57,643 nucleotides of DNA from Rubripirellula sp. (lineage in GTDB: Bacteria; Planctomycetota; Planctomycetia; Pirellulales; Pirellulaceae), in the NCBI GenBank assembly GCA_028823035.1, contig JAPKCI010000011.1, positions 1 to 57,643 of the forward strand. The letters are read 5' to 3'. Position 1 is the stretch's first letter, and each line of letters starts with the position of its first letter. Under the pieces are notes generated by a model. It did no database searches, had not been told where the DNA came from, and worked only from the letters and a program-made list of their open reading frames with translations. Below, in pieces: positions 1 to 57,643 of this stretch. Position numbers and translations under genes: made by a program.

Positions 1-1
1 C

Positions 2-310
2 GCACCCTTCAGTTATCTGTGGACGGGTGAATATGAAATCTTTGAATGGAATATGGGCAATGTTGCCAATTATGCCGAACTCTCGATGTTGATGACGCCG
101 CGGCCGTTCATGGTAGAACGAGGTCATGACGATGGTGTGGGGATTGATGAGTGGGTCGCTTGGGAATACGCGAAGGTTCGCCGACACTACAACAAACTGG
201 GCCTGGGGGATCAGACTGAAATCGAATTCTTTGACGGCCCCCATACGATTTGGGGGAAGGGTACCTATGACTTTCTGCATCGCCACTTGAATTGGCCAAC
301 AGCCAACTGA
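2..310 (+). CDS. Alpha/beta hydrolase, C-terminal part (5' truncated)
   Basis: Reading frame 2 is open from the first bases of the window to a TGA at 308-310, so the gene starts outside it. The visible 102 residues look like the end of a dienelactone-hydrolase-type or acetyl-xylan-esterase-type alpha/beta hydrolase. There is a RPFMVERGHDD stretch where the catalytic Asp would sit, then FFDGPHTIWG near the end, whose His would be the catalytic one. The nucleophile region is not in the window, so substrate cannot be stated. An in-frame ATG at 53 exists but is internal, because homology-like sequence continues upstream of it. The gene converges on the minus-strand gene ending at 460. Confidence 0.7.
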   Translation, partial: APFSYLWTGEYEIFEWNMGNVANYAELSMLMTPRPFMVERGHDDGVGIDEWVAWEYAKVRRHYNKLGLGDQTEIEFFDGPHTIWGKGTYDFLHRHLNWPTAN

Positions 311-360
311 ACTGGTCTAGCGGCAGGCTAACTCGATGTTGGGATTGTGCTTCCGACACA

Positions 361-387
361 TGTTGATCACGCGCGGCGGGATCAACA
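361..387. terminator. Hairpin between convergent genes
   Basis: TGTTGATC (361-368) and GATCAACA (380-387) form a perfect 8-bp stem with an 11-nt GC-rich loop. A second, smaller hairpin follows at 406-420 (AATGCA, loop GCA, TGCATT) and is followed by TT. Both lie between the stop at 310 and the convergent stop at 460. Bidirectional termination is the natural reading, but there is no long U tract. Confidence 0.4.
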
Positions 388-459
388 CGGCATGCACTAG
401 GTTTCAATGCAGCATGCATTTTGGATAGAACGCAGCACGGGCGTGGCTGCAGGAGACGC

Positions 460-1881
460 TCACAGTTGTTCGAGGTCGGCCCGCTTGTCCTGGTAGGTTT
501 CGCAGAAAGCCAAGGCTGCTGGGTCGGGTGTCGTTCCCCAGTTCTTGCAGGCGGTTGTGTAGAGTCGCGGCCACCAGTTTTCGTGCTCGGTCAGCCCTTG
601 GTCCCGATATTCCTGCCATTGGCTCAGGACGCGTGACCAGCATGCGTCGCCATAAGCCATGGCTTCTTTCAATGAATCGTATCGAGGTACGTACCAGCGA
701 CGCCCGATCTGGGCGTGTAGAACTTCGTCCGCCCAGTCAAAATCCTGAAACAAGGCTGACAAAGGGTCTCCGCTTTCGGTTGCCACCTCCCACTCGTATC
801 GCTTGCCCGTTTTGGGCATCAGCCCCTGCTCAATGAAAAACAGCACTCCGTGCCGCTCGCGTGGGTTCAATTGCGTATTCAAGTTATGTGACCATGTGAA
901 GTTGATGGGGATTTCGGTCCAGTCAATTCCCTGAGCGACGAAGCCCACTTCACCCATCATTGCATGCCGTGCTTCGTCCCAAAGTTGGCGACACATTTCC
1001 ATGTGAAAATCCCATGGTTCCTCGGTACGCAATTCAACGATAATGCTTGCCATCATTTCCGGAACGTCGATTTCACGAAGCCGCTTGTAATACATCATCA
1101 AGGTCTTGTCGCGTGCGGAGAACTCTGGGTTGTAAAGAAAGGATTCTGGATTAACTCCCGCGTTATATGGGTCGCGAAAACGTTCGTCACGCTGAGGTTG
1201 CTTGTCGTAAATCGTCTCCTTTTTTACGTGCCATGATTGAGGGAAATCTCCAGTGGACGGTTGAGATCCATCGATCATGCCAGCTACTTCAAGGCAGGCA
1301 TTGAGGTGGGATCGCCAAGCGATAAGTTTCGGATCCTGCGGATCGTCGGTAAGACATTCCACGGCGGCGTCGCCGTATTGGCATAACTCGGTGAGTTCGA
1401 AGACCATCAGTTTGGCAACTCGGACAGTCGGGGCATCTGCCAGAGGATGGGCCTGCTGACCCAATCGCTGACAGGCCGCAACGCATTCAGGAATGATAAC
1501 GCTGTAGATGCCTATCAGGAATTGGATTGTGTTTGGGGCGCCGTCGATTTCGGTGAGGGTGAGTTGCAGAGCGTCATCAGGGACTTTATCCAGGCCCAAT
1601 GGCGGTTCCCGCATTTCGCCGACGCGGCGACGGATCATATCGACTTGCTCAGCACACAGGTAGGAATGGTGACTGTACGCCATCTTCAGTTCGTAAACCG
1701 GCTCGGATGGGATTCTTGCGACCATCATCTCATGAACACGGCGGAGCACATAATGCAGGCGTTTAAGTCTTGTGACACTATCGTCCAGAGACCAGTTTGG
1801 CTGGGTAGCACGTTGCATGCTGCACAGTCCAGCTAGAGGAGGCAAACCGCGATAGGACTTATATTGATTTGCCAATGTCAT
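460..1881 (-). CDS. Ferritin-like diiron-type protein of unknown function
   Basis: About 473 residues from the ATG at 1881; an upstream in-frame ATG at 1959 would add 26 residues of arginine-rich sequence that does not look like protein, so the shorter start is preferred. The second half carries the signature of a four-helix di-metal carboxylate protein: a glutamate in MMASIIVEL, then LWDEARHAMMGE (an ExxH motif) and, about 90 residues later, DWADEVLHAQIGRRW (a second ExxH). This is the layout of ferritin-like or diiron oxygenase domains. No signal peptide is seen, so it is probably cytoplasmic. It is not in an operon: the neighbour upstream is divergent. I do not recognise a named family; di-iron oxidation chemistry is inferred from the motifs only. 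Confidence 0.75.
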   Translation of the reverse strand: MTLANQYKSYRGLPPLAGLCSMQRATQPNWSLDDSVTRLKRLHYVLRRVHEMMVARIPSEPVYELKMAYSHHSYLCAEQVDMIRRRVGEMREPPLGLDKVPDDALQLTLTEIDGAPNTIQFLIGIYSVIIPECVAACQRLGQQAHPLADAPTVRVAKLMVFELTELCQYGDAAVECLTDDPQDPKLIAWRSHLNACLEVAGMIDGSQPSTGDFPQSWHVKKETIYDKQPQRDERFRDPYNAGVNPESFLYNPEFSARDKTLMMYYKRLREIDVPEMMASIIVELRTEEPWDFHMEMCRQLWDEARHAMMGEVGFVAQGIDWTEIPINFTWSHNLNTQLNPRERHGVLFFIEQGLMPKTGKRYEWEVATESGDPLSALFQDFDWADEVLHAQIGRRWYVPRYDSLKEAMAYGDACWSRVLSQWQEYRDQGLTEHENWWPRLYTTACKNWGTTPDPAALAFCETYQDKRADLEQL

Positions 1882-2371
1882 TTCGAATTTATCCGAGGTG
1901 CCGTGTAGTGAGCGAGGGATGCGCGAAACTTGCGATTTTCGGGGCGGTTCATGAACCACTGACCGAGCTTAGGTGATGCCATGAAATCGCATCTGGTCCG
2001 TGAGGATTCCAGCCTATACGATGCTCGCGAGAGAGGATTGCAGGGATTCGGCATTCTTTTGTACAAAACTTGCAATTTCGCGTCGTGACAGTCAGATGAG
2101 CGCTGTTTCTATTTTGTCGAGGGTCAGGATGAGTTTTCTTGAGCTGGAAATCGTTCGGCAGCCCATTCGGCGGTGCATCGGGGTTGGATCTGTCAGACAC
2201 GAGACGTCGGATGCTGAGAAATTCTGCGACGAAAGAGACGTGTCGTGATCGGTCCAACAGGCTATAACTGAAGCAACCGAGTCGGCCGTGTTTTGCTGCC
2301 GTTTTCGTGTTAGTTATCAAGCAGCCCCGTCTGTAGCCCATTCTTTCCCTCCCTGCCTCACCCGATGTCTT
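1882..2371. other. Divergent intergenic region, no gene seen
   Basis: About 490 bases separate the divergent ferritin-like gene and the beta-propeller gene. The open frames here (for example 2000-2248 on the plus strand) have no plausible ribosome site and overlap open frames on the other strand. It should hold both promoters, but no clear -35/-10 pair was identified. Confidence 0.5.
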
Positions 2372-3598
2372 ATGAGAGTATGTAGTTTGCTGGCCACACT
2401 GTTGTTCCTGCCTGCGGTACTTGCAGAATCCAACTGGCCAGAGTTTCGCGGACCTTCGGGTGATGGTCACGCAACAGATTCAACGTTGCCCAACAAAATT
2501 GATCAGAGCGTGGTGAAGTGGAAGACACCGATCCATGGAAAGGGTTGGTCGTCACCCGTGGTTTGGGGAAACCAGATTTGGCTGACCACTGCTACAGTGG
2601 ATGGCACAAAAATGTCGGTGTTGTGTCTGGACCGTGAAACCGGAAATGTGATCCACGATCGTGTCCTGGTTGAAAATGAAACGCCGGCGTTTTGCCATCC
2701 CATGAACAGCTATGCAACGCCGACGCCGGTGATCGAGCAGGGGCGTGTTTACGTTCACTTCGGGACCTATCTGACTGCATGCCTCGATACCGAGACAGGA
2801 AAAGAAATCTGGAGTCGGACCGATCTGGAGTGCGACCATCATCGTGGTCCAGCGTCTTCACCTATCCTGCATAACGGAAAGCTGTACGTAGCCTACGACG
2901 GGTTCGATGTGCAGTATGTCGTCGCGTTTGATGCTAGGGACGGTTCGACGGTTTGGAAACGCGAGCGAAAAATTAACTATGGCACTGACAACGGTGACCG
3001 TATGAAAGCGTACTGCACGGCTCAAGTAATTGAAGTCAATGGTGAGGAACAGCTTGTTTATCCATCAGCGTCCGCGACCATCGCCTATGATCCTGACAAA
3101 GGGACGCCGTTGTGGACAGTGTATCATGCGGGGATGAATGCATCGGCACGCCCGGTTTTCCAAGATGGTCTTGTTTTCATTACTAACGGAAGTGGGGCGA
3201 TGATTGCAGTTCGGCCCGATGGCAAAGGGGACGTCACTGGAACGCACATTGTGTGGTCGGATCAAAAAGGTGTAGCAAAAAAGTCATCGCAATTGTTGGT
3301 CGACAGTTTGTTCTACATGAACAGTGATGATGGGATCGTGTCCTGTCGCGAACCATCCAGCGGCGAAATAGTCTGGCAGAAACGAGTGGCTAAGGAGTTC
3401 GCCGCGTCGCCAATTTTTGCTGATGGAAAAATCTATTTTTTTGGTACTGGGGGCGAGGTGGTCACGATACGGCCCGGTCGCGAATTTAAGTTGTTGGAAG
3501 AATCCAAACTCGGAGATGGCTTCATGGCATCGCCGGCGGTTGTTGGAAGCGATCTTATTCTTCGCAGCAAGAGTGATCTCTATTTGATTGGGAACTGA
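2372..3598 (+). CDS. Secreted PQQ-like beta-propeller protein
   Basis: 408 residues. The frame is open from 2288, but the ATG at 2372 begins an exact signal peptide (MRVCSLLATLLFLPAVLA, then ESNWPEFRGPSG), so that start is chosen. The mature protein opens with the WPEFRGPSGDG block that is very common at the start of planctomycete PQQ-like or BamB-like propellers. It then shows recurring blade motifs of the type VYVHFGTYLTACLDTETGKEIW, VVAFDARDGSTVWK and LVDSLFYMNSDDGIVSCREPSSGEIVW. Such proteins sit in the periplasm; no quinone-binding residues or catalytic site could be assigned. It ends at 3598 and is followed by a long non-coding region. Confidence 0.85.
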   Translation: MRVCSLLATLLFLPAVLAESNWPEFRGPSGDGHATDSTLPNKIDQSVVKWKTPIHGKGWSSPVVWGNQIWLTTATVDGTKMSVLCLDRETGNVIHDRVLVENETPAFCHPMNSYATPTPVIEQGRVYVHFGTYLTACLDTETGKEIWSRTDLECDHHRGPASSPILHNGKLYVAYDGFDVQYVVAFDARDGSTVWKRERKINYGTDNGDRMKAYCTAQVIEVNGEEQLVYPSASATIAYDPDKGTPLWTVYHAGMNASARPVFQDGLVFITNGSGAMIAVRPDGKGDVTGTHIVWSDQKGVAKKSSQLLVDSLFYMNSDDGIVSCREPSSGEIVWQKRVAKEFAASPIFADGKIYFFGTGGEVVTIRPGREFKLLEESKLGDGFMASPAVVGSDLILRSKSDLYLIGN

Positions 3599-4603
3599 AT
3601 CTGATTGTTCTCCATCGTTGATTCGCAGTGCGCTGCTTAGCTTGGAACTCACTCCCGTTCAGGGCTTTGCCTGCCGAATTAGCCAAATGTTGGTTGCAGG
3701 GAATCGGTTCCAGTCACAATGTCGCGTGGTTGCATTTGAACATTCTGGAGTGGGATTGGCCTGCTGTCTGAACAGAAAATATTGGCAATTGCGTCGCGGG
3801 AATTCGTTGTGCACTACCGTTGGACAGCACAATGTTTTAACAGCAGGTGTCAAAAACTTTCGGTGCCTGAGGTCTGTGTTTCAGAGACGGCAGGTCTGTG
3901 TTTCAGAGACGGCAGGTCTGTGTTTCAGAGACGGCAGGTCTGTGATGCAGAGACGGCTTGCACGAATCCCGCTTTGCGCATGTGGATACTGAGTCTCGCA
4001 GTCTACGTGAGCATCAATAGGATGCAGGATGTTCCCTGTCTCGTCAGTTGGCACGTGTTTGTGCTAGGATATAGTCGATCAGTTGATCTTGTTTTGTGTC
4101 TCGGTGCGAGATGGGCGTGGCGAGCTTTTGGATGACGGGTGGAGCTTCTTTCTTTGCAAGCATTTCCAGCGTGGGGGACGCTTGAGCAGACGGTTGCATG
4201 GCCATTGGTTGATTGTGGGACGCAGTGCTACGGCAGGGAGCGAAGGACTTGGTGCCAGAGAGTTTCAGGTGGCTACGCAGCGGTCGGGATTAGCGGCAAT
4301 CTTTGGTTGCCAGTGGTGACCCACTTTCGATAGGGTCAGCGGTGTTCAAATGATATGCCCATGACCCAGTCGTTTCCCAAGTTCATCGATCGGCATGGTT
4401 TGCCATGTTGACTACGATGAAGGCGTCATTGTTGATGGTTTCCCAAAGGCGTTAGTTGATGTTGAAAAACGAATGAAGACAGGGAATTATCGATGTGCTT
4501 GCACGGCAAAGCGGTTCACCGATAATAGCTCAAAGGACTTTCGAGAAACTGATGCAATAAAGGGACCTATTGTGAAATTATCAGAGAGGCGCGTAAACCA
4601 GAA
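3599..4603. other. 1-kb intergenic region with a tandem repeat
   Basis: No convincing gene in about 1000 bases. Several overlapping open frames exist (3588-3992, 3782-4135, 4083-4319, 4139-4333), but they run through the 22-bp repeat or overlap each other, and lack a ribosome site and recognisable protein sequence. A 70-codon frame at 4395-4607 ends in a 4-base ATGA overlap with the next gene; it has no recognisable features and is left uncalled. Confidence 0.5.
3871..3957. repeat. Tandem repeat, 22-bp unit, four copies
   Basis: Three identical 22-base units (3871-3892, 3893-3914, 3915-3936) are followed by a diverged, one-base-shorter fourth unit (3937-3957, where TTT changes to ATG). The core GTCTGTGTTTCAGAGAC can fold on itself: GTCT pairs with AGAC and TG with CA around a TTT loop, with one G-G mismatch. 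The unit is flanked by GG and GGCA. It lies alone in non-coding DNA. Confidence 0.95.
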
Positions 4604-5008
4604 ATGAACCCGTCGACTCACAGTCTCGTTAATGGCTTTAGCGTCGCGACTGCCGCAATGTTCGGACTGCTAGCCGGATCGTTGCTGGGTGGTTTTTTTA
4701 ACCAAAATATGGGCGGTCAATGGCCATGGTTGGGCGCTGTTGGTGCTGGTCTAGGAATCGCAAGCGGGTACTGGACAGCAGGGTTCATCGTGCGTCGATT
4801 CGTTCCTGTACTTTGTCCCAAGTGCAACAATCGAATGAAATGCCGCTCGTTAACGTTCAGTGAGGGCACAACGGTTAGCCGGTACAGTTGTGGATCCTGT
4901 GATGAATCAACCTACCCCGCCTTGGACCGCGTGGCGCAATCTTTGCGAAGCCTGGTGCCGAAAGCAAGTGATGATAACGAAACGAACGATAGCGACAGAA
5001 GACAATAG
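4604..5008 (+). CDS. Small membrane protein with C-terminal zinc ribbon
   Basis: 134 residues, no recognised family. Two hydrophobic segments (about 13-33 and 41-66) form a hairpin in the membrane. They are followed by a zinc-ribbon-like pair of knuckles, C71-P-K-C74 and C96-G-S-C99, with a further Cys at 80, and an acidic, polar tail. The ribbon is therefore presented on one side of the membrane, probably the cytoplasm. The ATG at 4604 overlaps the stop of a short upstream frame by 4 bases. No operon partner is visible; the IS element begins about 120 bases downstream without disrupting it. Confidence 0.65.
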   Translation: MNPSTHSLVNGFSVATAAMFGLLAGSLLGGFFNQNMGGQWPWLGAVGAGLGIASGYWTAGFIVRRFVPVLCPKCNNRMKCRSLTFSEGTTVSRYSCGSCDESTYPALDRVAQSLRSLVPKASDDNETNDSDRRQ

Positions 5009-5214
5009 GTCTGACGGTTTCAAGACATACTTTGGCAGCTCCGATTCAGTCAAAACGGCCGGTTGTTATGCGTTGCCTGCGACACAGGAAAGACGCTGTA
5101 GATCGACCGGTTGATTTCTAGATTCTCTGAGTGACCTGCTCCCGAAAAACTGATCCAAGCAAAGTGAGAAAATCGGATTAAACTCGGGTCAGCATTTCCT
5201 AGGAGAAACCACCG

Positions 5215-5481
5215 ATGAAGAAGTCGGAATTCACAGACCAGCAGATTGCCTTCGCGCTCAAGCAGGCCGAGACCGGAACACCGATTGATGAGGTGTGCCG
5301 CAAGCTTGGCATCAGTCAGCAAACCTTTTACCGCTGGAAGAAAAAGTTCGCCGGGCTTGGGACCGAAGAGCTTCGACGCTTGAAGCAACTTGAAGAGGAG
5401 AACAGGCGTTTAAAGTCGTTGGTTGCCGACCTGAGTCTGGACAAGCAGATTTTGCAGGATGTGCTGTCAAAAAAGCTCTGA
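5215..5481 (+). CDS. IS3-family transposase OrfA
   Basis: 88 residues. It opens with a helix-turn-helix of the HTH_8 transposase type (FTDQQIAFALKQAETG, then VCRKLGISQQTFYRWKKKFAG), the DNA-binding part that recognises the inverted repeats. It then has a leucine-zipper-like helix (LRRLKQLEEENRRLKSLVADL) used for multimerisation. The frame ends with TGA at 5479. Eleven bases before the stop is the heptamer A_AAA_AAG (5469-5475, in the zero frame), the classical -1 slippage signal, which leads into orfB. A ribosome site is present as TAGGAGAAA about 7 bases before the ATG. Confidence 0.93.
   Translation: MKKSEFTDQQIAFALKQAETGTPIDEVCRKLGISQQTFYRWKKKFAGLGTEELRRLKQLEEENRRLKSLVADLSLDKQILQDVLSKKL
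5469..5475 (+). promoter_or_regulatory. -1 ribosomal frameshift site A_AAA_AAG
   Basis: Codons here are TCA AAA AAG CTC TGA in the orfA frame, giving the canonical X_XXY_YYZ heptamer A_AAA_AAG. Slipping back one base joins the reading to GCT CTG AGG CCT, which stays open into orfB, so an OrfAB fusion transposase of about 366 residues results. Confidence 0.85.
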
Positions 5482-6314
5482 GGCCTGCTCGACTTCGTGA
5501 ATGTGTCGGGGGAGCAAAGTCTTGCTACAAGATCAGCGAGCGACGAGCTTGTAAGCTGGTTTGTTTGGCCCTTTCCACTCATCGATACAAATCCACGAAA
5601 GACGTTCAGGCCGCATTACGAATGCGACTAAAGGAACTTGCTGCGACACGGTCGCACTATGGGTATCGACGACTTCGTGTTTTGCTCAAGCGAGAAGGCT
5701 GGAATGTCAACGCAAAACGAATCTATCGACTATACACCGAAGAAAGGTTGAGTCTGCGAACAAAGAAACCCCGGCGACGGGTCAGTTGCCGAGCTCGTGA
5801 GGATCGTCCGGAAGCGACTCGCATTAACGATTGCTGGGCGATGGATTTCATGTCCGATGAGCTGTATGACGGCCGCAGAATCCGGCTGTTGACGATAGTC
5901 GATCACTTTACTCGTGAGAGTCTTGCGATTGATGTCGGCCAGCGAATGCGCGGCAACGAAGTGGTTTCGGTTTTAGAACGTGTTGCTTGCCACCGCAAGC
6001 TTCCGAAATCCGTTCGTGTTGACAACGGTCCCGAGTTCCGATCAAAAGTGTTGGATCAGTGGGCGTATTCCAATGGCGTGACGCTTGACTTCAGTAGGCC
6101 TGGAAAACCAACGGATAACGCCTTCATTGAATCTTTCAAAGGCAGTGTCCGAGCTGAATGTCTTAATGAAAATTGGTTCTTGTCGCTTGACGACGCAAAG
6201 CAAAAGATCGAAGCTTGGCGAGTTGACTACAACGAACAACGACCACATAGCGTTTTGGGTAACCTGGCCCCCAAAGAATTCGCTTTATCCGGCCGGGCTA
6301 GCCCGGCCGGATAA
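5475..6314 (+). CDS. IS3-family transposase OrfB (DDE integrase core), frameshift product
   Basis: The frame is open from the slippage site to TAA at 6312; a TTG at 5565 would be an independent start but fusion with OrfA is more likely. The catalytic core is complete: first Asp in NDCWAMDFMSDE, second in VRVDNGPEF, and Glu in NAFIESFKGSVRAE, with the expected D-D-35-E spacing. An upstream YGYRRLRVLLKREGW block is the usual HTH_21 region. It catalyses copy-out/paste-in transposition of the element. The last codons, encoding LSGRASPAG, lie inside a 34-bp perfect palindrome and look like an addition to the normal C-terminus. Confidence 0.92.
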   Translation, partial: ALRPARLRECVGGAKSCYKISERRACKLVCLALSTHRYKSTKDVQAALRMRLKELAATRSHYGYRRLRVLLKREGWNVNAKRIYRLYTEERLSLRTKKPRRRVSCRAREDRPEATRINDCWAMDFMSDELYDGRRIRLLTIVDHFTRESLAIDVGQRMRGNEVVSVLERVACHRKLPKSVRVDNGPEFRSKVLDQWAYSNGVTLDFSRPGKPTDNAFIESFKGSVRAECLNENWFLSLDDAKQKIEAWRVDYNEQRPHSVLGNLAPKEFALSGRASPAG

Positions 6315-6316
6315 AG
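6283..6316. repeat. 34-bp perfect palindrome over the transposase stop codon
   Basis: Both halves are the 17-mer CTTTATCCGGCCGGGCT and its exact complement, meeting at CTAG with no spacer. It contains the orfB stop codon and supplies its last residues. It could act as a terminator or translation block at the end of the IS. It has no U tract after it. Confidence 0.9.
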
Positions 6317-6362
6317 ACCTGATTTTCTCACACGACGTGTATCATAAATTGGGAGCAGGTCA

Positions 6363-6731
6363 GTCAGACAAGTGTGCTAATGCTCAGAAGATGTTACTCG
6401 AAACACTTTTTTCAGTACGGTTTGCACAACGCTCGAAGCCGGATGTCAGGAGCGGTTTAAGCAGCGGATTGACGTAAGTGTTAAGGAACGTGGCAACACT
6501 GCATGCGCACGATTGTTCGTGCTCTGGCTCGTTGGTCTGGTGGATGCTGTCAGAATGTTTCGCTGTTATTGATTCGATAGTTAGAGTATCGGCAAGACGA
6601 GAGATTCCAAAATGGAATGATTCCACGAAACGTTTCTACGGGTTAAGTACTATTGAAAGTGACCCCGGAGTTGGAACACCGGGGTCACGCGTTTAATGTC
6701 GTGGACAATGCCTCAATAGCAGAGGCAAAAA
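6363..6731. other. Intergenic region right of the IS, no gene seen
   Basis: About 370 bases with no supported gene. It contains a small hairpin (ATTCCA, AAA, TGGAAT at 6604-6618) and the stronger hairpin listed at 6659-6688. The open frames here (6384-6626 minus, 6478-6696 plus) are antisense to each other and unconvincing. Confidence 0.5.
6659..6688 (-). terminator. Strong hairpin downstream of the DUF1080-GSDH gene
   Basis: GTGACCCCGG (6659-6668) and CCGGGGTCAC (6679-6688) give a perfect 10-bp stem with a 10-nt loop, 44 bases past the minus-strand stop at 6732. In the minus direction it is followed by TTTCAATAGTACTT, a weak T tract. A terminator for the minus-strand gene is the likely role. 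Confidence 0.6.
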
Positions 6732-8618
6732 CTATTTGTTGAAGCGATAAATGCTCTCGCCACGACTGCTGTTTGTCAGGTAGTACAATTCGCCGTTCTG
6801 GTCTTCTCCGAACGATAGAACTGCCACGCTCTGGGGCACGACTTGCTCATTGCTAATCAATTTGCCATTTTTCGCATCGTAACCGAGTGCCCAGATCGAA
6901 CCTGTGACGTAGTCAGCGTAGATGTATTTCCCCGAAAGCTGAGGAAGCCGAGAACTATTATAGACGCGGCCGCCAGTGATGGATTTCCCGATCTGGTGAT
7001 CGTACTCCCAAATAGGCTCGAGGGTTGCGGAGACGCCTTCAACGGGGGCGCGGTTGCCAAAAGCGTGGGAACCTTCGCGGCCGCTCCAGCCGTAGTTGCC
7101 GCCTTTTTTGACAATGATGACTTCTTCCCAGAGTTCTTGGCCAACGTCACCGGCCCAAAGCAACCCGGTTTTTTTGTCAAAGGCAATTCGCCATGGGTTA
7201 CGGATTCCATGCGCGTAGATCTCGGGTCTCGCACCTTTGATTCCGATGAATGGGTTGTCGGTTGGGATTCCGTAGTTCAGCCCATTGGCAGGATGGTCGA
7301 CGTCGATTCTGAGAATGGAACCTAACAAGGTGCCCAAGTTTTGCCCGTTGCCGTGTGGGTCGTTTCGGTCGCCACCGTCACCTAAGGCAATGTAGAGGTA
7401 ACCATCGGGACCAAATTCAATGGGACCACCGTTGTGATTTTGATAAGGTTGTTCAATCTCCAAAACTACCTGTTCCGATTTGGGATCCGCCTTGTTGGGA
7501 TTCTGTTTGGAGACGTTGAAACGGGAGACGACCGATTTGGGCTCGGTGGGGTGTGAGTAATAAACGTAAAACTGACCGTTCTTTTGGTAATTCGGGTGCA
7601 TTGCCAAGCCGAGCAACCCTTGTTCGTTCGCGCCGCGAGCTGAAAAATCCTTGACCTTCTCCCGAAGGTCCAAGAACAGGTTCGAATCTTTGACATCAGT
7701 TTTGTTCTCAAATGTCCAGATTTCGCCAAACTGGGAGGCAGCGAAAAGACGATTGGTGCCATCGTTGGCATACGTCAACTCCATCAGTCTTAACGGTCTG
7801 ACTTTGCCAGCGTCGTTGACAGGTTCCCATTGGTCCCATTTCAGATTTGGGAATGCCAATTCGCCCTTCAGAGCAAGAGCTCCGTCAATGGGTTGGGGAA
7901 CGGTGCCGTCATCGCTGAATTCACGCAGCTTGATATTTCGATAAGAAACTTCGTTTCCATGATCTTGCAAGCAGAGGTGTCCGTCACCGGCGCTGCCAAA
8001 TCCCTCGAATTTTGCAAACTTGCTTTCCGCAACTCGCTTCTTCCAATCGTCATTGGCGAGTTTGAATCGATAGTAGCGGACACCGTTCATGCAGACTTCG
8101 CAATCGTCCTTGTTGATACGGACGTACAGTTGGTTCCATTCGCCTGCTGGCCGTGTTGAGTCGACAGGATCTTTATTGACGGCCCATTTTGGTACGCTTG
8201 GCTGGTGCAATTGATAAAGCCAACCAGACTTCTGTGGGTCGTGACCATCGACATTGTCCTGTACCTGAATCTCGGGGCCGGTTCGCCACGGTGGACCATC
8301 GCCTTCGACCACATGGAACATGACTCCGCTGTTGCCACCCTTGCTGATGCGATATTCAAGAGACAATTCAAACGTGTCATATTTCCCGCTTGTGATGATG
8401 TCGCCGGCGCCTTTGCCTGATCGCGTCAGGGCACCGTCCACTACTTTCCAACCGTCTGACACATTGTCTTTCTTGTAGTTGCGCCAGCCATCGGTAGTCT
8501 TGCCGTCAAAAAGAAGCGTCCATCCGCTCCGCTGTTCAGATTCGGTCAGTTCGTTCAGCGGCTCGGCAGAGGCGTGAGTCGTTAGCAGGGCAGCTAACAC
8601 AAACGGGAAAAACTTCAT
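6732..8618 (-). CDS. Secreted DUF1080 + sugar-dehydrogenase (GSDH) fusion protein
   Basis: 628 residues from the ATG at 8618, chosen because it starts a clean signal peptide (MKFFPFVLAALLTTHASA, then EP); the longer frame from 8660 adds 14 non-signal residues. Residues about 25-230 form a DUF1080 / 3-keto-disaccharide-hydrolase-like domain (GWTLLFDGKTTDGWRNY, GGNSGVMFHVVEG, EWNQLYVRI, a concanavalin-like fold). Residues about 260-628 form a soluble glucose/sorbosone dehydrogenase beta-propeller (EQGLLGLAMHPNYQ, HNGGPIEFGPDGYLYIALGDGG, IYAHGIRNPWRIAFD, GDVGQELWEE, GGNYGW). The fusion suggests periplasmic oxidation and cleavage of a sugar derivative, with the GSDH part using PQQ and Ca2+ in characterised relatives. 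Enzyme activity here is not proven. Confidence 0.87.
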   Translation of the reverse strand: MKFFPFVLAALLTTHASAEPLNELTESEQRSGWTLLFDGKTTDGWRNYKKDNVSDGWKVVDGALTRSGKGAGDIITSGKYDTFELSLEYRISKGGNSGVMFHVVEGDGPPWRTGPEIQVQDNVDGHDPQKSGWLYQLHQPSVPKWAVNKDPVDSTRPAGEWNQLYVRINKDDCEVCMNGVRYYRFKLANDDWKKRVAESKFAKFEGFGSAGDGHLCLQDHGNEVSYRNIKLREFSDDGTVPQPIDGALALKGELAFPNLKWDQWEPVNDAGKVRPLRLMELTYANDGTNRLFAASQFGEIWTFENKTDVKDSNLFLDLREKVKDFSARGANEQGLLGLAMHPNYQKNGQFYVYYSHPTEPKSVVSRFNVSKQNPNKADPKSEQVVLEIEQPYQNHNGGPIEFGPDGYLYIALGDGGDRNDPHGNGQNLGTLLGSILRIDVDHPANGLNYGIPTDNPFIGIKGARPEIYAHGIRNPWRIAFDKKTGLLWAGDVGQELWEEVIIVKKGGNYGWSGREGSHAFGNRAPVEGVSATLEPIWEYDHQIGKSITGGRVYNSSRLPQLSGKYIYADYVTGSIWALGYDAKNGKLISNEQVVPQSVAVLSFGEDQNGELYYLTNSSRGESIYRFNK

Positions 8619-8993
8619 GATGTGGTTCCGGCAGGAGTTCAGGGGGGCCTTTCTGGGCAATCAAAAACGCATCTCAGCAGCACAGATTATTATTGATAAA
8701 CACCGCGTGGACAACTGCATTGGGAGCTGGTTTGGACAACAGATTGGTGGTGAACACTGTAGAGGGGGGGATCATCCGTTCGGATGTGAGGCAACCAGCG
8801 AGACGGTCGGAATTGGTAACTGAAATGGGGAAAACGGTGGTGCAATGCCAGACTATCCGCGGAATGGTTTTCAACTGTTTTGCAGCATTTACGAGGTAGG
8901 TTGAATCATGGTGAGTCGCAGGTTCGTGTCGCATCGATAGTTTGAACCCCTGCAGGATGGTCCGAGAATCAAGTAACATTGTGGCCAGATCCA
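8619..8993. other. Divergent intergenic region, no gene seen
   Basis: About 375 bases between the divergent DUF1080-GSDH and LarA-family genes. The open frames within it (8617-8823, 8674-8994, 8693-8899) are mutually antisense and featureless. It should contain both promoters; none was pinpointed. Confidence 0.45.
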
Positions 8994-10319
8994 ATGAAAG
9001 TGTCTTTGAACTATGGTCGATCGAATCTTGAGGTCACGTTGCCTTCGGGCGTGACTGTGGAGATGGTCCGTAAGCCCGCGATGCCATGTCTTTCAAATCC
9101 CCGCAAGGCGGTAACGACTGCGCTTGCTCGGCCAGTTCGTTCGGGAGATGTCCTGCAGGCAGGGCGTGAGTTCGTAGGGAATCGTTGGGCTGCCGGCGCG
9201 TCTTCTGCATGCATTGCCATTTGTGACATCACTCGGCCCGTACCAAACCATTTGTTCCTGCGGCCGATGGTTGAATGTCTGTTGGAAGCCGGACTCAAGC
9301 TGGACAACGTCAGCATTCTAGTCGCCACGGGCCTGCACCGACCGAATCAAGGGGCGGAGTTGGCTGAGCTGGTGGGGGATCGCTGGGTTTTGGAAAATGT
9401 CGCGGTTGAAAACCATGATGCGCGTAATGACGCCGATCATGTTTGCTTGGGAAAAACAGACACCCGGGGAACCGTTGTTCGAATTGATCGACGCTTTGTC
9501 GAGGCCGACCTGCGGATTGCTACCGGATTGGTCGAACCCCATTTCATGGCAGGTTATTCCGGCGGCAGAAAGGTGATTGCGCCCGGATTGGCACACGCAG
9601 AAACCATCACCACGTTTCATAGTTCGAGATTCATGGCGGACCCGGCTGCGGTAAGCTGTAATTTTGTCGGAAATCCTTTGCATGAAGAACAATTGGAAAT
9701 CGTCAAAATGCTTGGTGGTGCTCTCGCTTTAAACACTGTGATTGATGAGCACCGAAAACTTTCATTTGTCAACTTTGGCGAGATCATTGCCTCGCATGGT
9801 GAGGCGGTTGATTATGTACGCCAGTACTGCGAAGTACCCGTTGCGAGGCAATACAAGACGGTAGTGACGTCGGCGTCAGGGTATCCACTCGACAAAACCT
9901 ATTATCAGACCATCAAGGGAATGGTGGGAGCAATGAATATCCTTGCTCCTGGGGGTGACTTGATCATCGTCTCGGAGTGCAGCGAAGGATTGGGGTCTAG
10001 CGGATTCATCGAGTCACAACGCCGCTTGATTGAACTTGGCCCCGAGTCATTCTTGAAAGGCCTGCTCGCAAAGTCGCACGCTGACATTGATGAGTGGCAA
10101 ACCCAAATGCAACTCAAGCCGATGTCTGTCGGTAACGTTCACCTTCATTGTCCTAATCTGACGGATGAGCAATGGGAACTGACGGGAGTGGCAAGAGTGA
10201 ATTCGGTAGAAACCGCGATCTCCGAAAGTGTCATTCGGCAGGGCGATCGCCGAATCGCGGTGATACCGGAAGGTCCGTATGTTGCTCCCTACTTGCAGAA
10301 ACCAGGTGGCGGTGTCTGA
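8994..10319 (+). CDS. LarA-family (DUF2088) nickel-pincer racemase/epimerase-like protein
   Basis: 441 residues from the ATG at 8994 (a TTG at 8979 is in frame but less likely). The family includes lactate racemase LarA, which uses a Ni-pincer nucleotide bound to a lysine. The expected landmarks are all here: DITRP, the ATGLHRP histidine, the EPHFMAGYSGGRKVIAPG block with the pincer lysine at residue 193 and its His, FHSSRFM with the third His, and the GYPLDKTYYQTIKGM block with Gln and Lys that contact substrate. So the active site looks intact. Substrate cannot be told, since many homologues act on other 2-hydroxy acids. No larB, larC or larE cofactor genes are adjacent, so the cofactor must be made elsewhere. 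Confidence 0.85.
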   Translation: MKVSLNYGRSNLEVTLPSGVTVEMVRKPAMPCLSNPRKAVTTALARPVRSGDVLQAGREFVGNRWAAGASSACIAICDITRPVPNHLFLRPMVECLLEAGLKLDNVSILVATGLHRPNQGAELAELVGDRWVLENVAVENHDARNDADHVCLGKTDTRGTVVRIDRRFVEADLRIATGLVEPHFMAGYSGGRKVIAPGLAHAETITTFHSSRFMADPAAVSCNFVGNPLHEEQLEIVKMLGGALALNTVIDEHRKLSFVNFGEIIASHGEAVDYVRQYCEVPVARQYKTVVTSASGYPLDKTYYQTIKGMVGAMNILAPGGDLIIVSECSEGLGSSGFIESQRRLIELGPESFLKGLLAKSHADIDEWQTQMQLKPMSVGNVHLHCPNLTDEQWELTGVARVNSVETAISESVIRQGDRRIAVIPEGPYVAPYLQKPGGGV

Positions 10320-10461
10320 GCACGTTGATTGTTGCCCCGAGAGCGAGCGATTTCGTTCAACCTTGTCATTGCCCACGGGAACTTAGTTGTTCACGTGTAT
10401 TCAAAACCAGCAGAACAGTCAGAGAGTTCATCCCATTCCATCGGATTTACTCGTCGCTACA

Positions 10462-10476
10462 ATTCGTTTAACGAAT
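10462..10476. promoter_or_regulatory. 7-1-7 palindrome upstream of the ArsC-family gene
   Basis: ATTCGTT, a central T, then AACGAAT: a perfect 7-1-7 inverted repeat ending 37 bases before the ATG at 10514. The geometry is that of a dimeric repressor site. The base sequence does not match the Fur or PerR consensus. Operator function is inference. Confidence 0.45.
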
Positions 10477-10513
10477 AGTGTCAATCTAAACAATCTTTTG
10501 AGGAGTCAAACTG

Positions 10514-10867
10514 ATGGCAAAGAAAATCGGCTGGAGCTACCATCGCAAGGGCTGAACGTCATGCACTCGTGCGCAGGAGTTTCTTGCGCTTCGCAATCTG
10601 AAACCAGCTGAAGAAGTCGATGCAAAAAAAGTCCGTTACGGTGATGCCGAGGCGTTGGATCTGTTGACTGGCATGAGCAGCTTGATGGTTGCCAAGGGCA
10701 AAAAAGTGACGCGAGTGGACTTGCGTAATGATCGTCCAGACGACGCTGTATTGGTGGGCATGATGTTGGGACCCACCGGCAACTTGCGTGCTCCCACGCT
10801 CATGGTAGGAAAGAAGGTGATCGTTGGGTTCAACGAGGATTTGTACGGCGATGTTTTCGGCGACTGA
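10514..10867 (+). CDS. ArsC-family selenoprotein candidate (TGA read as selenocysteine)
   Basis: 117 residues if the in-frame TGA at 10553-10555 is decoded as selenocysteine. AGGAG (10501-10505) sits 8 bases before the ATG, a strong ribosome site that decides the start. The first 13 codons give MAKKIGWSYHRKG. Next come TGA and TSCTRAQEFL, exactly where ArsC/Spx-like thioredoxin-fold proteins carry the first Cys of a CxxC motif, so the redox motif becomes Sec14-x-x-Cys17. The frame then continues without interruption through a helix-rich middle and a GPTGNLRAPTLMVGKKVIVGF block with the cis-Pro-like strand of the fold, to a second TGA used as the real stop at 10865. A hairpin suited to a bacterial SECIS follows the first TGA. 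Families annotated as ArsC (seleno)proteins exist in planctomycetes. The likely role is a thiol/selenol redox enzyme; arsenate reduction is not implied. Without recoding only a 13-residue peptide, or a fragment from the ATG at 10655, would be made. Confidence 0.85.
10571..10589 (+). promoter_or_regulatory. Bacterial SECIS-like hairpin after the in-frame TGA
   Basis: GCGCAGGA (10571-10578) pairs with TCTTGCGC (10582-10589): 8 base pairs including one G-U wobble, closed by the loop GTT (10579-10581). The stem starts 15 bases after the TGA and the loop G is the 24th base after it. This fits the usual bacterial SECIS rule of a hairpin just downstream with G (then U) at the start of the apical loop. 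Confidence 0.7.
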
Positions 10868-10879
10868 ATCTGTCGACGA

Positions 10880-12088
10880 TCACTTGACCGGCAAGCATCG
10901 ATCCAAGGTCATCAGCGCGAATGCTGTTCCGTACGGTTGATGGTAATCATAGAGGGGATAGTCCCACCATGATCCATCTTTTTCCTGCCGATCCAGCATC
11001 AGCTTAGCGAGCATTCCCTGATACGGTGCCTGCTGTTCCTCAGGCAATAGTTTCAGGCTGAGTCCGGCGTAGTAGTGACCGTAATAATAGAAGTAGCCCG
11101 CGACTTGCATCCAGGATTCGTGTGGCACTGGTCGTTTTCGACCGATATCCAACCATCCGTTTCTCACGTACAGCCGGTAAAGCCAATTCTTGACTACCTT
11201 GTCCGTGATTTTGGTGTCTCCCCAGTAACGCAAGGCACAGTTGCAGCATTGGGATCGACCAAGGCTGCCGCCAGGGCGGTTAATGCCCCGCATCGGTTGG
11301 TATCGCAGATACTCGCCATAAAGGTAGGTAAAGTCGGGTTTCTGTTGGCGAAGCAAGGCGTCCATTGCGCGTTGAACCACTCGCTTGGGAGGCTCAATGC
11401 CGATTTCTTTTGCTTCGGCAAACGCGATGAGCACCGTTCCGTTGACAAAGCTGATCGATGACGAAGTCGGTTTTTGGGCTTCGTAACGAAAGTCATAGTA
11501 GCCCCACCCGCCATCAACCGATTCATAGCGTGTCAGCTTGTCGTACTGCATTTCAATGAGTTCGACAATTCGTTTTCGCAATGCTTTGTCGTCAGCATGC
11601 CGACCGTACATTCGCACCAGAGCTTGAATGGAATAGGCATGGCCCCAGACGTTATAAATGGCATCGCCCGTCGCGCGGCGAAGGGCTGGCAGATTCTCAA
11701 GCAGCCACGCCTCGCCCCGTTCAAGAGATTTGGTGGCGGCGGGGTTGGATGAACGGGTTTCGATGAGCGCTGAGATACACAATGCCGTCGTGGCGGTGCG
11801 GAAGGCGTGATGGGCACCAGGGACCGGCGCATAGATGTTCAGGCTCTTGGTTCGCGTCGGAGATCCCCATGATCCGTTTGTGTTTTGATCTGTGATCAGA
11901 AAGTCGATGCCACGGTTAACGGCGTCACGGATCGCAGCGGCGGTTGGCGCCTCGACTTCCGGCAGCGTTGGGTCCTGACTGAAGTCCAGTGCATCAGCAA
12001 GGATCCGCGAAGCTGCTTGGGGCCCGTCTGCCTGGCAAGGCAACGAAAACATAGTGCAGACGATCAGGGTGCTCAGAATTCGTTTCAT
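10880..12088 (-). CDS. Secreted terpene-cyclase-fold (squalene/prenyltransferase repeat) protein
   Basis: 402 residues with a signal peptide (MKRILSTLIVCTMFSLPCQA, then DG). The body has the alpha-alpha toroid repeats seen in prenyltransferase and squalene-oxidase-repeat proteins: AVNRGIDFLITDQNTNGSWG, ATTALCISALIE, YNVWGHAYSIQALVRMYG, VDGGWGYYDF, AMDALLRQQKPDFTYLYG, and a final QEKDGSWWDYPLYDYHQPYGTAFALMTL that resembles a QW motif. The DxDD or DDxxD catalytic motifs of real cyclases are not seen, and the protein is exported, so terpene cyclisation is unlikely. Such proteins are common in planctomycetes and uncharacterised. It ends 12 bases from the convergent ArsC-family gene. Confidence 0.8.
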   Translation of the reverse strand: MKRILSTLIVCTMFSLPCQADGPQAASRILADALDFSQDPTLPEVEAPTAAAIRDAVNRGIDFLITDQNTNGSWGSPTRTKSLNIYAPVPGAHHAFRTATTALCISALIETRSSNPAATKSLERGEAWLLENLPALRRATGDAIYNVWGHAYSIQALVRMYGRHADDKALRKRIVELIEMQYDKLTRYESVDGGWGYYDFRYEAQKPTSSSISFVNGTVLIAFAEAKEIGIEPPKRVVQRAMDALLRQQKPDFTYLYGEYLRYQPMRGINRPGGSLGRSQCCNCALRYWGDTKITDKVVKNWLYRLYVRNGWLDIGRKRPVPHESWMQVAGYFYYYGHYYAGLSLKLLPEEQQAPYQGMLAKLMLDRQEKDGSWWDYPLYDYHQPYGTAFALMTLDRCLPVK

Positions 12089-12290
12089 GTTGATTCTGTT
12101 CTAAACCTAAGAAGATGTGGTGGCGTTGTTTTGGCAACCAGAATGCCACTTCGGGAACCCCGCGAAATGTTGGCGGCCTCGCGGTTGGTGAGTGAGTCGT
12201 GGCTGACCTGCAGACCCGATTTGAGTACGCGTCTCGGTTCGCATGGCCCGAGACAATCCGGGATGGTGTCAATGGTTACGGAAAACAGAA

Positions 12291-13556
12291 TCACTTCTTT
12301 TTCGCCGGTTCCTTCTTTGCAGCTTCCTTTTCGGCGGACTTGAATACCAGTTGGCAGGTCATGGTCGGGGTGACTTTATGCTTGCCGGTTGAGAAACTGA
12401 CCAAGCAGTCATACTTGTTGGCTGCGTAGGGAATCGCCGACACGGACTTGACGGTTCCAGTTGCGGTGAAGCCTGTGACGCCGCTAATTTGGACCTCGCA
12501 TTTTTGCCCCGGTGTGACGAGCGCCAGGTGTTTTTGCTCCAAATCGACGCGGATCTGCAGTTTCCCGGGTGCAAGAACTGTGGCGATGACTTGAGGCCCG
12601 GTGACAGTGGCATCTTTTTTCATCAGCGATGGCTTGTCACTGAGTTTTCCACGCGTGAGTTTGCCATGCACAACGATGCCGTCGATGGGTGATGCGAGGG
12701 CGACCCGTTTGCGTTCCTCTTTGAGCTCTGCGAGTTTTTCCTGAGCCTTCTTAAATGCGTCACGCTTCTTCTGGATCTCGATCTGTCCTCGAGTATTTGA
12801 TGTAGTGAGTTCCCGAATTGCTTTGACGTGTGCCCGATCGGCTCGCTCGAATGTAGCGTTCTGTTCTGCGATAGTGCGGGGTAAGGTCTGCTTGATGGCA
12901 CGCTCAGTAACGATCTTGGTCCCCTCATGGCGGAATTGTGCAGACTCAACCGACCGCTTTGCCCGCTTCAGGACGATCTCCTCGGATTCCTCGGTCAAGT
13001 CATCCGCATCGTACATCTGTTGCAGTTGTTTCAGTTCTTCCGTTGCGTTTTCGAGTGAGGCGAGCGATGACTTGAGTGAATTCTTCTGAGTCATGACGGT
13101 GCGATCGCGATCAACTTTGACAAAATTGTTATAGATTTGTTGTGCGGCTTGCCAGGATCGCTCGGCGGCTGCCCGATCGAGCTTGCGGTTTGCAAGGAAC
13201 TGCTTGTGGTTGAATTCCTCATCGTCCATGGTCAGCTGAGAAAGACGCATTTCGATCTCGGCGTCCTTGAGTTTTTCAGCGATAGCCTTGCTATCGAACC
13301 AGACAACGTTTTGGCCAGCCTTGATCGTTGAACCATGAGGAACGATGCGTTCGATGGTGAGCGATGGAATCTGTTCGTTCCCGGTTGTGATTTCATGCGA
13401 GTTTACCGATTCCACCACCCCGTTAAGCTTGGTGACGTTGGGGGCTGAGTCGCTGCTAGAGTCTGGCTCGGATTGAGCATGCAGCCAGTTGGGCGATGCG
13501 AGCGAAGTGACCGTGAAAACTCCCGAGAAACAAAGAATGACGGCGAGGGAACGCAT
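12291..13556 (-). CDS. HlyD-type periplasmic adaptor / membrane fusion protein
   Basis: 421 residues from the ATG at 13556, which begins the signal peptide (MRSLAVILCFSGVFTVTSLAS…HAQS); the longer frame from 13607 adds 17 residues. The order is a first half-lipoyl strand (VNSHEITTGNEQIPSLTIERIVPHGSTIKAGQNVVWFD), a long alpha-helical coiled coil (about 85-280, rich in K, E, Q, R), and the returning lipoyl half (RVALASPIDGIVVHGKLTRGKL). A beta-barrel part follows (VIATVLAPGKLQIRVDLEQKHLALVTPGQKCEVQI) and a lysine-rich tail ends the protein. It would bridge an inner-membrane transporter and an outer-membrane exit, but no transporter gene is next to it. It stands alone on the minus strand. Confidence 0.8.
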   Translation of the reverse strand: MRSLAVILCFSGVFTVTSLASPNWLHAQSEPDSSSDSAPNVTKLNGVVESVNSHEITTGNEQIPSLTIERIVPHGSTIKAGQNVVWFDSKAIAEKLKDAEIEMRLSQLTMDDEEFNHKQFLANRKLDRAAAERSWQAAQQIYNNFVKVDRDRTVMTQKNSLKSSLASLENATEELKQLQQMYDADDLTEESEEIVLKRAKRSVESAQFRHEGTKIVTERAIKQTLPRTIAEQNATFERADRAHVKAIRELTTSNTRGQIEIQKKRDAFKKAQEKLAELKEERKRVALASPIDGIVVHGKLTRGKLSDKPSLMKKDATVTGPQVIATVLAPGKLQIRVDLEQKHLALVTPGQKCEVQISGVTGFTATGTVKSVSAIPYAANKYDCLVSFSTGKHKVTPTMTCQLVFKSAEKEAAKKEPAKKK

Positions 13557-13915
13557 GGATGGGAAACCTGTTGGTGGATCATGGAGTGCGGTAATCTGCT
13601 GGTTCATTGGGTAGATTCTAGTTCGACTTACTTGTCGATGGTGCTCAGAATCTAGCCGGTTGAATGGGTTTTGCCATTTCGAAACGGTGTTATCTTGGCT
13701 GTAACGGCCGATTTGGGTGCGATAGGGTCACTCAGACGGGCCCGTCTGGTACGCTGCGACCGCGTTGGTCGTATCCCCGCAGGCTGGTTCTAACGCAAGC
13801 AGATTAGCCCTCAAACTGAGACATTCAGCACTCAGAATGTTTAAGATTTCCGGTGCAGGTTTTTCCACTGGTCAAACGAGGGTGTTCCGATTGACCGCAA
13901 CCCAACACGTTTTTG
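13557..13915. other. Divergent intergenic region with a 16-bp palindrome
   Basis: About 360 bases between the HlyD-type gene and the hyi-like gene. No gene is supported. The notable feature is the palindrome at 13733-13748; CGACC and GGTCG at about 13757-13771 form another small inverted pair. Confidence 0.5.
13733..13748. promoter_or_regulatory. 16-bp perfect palindrome (possible operator)
   Basis: CAGACGGGCCCGTCTG is its own reverse complement and lies between two divergent genes, about 170 bases from each. A dimeric regulator site is one reading; a GC-rich hairpin is another. Confidence 0.35.
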
Positions 13916-14689
13916 ATGAACCAACTTCGTCCGTCTGTCTGCATTGACGCTGTGTTTGAGGGGATTCCCGCAGCCGATGCAATTCGTTACGTCAAACAGG
14001 CAGGCATCTCGGCCTTTGAATTCTGGGGGTGGTGGGATCGCGATCTCGATGAGATTGAACTGGCACGGGATGAGTGCGGGCTGCAGATCGCTGCCTGCTG
14101 CACTAAATTTATCAGCCTCGTTGATGCTAGCTGCCGCAACGAATATCTGGCCGGCGTTGAGGCATCCATTGCAACCGCTCGACGGTTGAATTGTCCAACA
14201 CTGATCTCGCAGGTTGGCGATGCCATGCCCGGAGTCACTCGTCAGGTTCAGCATCAATCACTTGTGGATGGCCTGCGAGAGGCTGCGCCGATGCTTGAGT
14301 CGGCGGGGGTAACGCTCGTCATCGAGCCTCTCAATGAGCTAATTGATCATGCCGGTTACTACCTTGTTCGCAGTGATGAGGCGTTTCAGATCATTGAACA
14401 GGTGAATAGTCCCAACATCAAGGTTGTCTTTGATATTTATCATCAGCAGATCAGCGAAGGCCAGCTAATCGCAAACATGACAGCCAATATCGACAAAATC
14501 GCACACTTTCATGCTGCCGGTAACCCTGGACGTATGGAACTGAATATCGGAGAACTGCATTACCCATCGATCTTTGATGCGATTCATCAAACGGGTTACG
14601 ACGGGCATGTGGGACTTGAGTATTGGCCTCGCCATGATCCGTTGAAGGGGCTGACGGAAGTCGCCAACTGGTTTCGAAAGGGGAACTGA
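13916..14689 (+). CDS. Hydroxypyruvate-isomerase-like TIM-barrel protein
   Basis: 257 residues from the ATG at 13916. It is a xylose-isomerase-like TIM barrel of the Hyi / sugar-phosphate isomerase type. The metal-site residues fall where expected: Glu in TLVIEPLNELIDHAGYYL, Asp and His in KVVFDIYHQQISEG, His in KIAHFHAAGNPGRMELNIGEL, and the final Glu in GHVGLEYWP. Hyi interconverts hydroxypyruvate and tartronate semialdehyde, but close relatives act on other sugars, so the substrate is open. It is the first gene of a forward run that continues with the peptidase 119 bases later. Confidence 0.85.
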   Translation: MNQLRPSVCIDAVFEGIPAADAIRYVKQAGISAFEFWGWWDRDLDEIELARDECGLQIAACCTKFISLVDASCRNEYLAGVEASIATARRLNCPTLISQVGDAMPGVTRQVQHQSLVDGLREAAPMLESAGVTLVIEPLNELIDHAGYYLVRSDEAFQIIEQVNSPNIKVVFDIYHQQISEGQLIANMTANIDKIAHFHAAGNPGRMELNIGELHYPSIFDAIHQTGYDGHVGLEYWPRHDPLKGLTEVANWFRKGN

Positions 14690-14808
14690 GCCCTTCGAAA
14701 GTTGTGTTCAAGGACTTGGTAGCTGAGCTTGCTAAAACCATTCTTTAAAGAACACAATTGAATTTGGAATACCATTGAACCTGGAACATTGCCTCGAAGT
14801 GAAAAATC

Positions 14809-15903
14809 ATGTCTGAACTTCCGCTCCGTTTACAGCGACTCAAAGATTCACTGAGTGAACTGGAAATCGATGCGATGCTGGTCACTGACGAGATCAATGT
14901 GCGGTACCTGTCGGGATTTACCGGTGACAGCAGTTCTCTGGTGGTTGCTGGTATCGGTACCAGCATTCTGAGTGACGGTCGATACACTGCGCAGATTGCA
15001 CAGCAATGCACCGGCATCGAGGTGATGATACGGACGTCCAGTCAACTTCTGCCCGATTTGACAAAATCGGCGTTGCAGGATTTGGGGCTGAAACGTGTCG
15101 GTATTGAAGCTGACAAGCTGACTTTGGCTGACTACCAGTTTCTGTCCACGACCTGTGGGGGGATCGAGTTCGTTTCAACGACGGGCGTGGTCGAAGCCTT
15201 GAGGATGATCAAAGATGAGTCTGAAATCGCAGCGACACGACGAGCCGTTGAGATTGCCGAACAGGTGTTTCAAGAGGTATGCCCCTCGCTCACCCGTCAA
15301 CACACCGAACTTGCCATCGCGCATGATCTCGAGCATCGGATGCGGTCGCTTGGCGCCCAAGGCTGCAGCTTTCCGCCGATTGTCGCTGCCGGTTCGGGAG
15401 GAGCCCTGCCGCACTACCACCCGCAGAATGTCGCGATTGACGATCACAAGACACTCTTGATCGACTGGGGTGCGAAATATCAGGGCTATGCGAGTGATTT
15501 GACGCGGACCCTGCATCGCCCAGGGGTAAGCGATGCGTTCAAGAGGGCTTACGAGGGCGTTTTGGAGGCGCAAATGGCGGCAATTGAGATGATTCGGCCC
15601 GGTGTTTTGGCGCGTGATGTGGATGCGGCCGCACGGCAGGTTCTCGACCGGCACGGCATTCTGGATGCCTTCAAGCACGGGCTTGGGCATGGTACCGGCC
15701 TACAAATTCATGAATCTCCCAGGATGTCACCGATCAGTGAAGAAATACTCGATACCGGCATGATTATTACCGTGGAACCGGGTGTTTATTATGATGGAGA
15801 CTTCGGAATCAGGCTTGAGGATGACATTTTGGTGACAGAATCTGGCCATGAGGTCTTAAGTAGCTTGCCTAAGGGACTCGATGATTGCCGATTGATCCTG
15901 TAA
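14809..15903 (+). CDS. Xaa-Pro aminopeptidase / M24 family dipeptidase
   Basis: 364 residues. The N-terminal creatinase-like domain (MSELPLRLQRLKDSLSELEIDAMLVTDEINVRYLSGFTGDSS…) is followed by the pita-bread M24 domain. All five dimetal ligands are visible: two Asp in LIDWGAKYQGYASDLTRT, His in HGLGHGTGLQIHE, Glu in ITVEPGVYY, and Glu in GIRLEDDILV. The substrate-binding PHYHP histidine is present too. It removes N-terminal residues linked to proline or splits Xaa-Pro dipeptides in the cytoplasm. It lies just before accB, matching the pepP/pepQ-efp-acc gene neighbourhood found in many bacteria. Confidence 0.93.
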   Translation: MSELPLRLQRLKDSLSELEIDAMLVTDEINVRYLSGFTGDSSSLVVAGIGTSILSDGRYTAQIAQQCTGIEVMIRTSSQLLPDLTKSALQDLGLKRVGIEADKLTLADYQFLSTTCGGIEFVSTTGVVEALRMIKDESEIAATRRAVEIAEQVFQEVCPSLTRQHTELAIAHDLEHRMRSLGAQGCSFPPIVAAGSGGALPHYHPQNVAIDDHKTLLIDWGAKYQGYASDLTRTLHRPGVSDAFKRAYEGVLEAQMAAIEMIRPGVLARDVDAAARQVLDRHGILDAFKHGLGHGTGLQIHESPRMSPISEEILDTGMIITVEPGVYYDGDFGIRLEDDILVTESGHEVLSSLPKGLDDCRLIL

Positions 15904-16031
15904 AACCGTAACATCATTAGTTGGTATATCGTCAAGAATCAGTCACTTCAATCTGACAAGGATTGACTGTTTCTCCTATTTATCCCAGAGCCACAGTTGT
16001 CTCATTTCAAATTTATTGCGGCGAAGCAGGT

Positions 16032-16508
16032 ATGACTAAAGGGCAAAAGCCAAAGGATGTATTCGATATCGTGCGGATTCGCGAGATCATCGAATTGATG
16101 GAGGAGCATGACCTTAGTGAGGTCGACCTTCAGCAGGGTGATGAAAAGATCAAGTTGAACCGAGGCGGTGCCGCACCTGTTTTTGGCGCACTACCGCCAC
16201 TCGCAGCGGCCTCTGCGGTCACAGCTGGTCAGGGTTCTGATTCATCTCCTGATAATTCGGATGCGGGCACGGTGACGATCAACGCACCTATGGTCGGCAC
16301 CTTCTATTTGCGGGCCAATCCGGAATCCGATCCCTTTGTCAAAGTGGGTGATCGAGTTTCAGAAGACACTGTTGTGTGCATCGTCGAGGCGATGAAGGTT
16401 TTCAATGAGATTCCGGCTGAGTGCAGCGGAAAGATCGTTGAGGTTCTGGTCAGCGAGCAGGACCCAGTTGATTTTGGCAGGCCGATGTTTCGCGTCGAGC
16501 TCAATTAA
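16032..16508 (+). CDS. accB: Biotin carboxyl carrier protein of acetyl-CoA carboxylase
   Basis: 158 residues from the ATG at 16032; the frame is open from 15963, but the upstream 23 residues are unlike AccB, and GAAGCAGG sits just before this ATG. An N-terminal helical part (VFDIVRIREIIELMEEHDLSEVDL) leads to a flexible Ala/Ser/Asp linker (about 47-78). The biotinyl domain follows, with the biotin lysine at residue 122 in VEAMKVFNEI. The thumb loop is also present. It carries carboxybiotin between biotin carboxylase (next gene) and the carboxyltransferase in the first step of fatty-acid synthesis. accC starts 141 bases downstream. Confidence 0.95.
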   Translation: MTKGQKPKDVFDIVRIREIIELMEEHDLSEVDLQQGDEKIKLNRGGAAPVFGALPPLAAASAVTAGQGSDSSPDNSDAGTVTINAPMVGTFYLRANPESDPFVKVGDRVSEDTVVCIVEAMKVFNEIPAECSGKIVEVLVSEQDPVDFGRPMFRVELN

Positions 16509-16649
16509 ATGGCTGCCGGTTTGCGGCTTTGAAACATTTCGTAAGTTCCCTCGAGAACGTCCTTTGAGAAAATGTGCTAGCGACTTCGTAGCACAGAAGC
16601 GTCATTAGTTTTACTCCTGTCCACCGCGATCCTTTTCGACCGTTGATCT

Positions 16650-17993
16650 GTGTTCAAAAAGATACTGATAGCCAATCGTGGCGAAATCGCCCTTCGCATC
16701 ATTCGCGCCTGCCGTGAAATGGGCATCCAGTCGGTCGCTGTTTACAGTGAGGCCGACGTCGACTCGATGCACGTTACCTTGGCGGACGAAGCGTATTGCG
16801 TTGGTCCTGCTCGAAGTATCGACAGCTATCTGAAGATCGACCAAATCATTGCGGCAGCCGAGGTGGGCGATGTCGATGCGATTCACCCCGGATACGGTTT
16901 TCTTGCCGAAAACTCGCATTTCAACGAAGTCTGTCGATCCAGTGGATTCGAATTCATCGGTCCGAGTCCCGCAGCGATGGAAAAGCTGGGTGACAAGAAC
17001 ACCGCGCGGGCGATGGCGGTCGCTAGTAATGTGCCGGTGGTTCCCGGCAGCGCCGGACTTGTCGAGACCGATCGCGAAGCTCTCGAGATTGCACGCGAGA
17101 TCGGGTTCCCGGTCTTGATCAAGGCGACCGCCGGTGGCGGCGGTAAAGGGATGCGCGTGGCGGAGTCGGAAGAAATGCTGGTTGCGGCAGTGAATCAGGC
17201 TCGTACCGAGGCCCAGGCAGCGTTCGGAAACGGCGGCGTGTATCTGGAACGCTACGTTGCGAATCCTCGCCATATTGAAGTGCAGGTGATCGCGGACAAC
17301 CACGGTAATGTGGTTCACCTTTATGAACGTGATTGCAGTGTTCAGCGTCGGCATCAGAAACTGATCGAAGAGGCTCCCAGCCCCAACCTGCCAGCGCTAC
17401 AACGAAAAGAAATATGCGACGCTGCGGTACGGATGATTCGTGGCGCAGATTACAGCAACGCGGGGACAGTCGAATTCATCGTTGACGAGAATGATGAGTT
17501 CTTTTTCATTGAGGTCAACGCACGGATTCAGGTTGAGCACCCTGTTTCGGAAATGATCACTGGCGTCGACCTGATCAAAGCACAGATTACGGTTGCCGCG
17601 AATGAGCCGCTGGGTTTTTCCCAAGACGATATACAGTGCTCTGGACACGCCATCGAGTGTCGAATCAACGCGGAAAACCCCGATCTGAATTTCCAGCCGA
17701 ATCCTGGCAAAATCACCAAGCTTTATACGCCCGGTGGCTTTGGGGTGCGATTCGACTCGCACGTTTATGGTGGCTACAACGTACCGCCCCATTACGATTC
17801 GATGATCGGCAAGCTGATCATTCATCGACCCACTCGCGAAGAGGCGATTGCGACGATGCGTCGTGCTTTGGCTGAAATGCAGGTTGAGGGAATCTCGACG
17901 ACTGCAGCATTTCATGATCGGGTGCTGCAGCATCCCGAATTCATTGCGGGCAAGCACAATACAAAGTTCGTCGAACGCGAGTTTATGGATTGA
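16650..17993 (+). CDS. accC: Biotin carboxylase of acetyl-CoA carboxylase
   Basis: 447 residues, the standard AccC length, with a GTG start at 16650 giving [26 protein letters not shown]. The pre-ATP-grasp domain is followed by the ATP-grasp domain with its glycine-rich loop ([16 protein letters not shown]), the [19 protein letters not shown] block, the Mg-binding [25 protein letters not shown] block, and the C-terminal [11 protein letters not shown] domain. It uses ATP and bicarbonate to carboxylate biotin on AccB. accA and accD are not in the window. The next gene follows 9 bases later. Confidence 0.97.
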
Positions 17994-18002
17994 TTCCTGC
18001 AG

Positions 18003-18680
18003 ATGCTTAATGTCCTTGATTCAATCGACCCTTTCACGATCTTATTGGCATTGATGCCGTTGATCGCTTATCTACTGGTATTCAGTCTGGTTCGACTATC
18101 GGGCCGGGCGCTGGTGACATCGGGTGGCCGTGATGTCGCTGCCTTGGCGATGGCGGTCGCTGGTTTACTCGCGGTGGGGCCTGCCGAATTGTTTTTTCCC
18201 ACGGCAGCTGCGACGATGTTTGGACCGGTCGTGTGGATCGCGTTGGCCGTGTTCTACGGGCTCAGTGTGTCACTGATCTCGCTCAGTTTACCACCTCGCG
18301 TTGTCGTTTATGGACGCACGGCTGAGGAGCTCTACGAGCCTTTGCTAGCAGCGTCCAAGTCGATTGATGCAAATGCAATCGGCGATGAGCGTTTGCTGCA
18401 GTTGACTCTGCCCGGATCGGGCGTGCACTTGCGAATCGATGGGCACCATGGGATTGATTATGCTCAGGTCGTTGCCTTTGAACCAAATGTATCGCTCCGA
18501 TTCTGGAGCAAACTGTTGGCTGCTACTCGGCAGCATGTTCAACAGCAGAAAGCTCCGTTGCCCCGCAGAGGGTTCGCCATGCTGTTCTTTGCTGTAGCGC
18601 TGAGTTGCATTCTTGTGACGCAGAGTTTCAGTAATCAGGAACTATTGGTCGAAGGATTTCGCGAATGGTTGTGGCGGTAG
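18003..18680 (+). CDS. Hypothetical membrane protein between accC and efpL
   Basis: 225 residues, not recognised. Three hydrophobic helices occupy about residues 8-100 (TILLALMPLIAYLLVFSLV; DVAALAMAVAGLLAVGPAELFF; GPVVWIALAVFYGLSVSLISL). A soluble middle domain of about 90 residues follows, including GRTAEELYEPLLAASKSIDANAIGDERLLQLTLPGSGVHLRI and HHGIDYAQVVAFEPN. A last helix near 190-205 (RGFAMLFFAVALSCILV) ends the protein. It begins 9 bases after accC and ends 44 bases before efpL, so it is probably co-transcribed with both. No function is inferred. Confidence 0.75.
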   Translation: MLNVLDSIDPFTILLALMPLIAYLLVFSLVRLSGRALVTSGGRDVAALAMAVAGLLAVGPAELFFPTAAATMFGPVVWIALAVFYGLSVSLISLSLPPRVVVYGRTAEELYEPLLAASKSIDANAIGDERLLQLTLPGSGVHLRIDGHHGIDYAQVVAFEPNVSLRFWSKLLAATRQHVQQQKAPLPRRGFAMLFFAVALSCILVTQSFSNQELLVEGFREWLWR

Positions 18681-18724
18681 TAACACATTGCTGATGATGA
18701 CTCTGTTATCCAGGAATTAGGAAA

Positions 18725-19288
18725 GTGCAAGCGAAAGATATCAAGACCGGAACGGTCGTTGTTTATGACGGAAACCCAGTGGTGATTCAGGGCATCACCG
18801 TTCATTCGCCGTCCGCCAGAGGGGCTGCCACCCTTTATAAGTTCAGGGCTAGAAACGTGGTGACCGGTAACAAAGTTGACCTGACGATGAAAGGCACTGA
18901 ATCGCTTGGCGAGGCGGACTTCTCACGCAGGAACGTGCAGGTCATGTACTCGGATGCCACCAGCATGTTTCTGATGGATCAGGAGGACTTTCAGCAGTAC
19001 GAATTGCCCTTGGAGGATCTGGAGGATCAATCGCCGTACATCACGGAAGGGCTCGAGGGCATGCGAGCTCTGATTTACAATGATGCTTGTGTTGGATTGG
19101 AAGTCCCGGCATCGGTAGAGCTTCTGATCACCCAGTGTGATCCAGGGGTCAAGGGGAATTCAGCCACTTCTCGAACCAAACCGGCGACTTTGGAAACCGG
19201 GTTGGTCGTGCAGGTACCCGAATATATCAAGCAGGGTGAACGATTGAAAATCGACACTCGTACAGGTGAGTATCTGTCCCGTGCTTAG
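18725..19288 (+). CDS. efpL: Elongation factor P-like protein, EfpL/YeiP type
   Basis: 187 residues with a GTG start at 18725, preceded by AGGAATTAGGAAA. Three beta-barrel domains are seen as in EF-P: KOW-like N-domain, central OB domain (VQVMYSDATSMFLMDQEDFQQYELP) and C-terminal OB domain with the ITQCDPGVKGNSATSRTKPATLETGLVVQVPEYI signature. The tip loop reads HSPSARGAATLYKFR with Arg at residue 32, as in E. coli YeiP (EfpL), and not the lysine loop of classical EF-P. It should bind ribosomes stalled at proline-rich stretches. It sits in the acc/pepP neighbourhood where classical efp is usually found. An older annotation might call it simply efp. Confidence 0.88.
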   Translation: MQAKDIKTGTVVVYDGNPVVIQGITVHSPSARGAATLYKFRARNVVTGNKVDLTMKGTESLGEADFSRRNVQVMYSDATSMFLMDQEDFQQYELPLEDLEDQSPYITEGLEGMRALIYNDACVGLEVPASVELLITQCDPGVKGNSATSRTKPATLETGLVVQVPEYIKQGERLKIDTRTGEYLSRA

Positions 19289-19410
19289 CAGAGTCTTAAG
19301 ATTAGTTTTCGGGCGAATGGCGTTTTTAGGCTTGATTGGGGCTCTGGCGTCTACCGGCTGGTATTCTCACACGGATTTGCACGCTGTGCTAAACTAATCG
19401 CTTGCTTAAT

Positions 19411-19462
19411 TGAAAGTTCCCGACCGCTGCATGGTCGTGTGATTCTTTCAAACGGACAGCTT
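19411..19462. promoter_or_regulatory. Inverted repeat upstream of the Gfo/Idh/MocA gene
   Basis: CGACC (19421-19425) and GGTCG (19433-19437) pair across a 7-nt loop. An outer TGAAAG (19411-19416) and CTTTCA a little downstream can extend the stem with interior mismatches. It lies in the leader of the gene starting at 19507. Role unknown. Confidence 0.3.
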
Positions 19463-19506
19463 CACCAGCCCTTTTATCCCTCCAATTCACTAGCCGGAAA
19501 GTCCAG

Positions 19507-20832
19507 ATGAAGAGTCATGCCCCTAAGAAATCGAGTCAGATGCAGCGTCGTGGATTCCTCAAGGCAACGGGTGCCAGTGCGTTGGCGGTCGGTGTATGGA
19601 GCGAATTACCAGCTCAGGAATCCAAGTCAGCAAACGACAAGCTGAAGATCTTGTGTGTGGGAACTGCCAACCGCGCCTCAGCTGACATTGATGGAGTGCA
19701 AAGTCAGGATATTGTCGGGCTCTGCGATATTGATCAGAACTACCTCGATCGGGCGGCGAAGCGATTCCCTGATGCCAAGTGCTATGCCGACTATCGCGAA
19801 ATGATAGCTGAAGAGGCAGACAAAGCGGACGCAATCGTGGTCGCAACGGCCGATCACAATCATGCCCCTGCTGCCATTCGTGGAATCAACGCCGGGCTAC
19901 ACTGCTACTGCGAGAAACCCCTCACGCATACGGTTCAAGAAGCTCGCACGATTGCTGCGGCTTCCAAAGCCAAGGGTGTGGCAACTCAGATGGGAACTCA
20001 AATTCACGCCGGTGATAATTATCGTCGCGTGGTAGAGATCATTCAGGCAGGAACGATCGGCGATGTGAAGGAAGTTCACGTCTGGGTCGGAAAAGGCTGG
20101 GGCGGTGGTGATCGCCCCGAGGTAGGAACAGCACCGCCAGAGAACCTCAGTTGGGATCTGTGGTTGGGACCGGCTCCTGTGCGACCCTTTGCACCAGGAC
20201 GTTACCATCCCGCCCAGTGGAGGCGATGGTGGGACTTCGGTCAGGGAACGCTGGGTGACATGGGTTGTCACTACATGGATCTGCCGTTCTGGGCTTTGGA
20301 TCTGCGGCATCCAACTTCCATTGAAGCCGAAGGGGCGGAAGTCCATCCAGAAACGTGCCCCTTGGGACTGGTGGTGAAGTATAAGTTCCCAGCTCGTGGT
20401 GATAAGCCGGCGCTCGATTTGACTTGGTACGACGGTAACAAGACACCTCGCGAAGTTGCGGGAGAAAAGGTTCCCGGAAGCGGGGTCATGTTTGTCGGCA
20501 CCGAAGGGCACATGTTTGCCTCGTACGGCAATTACAAGCTGTTCCCGAAAGAAAAATTTACGGACTTTAAGCCACCAGAGCAGAGTATCCCAAAATCTAT
20601 CGGCCATCACGCCGAGTGGATCAAGGCCTGTAAAGATGGTTCACCAACGACTTGTAATTTTGACTATTCCGGTGCTTTGACCGAATCGGTGCTATTGGGC
20701 AATGTCGCTTACCGAACCGGCAAACAGATCGACTGGGACGGTGAGAACCTCAAGGCAACCAACTGCCCCGAGGCCGAACAATACCTTCGCAAAGAGTATC
20801 GTCCCGGCTGGGAAGTTGAATTCAGCGGCTGA
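19507..20832 (+). CDS. Tat-exported Gfo/Idh/MocA family oxidoreductase
   Basis: 441 residues. The N-terminus is a twin-arginine leader (MQRRGFLKATGASALAVGVW, with two further Met-Lys residues upstream). A Rossmann domain follows (KILCVGTANRASADIDG, then VGLCDIDQNYLDRAAKRFPDAKCYADYREM and the CEKPLTHTVQEA signature with the conserved EKP). The C-terminal alpha/beta domain has WDFGQGTLGDMGCHYMDLPFWAL, the GDMGxHxxD metal/substrate site. NAD(P)-dependent sugar or inositol oxidation is the family role; for a Tat-exported version the cofactor is folded in before export. It stands alone; the LRR lipoprotein follows on the same strand. Confidence 0.9.
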   Translation: MKSHAPKKSSQMQRRGFLKATGASALAVGVWSELPAQESKSANDKLKILCVGTANRASADIDGVQSQDIVGLCDIDQNYLDRAAKRFPDAKCYADYREMIAEEADKADAIVVATADHNHAPAAIRGINAGLHCYCEKPLTHTVQEARTIAAASKAKGVATQMGTQIHAGDNYRRVVEIIQAGTIGDVKEVHVWVGKGWGGGDRPEVGTAPPENLSWDLWLGPAPVRPFAPGRYHPAQWRRWWDFGQGTLGDMGCHYMDLPFWALDLRHPTSIEAEGAEVHPETCPLGLVVKYKFPARGDKPALDLTWYDGNKTPREVAGEKVPGSGVMFVGTEGHMFASYGNYKLFPKEKFTDFKPPEQSIPKSIGHHAEWIKACKDGSPTTCNFDYSGALTESVLLGNVAYRTGKQIDWDGENLKATNCPEAEQYLRKEYRPGWEVEFSG

Positions 20833-20981
20833 ATTCAGCAGTGACTCGAGAAGTTAACATGTCATGCTGCGAGCCGGGTTCTGCTCGGACGCAGTCGTCT
20901 TGTCTTTCGGCTTTGGCGGTCTCGCCTGCTGCGAGACGCCATCCAACGGTTTTCGCGGTTCCAGACGCACGGGAGTCCAGG

Positions 20982-22109
20982 TTGTCACGTTCGCTTCTTT
21001 TCATTGTCGGGCTGTTGGTTTTCGTTGGCTGCGATGTTGAACCCAGTAACGGTCCGTCGATACCGGATGAAGCAGAGGGTAGCGATGCAGCGGGATCGCC
21101 AAGTGCCAGTCTGACGCCTGTGGATCCTCAGGATGCGGTGGCGGAGATCGAGGCAGTGACGGACAAGATCCGCCGCGATTCCAGAGGCGCTATTATCGAT
21201 GTGGACTTTCGTGGGCTCACGATTGATGACAGCCAACTTGCATCTTTGGTTCGGTTCCCTCGCTTGAGGGCGGTCCGGCTTGGCGGAACCGCTGTGACAG
21301 ACGAGGGAATGAAAACCATCGGCCAGATTGCCAGTCTGGAAGACCTTGATCTACGTGACTGCGCAATTAGCGATGATGGACTCGCCCATCTGGTTTCTCT
21401 CGGTCGGCTCAAGGCGCTTCGGCTTTCAGGCAAAAGTGGTGTCTGCAGTGTCAGTGATGATGGGATGGTTCACGTCGCCAAACTCGGGAATCTTAAACTG
21501 CTTGCGATTGACTTTCTTTGGATTAGTGAGGACGGCATCAAATCGATCGTCGGACTCAAAAATCTTGAAGAACTTTACATGGCTGAAACCACGATTGGCA
21601 ATGAAGCAGTCCTTCTGTTTGCACAGTTCCCCAAATTGACCAAACTGAGGATTGCTCGCAACCAGATTGATGCCAGTGGAGTTGCAGATCTTGCAAAGCT
21701 TCAACATTTGCGAGAACTGGACCTGAGTGAGTGCGCCCAGCTTCTTGATGATGCAACGGGACCGCTTGCGGAACTCAAGAAACTGAAGAAACTGAACCTC
21801 TGGCGGTTGAATATTTCCGATGCTGGTATCCAGCCGCTCAAAGGACTGACTGCCTTGGAATCCTTGAACCTGGACAATACTCGGCTCAGCGACGAGGGAA
21901 TGGCCTATTTGAGTGGACTGACAAACTTGACCTTTCTGCACCTCGGGTCGACTCAGATAACAGACGCGGGACTCAACTCACTGGCAGGTTTATCCAAGCT
22001 TGAGGACCTCAGAGTCACGCGGACGGCGGTCACCAAAGACGGGGTAGCCGCGCTAAGCAAAATGCTTCCTAATGCCAAGATCCAGCTTGAATACATCGAA
22101 GGTCAGTAA
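20982..22109 (+). CDS. Leucine-rich-repeat lipoprotein
   Basis: 375 residues from a TTG at 20982, chosen because GGGAG lies 6 bases upstream and because it begins a lipoprotein signal exactly (SRSLLFIVGLLVFVGC, lipobox VFVGC). The frame is open back to 20841, but that part does not read like protein. After an acidic linker (about 20-60) come about ten leucine-rich repeats of the planctomycete/ribonuclease-inhibitor-like type, each near 23-25 residues, for example LASLEDLDLRDCAISDDGLAHL, LKGLTALESLNLDNTRLSDEGM and LTNLTFLHLGSTQITDAGLNSL. Likely a membrane-anchored binding scaffold; ligand unknown. Confidence 0.82.
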   Translation: MSRSLLFIVGLLVFVGCDVEPSNGPSIPDEAEGSDAAGSPSASLTPVDPQDAVAEIEAVTDKIRRDSRGAIIDVDFRGLTIDDSQLASLVRFPRLRAVRLGGTAVTDEGMKTIGQIASLEDLDLRDCAISDDGLAHLVSLGRLKALRLSGKSGVCSVSDDGMVHVAKLGNLKLLAIDFLWISEDGIKSIVGLKNLEELYMAETTIGNEAVLLFAQFPKLTKLRIARNQIDASGVADLAKLQHLRELDLSECAQLLDDATGPLAELKKLKKLNLWRLNISDAGIQPLKGLTALESLNLDNTRLSDEGMAYLSGLTNLTFLHLGSTQITDAGLNSLAGLSKLEDLRVTRTAVTKDGVAALSKMLPNAKIQLEYIEGQ

Positions 22110-22272
22110 CTGCTTTGCGGCTTCGACGTCCACTCCGCCGAAAAAAACGCGGTAGATGGGAGTCTCGCGTTTTGAGTTGAGTCGTTAGATTGTCGTTTAG
22201 TCAGGGGACTGGGATGTTGTGGTTCTAGGAACCGACCCGCCTCTAATTTCCTCCAACGGCAGCAGCGTCCGC

Positions 22273-25077
22273 ATGCCAGCGAAACCGATCGATCTTTTCC
22301 CCGATAACCAAAAGTTGTTCCTGCTGGACGGAATGGCATTAACTTACCGTGCACATTTTGCATTGGTGAGAAGCCCTCGTTTTACGTCAGGTGGACTCTG
22401 TACGTCAGCCGTGTTTGGAATGGCAAACGCGGTGCTGGATATCCTCAAACGGGAACAACCGACGCATATATCGGTCGCCTTCGATACGTCCGAACCGACC
22501 CAGCGTCACATTGATTACCCTGAGTACAAGGCGCAACGCGACGCGATGCCCGAGGACATCGCGACTCAATTGCCCTACATCGATCGCTTGCTGGATGCCC
22601 TTAATATTCACGTGATCCGAAAACCGGGGTATGAAGCTGACGATGTGATTGGAACGCTGGCTCATCAGGCAAACGCTGAAGGGTTTCGGACCTGGATGGT
22701 TACGCCCGACAAGGACTACGAACAACTGGTCACCGATGATATTGTTATCTACAAACCGGGCCGTCGTGGTTCTGATCCGGAAATCTTCGGCGTCAAAGAA
22801 GTCCTTGAGAAATGGGGCATCGAACGCGTCGAGCAGGTGATTGACATTCTCGGGTTGATGGGGGATGCAAGTGATAATATTCCCGGGGTTTCAGGGATTG
22901 GACCCAAGACGGCTCAGAAGCTTATCTCGCAGTACGGCAGTATCGAAAATCTGCTGGCGCACAGTACCGAGCTGAAAGGAAAACAACGGGAACGATTGGA
23001 AAGCCAAGTCGACATGGCTTTGCTGTCGAAAAGGCTTGTGACCATTCAGCTTGATGTTCCCCATGATGTCAGCTTTGGACAACTTCAGCATGGATCATGG
23101 AACAAGGAGAAGCTGAAGGACCTGTTGATGGAGCTTGAGTTCGACACGCTGGGTAAAAAATTGCTCGGTAAGTCGTTTTCGTCTGCCAGCAGTCGTGCAA
23201 AGGTGATTCGCGAAAAGCGAGAGACCGAGATTCAAGCAAGCCTGTTTGACGAGCCGGTTGATGAGATGACGATACGCGACGTCCCTCACGATTATCACAC
23301 GATCACCACAGCGGACGAACGCAAAATACTGATCGAGACACTCGGACAGCAGAGCCGTTTTTGCTTTGACACCGAGACCACTGGTTTGGATCCGCGGACC
23401 GCCAGGCCACTTGGGCTAGCGTTCAGCTTTCAACCAGCGGAAGCGTTTTACGTCGTGGTCCCGGAGCAAGCCGAGGAGGCGACCGCGGTGCTGGAAGAAT
23501 TTCGCGGTGTTCTTGAATCCAATGAAATTGCAAAGATCGGCCATAACCTGAAATATGACTTGACGCTTTTGAAATGGAACGGGATCGAAGTCAACGGTCT
23601 GATCTTCGATACGATGCTGGCCCACTCCATGAAGGAACCAGAGATGAGGCATGGCCTGGATTACCTTGCCAAACTCTATCTGGGATACTTGCCCATCCCG
23701 ACCAGCGACTTAATTGGTGAGAAGGGAAAAGACCAGAAGTGCATGAGCGAAGTTCCGCTTCCGCAACTGGCAGAGTACGCTTGCGAAGACGCAGATGTCA
23801 CCTTGAAAATCGCAAATTTGATTCGCCCGGATATTGAAGCGCAGGGAGTCAGTCAGGTTTGCTATGACGTGGAGTGTCCGTTGATACCGGTCTTGGTGGA
23901 TATGGAACACGAGGGCATTCGGCTCGATACCGATGCCTTGGCGATCTTTTCAACGAAACTGGCCGATGAGATTGAACTGCTGCGAGGGAAGATACTTGAG
24001 GCAGCCGGGCATGAATTCAATATCGATTCACCCAAACAGTTGGGCGTAGTGCTGTACGAGGAGATGGAACTTGAAAAGAACCCCAAACGGACATCAACGG
24101 GGCAGTATTCCACCCGCGAAGCAGAACTGGAACGTCTGTCGCACAAGCATCAGGTGATCTCGGATGTGCTTGATTATCGTAATGCAAGAAAACTCAAATC
24201 AGTGTACGTCGACCAGCTTCCCCTGGCGGTGAATCCTGAAACCGGACGGGTGCACACGCATTACAGCCAGATCTGGACTGCCACAGGACGCATTCAGTCA
24301 AACGATCCTAATCTGCAGACCATCCCCGTTCGAAAAGAACGCGGGCGAGACATTCGTGCTGCGTTCGTACCTCGGGACAAAAATCATCTGATACTCAGTG
24401 CGGATTATTCCCAGATTGAATTGAGGGTCATGGCTGAACTCAGTGGTGATGAGGGAATGCTGGCAGCGTTTCAGAGTGGCGATGATATTCATACCATCAC
24501 CGCCTCCAAGGTTTACAAGGTTGAAGTTGATGATGTGACGCGGGAAATGCGAGACAAGGCAAAAACCGTCAATTTCGGAATCATTTACGGTATCTCAGCA
24601 TTTGGACTCCAACAGCGATTGAATATTCCTCGTCAGGAGGCGAGTGAACTGATCCAAAACTATTTTGAAAAATATCCAGGCGTCCAGCGGTACATTGACG
24701 AGACGATTCTGTTCGCTAAACAACATGGATACGTTGCAACATCCACAGGCAGACGTAGATACATTCGAGACATCAATTCCAGAAGCAGGACTGTTGCGAA
24801 TGCTGCTGAAAGGTTGGCAATGAACAGTCCGATTCAGGGCACCGCAGCCGATATGCTGAAAATCGCTATGATTCGAACGCACAAGGCTTTGGAAGAGGGA
24901 GGATTTAGAACCAAGATGGTGTTAACCGTGCACGATGAAATCGTGTTTGACATGGTGGTCGATGAACAGACACGAGTGATGCCGGTGATTGAGGCTGCCA
25001 TGAAGTCCACTCTACCGATGCGTGTTCCGATCGAGGTGGAATTGGGTGTCGGCGGCAATTGGCTCGAGTCGCATTAG
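22273..25077 (+). CDS. polA: DNA polymerase I
   Basis: 934 residues from the ATG at 22273 (MPAKPIDLFPDNQKLFLLDGM), with a dubious upstream start at 22219. The three classical parts are present. The 5'-3' exonuclease (residues about 10-290) shows VSFDTSEPTQRH-like and GIGPKTAQKLI H3TH motifs. The 3'-5' exonuclease (about 355-545) has CFDTETTGLD, whose Asp and Glu are intact, so proofreading looks functional. The polymerase domain (about 560-934) has motif A SADYSQIELRVMAELSGD, motif B RDKAKTVNFGIIYGISAFGL and motif C VLTVHDEIVFD. It replaces RNA primers and fills repair gaps. Single gene, with a tandem repeat array about 70 bases downstream. Confidence 0.97.
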   Translation: MPAKPIDLFPDNQKLFLLDGMALTYRAHFALVRSPRFTSGGLCTSAVFGMANAVLDILKREQPTHISVAFDTSEPTQRHIDYPEYKAQRDAMPEDIATQLPYIDRLLDALNIHVIRKPGYEADDVIGTLAHQANAEGFRTWMVTPDKDYEQLVTDDIVIYKPGRRGSDPEIFGVKEVLEKWGIERVEQVIDILGLMGDASDNIPGVSGIGPKTAQKLISQYGSIENLLAHSTELKGKQRERLESQVDMALLSKRLVTIQLDVPHDVSFGQLQHGSWNKEKLKDLLMELEFDTLGKKLLGKSFSSASSRAKVIREKRETEIQASLFDEPVDEMTIRDVPHDYHTITTADERKILIETLGQQSRFCFDTETTGLDPRTARPLGLAFSFQPAEAFYVVVPEQAEEATAVLEEFRGVLESNEIAKIGHNLKYDLTLLKWNGIEVNGLIFDTMLAHSMKEPEMRHGLDYLAKLYLGYLPIPTSDLIGEKGKDQKCMSEVPLPQLAEYACEDADVTLKIANLIRPDIEAQGVSQVCYDVECPLIPVLVDMEHEGIRLDTDALAIFSTKLADEIELLRGKILEAAGHEFNIDSPKQLGVVLYEEMELEKNPKRTSTGQYSTREAELERLSHKHQVISDVLDYRNARKLKSVYVDQLPLAVNPETGRVHTHYSQIWTATGRIQSNDPNLQTIPVRKERGRDIRAAFVPRDKNHLILSADYSQIELRVMAELSGDEGMLAAFQSGDDIHTITASKVYKVEVDDVTREMRDKAKTVNFGIIYGISAFGLQQRLNIPRQEASELIQNYFEKYPGVQRYIDETILFAKQHGYVATSTGRRRYIRDINSRSRTVANAAERLAMNSPIQGTAADMLKIAMIRTHKALEEGGFRTKMVLTVHDEIVFDMVVDEQTRVMPVIEAAMKSTLPMRVPIEVELGVGGNWLESH

Positions 25078-25469
25078 CTGCTTGGCGGTGTGGGTTATCC
25101 GACTTGTAGGCTGCGGTGGCCAGGCAGCCGGTCTTTTGTCAACAATTCCCACCGGTTCAAAATACCCACCGGTTCAAAATACCCACCGGTTCAAAATACC
25201 CACCGGTTCAAGGCTCGGATCACCTTTTTCCCCATTTGTCTGCGTGCGGAGGGGCGCATCAGTGCTGCCGAATGTGTCGTAAATAGAAGCTTGAACACTC
25301 GTTTTGCTGTTCTGAACGTTCATTAAAGAGTCCATGTCCCCCCCCGATGGATGTGATTTCTGGTACTCTGGTATTAAGGTGATGCATTTGGATTTGGTTA
25401 ACTTGATGACCAACATTCGATAGAAAAAAAGGTCTGGGTTTGGCATACCGACGTCCTGTGGAGGGTTGA
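25078..25469. other. Intergenic region with tandem repeat
   Basis: About 390 bases between polA and the hybrid kinase gene. It holds the 17-bp repeat and otherwise no gene; the short frames through it come from the repeat. Confidence 0.6.
25148..25212. repeat. Tandem repeat, 17-bp unit, nearly four copies
   Basis: Three identical units CCCACCGGTTCAAAATA (25148-25164, 25165-25181, 25182-25198) and a 13-14 base partial fourth (25199-25212). Each unit contains the palindrome ACCGGT. The unit includes GGTTCAAAAT, which resembles a tRNA T-loop, but no tRNA can be built around it. Confidence 0.95.
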
Positions 25470-28400
25470 ATGTCCGGAGATACATCTGTTCCCAAAAAAA
25501 GCCTGCCTATCATTGGGTTTCTCACGGTTTTTTCGATCGGATTGCTCGCTACCTCGCTTTCATACCTCTTTCTGCAGAGGAATGAAAAAATGGTTATGAA
25601 TGAGCGGATTGTGAGAGCCAGTGAACTGCGGTGCCGGGCTATCGAACATGCTTTTCAGTCAGCGGTCGCAGGGCGAACTTGGCTGGCAAGTCGACCTGGT
25701 AGTTCTTACGAGAAGATTCTGGATGAATTTCATCAAAAGTTTAAGGGCGATGGAATTAAGGATTCGTCTGTCTTGTATGCGGGTTGGCTCGAGCAGGTCC
25801 CGGAGCTAAAACTCGCCGATTTCGAGCGGCGGACACGAGAAGACGTGCCCGATTTCAAAGTTCTGGATCCCGAGAATGTGACTGCCAGCAAGAGCTTGGG
25901 AGACTCGCGTTTTCCGCTGCTTCTTTCCAGGAAAAACGTAAAGTGGAAATCGATCAACGGACTGGACTTTGGCAGAATCGAGGCATGCGCGGAGTGCATC
26001 GACTCCATCTTGACCAATGCGAGTCACTACGGTTTGACTCGATCGTTCCAAGTACCGGACATCATCAACGATAAAATAGATGTCATGGCTGTTTTTCGAC
26101 CCATATACTATGTTCAACAGACAATTGGCTTAGAGTTGTTGGATGGCTCTGGGGATTTTGTCCAGGGCCGGCGTCAGCTGCTGAGGACATCACGACGCAA
26201 GAATTATGATGTTACCATCACGACCAGAGAGGAACGTGCTAAGAACTTACTCGGTGTATATGCGATCATTCTCGATGTTCGGAAGTTATTGGAATATCCG
26301 TTATCGACGACCCAAGGAGACATCGATCTCTACATCTCGTACATTGATGATGCTGGGGAAAAAACGCACATAGCGTTCTACAATGCGGATACTAAAGAGT
26401 TTTCGTTTAACGATTTCAAAAATCCCTTTAAAGTAGATGACGAGAATCTTCCATCAAGAACACAGGCTCTTCATGGTCAATTCAGCAACTGGTACATCAC
26501 CTCGGTTTTGACACCCGGATTTGTAGAAAAGCATGCTTCAGGCTTGCCCATGACGGTCCTCGTATTGGGAACGCTTGTCTCGCTCATCCTCGGCGGTTAC
26601 ACACGCACTGTTGTTGAACGTGCTAGTGGTGTTGAACGGGTAATTGAACTGCGAACGAGAGAACTCCATCATTCAAAAAACCAGTTTGCAGTTGAGCATT
26701 TTCTGCTCAACACACTCCTCGAACATTCGCCGGACCTGATCTACTTCAAGGATGCTGAATGCAAAATTGTTCGCGCCAGTACGGCGATGGCGAAACACCT
26801 GGGTTTCGATGATCCTGCCAGCCTGATCAGTATGTCTGCAGATGATTTGTATGATCCGACACTGTCGGGAGAATATCTGGCGGACGAACACATGGTGATT
26901 GCTACCGGAAATCCTATTATTGGCAAGGAAGAATTACAGGTTTCATCCAACGGCGATGCGTTCTGGGTATCGACAACCAAGTCGCCGCTTCGTACCTCCG
27001 ATGGTGAGATTGTTGGTCTATTTGGTGTCGCACGTGACATCAGCGATTACAAAACGGCACAAGAGGCTGCAGAGGCTGCCAATACTGCCAAGAGCGATTT
27101 CCTTGCCAACATGAGCCATGAGATACGCACACCTATGAATGCCATCATTGGCATGACGGACCTTGCCTTGGAAACAGAGGACCAGCGTACCAGAGAAGAT
27201 TATCTGGTTGTCGTGCGAGAGTCATCGGAACTCTTGCTTGAGATCATCAACGAGATTCTTGACTTCTCGAAAATTGAAGCGGGTCGGCTCGATTTGGAGA
27301 TACGCAAATTCGATCTACGGGAAGAGGTCGGTGCCGCAATGAGACCGGTCGGAATGCGGGCGAATTCAAAGAAATTGGATCTTACTTGGCACGTCACGCC
27401 GGATACTCCGTGTTTTGTTCGCGGGGATTCGACCCGTTTACGGCAGATCATTGTGAATCTGGTTGGGAACGCAGTTAAGTTCACTGACAAGGGGCAGGTT
27501 GGTGTTGACGTGTTGGTTGACTCGATAAAGGACGATTCGATCGTTCTTCATTTTCTCGTGAAGGACACCGGGATTGGTATTGAAACGGCGATGCACGCCA
27601 AAATCTTTTCTGCATTTGAACAGGCAGATACTTCCACGACTCGCGAGTTTGGCGGAACTGGTCTAGGACTCGCAATTACGAAAAAGATTGTCGAGGCGAT
27701 GGGCGGAAATATTTGGGTCGAAAGCAAATCAGGGATTGGTAGCACATTCCATTTTACTTTGGCTTTCGGATTGTCTGAGGTTGATGTTGATGCTGATGTT
27801 TTGTGCAACGGGGACGTTCACGACTTATCCGATCTGAGGTGCGTGGTCGCCGATGACGATCAAAAATCGGTTGAGAATCTGCGCTCAGCGCTGACAGGTT
27901 GGGGAGCCGAAGTGCATGTCGTGGATGAAAAGGAAGCCGCGATCGATCTGCTGCGAAGTCTCAGTCAAAGCGAAGGGATCTTGCCCGTGCTGATCGCCGA
28001 TGTCAGCATCCAAGGGATGGGCGATGCGAATTTGGACGCGAATGGAAAGAGTGATGATATTCTCAAGCAGATTCCGGTCATCCGTCTGACCAGTGGGATT
28101 AGTGACGAGGATCTGGTCCGCAGCATTTCAACGCAGACCAATTCGTGCCTCATCAAACCGCCTGCCGTGTCTGATTTGTTGTCTGCTGTGATGCGATCGC
28201 GGCGGCAATTGCTAGCAGGGCTGCGGATTAAATCGGACTGGAGTAATGGAGCAGAAGTGCGGTGCCTCAGGATTTTGTTGGCTGAGGATGGCATTGCCAA
28301 CCAGAAAGTCGCCTTGGGTTTGCTGAAGATGCTCGACCACGACATTGTGATTGCCAATGACGGCGAAGAGGCAGTGCGACTGTTTCAGGCAGAGCCGTTT

Positions 28401-29132
28401 GACTTGGTGCTGATGGACATCCAGATGCCCATACTTAATGGTTTTGAAGCGACCCGAAGAATTCGCGATGTGGAATCTGCTCGTGGGACGCACATACCGA
28501 TCATTGCGATGACTGCTCACGCCATGAAGGGTGATCGTGCGAGGTGTATCGAAGCGGGGATGGACGATTACCTTTCGAAGCCTGTGCGCAAACGTGAGTT
28601 GCATCGCATGTTGCAGGCGTACTCGGGTGGGCATCAAAAGGATGCTGCTGTGCCGAACGGTAGGCAATCGCTCGGCGATGATAGTACGAGCGATGTGAAA
28701 GGCGGGGAAAGACCGGAGGGGTCCGATTCTGGCGATCAGGTTGCACCCGTCATCGACTGGACGCAAGCGTTTAGTAACGTAGCGGACGATCTAGCGTTGT
28801 TCGAATCGGTCAAATTGTCCGCGCTGAATGAAATACCATCGCTACTGATACAGTTGACTGATTCCCACGATAAGGGTTTGCAGGAAGAGGCGGAATGGCA
28901 CGCGCACACGCTCAAAGGGGCGGCTCGCGTGATCGCGGCGAGCAGGACAGTGAACCTGGTAGAGAGACTGGAGCAAGCGACTCGTGATGGGGATGCTTCA
29001 ACTGCCCAATTGTTGCTCGCTAAACTTTCTGCTGCGGTTGAGGAACTTGTTGAGACACTGAGGTGTGCGGATAACATTCCTCAGCAGTTCCTCGTTGATA
29101 AGTCAACCAAGAACGATCCTGGTCAGGGCTGA
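25470..29132 (+). CDS. Hybrid sensor histidine kinase: CHASE-PAS-HisKA-HATPase-REC-REC-HPt
   Basis: 1220 residues. TM helix 1 (about 12-34), an extracytoplasmic CHASE sensor (about 45-310) and TM helix 2 (about 358-378) form the input part. A PAS domain follows (about 411-530, [19 protein letters not shown]). The kinase has [24 protein letters not shown] with phospho-His 550, then N, G1 and G2 boxes ([37 protein letters not shown]). Receiver 1 (about 790-905) keeps acidic DDD, an Asp in LIADVS and a Lys. Receiver 2 (about 931-1050) has LAEDG, Asp 983 in LVLMDIQMP, Thr and Lys. The C-terminal HPt has His 1146 in HTLKGAAR. It is an all-in-one phosphorelay, and no partner regulator is adjacent. 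CHASE domains sense small molecules such as cytokinin-like ligands; the ligand here is unknown. Confidence 0.95.
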
Positions 29133-29150
29133 TTTCGGCGCAAGTGCAAT

Positions 29151-30869
29151 TCACCAATTCGCGGCATCGGCCAGGGTCTTGCCGACCGCGGTTCGACGTT
29201 CGGCATCCTTCATATCCGAGAATGTTTTCCAAGCCGGATGTTTGTGGGGCGGGCGGATACTTTGTGCCAGATCCAGAATCTCGACCAGCTCGATTTTATT
29301 CGCAGGTCTGGCAAGTGTTAGGGCAGCGTCAACGTCCCCGCTGCTAACCTTGCGCAGCAATGAGCGATCAATCAGGTGTTCAGTCAGCTCATGAATGCTA
29401 CGAGTTGAAAGTCCGATACGATTGGCTAGTTCCATTGGAGCGAGTGTCTGTCCTTCTTCAAATGCATGTCCAACCTCACACATGATCGGCAGCATCCAGT
29501 CAGGGTCGCCTTCGAGTGAGGGAGTGTCTTCAGTTTTGAATCCATCCGGTAGATGGCCCCCAAGTGCCTGCAGCGTGTAGGTCAAAGTCAAGCCAAACAA
29601 CACCAGCAGCCACGTCAGATATATCCAGAACAGGAAGAGAGGAATCAGGCCCAGCGAGCCGTAAAGGGAATACGGAACAGCTTCGGAGAGATAAATTTGG
29701 AATCCGTACTTCGCAATCTCCCACAAGACTGCACTGACTGCTGACCCGATCGCGGCGGCGCGTACCGAGACACGCGTGTTGGGCATCAGAGCGTACACGA
29801 GAAACAGCAGAATCCAACTGGCGAGTAGCGAGGCGAGGTGGCTCAGGATTGGCTTTATCATTTCTTGACCTTCCACGTTGCCAAGCCATTCCACGAGTTG
29901 ACTGGACAGGTACAGACTCATGGCCAGCAGACCACCGCCAAGGGTTAGAATTGACCAATGAATTGCGATCCTTAGGTGGACCGGCCGTTTGGATGGAGCT
30001 TCGTAAATTCGGTTGAACAGATGCTCGGCTGCATTCGCCAACGCCACGGCGGCGTAGGTGAACAACAATAGTCCGAATACACCGATTGATGCGAAATCGA
30101 CGGTCGAAACTTTGTTGGCCAGATCGTGAAGCGTTTTGCGAATGCTGATGCGTGCTTGCTTCGCAGCTGCTTCAGGGTCGCTTTGTGAGTTCTTGGCTAA
30201 CGAGTTGGTGCTGATCATGCCCGAGGAATCGGCAGCGTCGGTAGCAGCGTCGATAGCGACCGCCGCTTTGAGATCCACCAAGGGTGGTTGGGTTGCCGGT
30301 AAGGTTGCCACAACCGCTGCGTCAGCGGGTTGGCTGCGTTCCTGATCTTTGGGTTCAGTGCTGTCTTGGTCAGAGGGGTCAGAAACACTGTCAATGCGAG
30401 TGTACGTCGCGTCGGAAACGTCTTTGTCACGCGTCGTGCCCCCCGCCTCGATCTTGCTGGATTCACTGTCCGTTTCAGCGTCCCCGCGTGTTACCGGTTC
30501 AATGCCAGATTTGGGTACATCGATTGTTGGGGCGTCGCCGGAAGTCTCAATGGAATCCAGCGGAGCATAGCCAGCGGTGATCTCAGGTACCCCGAAGAAT
30601 GAAAACAGCTGGTTTTCGACTTTCGATTGTACGTCCTCAAGCCCGCCGACCACTCGGAATAGAACCAGCCCCAGGACAACCACCGGAATCAGTGCAAAGA
30701 TTGTGCGATAGGTGAGTTCAGCCGCCATCCCTTCGGCACGCTGACGCTGCAATTGGCGATAGCAGTAAACAACCAGTTCACAGCTTTTCCGCACGAACTG
30801 TTGACCACGGGATAACTGTTCTCTTGGGCTGCGGATCGCTTCTAGAAGGTAGTTGAACAGTTGAGTCAT
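29151..30869 (-). CDS. YihY/BrkB family membrane protein with acidic periplasmic insert
   Basis: 572 residues, longer than the usual 280-400. The first membrane helix follows AEGMAAELTYRTIFALIPVVVLGLVLFRVV, a typical BrkB/YihY start. A strongly acidic, low-complexity stretch of roughly 140 residues (about 95-240, rich in D, E, S, T, A) follows before the remaining membrane core (FASIGVFGLLLFTYAAVALANAAEHLFNRIY, then helices ending in LIPLFLFWIYLTWLLVLFGLTLTY). The end has a winged-helix-like cytoplasmic part (ELANRIGLSTRSIHELTEHLIDRSLLRKV). The family is uncharacterised in general. The insert probably lies outside the cytoplasm and is disordered. Transcribed alone on the minus strand. Confidence 0.85.
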   Translation of the reverse strand: MTQLFNYLLEAIRSPREQLSRGQQFVRKSCELVVYCYRQLQRQRAEGMAAELTYRTIFALIPVVVLGLVLFRVVGGLEDVQSKVENQLFSFFGVPEITAGYAPLDSIETSGDAPTIDVPKSGIEPVTRGDAETDSESSKIEAGGTTRDKDVSDATYTRIDSVSDPSDQDSTEPKDQERSQPADAAVVATLPATQPPLVDLKAAVAIDAATDAADSSGMISTNSLAKNSQSDPEAAAKQARISIRKTLHDLANKVSTVDFASIGVFGLLLFTYAAVALANAAEHLFNRIYEAPSKRPVHLRIAIHWSILTLGGGLLAMSLYLSSQLVEWLGNVEGQEMIKPILSHLASLLASWILLFLVYALMPNTRVSVRAAAIGSAVSAVLWEIAKYGFQIYLSEAVPYSLYGSLGLIPLFLFWIYLTWLLVLFGLTLTYTLQALGGHLPDGFKTEDTPSLEGDPDWMLPIMCEVGHAFEEGQTLAPMELANRIGLSTRSIHELTEHLIDRSLLRKVSSGDVDAALTLARPANKIELVEILDLAQSIRPPHKHPAWKTFSDMKDAERRTAVGKTLADAANW

Positions 30870-30897
30870 CAGTGAGTTGCTTGGAGAGGACGTGGTT

Positions 30898-30939
30898 GAG
30901 TTGACGCGGTCGAGTTGACACGGTCGAGTTGATACAGTG
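30898..30939. repeat. Short tandem repeat, 14-bp unit, three copies
   Basis: GAGTTGACGCGGTC (30898-30911), GAGTTGACACGGTC (30912-30925) and a more diverged GAGTTGATACAGTG (30926-30939), starting 29 bases upstream of the start of the YihY-family gene. Each copy holds TTGAC, a -35-like motif on the plus strand. Confidence 0.8.
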
Positions 30940-31133
30940 GTCCGTGGCGACAGAGGGGATAATCAGCCGAATGGCAGGGCGAAAAACAGGCTGCTCAGTG
31001 AGCGGGTGCAAACCGGCTGATGCGGAATATTGGCGTACCCGGGGTGCATCAATGGGGGTTCCGTGGCCCGTCGGCACTGCGGTGATACCAGCTTACTCGC
31101 TGGCTGGACATCGCGTTTGAGATGCGATGAATT

Positions 31134-31328
31134 TCAGGAATCAGACCGGCGGTTAATCTCGACAACCTGATTAGTTTGGCCCGGATCTTGATTCTTCGGA
31201 CAATGGTCACAACCACTGATCGGGGTTTTGCCAGATGCAGCTCGAAACACACGGTAAATCTGCTTGGCCAGCCACGACGCGGCTGCCAGCACTATAAGCG
31301 ACGCAACGATGTTCTGAAAATTCACCAC
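31134..31328 (-). CDS. FeoB-associated Cys-rich membrane protein
   Basis: 64 residues. One N-terminal membrane helix (VASLIVLAAASWLAKQIYRVF) is followed by a short tail with C40-x-x-C43 (SGCDHCPKN). This is the small protein family often found just after feoB, proposed to help assemble or regulate the Fe2+ transporter. It begins 28 bases after the feoB stop, so it is the third gene of the feo operon. Confidence 0.8.
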   Translation of the reverse strand: MVNFQNIVASLIVLAAASWLAKQIYRVFRAASGKTPISGCDHCPKNQDPGQTNQVVEINRRSDS

Positions 31329-31356
31329 GATCGGATCCTCAAATGACGTTCGGGCA

Positions 31357-33618
31357 CTACAGGAACCTGCTTCCTACCACATAGGTTAACCATGCACCGA
31401 TGTACGCCAAAATGGTCATGTAGGAAAAGCTCAGGATGGGCCAAAACCAAGAGTTTGTCTCTCTGCGAATCACCAAGAGGGTGCTGACACACTGGGCGCA
31501 AAGGGCAAAGAATACCATCACGGAGAGCGCAACTGGAACTGAATAGACAGGGGTGCCGTCATCGTAGGTTGATGCTTGTAAAGCTCCGACCAGACCCTCC
31601 TCTTGGGCGTCTCCGCCAAGGCTGTAAATTGTGCCGAGAGTTGCGATGATGACTTCTCGGGCTGGGAAACTTGCCAACGCACCGACGCCGATTTTCCAGT
31701 CCCAGCCGAGAGGACGCACAACTGGTTCGATGAAGTGACCGGTTCGACCTAGCATGCTGTTTTCCAATAGCTTGCTACTTTCGTTGTTCAGTTCTACCAC
31801 CAACAGTTCAGCGGCCTCACTTGACTGGTCGAGCTGTTCAATCTGCGTTTGCAGTTGGTATTGCTTGCTGTGATCACCAGGCAAATAACCCGCAAACCAG
31901 ATCAGGATGGAAGCGGCGAAAATCAATGTTCCGGCACGGATCACGAATGCTTTGCCGGCATCCCATACCCTCGACAATACCACCGCTAGTGAGGGAACTT
32001 TGTATTCGGGCAGTTCCAATACAAAGGGAGCGACTTCGCCACGTAAAATGGTTTTCTTGAGTACCCAGGCCACGGGGATTGCGACCACAACACCGACCAT
32101 ATACATCGACATCAGAACAATGGCGGGCAACGACAGCCAGCCACCAATGTAAGAAGTTTCAGGGATGAACGCGGCAATCAGCAGTAGGTACACAGGCAGT
32201 CTAGCGCTGCAACTCATCAGAGGTGCGACCATGATCGTTGCGAAACGATCACGGCGATTTTCGATCACACGGCTCGCCATCACGCCAGGTACAGCACAGG
32301 CAAACGAACTCATCATTGGCAGAAACGATTTACCGCTCAAACCAAATGTCGTCATGATGCGATCGACCAGGAAAGCCGCACGCGACATGTACCCACAGTC
32401 TTCCAGCAACGCCAAGAACAGAAAGAGTAAAGCGATTTGGGGAAGAAAAATGAGTACGCCGCCGACTCCGGCAATGATCCCATCGGTGATCAAACTGCGC
32501 AACATGCCTGGCGCCATGACAGCACAGATTGAGTCCGACATCCATGAGGATGCCGCGTCGATCAGGTCCATCGGCCAACCCGCAAAGGTGTAAATGGTCT
32601 GAAATATCAGAAACATTGTGATGACAAAGCAGACCAGCCCTGCGACACGGTGCGTTAAGATCGCATCAAGGCGATCAGTCACCGGCGATGACGGATGGGA
32701 TTCGTTGGTAAAGACGGCCGACAGTTTCTCGCGCGCCCACGCATAGCGGGCGTTGCACTCGATATCGATCGGATCGCCCAGTTCTGCGGCAAGCTGTTCA
32801 CGGATTTCGGTCAACGCAACCCTGGCGCTGTCACCATATTGTGCGATCACACGTGTTTCGGGCTCACCGCCGCGGTCCAGCAGCATCCGCTCCAGTAGGT
32901 AGTCGTCCGGAAGATCGCTGATCTTGCTCTCTGATGCACCCGTCTTGGTCGAGGTACTATTCAGGGTTTCGCGAAAGGTTGCGACGGCGCTGTAAAACTC
33001 GGATGGCAGGATGCGGCACCTTTCGTGTTCGTTGGTGTCGGAGTCCAGCTGATCCGCAATGGTTTTCTTTAACTCGGTGATTCCTGTTCGCTTTGCCGCT
33101 GACGTGGCGACGACGGGGACACCTAAACGTTCGGATAGGCGTTCCACATTGATCTGAATGCCCCGTGATTCGGCAACGTCAATCATGTTCAGAGCCACGA
33201 CGACTGGTTTGCCCAATTCGAGCAACTGGCTGACAAGGAACAGGTTGCGCTGCAGCAACAAAGCGTTGACCACGCAGACGATCAGTTTGACACCTCCATG
33301 CGCTGCCACGTTGTCTGTGAGTACCTCCACAGCAACCAGTTCATCGGGTGAACGCGGTGCCAGTGAATAGGTGCCGGGAAGATCGACCAGTTCGATTTCC
33401 TGGTCGCCCAGCTCGCAGGTACCAAGTTTCTTTTCAATCGTCACGCCGGGATAGTTACCGGTGCGAACCTTCATTCCGGCCAACGCGTTGAAGAGGGTGC
33501 TTTTGCCGGTATTCGGGTTGCCAACCAGCGCCACGCGTGGCTGAGTTTGGTCGGGATGGGTGGGTGCGTTGGAAACGGACGCCATGGCGGTTACGGCTTT
33601 CTGCTGGCACCCGCGCAT
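31357..33618 (-). CDS. feoB: Ferrous iron transporter B
   Basis: 753 residues from 33618; an ATG at 33585 giving MASVSNAPTHPDQ is an equally good start. The cytoplasmic GTPase shows G1 GNPNTGKST, G3 DLPGTYSL, and G4 NMID, followed by the guanine-dissociation-inhibitor helices. The membrane part shows the conserved Gate blocks with the essential Cys (SSFACAVPGVMASRVIENRRDRFATIMVAPLMSCSARLPVY) and a second Gate (FPAREVIIATLGTIYSLGG). It takes up Fe2+ with GTP hydrolysis. It lies between feoA (45 bases upstream if 33618 is the start) and the FeoB-associated gene. Confidence 0.96.
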   Translation of the reverse strand: MRGCQQKAVTAMASVSNAPTHPDQTQPRVALVGNPNTGKSTLFNALAGMKVRTGNYPGVTIEKKLGTCELGDQEIELVDLPGTYSLAPRSPDELVAVEVLTDNVAAHGGVKLIVCVVNALLLQRNLFLVSQLLELGKPVVVALNMIDVAESRGIQINVERLSERLGVPVVATSAAKRTGITELKKTIADQLDSDTNEHERCRILPSEFYSAVATFRETLNSTSTKTGASESKISDLPDDYLLERMLLDRGGEPETRVIAQYGDSARVALTEIREQLAAELGDPIDIECNARYAWAREKLSAVFTNESHPSSPVTDRLDAILTHRVAGLVCFVITMFLIFQTIYTFAGWPMDLIDAASSWMSDSICAVMAPGMLRSLITDGIIAGVGGVLIFLPQIALLFLFLALLEDCGYMSRAAFLVDRIMTTFGLSGKSFLPMMSSFACAVPGVMASRVIENRRDRFATIMVAPLMSCSARLPVYLLLIAAFIPETSYIGGWLSLPAIVLMSMYMVGVVVAIPVAWVLKKTILRGEVAPFVLELPEYKVPSLAVVLSRVWDAGKAFVIRAGTLIFAASILIWFAGYLPGDHSKQYQLQTQIEQLDQSSEAAELLVVELNNESSKLLENSMLGRTGHFIEPVVRPLGWDWKIGVGALASFPAREVIIATLGTIYSLGGDAQEEGLVGALQASTYDDGTPVYSVPVALSVMVFFALCAQCVSTLLVIRRETNSWFWPILSFSYMTILAYIGAWLTYVVGSRFL

Positions 33619-33663
33619 GTGCTCGCGGCAAACAGGTTTGGCGGACAGGCTGCAGAATAGTGG

Positions 33664-33897
33664 CTAACCGACAGGCTTGACGTAAACACGTCGCGCTTCA
33701 CCGCAGCGGACTGCAATGCGGCTGCCGTGCACGAAGCATTTCAGCGGATCGCCCAAAGGAGCGGGCCGGACAAACTTTACAAGTTCACCGGGGACAAAGC
33801 CCATTTCACGCAGACGCGAAGCAATTCCGTCCGCACCCGAAATGCGGACGATGTTGGCTTGTTGGCCCGGTCGGAGCTGATCGAGAGTGGTTTCCAA
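33664..33897 (-). CDS. feoA: Ferrous iron transport protein A
   Basis: A TTG at 33897 gives 77 residues, the usual FeoA length (METTLDQLRPGQQANIVRISG…). The SH3-like beta-barrel is complete (ASRLREMGFVPGELVKFVRPAPLGDPLKCFVHGSRIAVRCGEARRVYV). AAGGA lies 7 bases upstream of the TTG. Longer starts (ATG at 33936 or 33963) are open, but would put a Fur-box-like operator inside the coding sequence and add residues not typical of FeoA. FeoA binds and helps control FeoB. First gene of the operon feoA-feoB-FeoB-associated. Confidence 0.9.
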   Translation of the reverse strand: METTLDQLRPGQQANIVRISGADGIASRLREMGFVPGELVKFVRPAPLGDPLKCFVHGSRIAVRCGEARRVYVKPVG

Positions 33898-33911
33898 TAG
33901 ATTTTCCTTAA

Positions 33912-33926
33912 TGAGAATCAATCTCA
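33912..33926. promoter_or_regulatory. Fur-box-like operator upstream of feoA
   Basis: TGAGAATCAATCTCA: TGAGA and TCTCA inverted around five bases. With flanks (33907-33925) it matches about 14 of 19 positions of the classical Fur consensus GATAATGATAATCATTATC. It lies just upstream of the feoA ribosome site. A TTGACA is present on the minus strand at 33959-33964 with only a weak -10 about 17 bases on, so the site would overlap the transcription start region. Confidence 0.65.
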
Positions 33927-33964
33927 GTAAGTCCATGGTCGTTGTCGGGGAGGGCTTTGTCAAG

Positions 33965-34310
33965 GGTCGCAGATCGAAGTGGATTCAATGGCTGCCATTT
34001 TTTGGCCAGAAGTATTTGTTTCAGCTTGCTCGCCCCCGGCAGGACTTTGCCTGATAACGCTGAAAATGCAGGTTCTGCGTGATGTTGGGAACTGTATCCG
34101 ACCCCTGCGGTTGTTCTTTCAGAGGGAGCCTTTGACGTGGCGGCTGATCTTAATAGAATAAAGAGATGCGAGGACGAATCCTCGTCATCCACCCCCCGCA
34201 ACGTCGGTTCAGGAGGTGTTCGGCTTGAGGCGACTCGGCTGATCGACCTACCCGCTTTCGCCGGTCAGCGTTGGGGTTCTCCTACTAGAACCTCTTTGCG
34301 AGAGTGAACC
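33965..34310. other. Divergent region between feoA and the Tat genes
   Basis: About 350 bases, with no supported gene; small frames here are antisense to each other. It contains a short hairpin at 34169-34184 (CGAGGA, CGAA, TCCTCG) ahead of the Tat genes. Confidence 0.5.
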
Positions 34311-34520
34311 ATGATCATGAATACCATTATTCTGGGCTTCGGTATGCCCGGTTTGCCTGAGATGATGATCGTTGGACTGATTGTCCTGTTACTGTTCGGC
34401 AGCACCAAACTTCCCCTCTTGATGCGGAATTTGGGACGCAGTACGAACGAATTCAAACAGGGAATGAAAGACACGACCGATGATGAAGATTCGTCCCCCA
34501 AGTCTGATGAGTCCAACTAG
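34311..34520 (+). CDS. Twin-arginine translocase subunit, TatA/TatE type
   Basis: 69 residues. N-terminal helix, then the family hinge: GLPEMMIVGLIVLLLFGSTKLPLLMRNLGRSTNEFKQGM, where the FG and the following amphipathic helix are diagnostic. An acidic tail (DDEDSSPKSDESN) ends it. It polymerises in the membrane to form the Tat protein channel. GAGAG lies 6 bases before the ATG. The second Tat-type gene starts 2 bases after its stop, so the two form an operon. Confidence 0.9.
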   Translation: MIMNTIILGFGMPGLPEMMIVGLIVLLLFGSTKLPLLMRNLGRSTNEFKQGMKDTTDDEDSSPKSDESN

Positions 34521-34522
34521 AA

Positions 34523-34795
34523 ATGTTCGGGCTTGGTCCCTTTGAGATGGTTGTGATCGGAGTGATCGCGGTCCTCCTGTTCGGCAGTAACCTACCTGAT
34601 GTTGCGCGCAAACTGGGCGGTAGTTATCGCGAGTTACGGCGTGGGCTGAACGATGTGCAGCAGCAATTTCGTGTTGCGGAACAGGAAGCCAAAAAAACAT
34701 TCACTGGCAACGAATCTGCTAAATCAGAATTGGATGATGAGGCAGAGGACGAAGCCTTGGAACCCGCGGCACCCAAATTCAAACCACCGTCCTGA
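34523..34795 (+). CDS. Twin-arginine translocase subunit, TatA/TatB type
   Basis: 90 residues: MFGLGPFEMVVIGVIAVLLFGSNLPDVARKLGGSYRELRRGL is the membrane helix, FG hinge and amphipathic helix of a Tat A/B protein. The amphipathic helix and charged tail are longer than in its neighbour, and the short MFGLGPFEMVV start resembles TatB, but TatA is also possible. No tatC is adjacent. The pair would serve the several RR-leader proteins in this window and elsewhere. Confidence 0.85.
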   Translation: MFGLGPFEMVVIGVIAVLLFGSNLPDVARKLGGSYRELRRGLNDVQQQFRVAEQEAKKTFTGNESAKSELDDEAEDEALEPAAPKFKPPS

Positions 34796-34978
34796 ATCTG
34801 GTAAATCACTGGGGATGCCCCTGTGTTCAGGCAGGCCGGATGATCTATTTTAACTCGCGACCCCAATTTGTTTCGCTCTGATGGTGAGCGGAACTATTTG
34901 ACGCGGTCGATGGTTGGCCGACGCTTGTCGCCCATCTTGGTTCTGAATGGCTCGGACGGTGATGTCGCTGGTCTTGAC

Positions 34979-35173
34979 CTACTCGGCGTAGATGGGCGGT
35001 GCCGCGACTTGGTGCTCATTCATCAAAACTTGACCTGCTGCTGGGTTGCAGTCGCAAGACGCATCGCAGGGAGCTTTTGCACAGCCTGCATTGCTGGCGG
35101 GTTTGAGCATGTTGCGTCCAGTGGTACCGCAACCAGCGGCGATGATGAGCAACAGTGGGAAGAGCTTGCGCAC
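34979..35173 (-). CDS. Small Cys-rich lipoprotein
   Basis: 64 residues from a GTG at 35173 (MRKLFPLLLIIAAGC). The start is decided by a perfect GGAGGA 6 bases upstream; the open frame to 35239 adds residues before this ribosome site and is not used. The lipobox is IAAGC with lipid Cys 15. The mature tail is short and has four further Cys (31, 36, 40, 42: CAKAPCDASCDC). No family recognised. It could bind a metal in the outer envelope or be a small structural lipoprotein; neither is shown. Confidence 0.7.
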   Translation of the reverse strand: MRKLFPLLLIIAAGCGTTGRNMLKPASNAGCAKAPCDASCDCNPAAGQVLMNEHQVAAPPIYAE

Positions 35174-35909
35174 GGATTTTCCTCCGAAGATGATGAAACA
35201 TCCATGCCGGTTCTTGTATGTCCTACCTTGGAATGACACTCATCGGCAAACAGAGAGACTTCATTACAAGACTTCTGCTACTTTACCGATCACGCAAAAA
35301 AAGCGGGTTGAGACAATTATTCTCGCGATGCTGGCGGGTCGTCGTGAAGGATGCCTTCCTCAGGTCAAATCCCACGGGAGCGTGGTGTTTTTGGTGTCGA
35401 ATGCATGGTTCACCCAGCGACGCCAACAAGTTCTGCTTTCGCAATGGCGTCGCGGATGGTGGTCTTGCGATTTTGGTGCTGTTATGCCGCTTGATCTGAA
35501 AGGCGTGATTGTGCAACCGTTATCGGTGTTAGCCGCAGGTGCCGTTCTTTTAGCTGTTGGCAGCGGTCTTGGATCAGCGGAACAATTCTACAGAAAAGTC
35601 TTAGGTCTGGGTGGACGCGGGGCTCACATGATGGAAGGGAGTTTAGGGTACCGAATCTGATCCAGGTCATGCGATTGGCACGCGAAACTGCGAGGTTCAG
35701 CCGTGATTGATTGGTAATGGCCGCGGTTACCTTGTTTGTCGGTATTGACGCTGGCGTGAATCATGATCATGCACTCGGCGTTGAATTGCGCGCCACTGTG
35801 AACTGGTGGTCGCTGGTGGTCGGACACGGGAGACCTCGGAATTGATGCCAGCGGTAGTTGACGACCCAAGGTTCGGCGCACGTCGGTTCGCAACATGACC
35901 GCGCGTTGA
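35174..35909. other. 730-base region with no supported gene
   Basis: Apart from the leader of the lipoprotein gene I see no gene. The longest frame (35046-35660 plus) is antisense to the lipoprotein and has no protein-like character or ribosome site. No RNA gene or repeat was seen. Confidence 0.45.
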
Positions 35910-36770
35910 TCACTCTGTCAGGAAAACGTCGTAACGCCAGACGTAGTGCATGGTCAGGATCACAACAATGTTCCAGCCAAGGAAGAACAACTTGGTGAAC
36001 CACACGGGGTAGCGGCGAGGTCCGAAGCATGTATCGAAGAAAAAGAAAGTTGCGCCGGCCGCCATGAAAATGGCTACGGTGGGTGCAACAAAATTGAGAT
36101 AGGCAATCAGGCCCAGGGTCACCATGACGACGACCAGCAGGATTTTGGCCGGCAACACTCCGATTACCACCGCCGTCGACCTGCGACCTGCCTGACGATC
36201 TTCGTCAATGTCCATCAGTTGGCCGAATAATTGGCTTTGCATTGCGAACAGAGCGCCGAAGATCATCACGGCGACATGCAACTGGGGTACGTCGCATAGC
36301 CAACTTCCCAACACAAAGATCAGCAAATAACCAACCTGGTTTAACAGGTCGATAACAGGTAAGCGTTTGAAGCCCAAAGTGTTGTAACAGGCGTTGACCA
36401 ATACCAACGCGACAAACCACCCGGCCATCTTGATTCCAGCAATCCAGATGAATGCCAACAGGAATGGCATTTGTGCCAATGCTATGATCCAAGGTAGACG
36501 ACGCTGCAGGGCCTTGTCGGGTAATGCCCCGAACAGCCAGTTGCCTTTGCGGGGGTTGTGGCGATCACTTTGGGTGTCGCCGAGATCATTCCAGCCATAG
36601 GCAAGGATTCCCAGCGGAAAGCAGACATAGACTGCGCCAAGCCAGAAGGGAACCGATCCAAACATATCACGACCGGCAAAGGGCAGCAGGTAGAACCACA
36701 GGTGCGTCGGCCAGAACCCCGGTCGTGAGGTCTTGAGGGTTTCGATGATGACTTGACGTATGTTTGCCAC
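35910..36770 (-). CDS. UbiA-family prenyltransferase
   Basis: 286 residues, about eight membrane helices. The two Asp-rich motifs that bind the Mg-prenyl-diphosphate are visible: NDLGDTQSDRHNPRKGN at residue 61-77 (N61 D62, D65, D69) and LMDIDEDRQAGRRST near 186-200. UbiA enzymes join a prenyl chain to an aromatic or other acceptor; the acceptor here cannot be told (quinone, chlorophyll/haem-type and phospholipid enzymes share this fold). It starts 82 bases downstream of the DUF1501 gene on the same strand. Confidence 0.87.
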   Translation of the reverse strand: MANIRQVIIETLKTSRPGFWPTHLWFYLLPFAGRDMFGSVPFWLGAVYVCFPLGILAYGWNDLGDTQSDRHNPRKGNWLFGALPDKALQRRLPWIIALAQMPFLLAFIWIAGIKMAGWFVALVLVNACYNTLGFKRLPVIDLLNQVGYLLIFVLGSWLCDVPQLHVAVMIFGALFAMQSQLFGQLMDIDEDRQAGRRSTAVVIGVLPAKILLVVVMVTLGLIAYLNFVAPTVAIFMAAGATFFFFDTCFGPRRYPVWFTKLFFLGWNIVVILTMHYVWRYDVFLTE

Positions 36771-36852
36771 GTGGGGGCCTAATGCATTGCCGCGCTGCCG
36801 ACCATCGCCTGAACGAATCAGGCAGAGACGAGTGCAGGGGCTAATAGGGGCT

Positions 36853-38277
36853 TCAGCTTATCAACTCGTTAATGACCTGACCACCAAATTGGCTCAGTTG
36901 CTTGAATCGCCCGGCGTGGTAGTACGTCAATCGGTTGTCGTCGAGTCCCAGTAGGTGTAACAACGTGACATGGACGTCACGAATGTGATGGCGGCATTCA
37001 ACCGCTTTCGCGCCAATTTCGTCGGTAGCCCCGATGGTATGTCCCGCCTTGGTGCCACCGCCGGCGAACCACATTGCCATCGCATCGGCGTTGTGATCTC
37101 GACCGTACGATTTGCCACCTGACCGCTGCCCGTTATCAGGGGTTCGACCAAACTCTCCGCAGCAGACGACGAGCGTGTCTTTCAGTAATCCACGCTGCTT
37201 GAGGTCTTTCAGCAGAGCAGCGATCGGTTGGTCGACAGCTCGGATCAGGGATCCATGTGCTCGTTGGATATAGTCGTGGCTGTCCCAGTTGCCGGAATAG
37301 ATCTGAACAAATCGGACACCCTTTTCAATCAAACGGCGGGCCAGAAGACATTTGCGGCCAAACGGCTCCGTTTTGGTTTGTCCGATTCCATACATTTGCA
37401 GGGTCGCTGCTGACTCACCTTCCAGATCCAGAATGTCCGGTACCTCGGTTTGCATCCGGTAGGCAAGTTCATACGAATTCAGTCGCGCTTCGAGATCAGA
37501 ACGTCCGGGGCGTTGGGCAAGGTGTGCGCGATTGAGTGCGGCAAGCAGGTCCAGGTTGTCTCGTTGTCGCTCACGGGTGATTCTAGCTGGCGGATTGAGG
37601 TCCAGTATGGGACTGCCTTCGGGACGCAGAGGAGTGCCTTGGTATTGTGCGGGGAAAAATCCATTGCTCCAGTTTGCTGCGCCCCCTTGGGGGTAACTGG
37701 TTCGAGGCAGCACCACAAATCCGGGCAGGTTGTTGTTGTCTGTTCCTAATCCGTAGGTAACCCACGCCCCCAAGGCGGGATCCCCACCGAACCGGTTCCC
37801 GGTATTGACGTGATAGCACGCTGTGGGGTGGTTCACCGATTCGACGAAAGCACCTCGGTAAAAACAGATGTCGTCGACACAAGTTTGTAGATGCTCGAAG
37901 GTCGAGTTGATATCCGCCCCGCATTCACCAGCTTTAATAAAATCAAATGGACTTTTGACAAAGTATCGTTTGCCTGACGACATCGCACTCTGCTGCTTGC
38001 CCGAGCGGGTGAACTCCTGCAGATGCCGTTGGTTAAGTTCGGGTTTTGGATCGAATGTGTCGAGGTGGGAAGGCCCGCCCTCAAGCATCAAAAAAATACA
38101 CCGCTTGGCGCGTGCCGGATGATGCACTGTCTCGGTGGCCCTGTTGGACGGACTGCCATCTTCCTCGGCTTGCAGCAGCGAAGACAGTGCGACCGACCCA
38201 AGGCTGGCTCCAAGGCCATACAGAAAGTCTCGTCGGTCAGGCGTCGCGTGCAAGTGTTGGCGGTTGGTGATCTGCAT
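36853..38277 (-). CDS. DUF1501 protein, module 1
   Basis: 474 residues. The leader DRRDFLYGLGASLGSVALSSLL is Tat-like. The alkaline-phosphatase/sulfatase-like DUF1501 fold is then marked by RCIFLMLEGGPSHLDTFDPKP, GAWVTYGLGTDNNNLPGFVVL, AYRMQTEVPDILDL, CLLARRLIEKGVRFVQIYSGNWDSH, CCGEFGRTPDNG and ATDEIGAKAVECRHHIRDVHVTLLHLLGLD. Metal-ligand-like Asp and His residues are therefore conserved, but no activity has been assigned to the family. It lies 112 bases after the PSD1 gene on the same strand, the usual pairing. Confidence 0.9.
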   Translation of the reverse strand: MQITNRQHLHATPDRRDFLYGLGASLGSVALSSLLQAEEDGSPSNRATETVHHPARAKRCIFLMLEGGPSHLDTFDPKPELNQRHLQEFTRSGKQQSAMSSGKRYFVKSPFDFIKAGECGADINSTFEHLQTCVDDICFYRGAFVESVNHPTACYHVNTGNRFGGDPALGAWVTYGLGTDNNNLPGFVVLPRTSYPQGGAANWSNGFFPAQYQGTPLRPEGSPILDLNPPARITRERQRDNLDLLAALNRAHLAQRPGRSDLEARLNSYELAYRMQTEVPDILDLEGESAATLQMYGIGQTKTEPFGRKCLLARRLIEKGVRFVQIYSGNWDSHDYIQRAHGSLIRAVDQPIAALLKDLKQRGLLKDTLVVCCGEFGRTPDNGQRSGGKSYGRDHNADAMAMWFAGGGTKAGHTIGATDEIGAKAVECRHHIRDVHVTLLHLLGLDDNRLTYYHAGRFKQLSQFGGQVINELIS

Positions 38278-38389
38278 GGCTGTTGTACGTTGCCCGCTGG
38301 GCTCTCACCTCTTCGGGGGTCGGGCTTGCGGTGTCGGGTTAAATGTCGGAAAGAGCGATGGCGACCAAGTTGCCTCTTGGGCGTTGCGT

Positions 38390-41098
38390 TCAGTCCAAGT
38401 AGGCAAATTCGTTCAAGTTCAGGATCACAAGGCAGACCTGCGCCAGGCCTCTTGTTCGAGGATCGGTTTGGCTTGGTTGCAGATCAGGAACGTAGCTTTC
38501 AAAGTTTGGCATGAACTCGACAAAGTTGTAGGGTTCGCCTGTTTTTTCTGCCATCACCGTGCGGACGATTTCGGTCGGGTAATGGGGTGGTTCGTGATGA
38601 GTGCTCAGCTCTCGCTTGGTGCATGATTTCCAGTGCGTCATGCATTGACCAAGCTCAGCAGCGGTGGGTTGTCGGCCGAGGGCTATTCGAAAGGCTTCCT
38701 GAATAATCGCCAAATCCGTTTCATGTTCTCGGATCAGTCTCGCAGCAAACGCCAGTGATCGGTCTTGTACCTCATCGGCGTTCATCAGGGTCAGTGCCTG
38801 AGGTGCGACGGTTGATGTTTCTCTTAGTTCGCACGACCTGTCGGGGCCTGGTTGATTAAAAAGTTCCATGAACGGGTCACGCAGTCCGCGAATTTTCTCG
38901 GTGTAAATACTGCGCCGGTTGCGTTGCTCTGGCAGTGGGTCTGGTTCATAGACCGATGCAGTTCCCCCCATGATCTGTCGGGGCTGCATGGCAACTTCTG
39001 AATTGATGTCGGGGCGGCAGGGAACGCCGCCGACGGCAGGGTTTAGCTCGGTGCTGACTGCAAGCATGGCATCGCGAAATTCCTCGGCCGTGAGTCTTCG
39101 AGGATGAAAGGCAGCATAGAAGCCTTGGTTGGGATCCTTTTTCAGAAGGGTCTGCAAGTCGTGATGCTGCGTGCTTCGACGATAGGCTCGTGAGGTCAAA
39201 ATAAGGGAGTTGAGTTTTTTTACGGACCATCCGTTATTGATGAACCAGTTCGCCAAATAATCCAACAGTTCAGGATGCGACGGAGGCTTGCCGGTCCCAC
39301 CAAAGTTGTTGGGATTTCCCGCTATACCTTGACCAAAGTGCCAACTCCAAACGCGATTGACCATGACTCTGGCGGTCAGCGGATTGCTCTCTGAGGTGAT
39401 CCAATTTGCCAGCGCCAAACGCCGTTGCCCTTTTTCGGTCGGGAACGGTGACATTGACATTTGCCCCAAACTTTCTGCTGCACTCAGGGCGCCGGGCGTA
39501 ACGGGATCCCCGGCGGCGTAGGCATCGCCACCCGTCAGAATGGTGTCCTTTTCCAGATTGCCTTTATTCCAAGGATTTGCAGGTACAACCACGCGACTGT
39601 TGACTTTGACTCGCTGAATGGTGTTGCCTGTGTATACGGAGTAAGCGATCGGCTCTGTTTTTTCGCGTTCCCAAGTGTGCCTTGCAATGTTTTTCTTGAT
39701 GCGTGCTAGTGAATTTTCATCGCCCGGATCAAGCCCGTTGTCGCCGATCTGCGCTACTCCGTTTTCTGATTTCTTTAGCTTAGCAATTTTCTGGTTCAAT
39801 GAGTCTCGTTGATTGGCATAGGCAGCGATCTTATTCTGGATCCACTTGCTGGCCTGCTTGAATCCAGTCTTGTTTTCATTCGGTAGAAACGGTGTGTCGA
39901 TCTCCGCAAACTGCGTGGTTGAAAAGACTGCCATCATCCGGTAGTAGTCGCGGGTCGGGATGGGATCAAACTTGTGATCATGGCATTTTGCACACTGTAG
40001 CGAGTGGGCTAGAAACGTTTGCCCCACGGAATCGGTAATGTCGTCCAGCCATTGTTGCCGGGTGACTCGGAACACACTCATCCCAGTCTGTTCCCAAGGG
40101 CCCATTCTGAGAAAGCCGGTTGCGATGCGGCTTTCGCTTGTGGCTGACTCGAGTTCGTCACCAGCGATCTGTTCCTGAACAAACTGTGTGTAAGGCTTGT
40201 CCTGATTGAATGCGCGAACGACGTAGTCTCGATAGCGCCAAGCGTTGGGGCGAGCGTAGTCATTGGCGAACCCTGCGGTATCGGCATAGCGGGCAACGTC
40301 CAGCCATTGGCGAGCAAATTGTTCACCGTATTGTCTCGTAGCCAGCAAATCGGCGACGTAGTTTGTTACCGCTTTGTCAGGATCGCGTTCATACGCGGCA
40401 GAAAACTCCGATACCGTTGGCCAACCAGACTGCGTATTGGGGGGCAGACCGGTCAGACCAAAGCTGAGCCGCCTCGCTAGATCGCGGGCATTGGCGGCGG
40501 GCGCAGCTGTGAGTTCCATCTGCTGTAGTTTTCGGTCGATGAACCAATCGACGGGATGCGCTGATGCCGGTACCTGCTCGACTTGCAGTGGTCGATACGC
40601 CCACAGATCCTCTGATTGATAGCGGCGGTTGGTCCACTCATCTGCCAGCCCACCTGTGGTGGCTACCGTCTTGCCTTGGGCATAGAGGTTCTGAATATGT
40701 TCGACCATCTTGACACTGGGCCAGGGAGAACCGAGGTCGATCCACTGCCGTATCCAGTTTTGCTCTTCAGTCGTCAGCTGTTCCGCTTCCTTGGGCGGCA
40801 TTTCATAGCCCGGTTCGGCTCTGGTGGTCGCGACATACAGAAAGCTCTTTCGCCCGTTGTGAGGAATCAGGACTTCCGTTCCGTAGGTTTCGCCTCCTTT
40901 AAGAAGAGCCTCACGGGTACGCATATCTAGCCCGCCAGCGATTTCAGTTTGGTCCGCGCCATGGCAGGATACGCACTTGTCTAAAAAAATCTTTTTGATC
41001 TGCAGGGCAAAGAGTTTCTCGCCGACGGAAGGTTCGTCAGCAGCGAACGCAGAAAATCCGAACGCCAGACTGAGTGAAAAGAAAACAAAAATACGCAT
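38390..41098 (-). CDS. PSCyt1-DUF1549-DUF1553 (PSD1) protein, module 1
   Basis: 902 residues from the ATG at 41098, which starts the signal peptide (MRIFVFFSLSLAFGFSAFA, then ADE). Order: planctomycete cytochrome C domain with the haem site C42-VS-C45-H46 and EMPPKEAEQL; DUF1549 (LARRLSFGLTGLPPN, SARQYGEQFARQWLDVARYADTAGF-type block); a coiled linker; and DUF1553 (RRLALANWITSESNPLTARVMVNRVWSWHFGQGI). The CAKCHDHKFDPI block in the middle is a second conserved CxxCH. Likely a periplasmic multi-domain c-type cytochrome-linked enzyme, function unknown. Paired with the DUF1501 gene downstream. Confidence 0.93.
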   Translation of the reverse strand: MRIFVFFSLSLAFGFSAFAADEPSVGEKLFALQIKKIFLDKCVSCHGADQTEIAGGLDMRTREALLKGGETYGTEVLIPHNGRKSFLYVATTRAEPGYEMPPKEAEQLTTEEQNWIRQWIDLGSPWPSVKMVEHIQNLYAQGKTVATTGGLADEWTNRRYQSEDLWAYRPLQVEQVPASAHPVDWFIDRKLQQMELTAAPAANARDLARRLSFGLTGLPPNTQSGWPTVSEFSAAYERDPDKAVTNYVADLLATRQYGEQFARQWLDVARYADTAGFANDYARPNAWRYRDYVVRAFNQDKPYTQFVQEQIAGDELESATSESRIATGFLRMGPWEQTGMSVFRVTRQQWLDDITDSVGQTFLAHSLQCAKCHDHKFDPIPTRDYYRMMAVFSTTQFAEIDTPFLPNENKTGFKQASKWIQNKIAAYANQRDSLNQKIAKLKKSENGVAQIGDNGLDPGDENSLARIKKNIARHTWEREKTEPIAYSVYTGNTIQRVKVNSRVVVPANPWNKGNLEKDTILTGGDAYAAGDPVTPGALSAAESLGQMSMSPFPTEKGQRRLALANWITSESNPLTARVMVNRVWSWHFGQGIAGNPNNFGGTGKPPSHPELLDYLANWFINNGWSVKKLNSLILTSRAYRRSTQHHDLQTLLKKDPNQGFYAAFHPRRLTAEEFRDAMLAVSTELNPAVGGVPCRPDINSEVAMQPRQIMGGTASVYEPDPLPEQRNRRSIYTEKIRGLRDPFMELFNQPGPDRSCELRETSTVAPQALTLMNADEVQDRSLAFAARLIREHETDLAIIQEAFRIALGRQPTAAELGQCMTHWKSCTKRELSTHHEPPHYPTEIVRTVMAEKTGEPYNFVEFMPNFESYVPDLQPSQTDPRTRGLAQVCLVILNLNEFAYLD

Positions 41099-41384
41099 CA
41101 AGCGGTTTCTATCTGTCGGTATTGAAATTTCGAAAGAGACCAACCGAACTGCCTTACGGAGCCCCTCTATGAGGTCGTTTTCGTTGCATCTAGTTTATCA
41201 CGAAGGCCGTAAATTTGCAAGGATTTCAACTATCCGCGCTAACCATGCGATGGCAATTGCTCGCATCCTTTTCTGCAATCAGGCGATTCCGACGAAACAC
41301 CATTCTGTGCGACGGTTTCGGTATGACGCAGGTCACAGTTGTGTAGAAGGTTTTGTGAACGGTGGTGTTAACCGTGTCGCCAAG

Positions 41385-43499
41385 TCATGGGGTGTCGGTC
41401 TGCCGCAACAGTCTTACTGAGTCGATGATGACGTAACCATCGGTGTCAGCGTTCGTAAATTCAACCGTAGCGATGCCTTTGCTGAGTTGGAATGTTCCTA
41501 GGCTGCCAAAACCTGTCATTTGCGGTTTTTTCTGTTGATTGAGCAGTACCGTCTTTCTCTGGTCAGCTGATTTGACAGTAATTGGGACATTGGTGGCTCG
41601 ATTGGGATGAGCCGTCCATGAGATTTGGACGTCATACGGACCGCTGGCGGGAACTTGCAGTTCAAAGCGCGCCGATTGCAGGCCCTTTCCGGCATCGCTG
41701 TCATGCCGATACCCGATTCCAACAAACGGTCCGACTGACGCGCTGATGGAATCAAATCCGTCGAGCTTGGCGGCATTGTCATCTGCCACTATTCCAGTGA
41801 TGGTCTTGATGTCGATCCCGTTCAGCGATACTCGCTTGGGTCCGGTCCAGATTAGAATCTGCTCGTCGGCCAGCAGCCGTTCACGGAGTGAATCGAATGA
41901 GATGTCCTGCACACTCGTGCCAGCTTTGACCGATTGCACTGCTGCGGTCGCGGCAGTCTGTGCCAACGCCATGAAGACGGGCTCCATGCGGATTGAGCCA
42001 AACGCGATGTGCGAGGCGCTTAGGCATACCGGAACTAACAGATTTGTGCATTCCTTTGCATTGGGAATTAGCGAGCCGTAGTCAATTGGAAATGGAGAAA
42101 ACCCGCCTACCTGCACGTCCCCTTCGTTGCGGACATTACCGTTTTTGTCCACATGCCGTTGAACATGGTGTGAGTCCATCGTGTACGCCGCAAGACCAAT
42201 GGGATGCGGCGCAGTTGTTTTTCCCTGGCAGTTGTTCTGGGTCATTACATAATTGCCCACCATCCGACGGGCCTCGCGGATGTACAGTTGGTGCTGCCAG
42301 CCATCTGAACGTTCAAACTCGTCCCGGCACGGACCCCACTGGGATACTTGCTGTCGCATTGACTCGGGTACGCGAGGGTGATTCGCAAGCGTCCACATCA
42401 ACCCTTGTTGGTAATCACGGTGTTGGCGAACGATCGACTCTCGTTCGGCATAGCTTGCTTCAGGATACAGATAACTCTGCCCGATATAGTCAGTTGAAAA
42501 ACCTCGGTTGTTGTTGATGTCCGTTTTTCGGTTTGGCATCAGAGAAAAAGACCAGGGAAGGACTTTAGCGCCCGATTCGAAATTGCGAAAAAGTAACTCA
42601 TACTGTGCTGGGTCGTAGGCATTTGGCTTGATGAAATCGAGCCGATTTTCAGGTTGATCCGTCAGGCACATGCGGAAACAGAACGCTTGCACGCGATGAT
42701 CGCCATCGCCTTCGACACCGGGCCCATCAGCGGCGATACCCGCAAGCAGTCCGCTGTCTGGGTTGCCCGGAACAACGTAGGGATCGACACTGGCGTGGAA
42801 CTGATGATGGATTGAGCGGCGTGTCTGGACGCCATTGAGCGTTTCGTCGTAAAGACTGTTGGCCTCTCGCCCAACGGTGTAGGAAACACCGGCACCTGCC
42901 AAGAGGTCACCTTCATAGGTGGCGTCAATGAAGCATCGACCGCGATAATGTTTCTGATCGGTTGTCACAATCGCGGTGATGCGAGTTTTGTCCATCAACA
43001 CGCCCCGTACCCGCGGCGAGTTTGGTTTCAGGCGAGTGCGGTCAAGTCGGGCCTGATAAACAACCACAATGTCATGCTCAGCGACAAGTGCACGCATTAT
43101 TTTCAGAGCGGTTGATGGCTCAAACGTCCACATTGTGTCCTCGTCAACAGACGTTCGGCTTTGTCCGCCACTGCGATAGGATTCGGGCCGTTCCCATTGC
43201 CAGTTTGTTGGCACGTCATAGTGCTTGCGTACTCGTTGGTAGAACTCACGCGAAATGCCTCCAATCGCTGACTTGTTTCCGATGTCGGTTTGGCCCAGAC
43301 CGCCCGTTGTCAAACCGCCAATTCGTTTGCCAGGCTCCAATACGATTACAGATCCACCCATCCGTTTCACTTGCACGGCGGCTACGATGCCTGCCGAAGT
43401 CCCGCCATAAACGACAACGTCATAAATGCGTTGATCTTGCTCGCTACCTTTCACGGTTGGGTAGAAAAAGAACAAAGGTGCTAGCAGGATGATTGGCAT
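41385..43499 (-). CDS. Secreted FAD-dependent oxidoreductase with C-terminal golvesin-like domain
   Basis: 704 residues from the ATG at 43499, where a signal peptide starts (MPIILLAPLFFFYPTVKGSEQ); the longer frame from 43529 adds ten residues. The first 450 or so form an FAD_oxidored domain (YDVVVYGGTSAGIVAAVQVKRMGGSVIVLEPGKRIGGLTTGGLG, then DATYEGDLLAGAGVSYTVGREANSLYDE and the conserved HPIGLAAYTMDSHHV). Residues about 600-700 (GKGLQSARFELQVPASGPYDVQISWTAH…) form a golvesin/xanthan-lyase-type beta-sandwich that binds carbohydrate in relatives. Substrate unknown. It stands about 290 bases upstream of PSD1 module 1 on the same strand. Confidence 0.88.
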   Translation of the reverse strand: MPIILLAPLFFFYPTVKGSEQDQRIYDVVVYGGTSAGIVAAVQVKRMGGSVIVLEPGKRIGGLTTGGLGQTDIGNKSAIGGISREFYQRVRKHYDVPTNWQWERPESYRSGGQSRTSVDEDTMWTFEPSTALKIMRALVAEHDIVVVYQARLDRTRLKPNSPRVRGVLMDKTRITAIVTTDQKHYRGRCFIDATYEGDLLAGAGVSYTVGREANSLYDETLNGVQTRRSIHHQFHASVDPYVVPGNPDSGLLAGIAADGPGVEGDGDHRVQAFCFRMCLTDQPENRLDFIKPNAYDPAQYELLFRNFESGAKVLPWSFSLMPNRKTDINNNRGFSTDYIGQSYLYPEASYAERESIVRQHRDYQQGLMWTLANHPRVPESMRQQVSQWGPCRDEFERSDGWQHQLYIREARRMVGNYVMTQNNCQGKTTAPHPIGLAAYTMDSHHVQRHVDKNGNVRNEGDVQVGGFSPFPIDYGSLIPNAKECTNLLVPVCLSASHIAFGSIRMEPVFMALAQTAATAAVQSVKAGTSVQDISFDSLRERLLADEQILIWTGPKRVSLNGIDIKTITGIVADDNAAKLDGFDSISASVGPFVGIGYRHDSDAGKGLQSARFELQVPASGPYDVQISWTAHPNRATNVPITVKSADQRKTVLLNQQKKPQMTGFGSLGTFQLSKGIATVEFTNADTDGYVIIDSVRLLRQTDTP

Positions 43500-43799
43500 G
43501 GAACTGCCATCGCGGCGTATCGTCAGCATGATATCTCTCTGAGAAAAAATGAGCGAGCCAAGTTAACGGCGACTTTGATTGTGACGGAAACGATTGATCT
43601 GCTTGTGATAGTCTGCGACACGCATTTTTTAGTGTTTCAACCAGGCCCTGGTTTGCCAAACGTTCAAACGATGGTTCACAACCCATTTTGAAATGACTTG
43701 GTCGCACGCAGTGATGGATGTCACATAGAGCGAGCAGAAAGGGACGGGCGATGAGTCAGGTTCACGGCAATGACGACCGATGCAGCAGAAACACAGTTT
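43500..43799. other. Intergenic region upstream of the FAD oxidoreductase, no gene seen
   Basis: About 300 bases. Short frames exist (43444-43707, 43721-44005 on the minus strand) but overlap genes or each other, and none has protein-like character. Confidence 0.45.
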
Positions 43800-44120
43800 C
43801 TAAGGCTGACGCGATCTTGCAAACATACCGAGCCCAAGTAAGGCAATTGCGATGATGTGGAGCGTGGCGTTGACAAGTCCGTAGTTTTCTGAAAGCGTCG
43901 CTGCAAACGTATGCGGAAGGTGTGGGTTTTGGAAGATTTTGGGAAGGACGAGAAAGCGGAAAAGAAACCCAACGGCGGTGAGGACAAAAAACAACACTGA
44001 TCCAATGATCGTCAATGTCGATCCCGGTTCCTTTCCGAGTCGTGTGAAGGCAGCAGTTGCGAGTACTGCAGTTACGCAAAAAGCAAGTGCCGCCAAAAAT
44101 ACCGTTGTGAATTCGTTCAT
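43800..44120 (-). CDS. Small membrane protein, three helices
   Basis: 106 residues, not recognised. Three hydrophobic segments: about 7-24 (VFLAALAFCVTAVLATAAF), 36-58 (LTIIGSVLFFVLTAVGFLFRFLVLP) and 84-101 (NATLHIIAIALLGLGMFA). The rest is short loops. No signal or conserved catalytic residues. It is alone on the minus strand, preceded by a 690-base AT-richer region. Confidence 0.6.
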   Translation of the reverse strand: MNEFTTVFLAALAFCVTAVLATAAFTRLGKEPGSTLTIIGSVLFFVLTAVGFLFRFLVLPKIFQNPHLPHTFAATLSENYGLVNATLHIIAIALLGLGMFARSRQP

Positions 44121-44810
44121 GATTTATCGTTGTTTAGGGCAGGATCTGGTTGTGCGACGCTGACAGCAGCAAGATGCAATGCGAAGAATTTGCCAAACGT
44201 AGCAATGCTTTTGTTTTCTTTTTTTGTGGCATCGCAGTGTGGTCATGTTGGCGGTTTACGCGTTAAAACGAATTTTTTTTAACGTTGCACGATTGTGCTT
44301 GTACTATTCAAAATTTCGTCGAGAACCGCACACCACGCTGTGACCAAGACTCGATTCGGTTGCCAGAAATTCTGTATGGTTATATGCCGTTGGAAAGGTC
44401 ATTCGCTGGGTCTGGTATTTTTCGCAGAGCTTTGGTTTTCTTGAATATGAACTGTCGATCGCCGTGAATTATATGGGATTTTCAACTCGCTCGGGTGATG
44501 GAAATGGCGGAAACATTCGCGGATAACGCTGCTGGGGCGCCGGTTGCGACTGGGCAAGCAAGTTTTTGTGCAGAAGCACGGCTCGCTTTTGATATGATGA
44601 GCATGCTCAGGATTGCAAAGCTTGTGCGTTAATCGGTCATGTGTTGTGTTTTAGACTGTCACGGTACACAACCCAATGTTTTCCGAGTCACAAACTTTCA
44701 TGGACTCCGCTGAAAGCTAGATGCAAAGCAGCCGGAGTTTTCAGATCGTTGTGATCTCGCCGCTGATTTTCGTCGTGTTTTTGTTACTGCAAATAAACGA
44801 GAGGCTAACC
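44121..44810. other. Divergent intergenic region, no gene seen
   Basis: About 690 bases, AT-richer than its neighbours. It contains an inverted repeat at 44261-44284 (CGTTAAAA … TTTTAACG, 8-bp stem, with a T8 run inside). It should carry the promoter of the DUF1552 gene. No gene is supported. Confidence 0.5.
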
Positions 44811-46208
44811 ATGACCAATCGCCGCAATTTCCTTCAGGCAGGAATGTTGGGTGCTGGTACCGGTGCTGTTGGCGTGACGCGTCAATTGTTTGCCAGCGCG
44901 GCAGATGGTAAGCAACCGAAACGGTTCATTTTTATACACAAGGGCAATGGCCTACTGCCCAGCACCTTGGCACCCCCGAGTCTGAGCCAGGAAGATGCCG
45001 AGAAAGAGAAACGCAAGGAAGCGTTCAGTGTGGATCTTGCTGCTCACGATTTGCCGAACTGGATGCAGTCTCTGGATGATCACAAAGAAAATCTTACCAT
45101 CTTGCAGGGTCTGTCCGGCAAAATGTGTACGACGGGGCACCACACTTGGCAGTCGTCGCTCGGTGTCTACAAAGCAAACGAGCGTCTGAGTTCGATAAAA
45201 TGGGCAACAGTCGACTTTGAGCTTGCACGTCTGTTCCCTTCGCCACTTGAGCATATTGAACTTGCGTGTTTCCCGACTGGAGGCGGCAATTCACGTGGCA
45301 ATATCAATGGTATCGAAAAAGGGTTTTCCGCGCGGGGACCACAACAGCCCAACTATGCGTTCGGGTCGCCGAAAATCGCCATGCGAGAACTGTTCAAGTC
45401 GGTTTCAAACAGTGAGAGTGCAAAGACCCAATACCAGCTCAATCGTCTCGTACTTGAGTTTGCCGCAAAACAACAGTTAGGGCTTACCGGCGAGCTGACC
45501 GGGTTAGAGCGTGCCAAGGTTTTGAACTACGCGAACTCGATTGAGGACATTCGTAAACGGAATCGAAAAGTCGATGAAATGTCAGATTCGATTCGCAGAT
45601 GCGTACCAACCCTCGACTCAAAGTATTTTGCCGATGATGTAAGTACCGTTGATCGCCAGATCGGTTTTTCTGAAATACTGTTGGCCACTCTGATGTCGGG
45701 AATGGTAAATGTGGTCACCTTCACGGTCGATGAGCTGGGTACACCTTACACGGGAGTATCCGACGTAGAGAATGAAACGATCAATCTGCATGATGTCGGC
45801 CATGGCAAACCGGTGGGGCGATTCCAAGCTGAGGAAGTGCGAGAGAAGGTTAGGCATCATCACATGGATCTGATCAATACCATCGTCAGCCGTTTGAAAG
45901 CGGTTCCCGAAGGTGACGGCAATATGTTTGACAATACCATGCTGTTGTATTTTCCGGACAATGGTGAAACGCACCATAGTCATGGTACCGAGTGGCCATT
46001 TATCGTTTTGGCAGGACGTAATTCAAAACTGGATGTTGCTGGAAAGTATGTACGGCTTCCAGCGTGGGGGAAATCTGGGCATCAGACGTTGGGTAACTGG
46101 TACACCACGATTCTTAACGCCTACGGCAACCCGATTCCGCACTACGGTGATTTTGACATTACGCTTGAGGCAGATCAGTCAGGTCCCATCCGTCAGTTTC
46201 TCGGCTAA
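44811..46208 (+). CDS. DUF1552 protein (Tat-type leader)
   Basis: 465 residues from the ATG at 44811 (MTNRRNFLQAGMLGAGTGAVGV), preceded by GAGAGG at 8 bases; the frame is open from 44721 but that start has no ribosome site. The leader has the RR of a Tat signal. DUF1552 is related in fold to DUF1501. Seen here: KRFIFIHKGNGLLPSTLAPPS, GHHTWQSSLGVY, LDGLSGKMCTTG-type blocks, YFPDNGETHHSHGTEWPFIVLAGR and SGHQTLGNWYTTILNAYGNP, with the His/Asp residues of a metal-site fold. The gene is followed 260 bases later by PSD1 module 2, so they may be a related unit. Confidence 0.87.
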   Translation: MTNRRNFLQAGMLGAGTGAVGVTRQLFASAADGKQPKRFIFIHKGNGLLPSTLAPPSLSQEDAEKEKRKEAFSVDLAAHDLPNWMQSLDDHKENLTILQGLSGKMCTTGHHTWQSSLGVYKANERLSSIKWATVDFELARLFPSPLEHIELACFPTGGGNSRGNINGIEKGFSARGPQQPNYAFGSPKIAMRELFKSVSNSESAKTQYQLNRLVLEFAAKQQLGLTGELTGLERAKVLNYANSIEDIRKRNRKVDEMSDSIRRCVPTLDSKYFADDVSTVDRQIGFSEILLATLMSGMVNVVTFTVDELGTPYTGVSDVENETINLHDVGHGKPVGRFQAEEVREKVRHHHMDLINTIVSRLKAVPEGDGNMFDNTMLLYFPDNGETHHSHGTEWPFIVLAGRNSKLDVAGKYVRLPAWGKSGHQTLGNWYTTILNAYGNPIPHYGDFDITLEADQSGPIRQFLG

Positions 46209-46468
46209 ATATCCAGATTGGATGAGGTCTTTTCTGGAAGTCATTCAGGCAGCAGCAGGGATGGGCAAGAAATGCGACTGTCGAAAACAGTTTTCGTTTG
46301 GTGGAATCCGGAGCGATCCGATGGGTTCGCCGGTTGGTGCCGCTTCCAGCCACGCTGGAAATAAATATACTTGTGTCGGTTCGAGAATCGTTGTTGGCGA
46401 GGATCGGGCGCAACCCGTTTGGTTGACTGGTTACAGTTGTTGATTTGTTGAGTGACAAAGGTTTGTTA

Positions 46469-49400
46469 ATGAATTGTGATGACAGAGCAGCAGGCAGTGG
46501 GTGTTTCACTCGTCGCTTTGTTTCCTCGCCTTTGCTGGTTGCACTTGCCGGGCTTGCTTTCTTAAGTACAAGCGTCCGAGCGGTTGAGCCTGTCGACTTC
46601 AATCGCGACATTCGTGTATTGTTGTCGGATAACTGTTTTGCCTGCCATGGCTTTGATGCGGCAGCACGAACTACCGATCTGCGTCTCGACACGCGTGAGG
46701 GGGCGACGGCGGATCTGGGAGGCTATTCAGCTCTGGTGCCAGGTGATGCAAAAAACAGCAGACTATTAAAGCGGATCATGTCGACTGATGAATCCATGCG
46801 TATGCCGCCTGGTGATGCACACAAAAAGCCACTGAGTTCAGAAGCGGTTGAGTTGATTCGGCGGTGGATCGACGAGGGTGCTGTGTGGGGAAAGCATTGG
46901 TCGTTTCAGCCACCTGTTGCGGCCACGATCCCTGCTGATGGTACTCACCCGATTGATCATTTCGTTAACAGAAGGTTGTTGGCGAAGGACAGGCAATTGT
47001 CGCCCAGAGCTGCTACGCACACTCTTGCCCGTCGCATTGCGTTCGATTTGACCGGTCTGCCACCCACTGCTGCTGATGTGGCGGCCCTGGCCGAGCAACC
47101 AACGCCGGCAGAGTGGTCGCGTTGGATACAAGGGCTATTGGATTCTCCGCACTTCGGTGAACGGATGGCAATGTGGTGGCTTGACGGTGCGCGCTACAGT
47201 GACACCGATGGGTTTCAAGCGGATGCAACACGGCAGAATTGGCCGTGGCGTGATTGGGTTGTTGCAGCGTTCAATCGAAATATGCCATTTGATGATTTCA
47301 CAATCGAGCAATTCGCTGGTGATTTGTTGCCCGACGCCAGTGATGAACAGCGTCTTGCGACCTGTTTTCATCGGAACCATATGCACAATGGCGAGGGCGG
47401 TCGGGACCCTGCTGAGTCGCGGGTCGATTATGTTCTGGATCGAACCAATACAATGGGGACGCTGTGGTTGGGACTGACGTTAGGTTGCACACAATGCCAC
47501 GATCATAAGTTTGATCCGATTTCACAGCAGGCCTACTATAGCTTGACCGCCTATTTCAACAGTATTGATGAGAATGGTAGTGCCGGTGGCGGCGCTAAGC
47601 CGTTTCTCAAATACCGGTCACCACTTGCCAAACAAGTGGTTGATGAAGCTGCGTTGGTGCTTGTCGAAATGAAGAAACGGCTGGACGCGGTCAAAACACA
47701 AGCCGAGCCTGAGTTTGCAATTAAGCTCGATCACATGATCGCTGCTGCGAGGGATTCATTCCAGCCTTGGACGATTGTTCTACCAGCTGCGCTTCGGTCC
47801 ACTGAGGGTACGGTGTTGTCGGCTGATGGCAACGGAATGGTAACCTCCAACGACAGCGGCAAGGTGCAGGACGATTTCATTGTCGAGGTACCATCGGATG
47901 CGATTGATCGAATCTCCGGAATCCGACTGGAAGTATTCGCCGATCCAAAACAGCATGATGGAAAGTATTCCTATGCGAGTACTGGTGAGTTCATCTTGAC
48001 CAATGCTAAGTTACAGCTACGCAGTCGGGACAACGCTTCGGTAACAGATGTTGCCCTAATTAGAGCTACGGCCAGTATTGAGGGGAAAGGTGAGGATACT
48101 AAGTATGGCAGGGCGTCGGGAACTTTGGACGATGATCCGCGGACGGGCTGGACGACTCGAACCAAGCCCGTTGAACCGGTTCAGGTGATCGTGTTCGAAC
48201 TTGCTGAGCCAATCGTGCTCAGCAGTGATTCAACACTTGATGTGGTGCTGATGCAGCGGTCGTTGGCGCCCCGTGAATTAATCGGACGATTCCGACTCAG
48301 CGTCACGAACCAGCGAGGTCAAGCAGTCAGGTCGCTGGGGCCAATGCCGATGGAACGCTTAGCCCAATCGGTTGTAGAACACGAAGCTGCTGATCCTGAA
48401 AATAAGTACACGGTCGCCGATTTGCCGGGGGATCTGCGGCGACAGTTGCTAGATCAATTTCTCAGTGATTTTAGTCCCTGGGAAATGGCTTCACAGCAGC
48501 ACGGAATAGCTTCACGACAAGTCAATGATGCGAATAAATCCGCGGGTGATATGAACGTCACAGTGTTATCGGAGCGGCCAGAGGCGAGGAAGACGCATGT
48601 TTTAGTACGAGGGGTCTGGGACCAGCATGGTGAAGAAGTGCGGCCGGCAGTGTTGTCCGCCGTCTTGCCAGCGCCGCCCGAGACTGTCCGGTCGCGACTT
48701 GAGTTGGCAAAGTGGGTTGTTTCTAGACAGAATCCATTGACTGCTCGGGTAATTGTCAACCACGTTTGGCAGCTGTTCTTTGGTTCCGGTTTGGTTCGAA
48801 CGCCTAATGATTTTGGATCACAGGGTGAAATGCCAACGCATCCCGACCTACTTGATTGGCTTGCGGTTGACTTCATGGAACACGATTGGGATTTCAAACA
48901 TCTGGTGCGACAGATTGTGACAAGCCGGACTTATCAACAGGATAGTCGGGTTACTGCTGAATTGCTGATTCAGGACCCAGAGAACCGACTGCTGGCACGT
49001 GGGGCACGTTTTAGGTTGCCGAGTTGGATGATTCGTGATTCCGCTTTGGCTTCCAGCGGATTGCTGAACCCAGCGGTGGGTGGGCCGCCGATGTTTGCGT
49101 ATCAGCCGCAAGGTGTCTGGCAGGATCAGTTCATGGGGCGATTCACGTACAAACCGACGTTAGGGCCTGGTCAGTATCGGCGTACGCTGTACACGTTTTG
49201 GCGTCGCAGTAGTTCACCAACGTTTCTGTTCGACTCTGCAATGCGGCGGACCTGCGAAGTGATCCCCAGACTAACCAATACGCCTTTGCACGCACTGACA
49301 TTGTTGAACGATGTAACGGCCTTGGAGTCTGCTCGCACTTTGGCCGAGAGAGGCTGGCAGAACAATCCTGAGATGACGGCAGAGTCGCGTATCAAGGCAA

Positions 49401-49630
49401 TGTTTCAGACGGTTCTCTGCAGGAAGCCGACGCAGCGCGAGTTCGCTGTATTGATGCGGGAACACGAAATGACGCATCGTTATTACGAACAGGACGTTGC
49501 GGCTGCATTGGCTGTGACGTCGGTCGGGCAACTTCCGGATGTTGATAACGCAAGGGCGATAGATGTCGCTTCTGAAATGCTGATTGCGAGTTTGATTTTG
49601 AATCTGGACGAGAGCATCACTCATGAATAA
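46469..49630 (+). CDS. PSCyt1-DUF1549-DUF1553 (PSD1) protein, module 2
   Basis: 1053 residues from the ATG at 46469 with AAAGG about 8 bases upstream. After a signal peptide (…[20 protein letters not shown], then VEP) come the cytochrome C domain (C56-FA-C59-H60, [13 protein letters not shown]), DUF1549 ([65 protein letters not shown]), a carbohydrate-binding-like middle part (about 410-620) and DUF1553 ([41 protein letters not shown]). The stop overlaps the next gene's ATG by 8 bases, so the two are translationally coupled. Confidence 0.93.
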   Translation: [1053 protein letters not shown]

Positions 49631-51077
49631 TGATCGATCTGAAGAGTTTGATTCCCTCGATGTGACACGTCGCTATTTCCTGGGGCGTGGCGCAGGTGTC
49701 GGAATCGGCGCGATGGCGTTAAACGCTTTGATGCAGGAATCGACACAGGCCGTGTCGTCGCGACTGGGTGAACAATTGCCCCATTTTTCTCCTCGTGCCA
49801 AGCGAGTTATTTTCCTCACTCAATCGGGTGGGCCGTCGCAGATCGAATTGTATGATCACAAGCCAGGGTTGATCAAGTTAGCTGGTCAGAAGCTGCCCGA
49901 TAGCGTTCGCAACGGGCAACGGTTGTCTGGGATGACCAAGGGCAAGCCGCAATTGGTAATGCCCGCGCATTCGGAGTTTCGACGACGAGGACAATCTGGG
50001 GCCACGGTAAGTGATTGGTTGCCACACATTGCAGGCGTGGCGGATGATCTTTGCTTCGTCAAATCGATGGTCACGGATCAGATTAATCACGCGCCAGCGA
50101 TGACCAAGTTTTTAACGGGGCACCATCTTACTGGACGTCCGAGCATGGGAAGTTGGTTCAGTTACGGTCTCGGGAGCGAGAACCGCGACCTGCCCGACTA
50201 TTTGGTGCTGTTGTCAAAGATGAAACGTGGCAGCGATCAACCTCTTTATGATCATTATTGGGGTAGTGGGTTTTTGCCGTCTGTTTATCAAGGCGTCAAG
50301 TTGCGCAGCGCGAAAGACCCGGTGCTGTACCTGAATGATCCCGATGGTCTTCCACGCCACTTACGGAGAGGCATGCTGGATGGGTTGAACGAATTGAATT
50401 CGATCCGTTACCAGCAGACAGGGGATCCGGAAATTAAAACAAGGATCCAGCAGTACGAAATGGCGTATCGGATGCAGGCGAGTGTGCCAGATCTGACGGA
50501 TGTGAGTGATGAATCCGAGGCGACGTTCCGGATGTACGGACCGGATTCACGACGACCTGGCAGTTATGCCGCTAACTGTATTCTGGCCCGTCGACTCGCC
50601 GAACGGGGCGTCAGGTTCATACAGTTGTTTCATCCCGATTGGGATCACCACAGTCGTTTGCGAAGCTGGTGTACAGCACGCTGTCGCGACACCGATCAGG
50701 CTAGCGCGGCGTTGATCCAGGATTTGAAGCAGCGCGGCATGCTCGATGATACGCTTGTGATTTGGGGAGGAGAGTTTGGTCGTAGTGTGGCTGGACAGGG
50801 GAAATGGGATAGCCCCGAGGGTGGCCGTGATCATCATCCGCGTTGTTTTACGATCTGGATGGCTGGCGGTGGCGTCCGTAGTGGAGTCAGCTACGGTGCG
50901 ACGGATGATTACAGCTATAACGCGGTGGTTGACCCTGTGCATGTCCGTGATTTGCACGCCACGGTACTCAATTTGATGGGGATCGAGCACGAAAGATTCA
51001 GCTACCGCTCGCAAGGACTCGATTTCCGCCTGACCGGCGTTGAACCGGCTCGGGTCGTTAATGACATCATCGCTTGA
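49623..51077 (+). CDS. DUF1501 protein, module 2
   Basis: 484 residues. It begins within the last 8 bases of the PSD1 gene. Leader TRRYFLGRGAGVGIGAMALNALM is Tat-like. DUF1501 blocks: RVIFLTQSGGPSQIELYDHKPGL, GSWFSYGLGSENRDLPDYLVLLS, CILARRLAERGVRFIQLFHPDWDHH, GGEFGRSVAGQ and DPVHVRDLHATVLNLMGIEHERFSYRSQGLDFRLTGV. Unlike its paralogues, the usual EFGRTP motif reads EFGRSV. Function unknown, assumed to act with its PSD1 partner in the periplasm. Confidence 0.92.
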   Translation: MNNDRSEEFDSLDVTRRYFLGRGAGVGIGAMALNALMQESTQAVSSRLGEQLPHFSPRAKRVIFLTQSGGPSQIELYDHKPGLIKLAGQKLPDSVRNGQRLSGMTKGKPQLVMPAHSEFRRRGQSGATVSDWLPHIAGVADDLCFVKSMVTDQINHAPAMTKFLTGHHLTGRPSMGSWFSYGLGSENRDLPDYLVLLSKMKRGSDQPLYDHYWGSGFLPSVYQGVKLRSAKDPVLYLNDPDGLPRHLRRGMLDGLNELNSIRYQQTGDPEIKTRIQQYEMAYRMQASVPDLTDVSDESEATFRMYGPDSRRPGSYAANCILARRLAERGVRFIQLFHPDWDHHSRLRSWCTARCRDTDQASAALIQDLKQRGMLDDTLVIWGGEFGRSVAGQGKWDSPEGGRDHHPRCFTIWMAGGGVRSGVSYGATDDYSYNAVVDPVHVRDLHATVLNLMGIEHERFSYRSQGLDFRLTGVEPARVVNDIIA

Positions 51078-51132
51078 ACGTCGGTTAGCGGTGACTGCAA
51101 GTTTTGGTTGATTCCCGAGATGGCTCGGCTTC

Positions 51133-52650
51133 TTAGGAAATCCATTCAGGGATGACCCTGCCACCGACGTCGGTGAGCCGATAGTCTCGGCCCTGAAAAC
51201 GATGAGTCAATTTCAGGTGGTCCAATCCAAACTGGTGCAGCATGGTGGCATGCAAGTCGTTGACATGAACACGGTCCTGTGTCGCGTGCCAACCGATCTC
51301 GTCGGTAGCACCGTAGGTTAAGCCGCCCTTTAGCCCACCACCTGACATCAGCATGCTGAACGAATAAGGGTGATGATCGCGGCCGGTTCCAACCTCGCGT
51401 TTACCGTTGCGGTTTTCGCCCAAAGGTGTTCGACCAAACTCGCTGCCCCAGACTACCATGGTTGAATCGAGCATCCCCCGCTGCTTAAGATCGCTGATCA
51501 AAGCGGCGATTGGTTGATCAACGCAACCAGCGTTGTACGGCAGTTCTTTGGGGATGTTGCTGTGGTGATCCCATGATGCGTAAATGATGTTCACGAAGCG
51601 AACCCCACGCTCGACCATCCGGCGGGCTAACAGGCAATTTTTGGCAAAACTACGGTAGGTGTCTCCCTGTTTTCCTCGTCCGCCTAAATCCTTGGGCTCA
51701 TCACGATCAACGCCGTAGGCGTCAAGCGTCGTTTTTGATTCATCCGACAGGTCAATCAGTTCAGGTGCCGCTGTTTGCATTCGGTACGCTAACTCATAAG
51801 ACGCAATTCGTGCAGCTATCTCTGGATCCTTGACCTCGGCGTATCTGCTTTTGTTAACATCACGCAACGCATCGAGACCCTCGCGTTGCAGTTCCATTGG
51901 AATTCCTGCTGGATTGGCCAGGTTCAAGACCGGTTCGCCTTGGTTACGGAACAGTACTCCCGCATGGGTTGACGGCAAAAATCCTGATTGCCAAAGAGTT
52001 GCGCCCCCGGACGAGCCACGACCACTATTGAGGACTACATAGCCGGGCAGGTTCTGTGTCTCACTGCCAAGTCCATAGGTCAACCATGATCCCATTGTGG
52101 GCAGCCCGAAAGTACCTCGTCCGCACTGCATCATCAGTTGCCCCGGGTGGTGATTGAATTGTTCGGTGTGCAGAGAACGAACCAGAAGCAGGTCGTCCGC
52201 AACACCGCCCAGATTGGGAAGCAATTCACTCAACTCCATGCCCGATTCACCATGTTTCGCAAACTGATAGGGTGAGCCTTGCAGTAGGGCTTTGTCTTTC
52301 TTAATGAACGCGAAACGAACCTTTTCGAGCATGGAATCGGGCAGCGGCTCGCCGTGCCGCTCTTTCAATACTGGTTTGTTATCGAATAAATCCAGATGGG
52401 ACGGTGCGCCCGCCATGAAAATAAAGATGCAGGACTTTGCCTGGGGCTCGAAATGTGGTTCTCGGGGGGCGAGTGGATTGACGAGGTTTTCAGTTGCCAT
52501 CGTCCGCTGCATGACGCCATCGTCAGTTAGCATGGCACCCAAAGCAGCCATTCCAATTCCGCTGGCGGTTGTGTTTAGGAATTCGCGACGTTGGTGGCCG
52601 GCCACCTGTTGGGTTTCACTTGGCGTTGCGATTCGCGAGTTGCGTGTCAT
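51133..52650 (-). CDS. DUF1501 protein, module 3
   Basis: 505 residues from the ATG at 52650; the longer frame from 52755 adds 35 residues of non-leader sequence. The leader HQRREFLNTTASGIGMAALGAM is Tat-like. Same DUF1501 blocks: SCIFIFMAGAPSHLDLFDNKPVLKE, GSWLTYGLGSETQNLPGYVVL, CLLARRMVERGVRFVNIIYASWDHHSN, GSEFGRTPLGENRNG and RVHVNDLHATMLHQFGLDHLKLTHRFQGRDYRLTDVGG. It lies 119 bases after PSD1 module 3 on the same strand and converges on module 2. Confidence 0.92.
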   Translation of the reverse strand: MTRNSRIATPSETQQVAGHQRREFLNTTASGIGMAALGAMLTDDGVMQRTMATENLVNPLAPREPHFEPQAKSCIFIFMAGAPSHLDLFDNKPVLKERHGEPLPDSMLEKVRFAFIKKDKALLQGSPYQFAKHGESGMELSELLPNLGGVADDLLLVRSLHTEQFNHHPGQLMMQCGRGTFGLPTMGSWLTYGLGSETQNLPGYVVLNSGRGSSGGATLWQSGFLPSTHAGVLFRNQGEPVLNLANPAGIPMELQREGLDALRDVNKSRYAEVKDPEIAARIASYELAYRMQTAAPELIDLSDESKTTLDAYGVDRDEPKDLGGRGKQGDTYRSFAKNCLLARRMVERGVRFVNIIYASWDHHSNIPKELPYNAGCVDQPIAALISDLKQRGMLDSTMVVWGSEFGRTPLGENRNGKREVGTGRDHHPYSFSMLMSGGGLKGGLTYGATDEIGWHATQDRVHVNDLHATMLHQFGLDHLKLTHRFQGRDYRLTDVGGRVIPEWIS

Positions 52651-52769
52651 GGTGTTGATTCTCGGCGGTGGGTTAGTTGCCGGCTGGTCAGTGAAGATTT
52701 CGGTTAGCCGCAGGGGTGGTGCGTTGAACGTGCTGTCATGGTCGTCCAGCGACAAGCTCGTTGGACGTT

Positions 52770-55700
52770 CTAATCACGGACAATGAATTCATCCAAATTT
52801 AAAACCATTCGCAAGGTTGTCACCCACGCTGCATTCTCTGCACTCGAAAGCCCGGCGAGGCGATGCATGGTCGTGACTTTCTCAGCATCGTCTGGGTGCT
52901 CTGTGTAGTACTTGCGTGAAGTGTCCAGCAGTTGTGCGAAACGCTGTAACTCGGCATCCATGGGGGTTCGCGTCAGCACCCGTTGTAACGCACGTGAGAG
53001 TCGCTGCTGGTCGGTCGATCCAGACTCGGAAAGAACAAGCACGGTAAAGGCTTGAGCGGCCTCAGCGAACACGCCATTGTTGAGCGTCACAAGGGCTTGC
53101 AGGGGGGTGTTGCTAACGGTGCGTTGCAGGTGGGTGGTATTTGAATCAGGGCAATCGAAACTGATCAGTGTTGGGTGGGGAGAAGTGCGCTTGAAAAATG
53201 TGTATATTCCACGACGATATGCATCCTCGCCCTCGCTTGTCTTCCATTTAAAGTTGTTGTTATAGCTGAGCTCTGCGACACCAGATGGCAAGGGCGGAAA
53301 GACGCTGGGACCGCCTGTTTTGGAGCTTAATAGTCCGCTGACAGCAAGATGCAAGTCACGCACGACTTCGGCTGTGACCCGCACTCGATTTTGTCGGGCA
53401 AGTAACAGATTGGTGGGATCAATTTCCTTCAAATCGTCCCGGTGCTTGGATGCCTGGCGATAAGTTGCGCTCATCACGATGGTTCGAATGAGCGCTTTTC
53501 TGCTCCATTTCAGATCACGCGGAAGCTGCCACGCCAACCAGTCCAACAACTCTGGATGGGAGGGTCGATCGCCGCGGACACCAAAGTCGTTGACTGTGGC
53601 GACGATTCCCCGTCCGAACAGATTGGCCCAGATATGGTTTGCAGTCACACGTGGGGTGAGCGGGTGTGAGGGATCGATGAGCCAATTGGCGAGATCATGG
53701 CGGTCGGGTGGTTGGTTTTCAGTTCGAGCCTTCAACGGATGAGTTTGCAGAATCACACCGAGTGCGTTGGTTTCAACGGTATCAGCGGGTTGCAAAAAGT
53801 CGCCACGGTGCAAAATACGGGTCGATCGCTTGGTTGCAGCTACAACGCGTACCGACATGGTGGGTGGTTTGGGGGTCGCGGCCCTGTGTTTTGCGATCTT
53901 TTCGATCAGCGCTTTGGCATTTGGTTGTTGGCGGGCGACGTGTTCCGCGATGACGGCCAGTTGAGCTGGTGTTCGTTTGTCTGCGGGTTCTCGCAAACTG
54001 TCTGATACAGGTTTGGGGAGGGTGCGAAGCGGATCATAGCCGGATATTGTCGAGATTCGAAAACGTCCGATGAGATGTTGGCCACCGTACTGCTGATCCA
54101 AAACGACCTGAATGAACCTGCGATTCTCTACCGCTGGTGGATCAGTCGTCAAACCGATCCAGTGGTGCGGTTTCCCGATCGCGGGGGCAATGGCCCAGCC
54201 TGATCTAGCTTTCGTAGAGAGGGCGCCCTCAGGCGAGAATGTTGATTGTGAGTGATCCGCTTCGGCATGGTTCCATTCGATCGGTTCGTGCCCTTTTTTA
54301 AAGTCTGTATCTGGTCCGATATAAGACCGCACTTGAGTCAGGACAAGGTTTCCGTTGGGCGCACGTCCCGGGCCTTTGGACGGCAGCGACTCATCGGGAA
54401 TCAGTTCAACCTTGATACCGGTCAACGGTTTGGCTGGCAGATCAAAGACAAGCGTGTACTTGTCCTTGTCTGGCACGGCACCGCTCACCAGCAGCGATCC
54501 ATCATCTTGAAGCTTGAGTTCGGCGCCATGGGTCGATTTGGCGATGACAGGTTTGGCGACGGTGAACTCGAGCGGTTCTAAATGCTCTGCGTTGAGTTTC
54601 TGTTCCATCGCTGCGATCCACGCATCGACTTCTGGTTGTAGCTTTGCTTTGACCGAAGCGTAACGCGACTCCAACTTCTGCATGGCCGCCTGGTGTTCTG
54701 CCTGAGCAAGATCGTACTTTTGCTGTTCTGCCTCGCTTTCTGGCAGAGTCGCATTGGTTTCGTTAAGATCGTCAAAGAAGGCGAATAGTTGATAGTACTC
54801 TCGTTGCGAGATCTGATCGTATTTGTGGGTATGGCAACGGGCACAGGTCATTGTTAGCCCGAGCCAGATGGCGCTGGTGGTTTCTGTTCGGTCGAATGTC
54901 GCTTCCACCCTGAACTCTTCCTGGTCGACGCCACCTTCGGTGTTGGTGAGGGTCTGGCGATGGAAGGCAGTGGCCAGTCTTTGCTGCCCGCTCGCGTTCG
55001 GATGCAGGTCACCCGCTAATTGTTCGATTGTGAATTGATCATAGGGCATGTCTCGGTTGATGGCGTTGATGACCCAGTCACGGTACAACCAGGCATTGGG
55101 GCGGGCCTTGTCCTTTTCGTAGCCGTCCGAGTCGGCATAACGGGCTTTGTCAAGCCAATGCCGCCCCCAGCGTTCGCCGAAGTGTTTTGAACTTAATAAC
55201 CGGTCGACCATTGCCTCGTACGCTGTGTCAGTGGGATCACTGATGAACGCGGATAATTGGGCGGGGTCGGGCGGCAGTCCGACGAGATCGTATGACAGGC
55301 GTTTTGCCAGAATTGCCGGATCTGCCACGGGTGATGGAGTGAGTCCTGCTGATTCGAGACGAGACAATACGAATTGGTCGATTGGGTTGCGGACCGATGA
55401 CGCGTCCTGAAGGGTCGGTAACGGTGGCGGTTTGATGGGGCGATAAGCCCAATGGGTTTCGAACTTGCCGCCACGCTCGATCCAGCCAGTCAGTAATGCT
55501 ACCTGTTGATCAGACAATCGCGGTCCCTCAGGGGGCATTCGCAGATCTTCGTCGTTCGTTGTCACACGCCGCAGAATCTCACTCTGTTCCGGTTTACCGG
55601 CAACGATACCGCGATTTCCCGACTCCAGTTTGGCCGTGGCGCTGGCGGACTGATCCAATCGCAAGCCTGCTTCTTTCTCATCAGGGCCGTGGCACAGGAC

Positions 55701-55868
55701 GCAGTGCTTGGCAAGTAAAGGTTGTATATCGCGACCGTAATCAGGTGGGGCCTCCGCACATAACGATTGGGGCACAAGAATGGTCAAGCACAGCAAACTG
55801 CTCGAAAGGGACAAGAATCGCAGAATGGGTTCGGCTGGAGGCATTCGTGGGTCGACCCTGTTTGTCAT
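52770..55868 (-). CDS. PSCyt1-DUF1549-DUF1553 (PSD1) protein, module 3
   Basis: 1032 residues from the ATG at 55868; the ATG at 55844 (MPPAEPILRFLSLSSSLLCLTILVPQ) is also plausible and would start the signal peptide directly. After the leader come the cytochrome C domain (C56-VL-C59-H60, EDLRMPPEGPRL), DUF1549 (LAKRLSYDLVGLPPDPAQLSAF, FGERWGRHWLDKARYADSDGYEKD, TCARCHTHKYDQISQREYY), a long coiled linker (about 390-470) and DUF1553 (RVTANHIWANLFGRGIVATVNDFGVRGDRPSHPELLDWLAWQ). Paired with DUF1501 module 3. Confidence 0.93.
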   Translation of the reverse strand: MTNRVDPRMPPAEPILRFLSLSSSLLCLTILVPQSLCAEAPPDYGRDIQPLLAKHCVLCHGPDEKEAGLRLDQSASATAKLESGNRGIVAGKPEQSEILRRVTTNDEDLRMPPEGPRLSDQQVALLTGWIERGGKFETHWAYRPIKPPPLPTLQDASSVRNPIDQFVLSRLESAGLTPSPVADPAILAKRLSYDLVGLPPDPAQLSAFISDPTDTAYEAMVDRLLSSKHFGERWGRHWLDKARYADSDGYEKDKARPNAWLYRDWVINAINRDMPYDQFTIEQLAGDLHPNASGQQRLATAFHRQTLTNTEGGVDQEEFRVEATFDRTETTSAIWLGLTMTCARCHTHKYDQISQREYYQLFAFFDDLNETNATLPESEAEQQKYDLAQAEHQAAMQKLESRYASVKAKLQPEVDAWIAAMEQKLNAEHLEPLEFTVAKPVIAKSTHGAELKLQDDGSLLVSGAVPDKDKYTLVFDLPAKPLTGIKVELIPDESLPSKGPGRAPNGNLVLTQVRSYIGPDTDFKKGHEPIEWNHAEADHSQSTFSPEGALSTKARSGWAIAPAIGKPHHWIGLTTDPPAVENRRFIQVVLDQQYGGQHLIGRFRISTISGYDPLRTLPKPVSDSLREPADKRTPAQLAVIAEHVARQQPNAKALIEKIAKHRAATPKPPTMSVRVVAATKRSTRILHRGDFLQPADTVETNALGVILQTHPLKARTENQPPDRHDLANWLIDPSHPLTPRVTANHIWANLFGRGIVATVNDFGVRGDRPSHPELLDWLAWQLPRDLKWSRKALIRTIVMSATYRQASKHRDDLKEIDPTNLLLARQNRVRVTAEVVRDLHLAVSGLLSSKTGGPSVFPPLPSGVAELSYNNNFKWKTSEGEDAYRRGIYTFFKRTSPHPTLISFDCPDSNTTHLQRTVSNTPLQALVTLNNGVFAEAAQAFTVLVLSESGSTDQQRLSRALQRVLTRTPMDAELQRFAQLLDTSRKYYTEHPDDAEKVTTMHRLAGLSSAENAAWVTTLRMVLNLDEFIVRD

Positions 55869-56362
55869 TGTGCGGCGGGGAATGTGAAGACAATCCGCAA
55901 TGGTTGATATCGAAATCATCGTTGGTGATGTGCTGATTGTATTGGATGTCACAAGCAACAGATTGTACGGTTGCTGCTGTGGGGCTTAAAGGAGAAAACT
56001 GAAACGACCAGAGGTTGAATCGGTCGGGCACTGACCTGAACTAGACAGGTAAGAGAGGGGCGTTGTCGCCTGCGCGTTGAAGCTGTTTCGGGTCAGGAAA
56101 TCATATTATGCTCGATCGGGCTGGGCGATTGAAACAGCGAATCTGTCTCATTGATAAAGGTGGAGACCCAGGTGAGATGCTTGTGGCTACTGGTTCTGTG
56201 GCGGATCATCGGATTCACGGCTCTCCCAAGTCTGTTTCAGAGAGCATCACGTTTGCTGCACAGAAGTCTGAGGCAGTCGATGCAGTGGAAAGCCATACGC
56301 GTTATAGCTGGCAGCGGACAGCAGAAGCGCACGGGCCTGCCGCCTGTTCTTGCGGTAAAGCG
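55869..56362. other. Intergenic region, no gene seen
   Basis: About 490 bases between the metallopeptidase gene and PSD1 module 3, both on the minus strand, so it holds the promoter of the PSD1 gene. The plus-strand frames at 56108-56387 lack protein character and are not called. Confidence 0.45.
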
Positions 56363-57406
56363 TTACTTGATGGACTTTAGAAAATAACACCAATTGTCCT
56401 CGCTGGGCGGTTGGTGTTGGCGAGGTTCAGCGGTTGCCACATCCTTGGCGAATTGTTCGTAAAAAGCGGGCAGCGAGATGCCAAAATGTTGTTCAAAAGC
56501 AGGCTGCCATCCAAGTTTGGCGACCTTGGGTAAAAACTGCATGAACTTATCGAGTGATCCAGCCCGTTTGAGCAAATGGGCGCAGGCAACGGAACCGCCT
56601 GCATAGACTACGGGGTGAACACGCTGCTGGGCTTCCAAACGTTGCCAATCGTCGTGAGTTACACCACTGCTGATGGAGGTTTCAATCTTTTGGTACATCT
56701 CAAGATTACGGTTCATTTCATCGCTGAGTCTCCGCCATGACATGTTGCGTTTCATCGATTTGAACAAGCTGGGTGTTTGGTAGCTGTACACAGCGGATAC
56801 CAGAACGGCTGCACCCTCTCTCCACCACGCCGGTCCGGTCCACAGTGATTGACCCATCCGGTTCCCGTCGATTGCTTCCTGACCGTAACCGTGGGCCGTT
56901 TGCAAAGCGTGCATGTACTCATGGATGGGACCGATCACGAATTGATCTGCATCACGATAGGGAGACATTGTCATGGTGATCATGAGCTGTGGCGGTTTGA
57001 TGCTCCAACCTGCCCAATGATTCCCGGTTTCCCACTCCAGATGGCTGCCGTCTGAACCGTGTCCTTGAAGTTTGGCAAAGGTCTGTTTGAGTTGTCGTTG
57101 CGAAATTTTCAGTTGTTCAACACGTGCTGGGTCACCAGGTTCTGGATTCCAGTCGGTGTTTTCTACCAGAAAGATGTGCGTGGGCCCGACACGTCCCCAC
57201 CGGTTTGAGAAATGCTTGATCGTGTTCTCGTAAGTCTCCTTCCAGCGCTGCGGATATCCGTCAGTTGTGTGAAACTCAATGGCGGTATCGCCAATTTGGT
57301 ACTTGGGAATGTTCGTCTCTGAGGTGGTATCCGCCATGACACGGTTAATAATCCACGGGCTCACGGCAACGTACTTAAGCAGACTGCGGCGTAAAACAGT
57401 GGACAT
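56363..57406 (-). CDS. Gluzincin-type zinc metallopeptidase, secreted
   Basis: 347 residues from the ATG at 57406 (57409 also has ATG). A short leader (MSTVLRRSLLKYVAVSPWIINRVMA) has an RR but little hydrophobic length; export is likely but unsure. In the frame numbered from 57409, HExxH is H163-EYM-H167 within GPIHEYMHALQTAHG, and a third ligand candidate is E198 in AWWREGAAVLVSA. That spacing fits gluzincins of the peptidase-MA type, so zinc binding and peptide hydrolysis are likely. I do not recognise a named family. The gene stands alone, followed upstream by the 20-bp tandem repeat. Confidence 0.75.
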   Translation of the reverse strand: MSTVLRRSLLKYVAVSPWIINRVMADTTSETNIPKYQIGDTAIEFHTTDGYPQRWKETYENTIKHFSNRWGRVGPTHIFLVENTDWNPEPGDPARVEQLKISQRQLKQTFAKLQGHGSDGSHLEWETGNHWAGWSIKPPQLMITMTMSPYRDADQFVIGPIHEYMHALQTAHGYGQEAIDGNRMGQSLWTGPAWWREGAAVLVSAVYSYQTPSLFKSMKRNMSWRRLSDEMNRNLEMYQKIETSISSGVTHDDWQRLEAQQRVHPVVYAGGSVACAHLLKRAGSLDKFMQFLPKVAKLGWQPAFEQHFGISLPAFYEQFAKDVATAEPRQHQPPSEDNWCYFLKSIK

Positions 57407-57539
57407 CACTTTGATCCGTTGAGGCTTGGGGGTATGTTTTCTGTTCTCGGACGCTTGGGATTGGTTGCCAATGTGTCCGTTGGCAGCTGCCCGGCAGTTC
57501 CTGGCGTCTTGCTGTAAGCTGATGTTTAGCGGAGACCGT

Positions 57540-57643
57540 GTCAGTTACAGGGTACTACTTGCCAGCTGCAGGTACTACTTGCCAGCTGCAGGTACTACTT
57601 GCCAGTTACAGGTACTACTTGCCAGTTACAGGTACTACTTGTC
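57540..57643. repeat. Tandem repeat, 20-bp unit, running off the window
   Basis: Units GGTACTACTTGCCAGCTGCA (57551-57570, 57571-57590) and GGTACTACTTGCCAGTTACA (57591-57610, 57611-57630), then a partial unit to the window end (57631-57643). GTCAGTTACAG at 57540-57550 looks like a worn first copy. The two variants alternate by CTG versus TTA at one spot. Distance to the metallopeptidase start is about 130 bases. Confidence 0.95.

Follow-up and report, generated by a model that had tools for sequence, protein, structure and literature searches.

The window, by which we mean the whole 57,643-nucleotide stretch of Rubripirellula sp. DNA that was analysed, contains on its forward strand a small gene that very probably encodes a selenoprotein of the ArsC family. 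The features of this gene, together with the gene that lies upstream of it, are as follows.

8979-10319, + strand: LarA-like (lactate racemase) gene that precedes the predicted selenoprotein gene.
10500-10505, + strand: Shine-Dalgarno-like GAGGAG, 8 bases upstream of the ATG at 10514, read from the sequence.
10514-10867, + strand: predicted selenoprotein gene of 117 residues, an ArsC family (seleno)protein by its matches to NF041106 and PF03960.
10553-10555, + strand: in-frame TGA, very probably Sec, residue 14 and first place of the motif U-T-S-C, assigned from the TGA/Cys alignment and the Sec machinery of the same genome.
10562-10564, + strand: Cys17 (TGC), presumed resolving Cys of Sec-x-x-Cys, invariant in 45 of 45 aligned genes.
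10571-10589, + strand: SECIS-like hairpin with an 8-bp stem and a 3-nt loop, assigned from folding, the criteria of a published model and conservation.
10865-10867, + strand: TGA, an ordinary stop, read from the sequence and the choice of start and frame.

From the ATG at 10514, a start that is also chosen by a simple start-picking rule, 13 codons ending in HRKG lead to the TGA at 10553-10555, after which the frame continues with TSCTRAQEFL. There are 103 sense codons between this TGA and the stop TGA at 10865-10867, and reading the first TGA as U gives a product of 117 residues with the motif U14-T-S-C17. A first-pass annotation of this DNA had described an AGGAG ribosome site, the run HRKG-TGA-TSCTRAQEFL and a second TGA, all of which are present in the sequence where that annotation placed them; its further suggestion, that the same gene uses TGA both as Sec and as stop, is supported for these two triplets. 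A standard gene caller that treats every TGA as a stop would presumably lose or truncate the gene. Over both strands of the window, 38 TGA triplets have an upstream Met and at least 80 open codons downstream, and two of the 38, those at 10553 and 47049, combine a UxxC/CxxU motif with a SECIS-like hairpin whose energy is at most -5 kcal/mol. The TGA at 47049 (+ strand), which has UxxC and such a hairpin, sits in a frame inside the span of a large ORF (46445-49630), and its combination of the two is probably due to chance.

Against the NCBIfam model NF041106 ("ArsC family (seleno)protein") the product scores 132.2 bits (cut-off 85, E 1e-38); Pfam ArsC (PF03960) gives 30.1 bits (cut-off 24). Seven other NCBIfam models that appear at E up to 1, Spx, glutaredoxin and UXX-star among these, score far below their cut-offs. 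Since the match to NF041106 spans positions 1-107 of the 107 in the profile, and thereby residues before and after the TGA, the reading frame on either side can be taken as one protein. An order-level sample of 396 genomes was searched with the same profile at E 0.001; 53 genomes gave a match, 44 of them over the cut-off, and a single TGA falls within the match in 37 of these 44, whereas the other 7 contain none. These 44 members, which include the window gene, were aligned with a gene from Rhodopirellula sp. MED661 (L059) that is 83% identical to that of the window, giving 45 genes. L104-L107 (weak, below the cut-off and with no tblastn match) and five further weak matches were excluded from the alignment, and L060, which is identical with the contig of G113/L097 in length and in the protein encoded, was excluded from the counts. 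The starts of homologues were chosen by a simple rule and are doubtful for L063, L068 and L089. All 45 members match NF041106, the model with which 44 of them were found.

Codon 14 is TGA in 38 of the aligned genes, TGC in 5 and TGT in 2; that is, the same codon is TGA in 37 further genes from other assemblies, and homologues with Cys exist at the same position. The motif Sec/Cys-x-x-Cys thus stands at the N-terminal helix with U in 38 members and C in seven, in agreement with the earlier proposal that the TGA occupies the place of the first Cys of a CxxC motif. The recurrence of this TGA in 37 genes of other assemblies, together with the seven Cys counterparts, therefore excludes a sequencing error in practice. 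In a phylum-level sample of 392 genomes, which shares at least G000 and G083 with the order-level sample, 80 genomes exceed the NF041106 cut-off with 81 matches, of which 70 have one TGA and 11 have none, the matches being counted by hand and the TGA scored for its presence and not its place. As judged from these profile matches, the NF041106 family is common in the phylum. One genome of this sample, G440, has two NF041106 genes over the cut-off, of which only one contains a TGA, and may hold coexisting Sec and Cys copies. A tblastn search of a phage collection gave no match at E 0.01.

An AlphaFold2 model, obtained from the 45-row alignment with Cys at position 14, has a mean pLDDT of 93.3 and a pTM of 0.86 and places residue 14 between a strand (5-10) and a helix (15-26). 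A profile search of PDB sequences returned Spx at E 6e-9 and the ArsC-family protein 2m46 at E 1e-8, Spx and Spx-like chains lead the Foldseek matches (E 2e-4 to 9e-4), and VIA-align superimposes the model on Spx 3ihq with Z 8.9 and rmsd 2.7 over 88 aligned residues. The VIA-align Z-scores are 6.7-8.9 for Spx; they are little lower for glutaredoxins/NrdH and glutathione transferases, which reach 7.5 and 7.6, respectively, and a Z under 8 may, as the tool warns, reflect no more than a common arrangement. From the model and these searches, the protein is confidently predicted to be a thioredoxin-fold relative of Spx and ArsC. The ArsC/Spx-like reading of the first-pass annotation holds up and can be refined, in that the nearest solved structures by profile search, Foldseek and VIA-align are Spx and Spx-like proteins, not true arsenate reductases. 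Invariant in all 45 members are W7, R11, U/C14, C17, L24, G62, G86, P87, G89, L91, R92, A93, P94 and G105, and P94 presumably occupies the usual cis-proline place of the thioredoxin fold.

Two more specific roles need to be weighed for the protein. That it is a classical glutaredoxin-dependent arsenate reductase, with Sec in place of the catalytic Cys, would accord with the Pfam ArsC match over the cut-off, with the name "arsenate reductase-like" that the family carries in the literature, and with matches at E 1e-3 of NF007456 to 4 and of TIGR00014 to 2 of the 45 members. We consider this unlikely, however, as the window protein is absent from the hits of both NF007456 and TIGR00014 at E up to 1, the family shares with Spx a pair of the form U/C-x-x-C, and what we take to be the third Arg of the triad in the E. 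coli plasmid enzyme aligns with a Phe of the family. The second possibility is an Spx-like redox switch, which would bind the alpha subunit of RNA polymerase and sense oxidants via Sec-x-x-Cys. Spx structures are the best matches in sequence and in fold, CxxC is also found in Spx, and TIGR01617 (Spx/MgsR) matches 42 of the 45 members at E 1e-3 (best 5e-12), with NF002459 matching 32; yet the window protein reaches 18.6 bits with TIGR01617 against a cut-off of 75.05, and 18-19 bits with Spx models whose cut-offs are 123 and 152. In addition, the loop around Gly52 of Spx, which we take to be the contact with the alpha subunit, is four residues shorter here in the profile alignment and its Gly is not conserved, and the range of Z-scores to Spx overlaps with that to glutaredoxins and NrdH, so that a polymerase-binding switch seems improbable as well. 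Given the shortened Spx loop and the absence of the window protein from the TIGR00014 matches, the sequence comparisons and the model point to a Sec-x-x-Cys selenol-disulfide oxidoreductase as the most likely function, with arsenate reduction and Spx-like polymerase binding less likely.

It had been predicted that a genome with this gene must have selA, selB, selC and selD and that none of them lies in the window. All were found in the genome to which the window belongs (7.4 Mb, 523 contigs, 99.6% complete), where the matches that pass the cut-off are on contigs C325 and C398 and not on C99, the window's own contig. On C325 the order is selB-selA-selD (10362-12215, 12287-13621 and 14836-15723), all three exceeding their curated cut-offs. 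A tRNA-Sec (anticodon TCA) is encoded at C398:31183 and scores 70.3 bits against a cut-off of 47, so the genome has tRNA-Sec, SelA, SelB and SelD. The selD on C325 of this genome (G000; L027:340-2496) forms the C-terminal part of a 718-residue protein, the N-terminal part of which looks, by eye, like an FAD/NAD-dependent oxidoreductase; the SelD part carries Cys (QCRGCGCKVG), not Sec.

The machinery was surveyed in 65 genomes, 44 with an over-cut-off member of the family and 21 without. A tRNA-Sec over the cut-off is present in 40 of the 44 (in G073 only at 51.9 bits) versus 3 of the 21, and selA over the cut-off in 37 of the 44 versus 6 of the 21, where the 21 comprise 20 genomes listed among 343 non-matching ones, which are not a random sample, and G255, which has a weak match. 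In G015, G078 and G093 a selA-like gene is found just over the cut-off and no tRNA-Sec was found; because these genes reach only 274-280 bits and no tRNA-Sec accompanies them, they may be SelA paralogues, perhaps of other function. Among the 37 TGA-bearing genomes of the order-level sample, tRNA-Sec exceeds the cut-off in 34 and selA in 32. A search for selB, run as a gap check on 19 of the 65 genomes, found this gene in the gap genomes G335, G026, G367 and G028, and at least one of selA, tRNA-Sec and selB is over the cut-off in 36 of the 37 TGA-bearing genomes. The one left, G285 (91% complete), has no selA, tRNA-Sec or selB over the cut-off. G231 (99% complete and TGA-bearing) has tRNA-Sec alone over the cut-off, with neither selA nor selB; in its relatives G237 and G341 some 10 kb separate selA from tRNA-Sec, and since the equivalent place of selA in G231 would fall off the contig, the coordinates suggest that there is likely an assembly gap at that place. 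Six of the seven Cys-bearing genomes have selB over the cut-off (G014 as a fragment just over it), and the Cys forms are therefore not simply a result of the loss of Sec decoding.

The first-pass annotation, correct as to the gene, made no mention of the SECIS-like hairpin at 10571-10589. This hairpin begins 15 nt after the TGA, its loop (GUU) lies 23 nt after the TGA, and its folding energy is -10.5 kcal/mol. The bacterial SECIS model, as set out in the accessible part of a recent review, has a loop of 3-9 nt with G in its first two places, an upper stem of 4-16 bp, a spacing of 16-37 nt from the UGA and an MFE of -7.5 or lower (PMC13188914). With a loop of 3, a stem of 8, a spacing of 23 and the energy given above, the hairpin fits that model as scored by our own script, not bSECISearch. 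An equally stable hairpin at such spacing follows 18 of the 2346 TGA triplets of the window in any frame or strand, the TGA at 10553 included, and 4 of 2000 versions of this stretch recoded with synonymous codons form one too.

The hairpin is further defined by comparison among family members. With positions numbered from the T of the TGA (position 1), the core pairs run from 21-35 to 25-31, and all five are formed in 38 of 38 TGA genes versus 0 of 7 Cys genes. Taken singly, the core pairs are formed in 1, 1, 2, 2 and 6 of the seven Cys genes, which individually keep 0, 1, 1, 1, 2, 3 and 4 pairs. The gene with four of the five, L067, has a G-G mismatch at 22-34, and its near-complete stem is perhaps a relic. 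Within the hairpin of the TGA genes, all 36 Glu codons are GAG and all 38 Leu codons are CTT, when over the same gene set the codon entropy is 1.0 bits for Glu and 2.34 bits for Leu; outside the hairpin, invariant residues (Gly, Leu, Arg and Ala in columns 82, 87, 88 and 89 of the alignment) are encoded by four to six codons. The frozen Glu and Leu codons therefore indicate that more than protein-only selection acts on the hairpin stretch. The mean folding z-score is -1.15 for the 38 TGA genes and +0.59 for the 7 Cys genes, and it is 0.0, by base shuffling, for the window's own 60-nt stretch. An energy of -7.5 kcal/mol or lower is reached by the bare upper stem in 6 of the 38 TGA genes and by a 48-nt stretch in 34 of them. 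At the closing pair 26-30, both sides have changed in 2 of the 38 TGA genes and pairing fails in 3. Because the stem is nearly invariant, covariation hardly supports it, and with so little variation it was set aside as proof of the stem. A search of 10400-10900 against Rfam gave no SECIS family and two unrelated matches, both far below their gathering scores. The hairpin was also considered as a motif shared across the genome and rejected as such, since one exact copy (the site at 10571) and three with one mismatch make four occurrences, and a reversed control pattern also has four.

With these data in hand, readings of the TGA other than Sec are very improbable. A pseudogene or sequencing error, with the TGA a true stop or a misread TGC/TGT and the remainder decaying, might be suspected from the TGC or TGT of seven homologues but is scarcely credible against the same TGA in 37 genes of other assemblies, a downstream frame that is open and retains invariant residues, and a full hairpin tied to TGA genes only. 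Decoding of the TGA as another amino acid (Trp, Gly), or its suppression, found no point in its support and is no more credible, as the gene ends at its second TGA, the site is Cys in all seven TGA-less members, and Sec machinery is present in the genome. The TGA at 10553-10555 is very probably read as selenocysteine within a predicted redox site, and the claim that an ArsC-family selenoprotein is hidden here by an in-frame TGA is supported, none of the tests set to refute it having come out against it.

In a tree of the 45 members built with the Sec/Cys site masked, at least three changes between Sec and Cys are needed, and well-supported branches force three; L095, a Cys row, has a long branch and its placement is unsure. 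The Cys-form members (L061, L063, L065, L067, L069, L072 and L095) are all without the full hairpin. The Gln place is kept in 38 of 38 TGA members and holds another residue in 6 of 7 Cys members, and the Glu place is kept in 36 of 38 and holds another residue in 7 of 7. We lean slightly towards the view that the SECIS hairpin, and not the protein, freezes part of the run Ala-Gln-Glu-Phe-Leu-Ala, such that a swap from Sec to Cys breaks the hairpin and Gln-Glu drifts. If this is the case, the NF041106 family would be a natural experiment on the price that a protein pays for a SECIS and on the reasons for abandoning Sec. It is of mild novelty that Sec/Cys switching recurs, with breakdown of the hairpin, and that most of the genomes concerned have retained Sec-decoding genes. 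A hairpin that is kept with Sec and broken with Cys offers a set of sequences for testing how bacterial SECIS elements are recognised in Planctomycetota. A limited search of open-access literature, with correspondingly little weight, turned up no account of the NF041106 SECIS hairpin, nor of planctomycetes that switch between Sec and Cys.

Neighbouring reading frames of at least 90 residues were grouped by single linkage, many of the loci being short. With 10 loci, the largest cluster is made up of frames that lie for the most part antisense to the selenoprotein gene; the next two (8 and 6 loci) are of proteins at varying distance and strand. The LarA-like gene is similarly placed in three close relatives (L059, L091 and L097), and it and further flanking genes are shared by 4-5 loci, every one from a close relative. 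At the depth tested, conservation of the neighbourhood goes no further than such relatives, and no neighbour points to a partner or substrate. A perfect inverted repeat, ATTCGTTTAACGAAT, at 10462-10476 ends 37 bases upstream of the start codon, and no such repeat is present at five relatives checked.

On the strength of the open frame, a TGA/Cys site and a hairpin that are both conserved, the genes of the Sec machinery and the predicted fold, we are highly confident that this is a stand-alone small selenoprotein gene in which Sec is inserted at a UGA via a SECIS element to give a Sec-x-x-Cys redox product. The ribosome would start at the ATG at 10514, and the hairpin at 10571-10589 would recruit SelB with Sec-tRNA(Sec) at the UGA at 10553-10555, where selenocysteine would be inserted in place of termination; the second UGA (10865-10867) would then terminate translation. 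The 117-residue product would adopt a thioredoxin-like fold of the Spx/ArsC group in which Sec14-x-x-Cys17 starts helix 1. In the redox reaction that we propose, Sec14 would attack a substrate and Cys17 would resolve the selenenylsulfide.

Several known systems resemble this gene and its product. Spx of Bacillus subtilis (1z3e, 3gfk and 3ihq) has the fold and the CxxC place of the window protein and provides the best PDB matches, but Spx has Cys and a longer loop, whereas the window protein has a predicted Sec and falls well below the Spx family cut-offs. The UXX-star glutaredoxin-like selenoproteins (NF041212 and kin) have an N-terminal Sec motif that aligns with window residues 9-54, and 17 of the 45 members match at E 1e-3, but the window protein scores 16.1 bits against a cut-off of 66. 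ArsC-like selenoproteins have been described, as the first-pass annotation stated, in deltaproteobacteria (PMC1794560) and in an ocean metagenome (PMC2398784), and UxxS arsenate reductases are reported as well (PMC1088965), to go by the accessible portions of these papers. Its mention of planctomycetes among the sources was not confirmed in the texts consulted: ArsC is not named in the accessible main-text sections of a paper describing planctomycete genomes that decode Sec and encode selenoproteins (PMC4807772), and the accessible sections of PMC12013277 held nothing on the NF041106 family. The "Arsenate reductase 2" with UxxC, listed under cd03032 in the Global Ocean Sampling table (PMC2398784, in the excerpt available), shares the ArsC superfamily and UxxC with the window protein, a likeness by description; from this, and from the citation of Zhang and Gladyshev 2008 as the source of NF041106 in the available excerpt of PMC13188914, we infer that it is the NF041106 family. 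That excerpt, of a 2026 review, gives NF041106 in its Table 1 as "Arsenate reductase-like protein" with UxxC, a family predicted with high confidence, and the same name and motif appear in the available excerpt of a 2022 review (PMC9312934). NF041106 (ArsC_rel_Se_1) is matched by the window protein at full length and over the cut-off, with UxxC and Sec/Cys at the same place, and no difference was found. The family is thus already known, and the window gene, from a genome close to Rhodopirellula/Rubripirellula, is a further member and not a new kind; to a family catalogued as predicted only, by the accessible text of PMC13188914, it adds a clear member with a SECIS defined by comparison.
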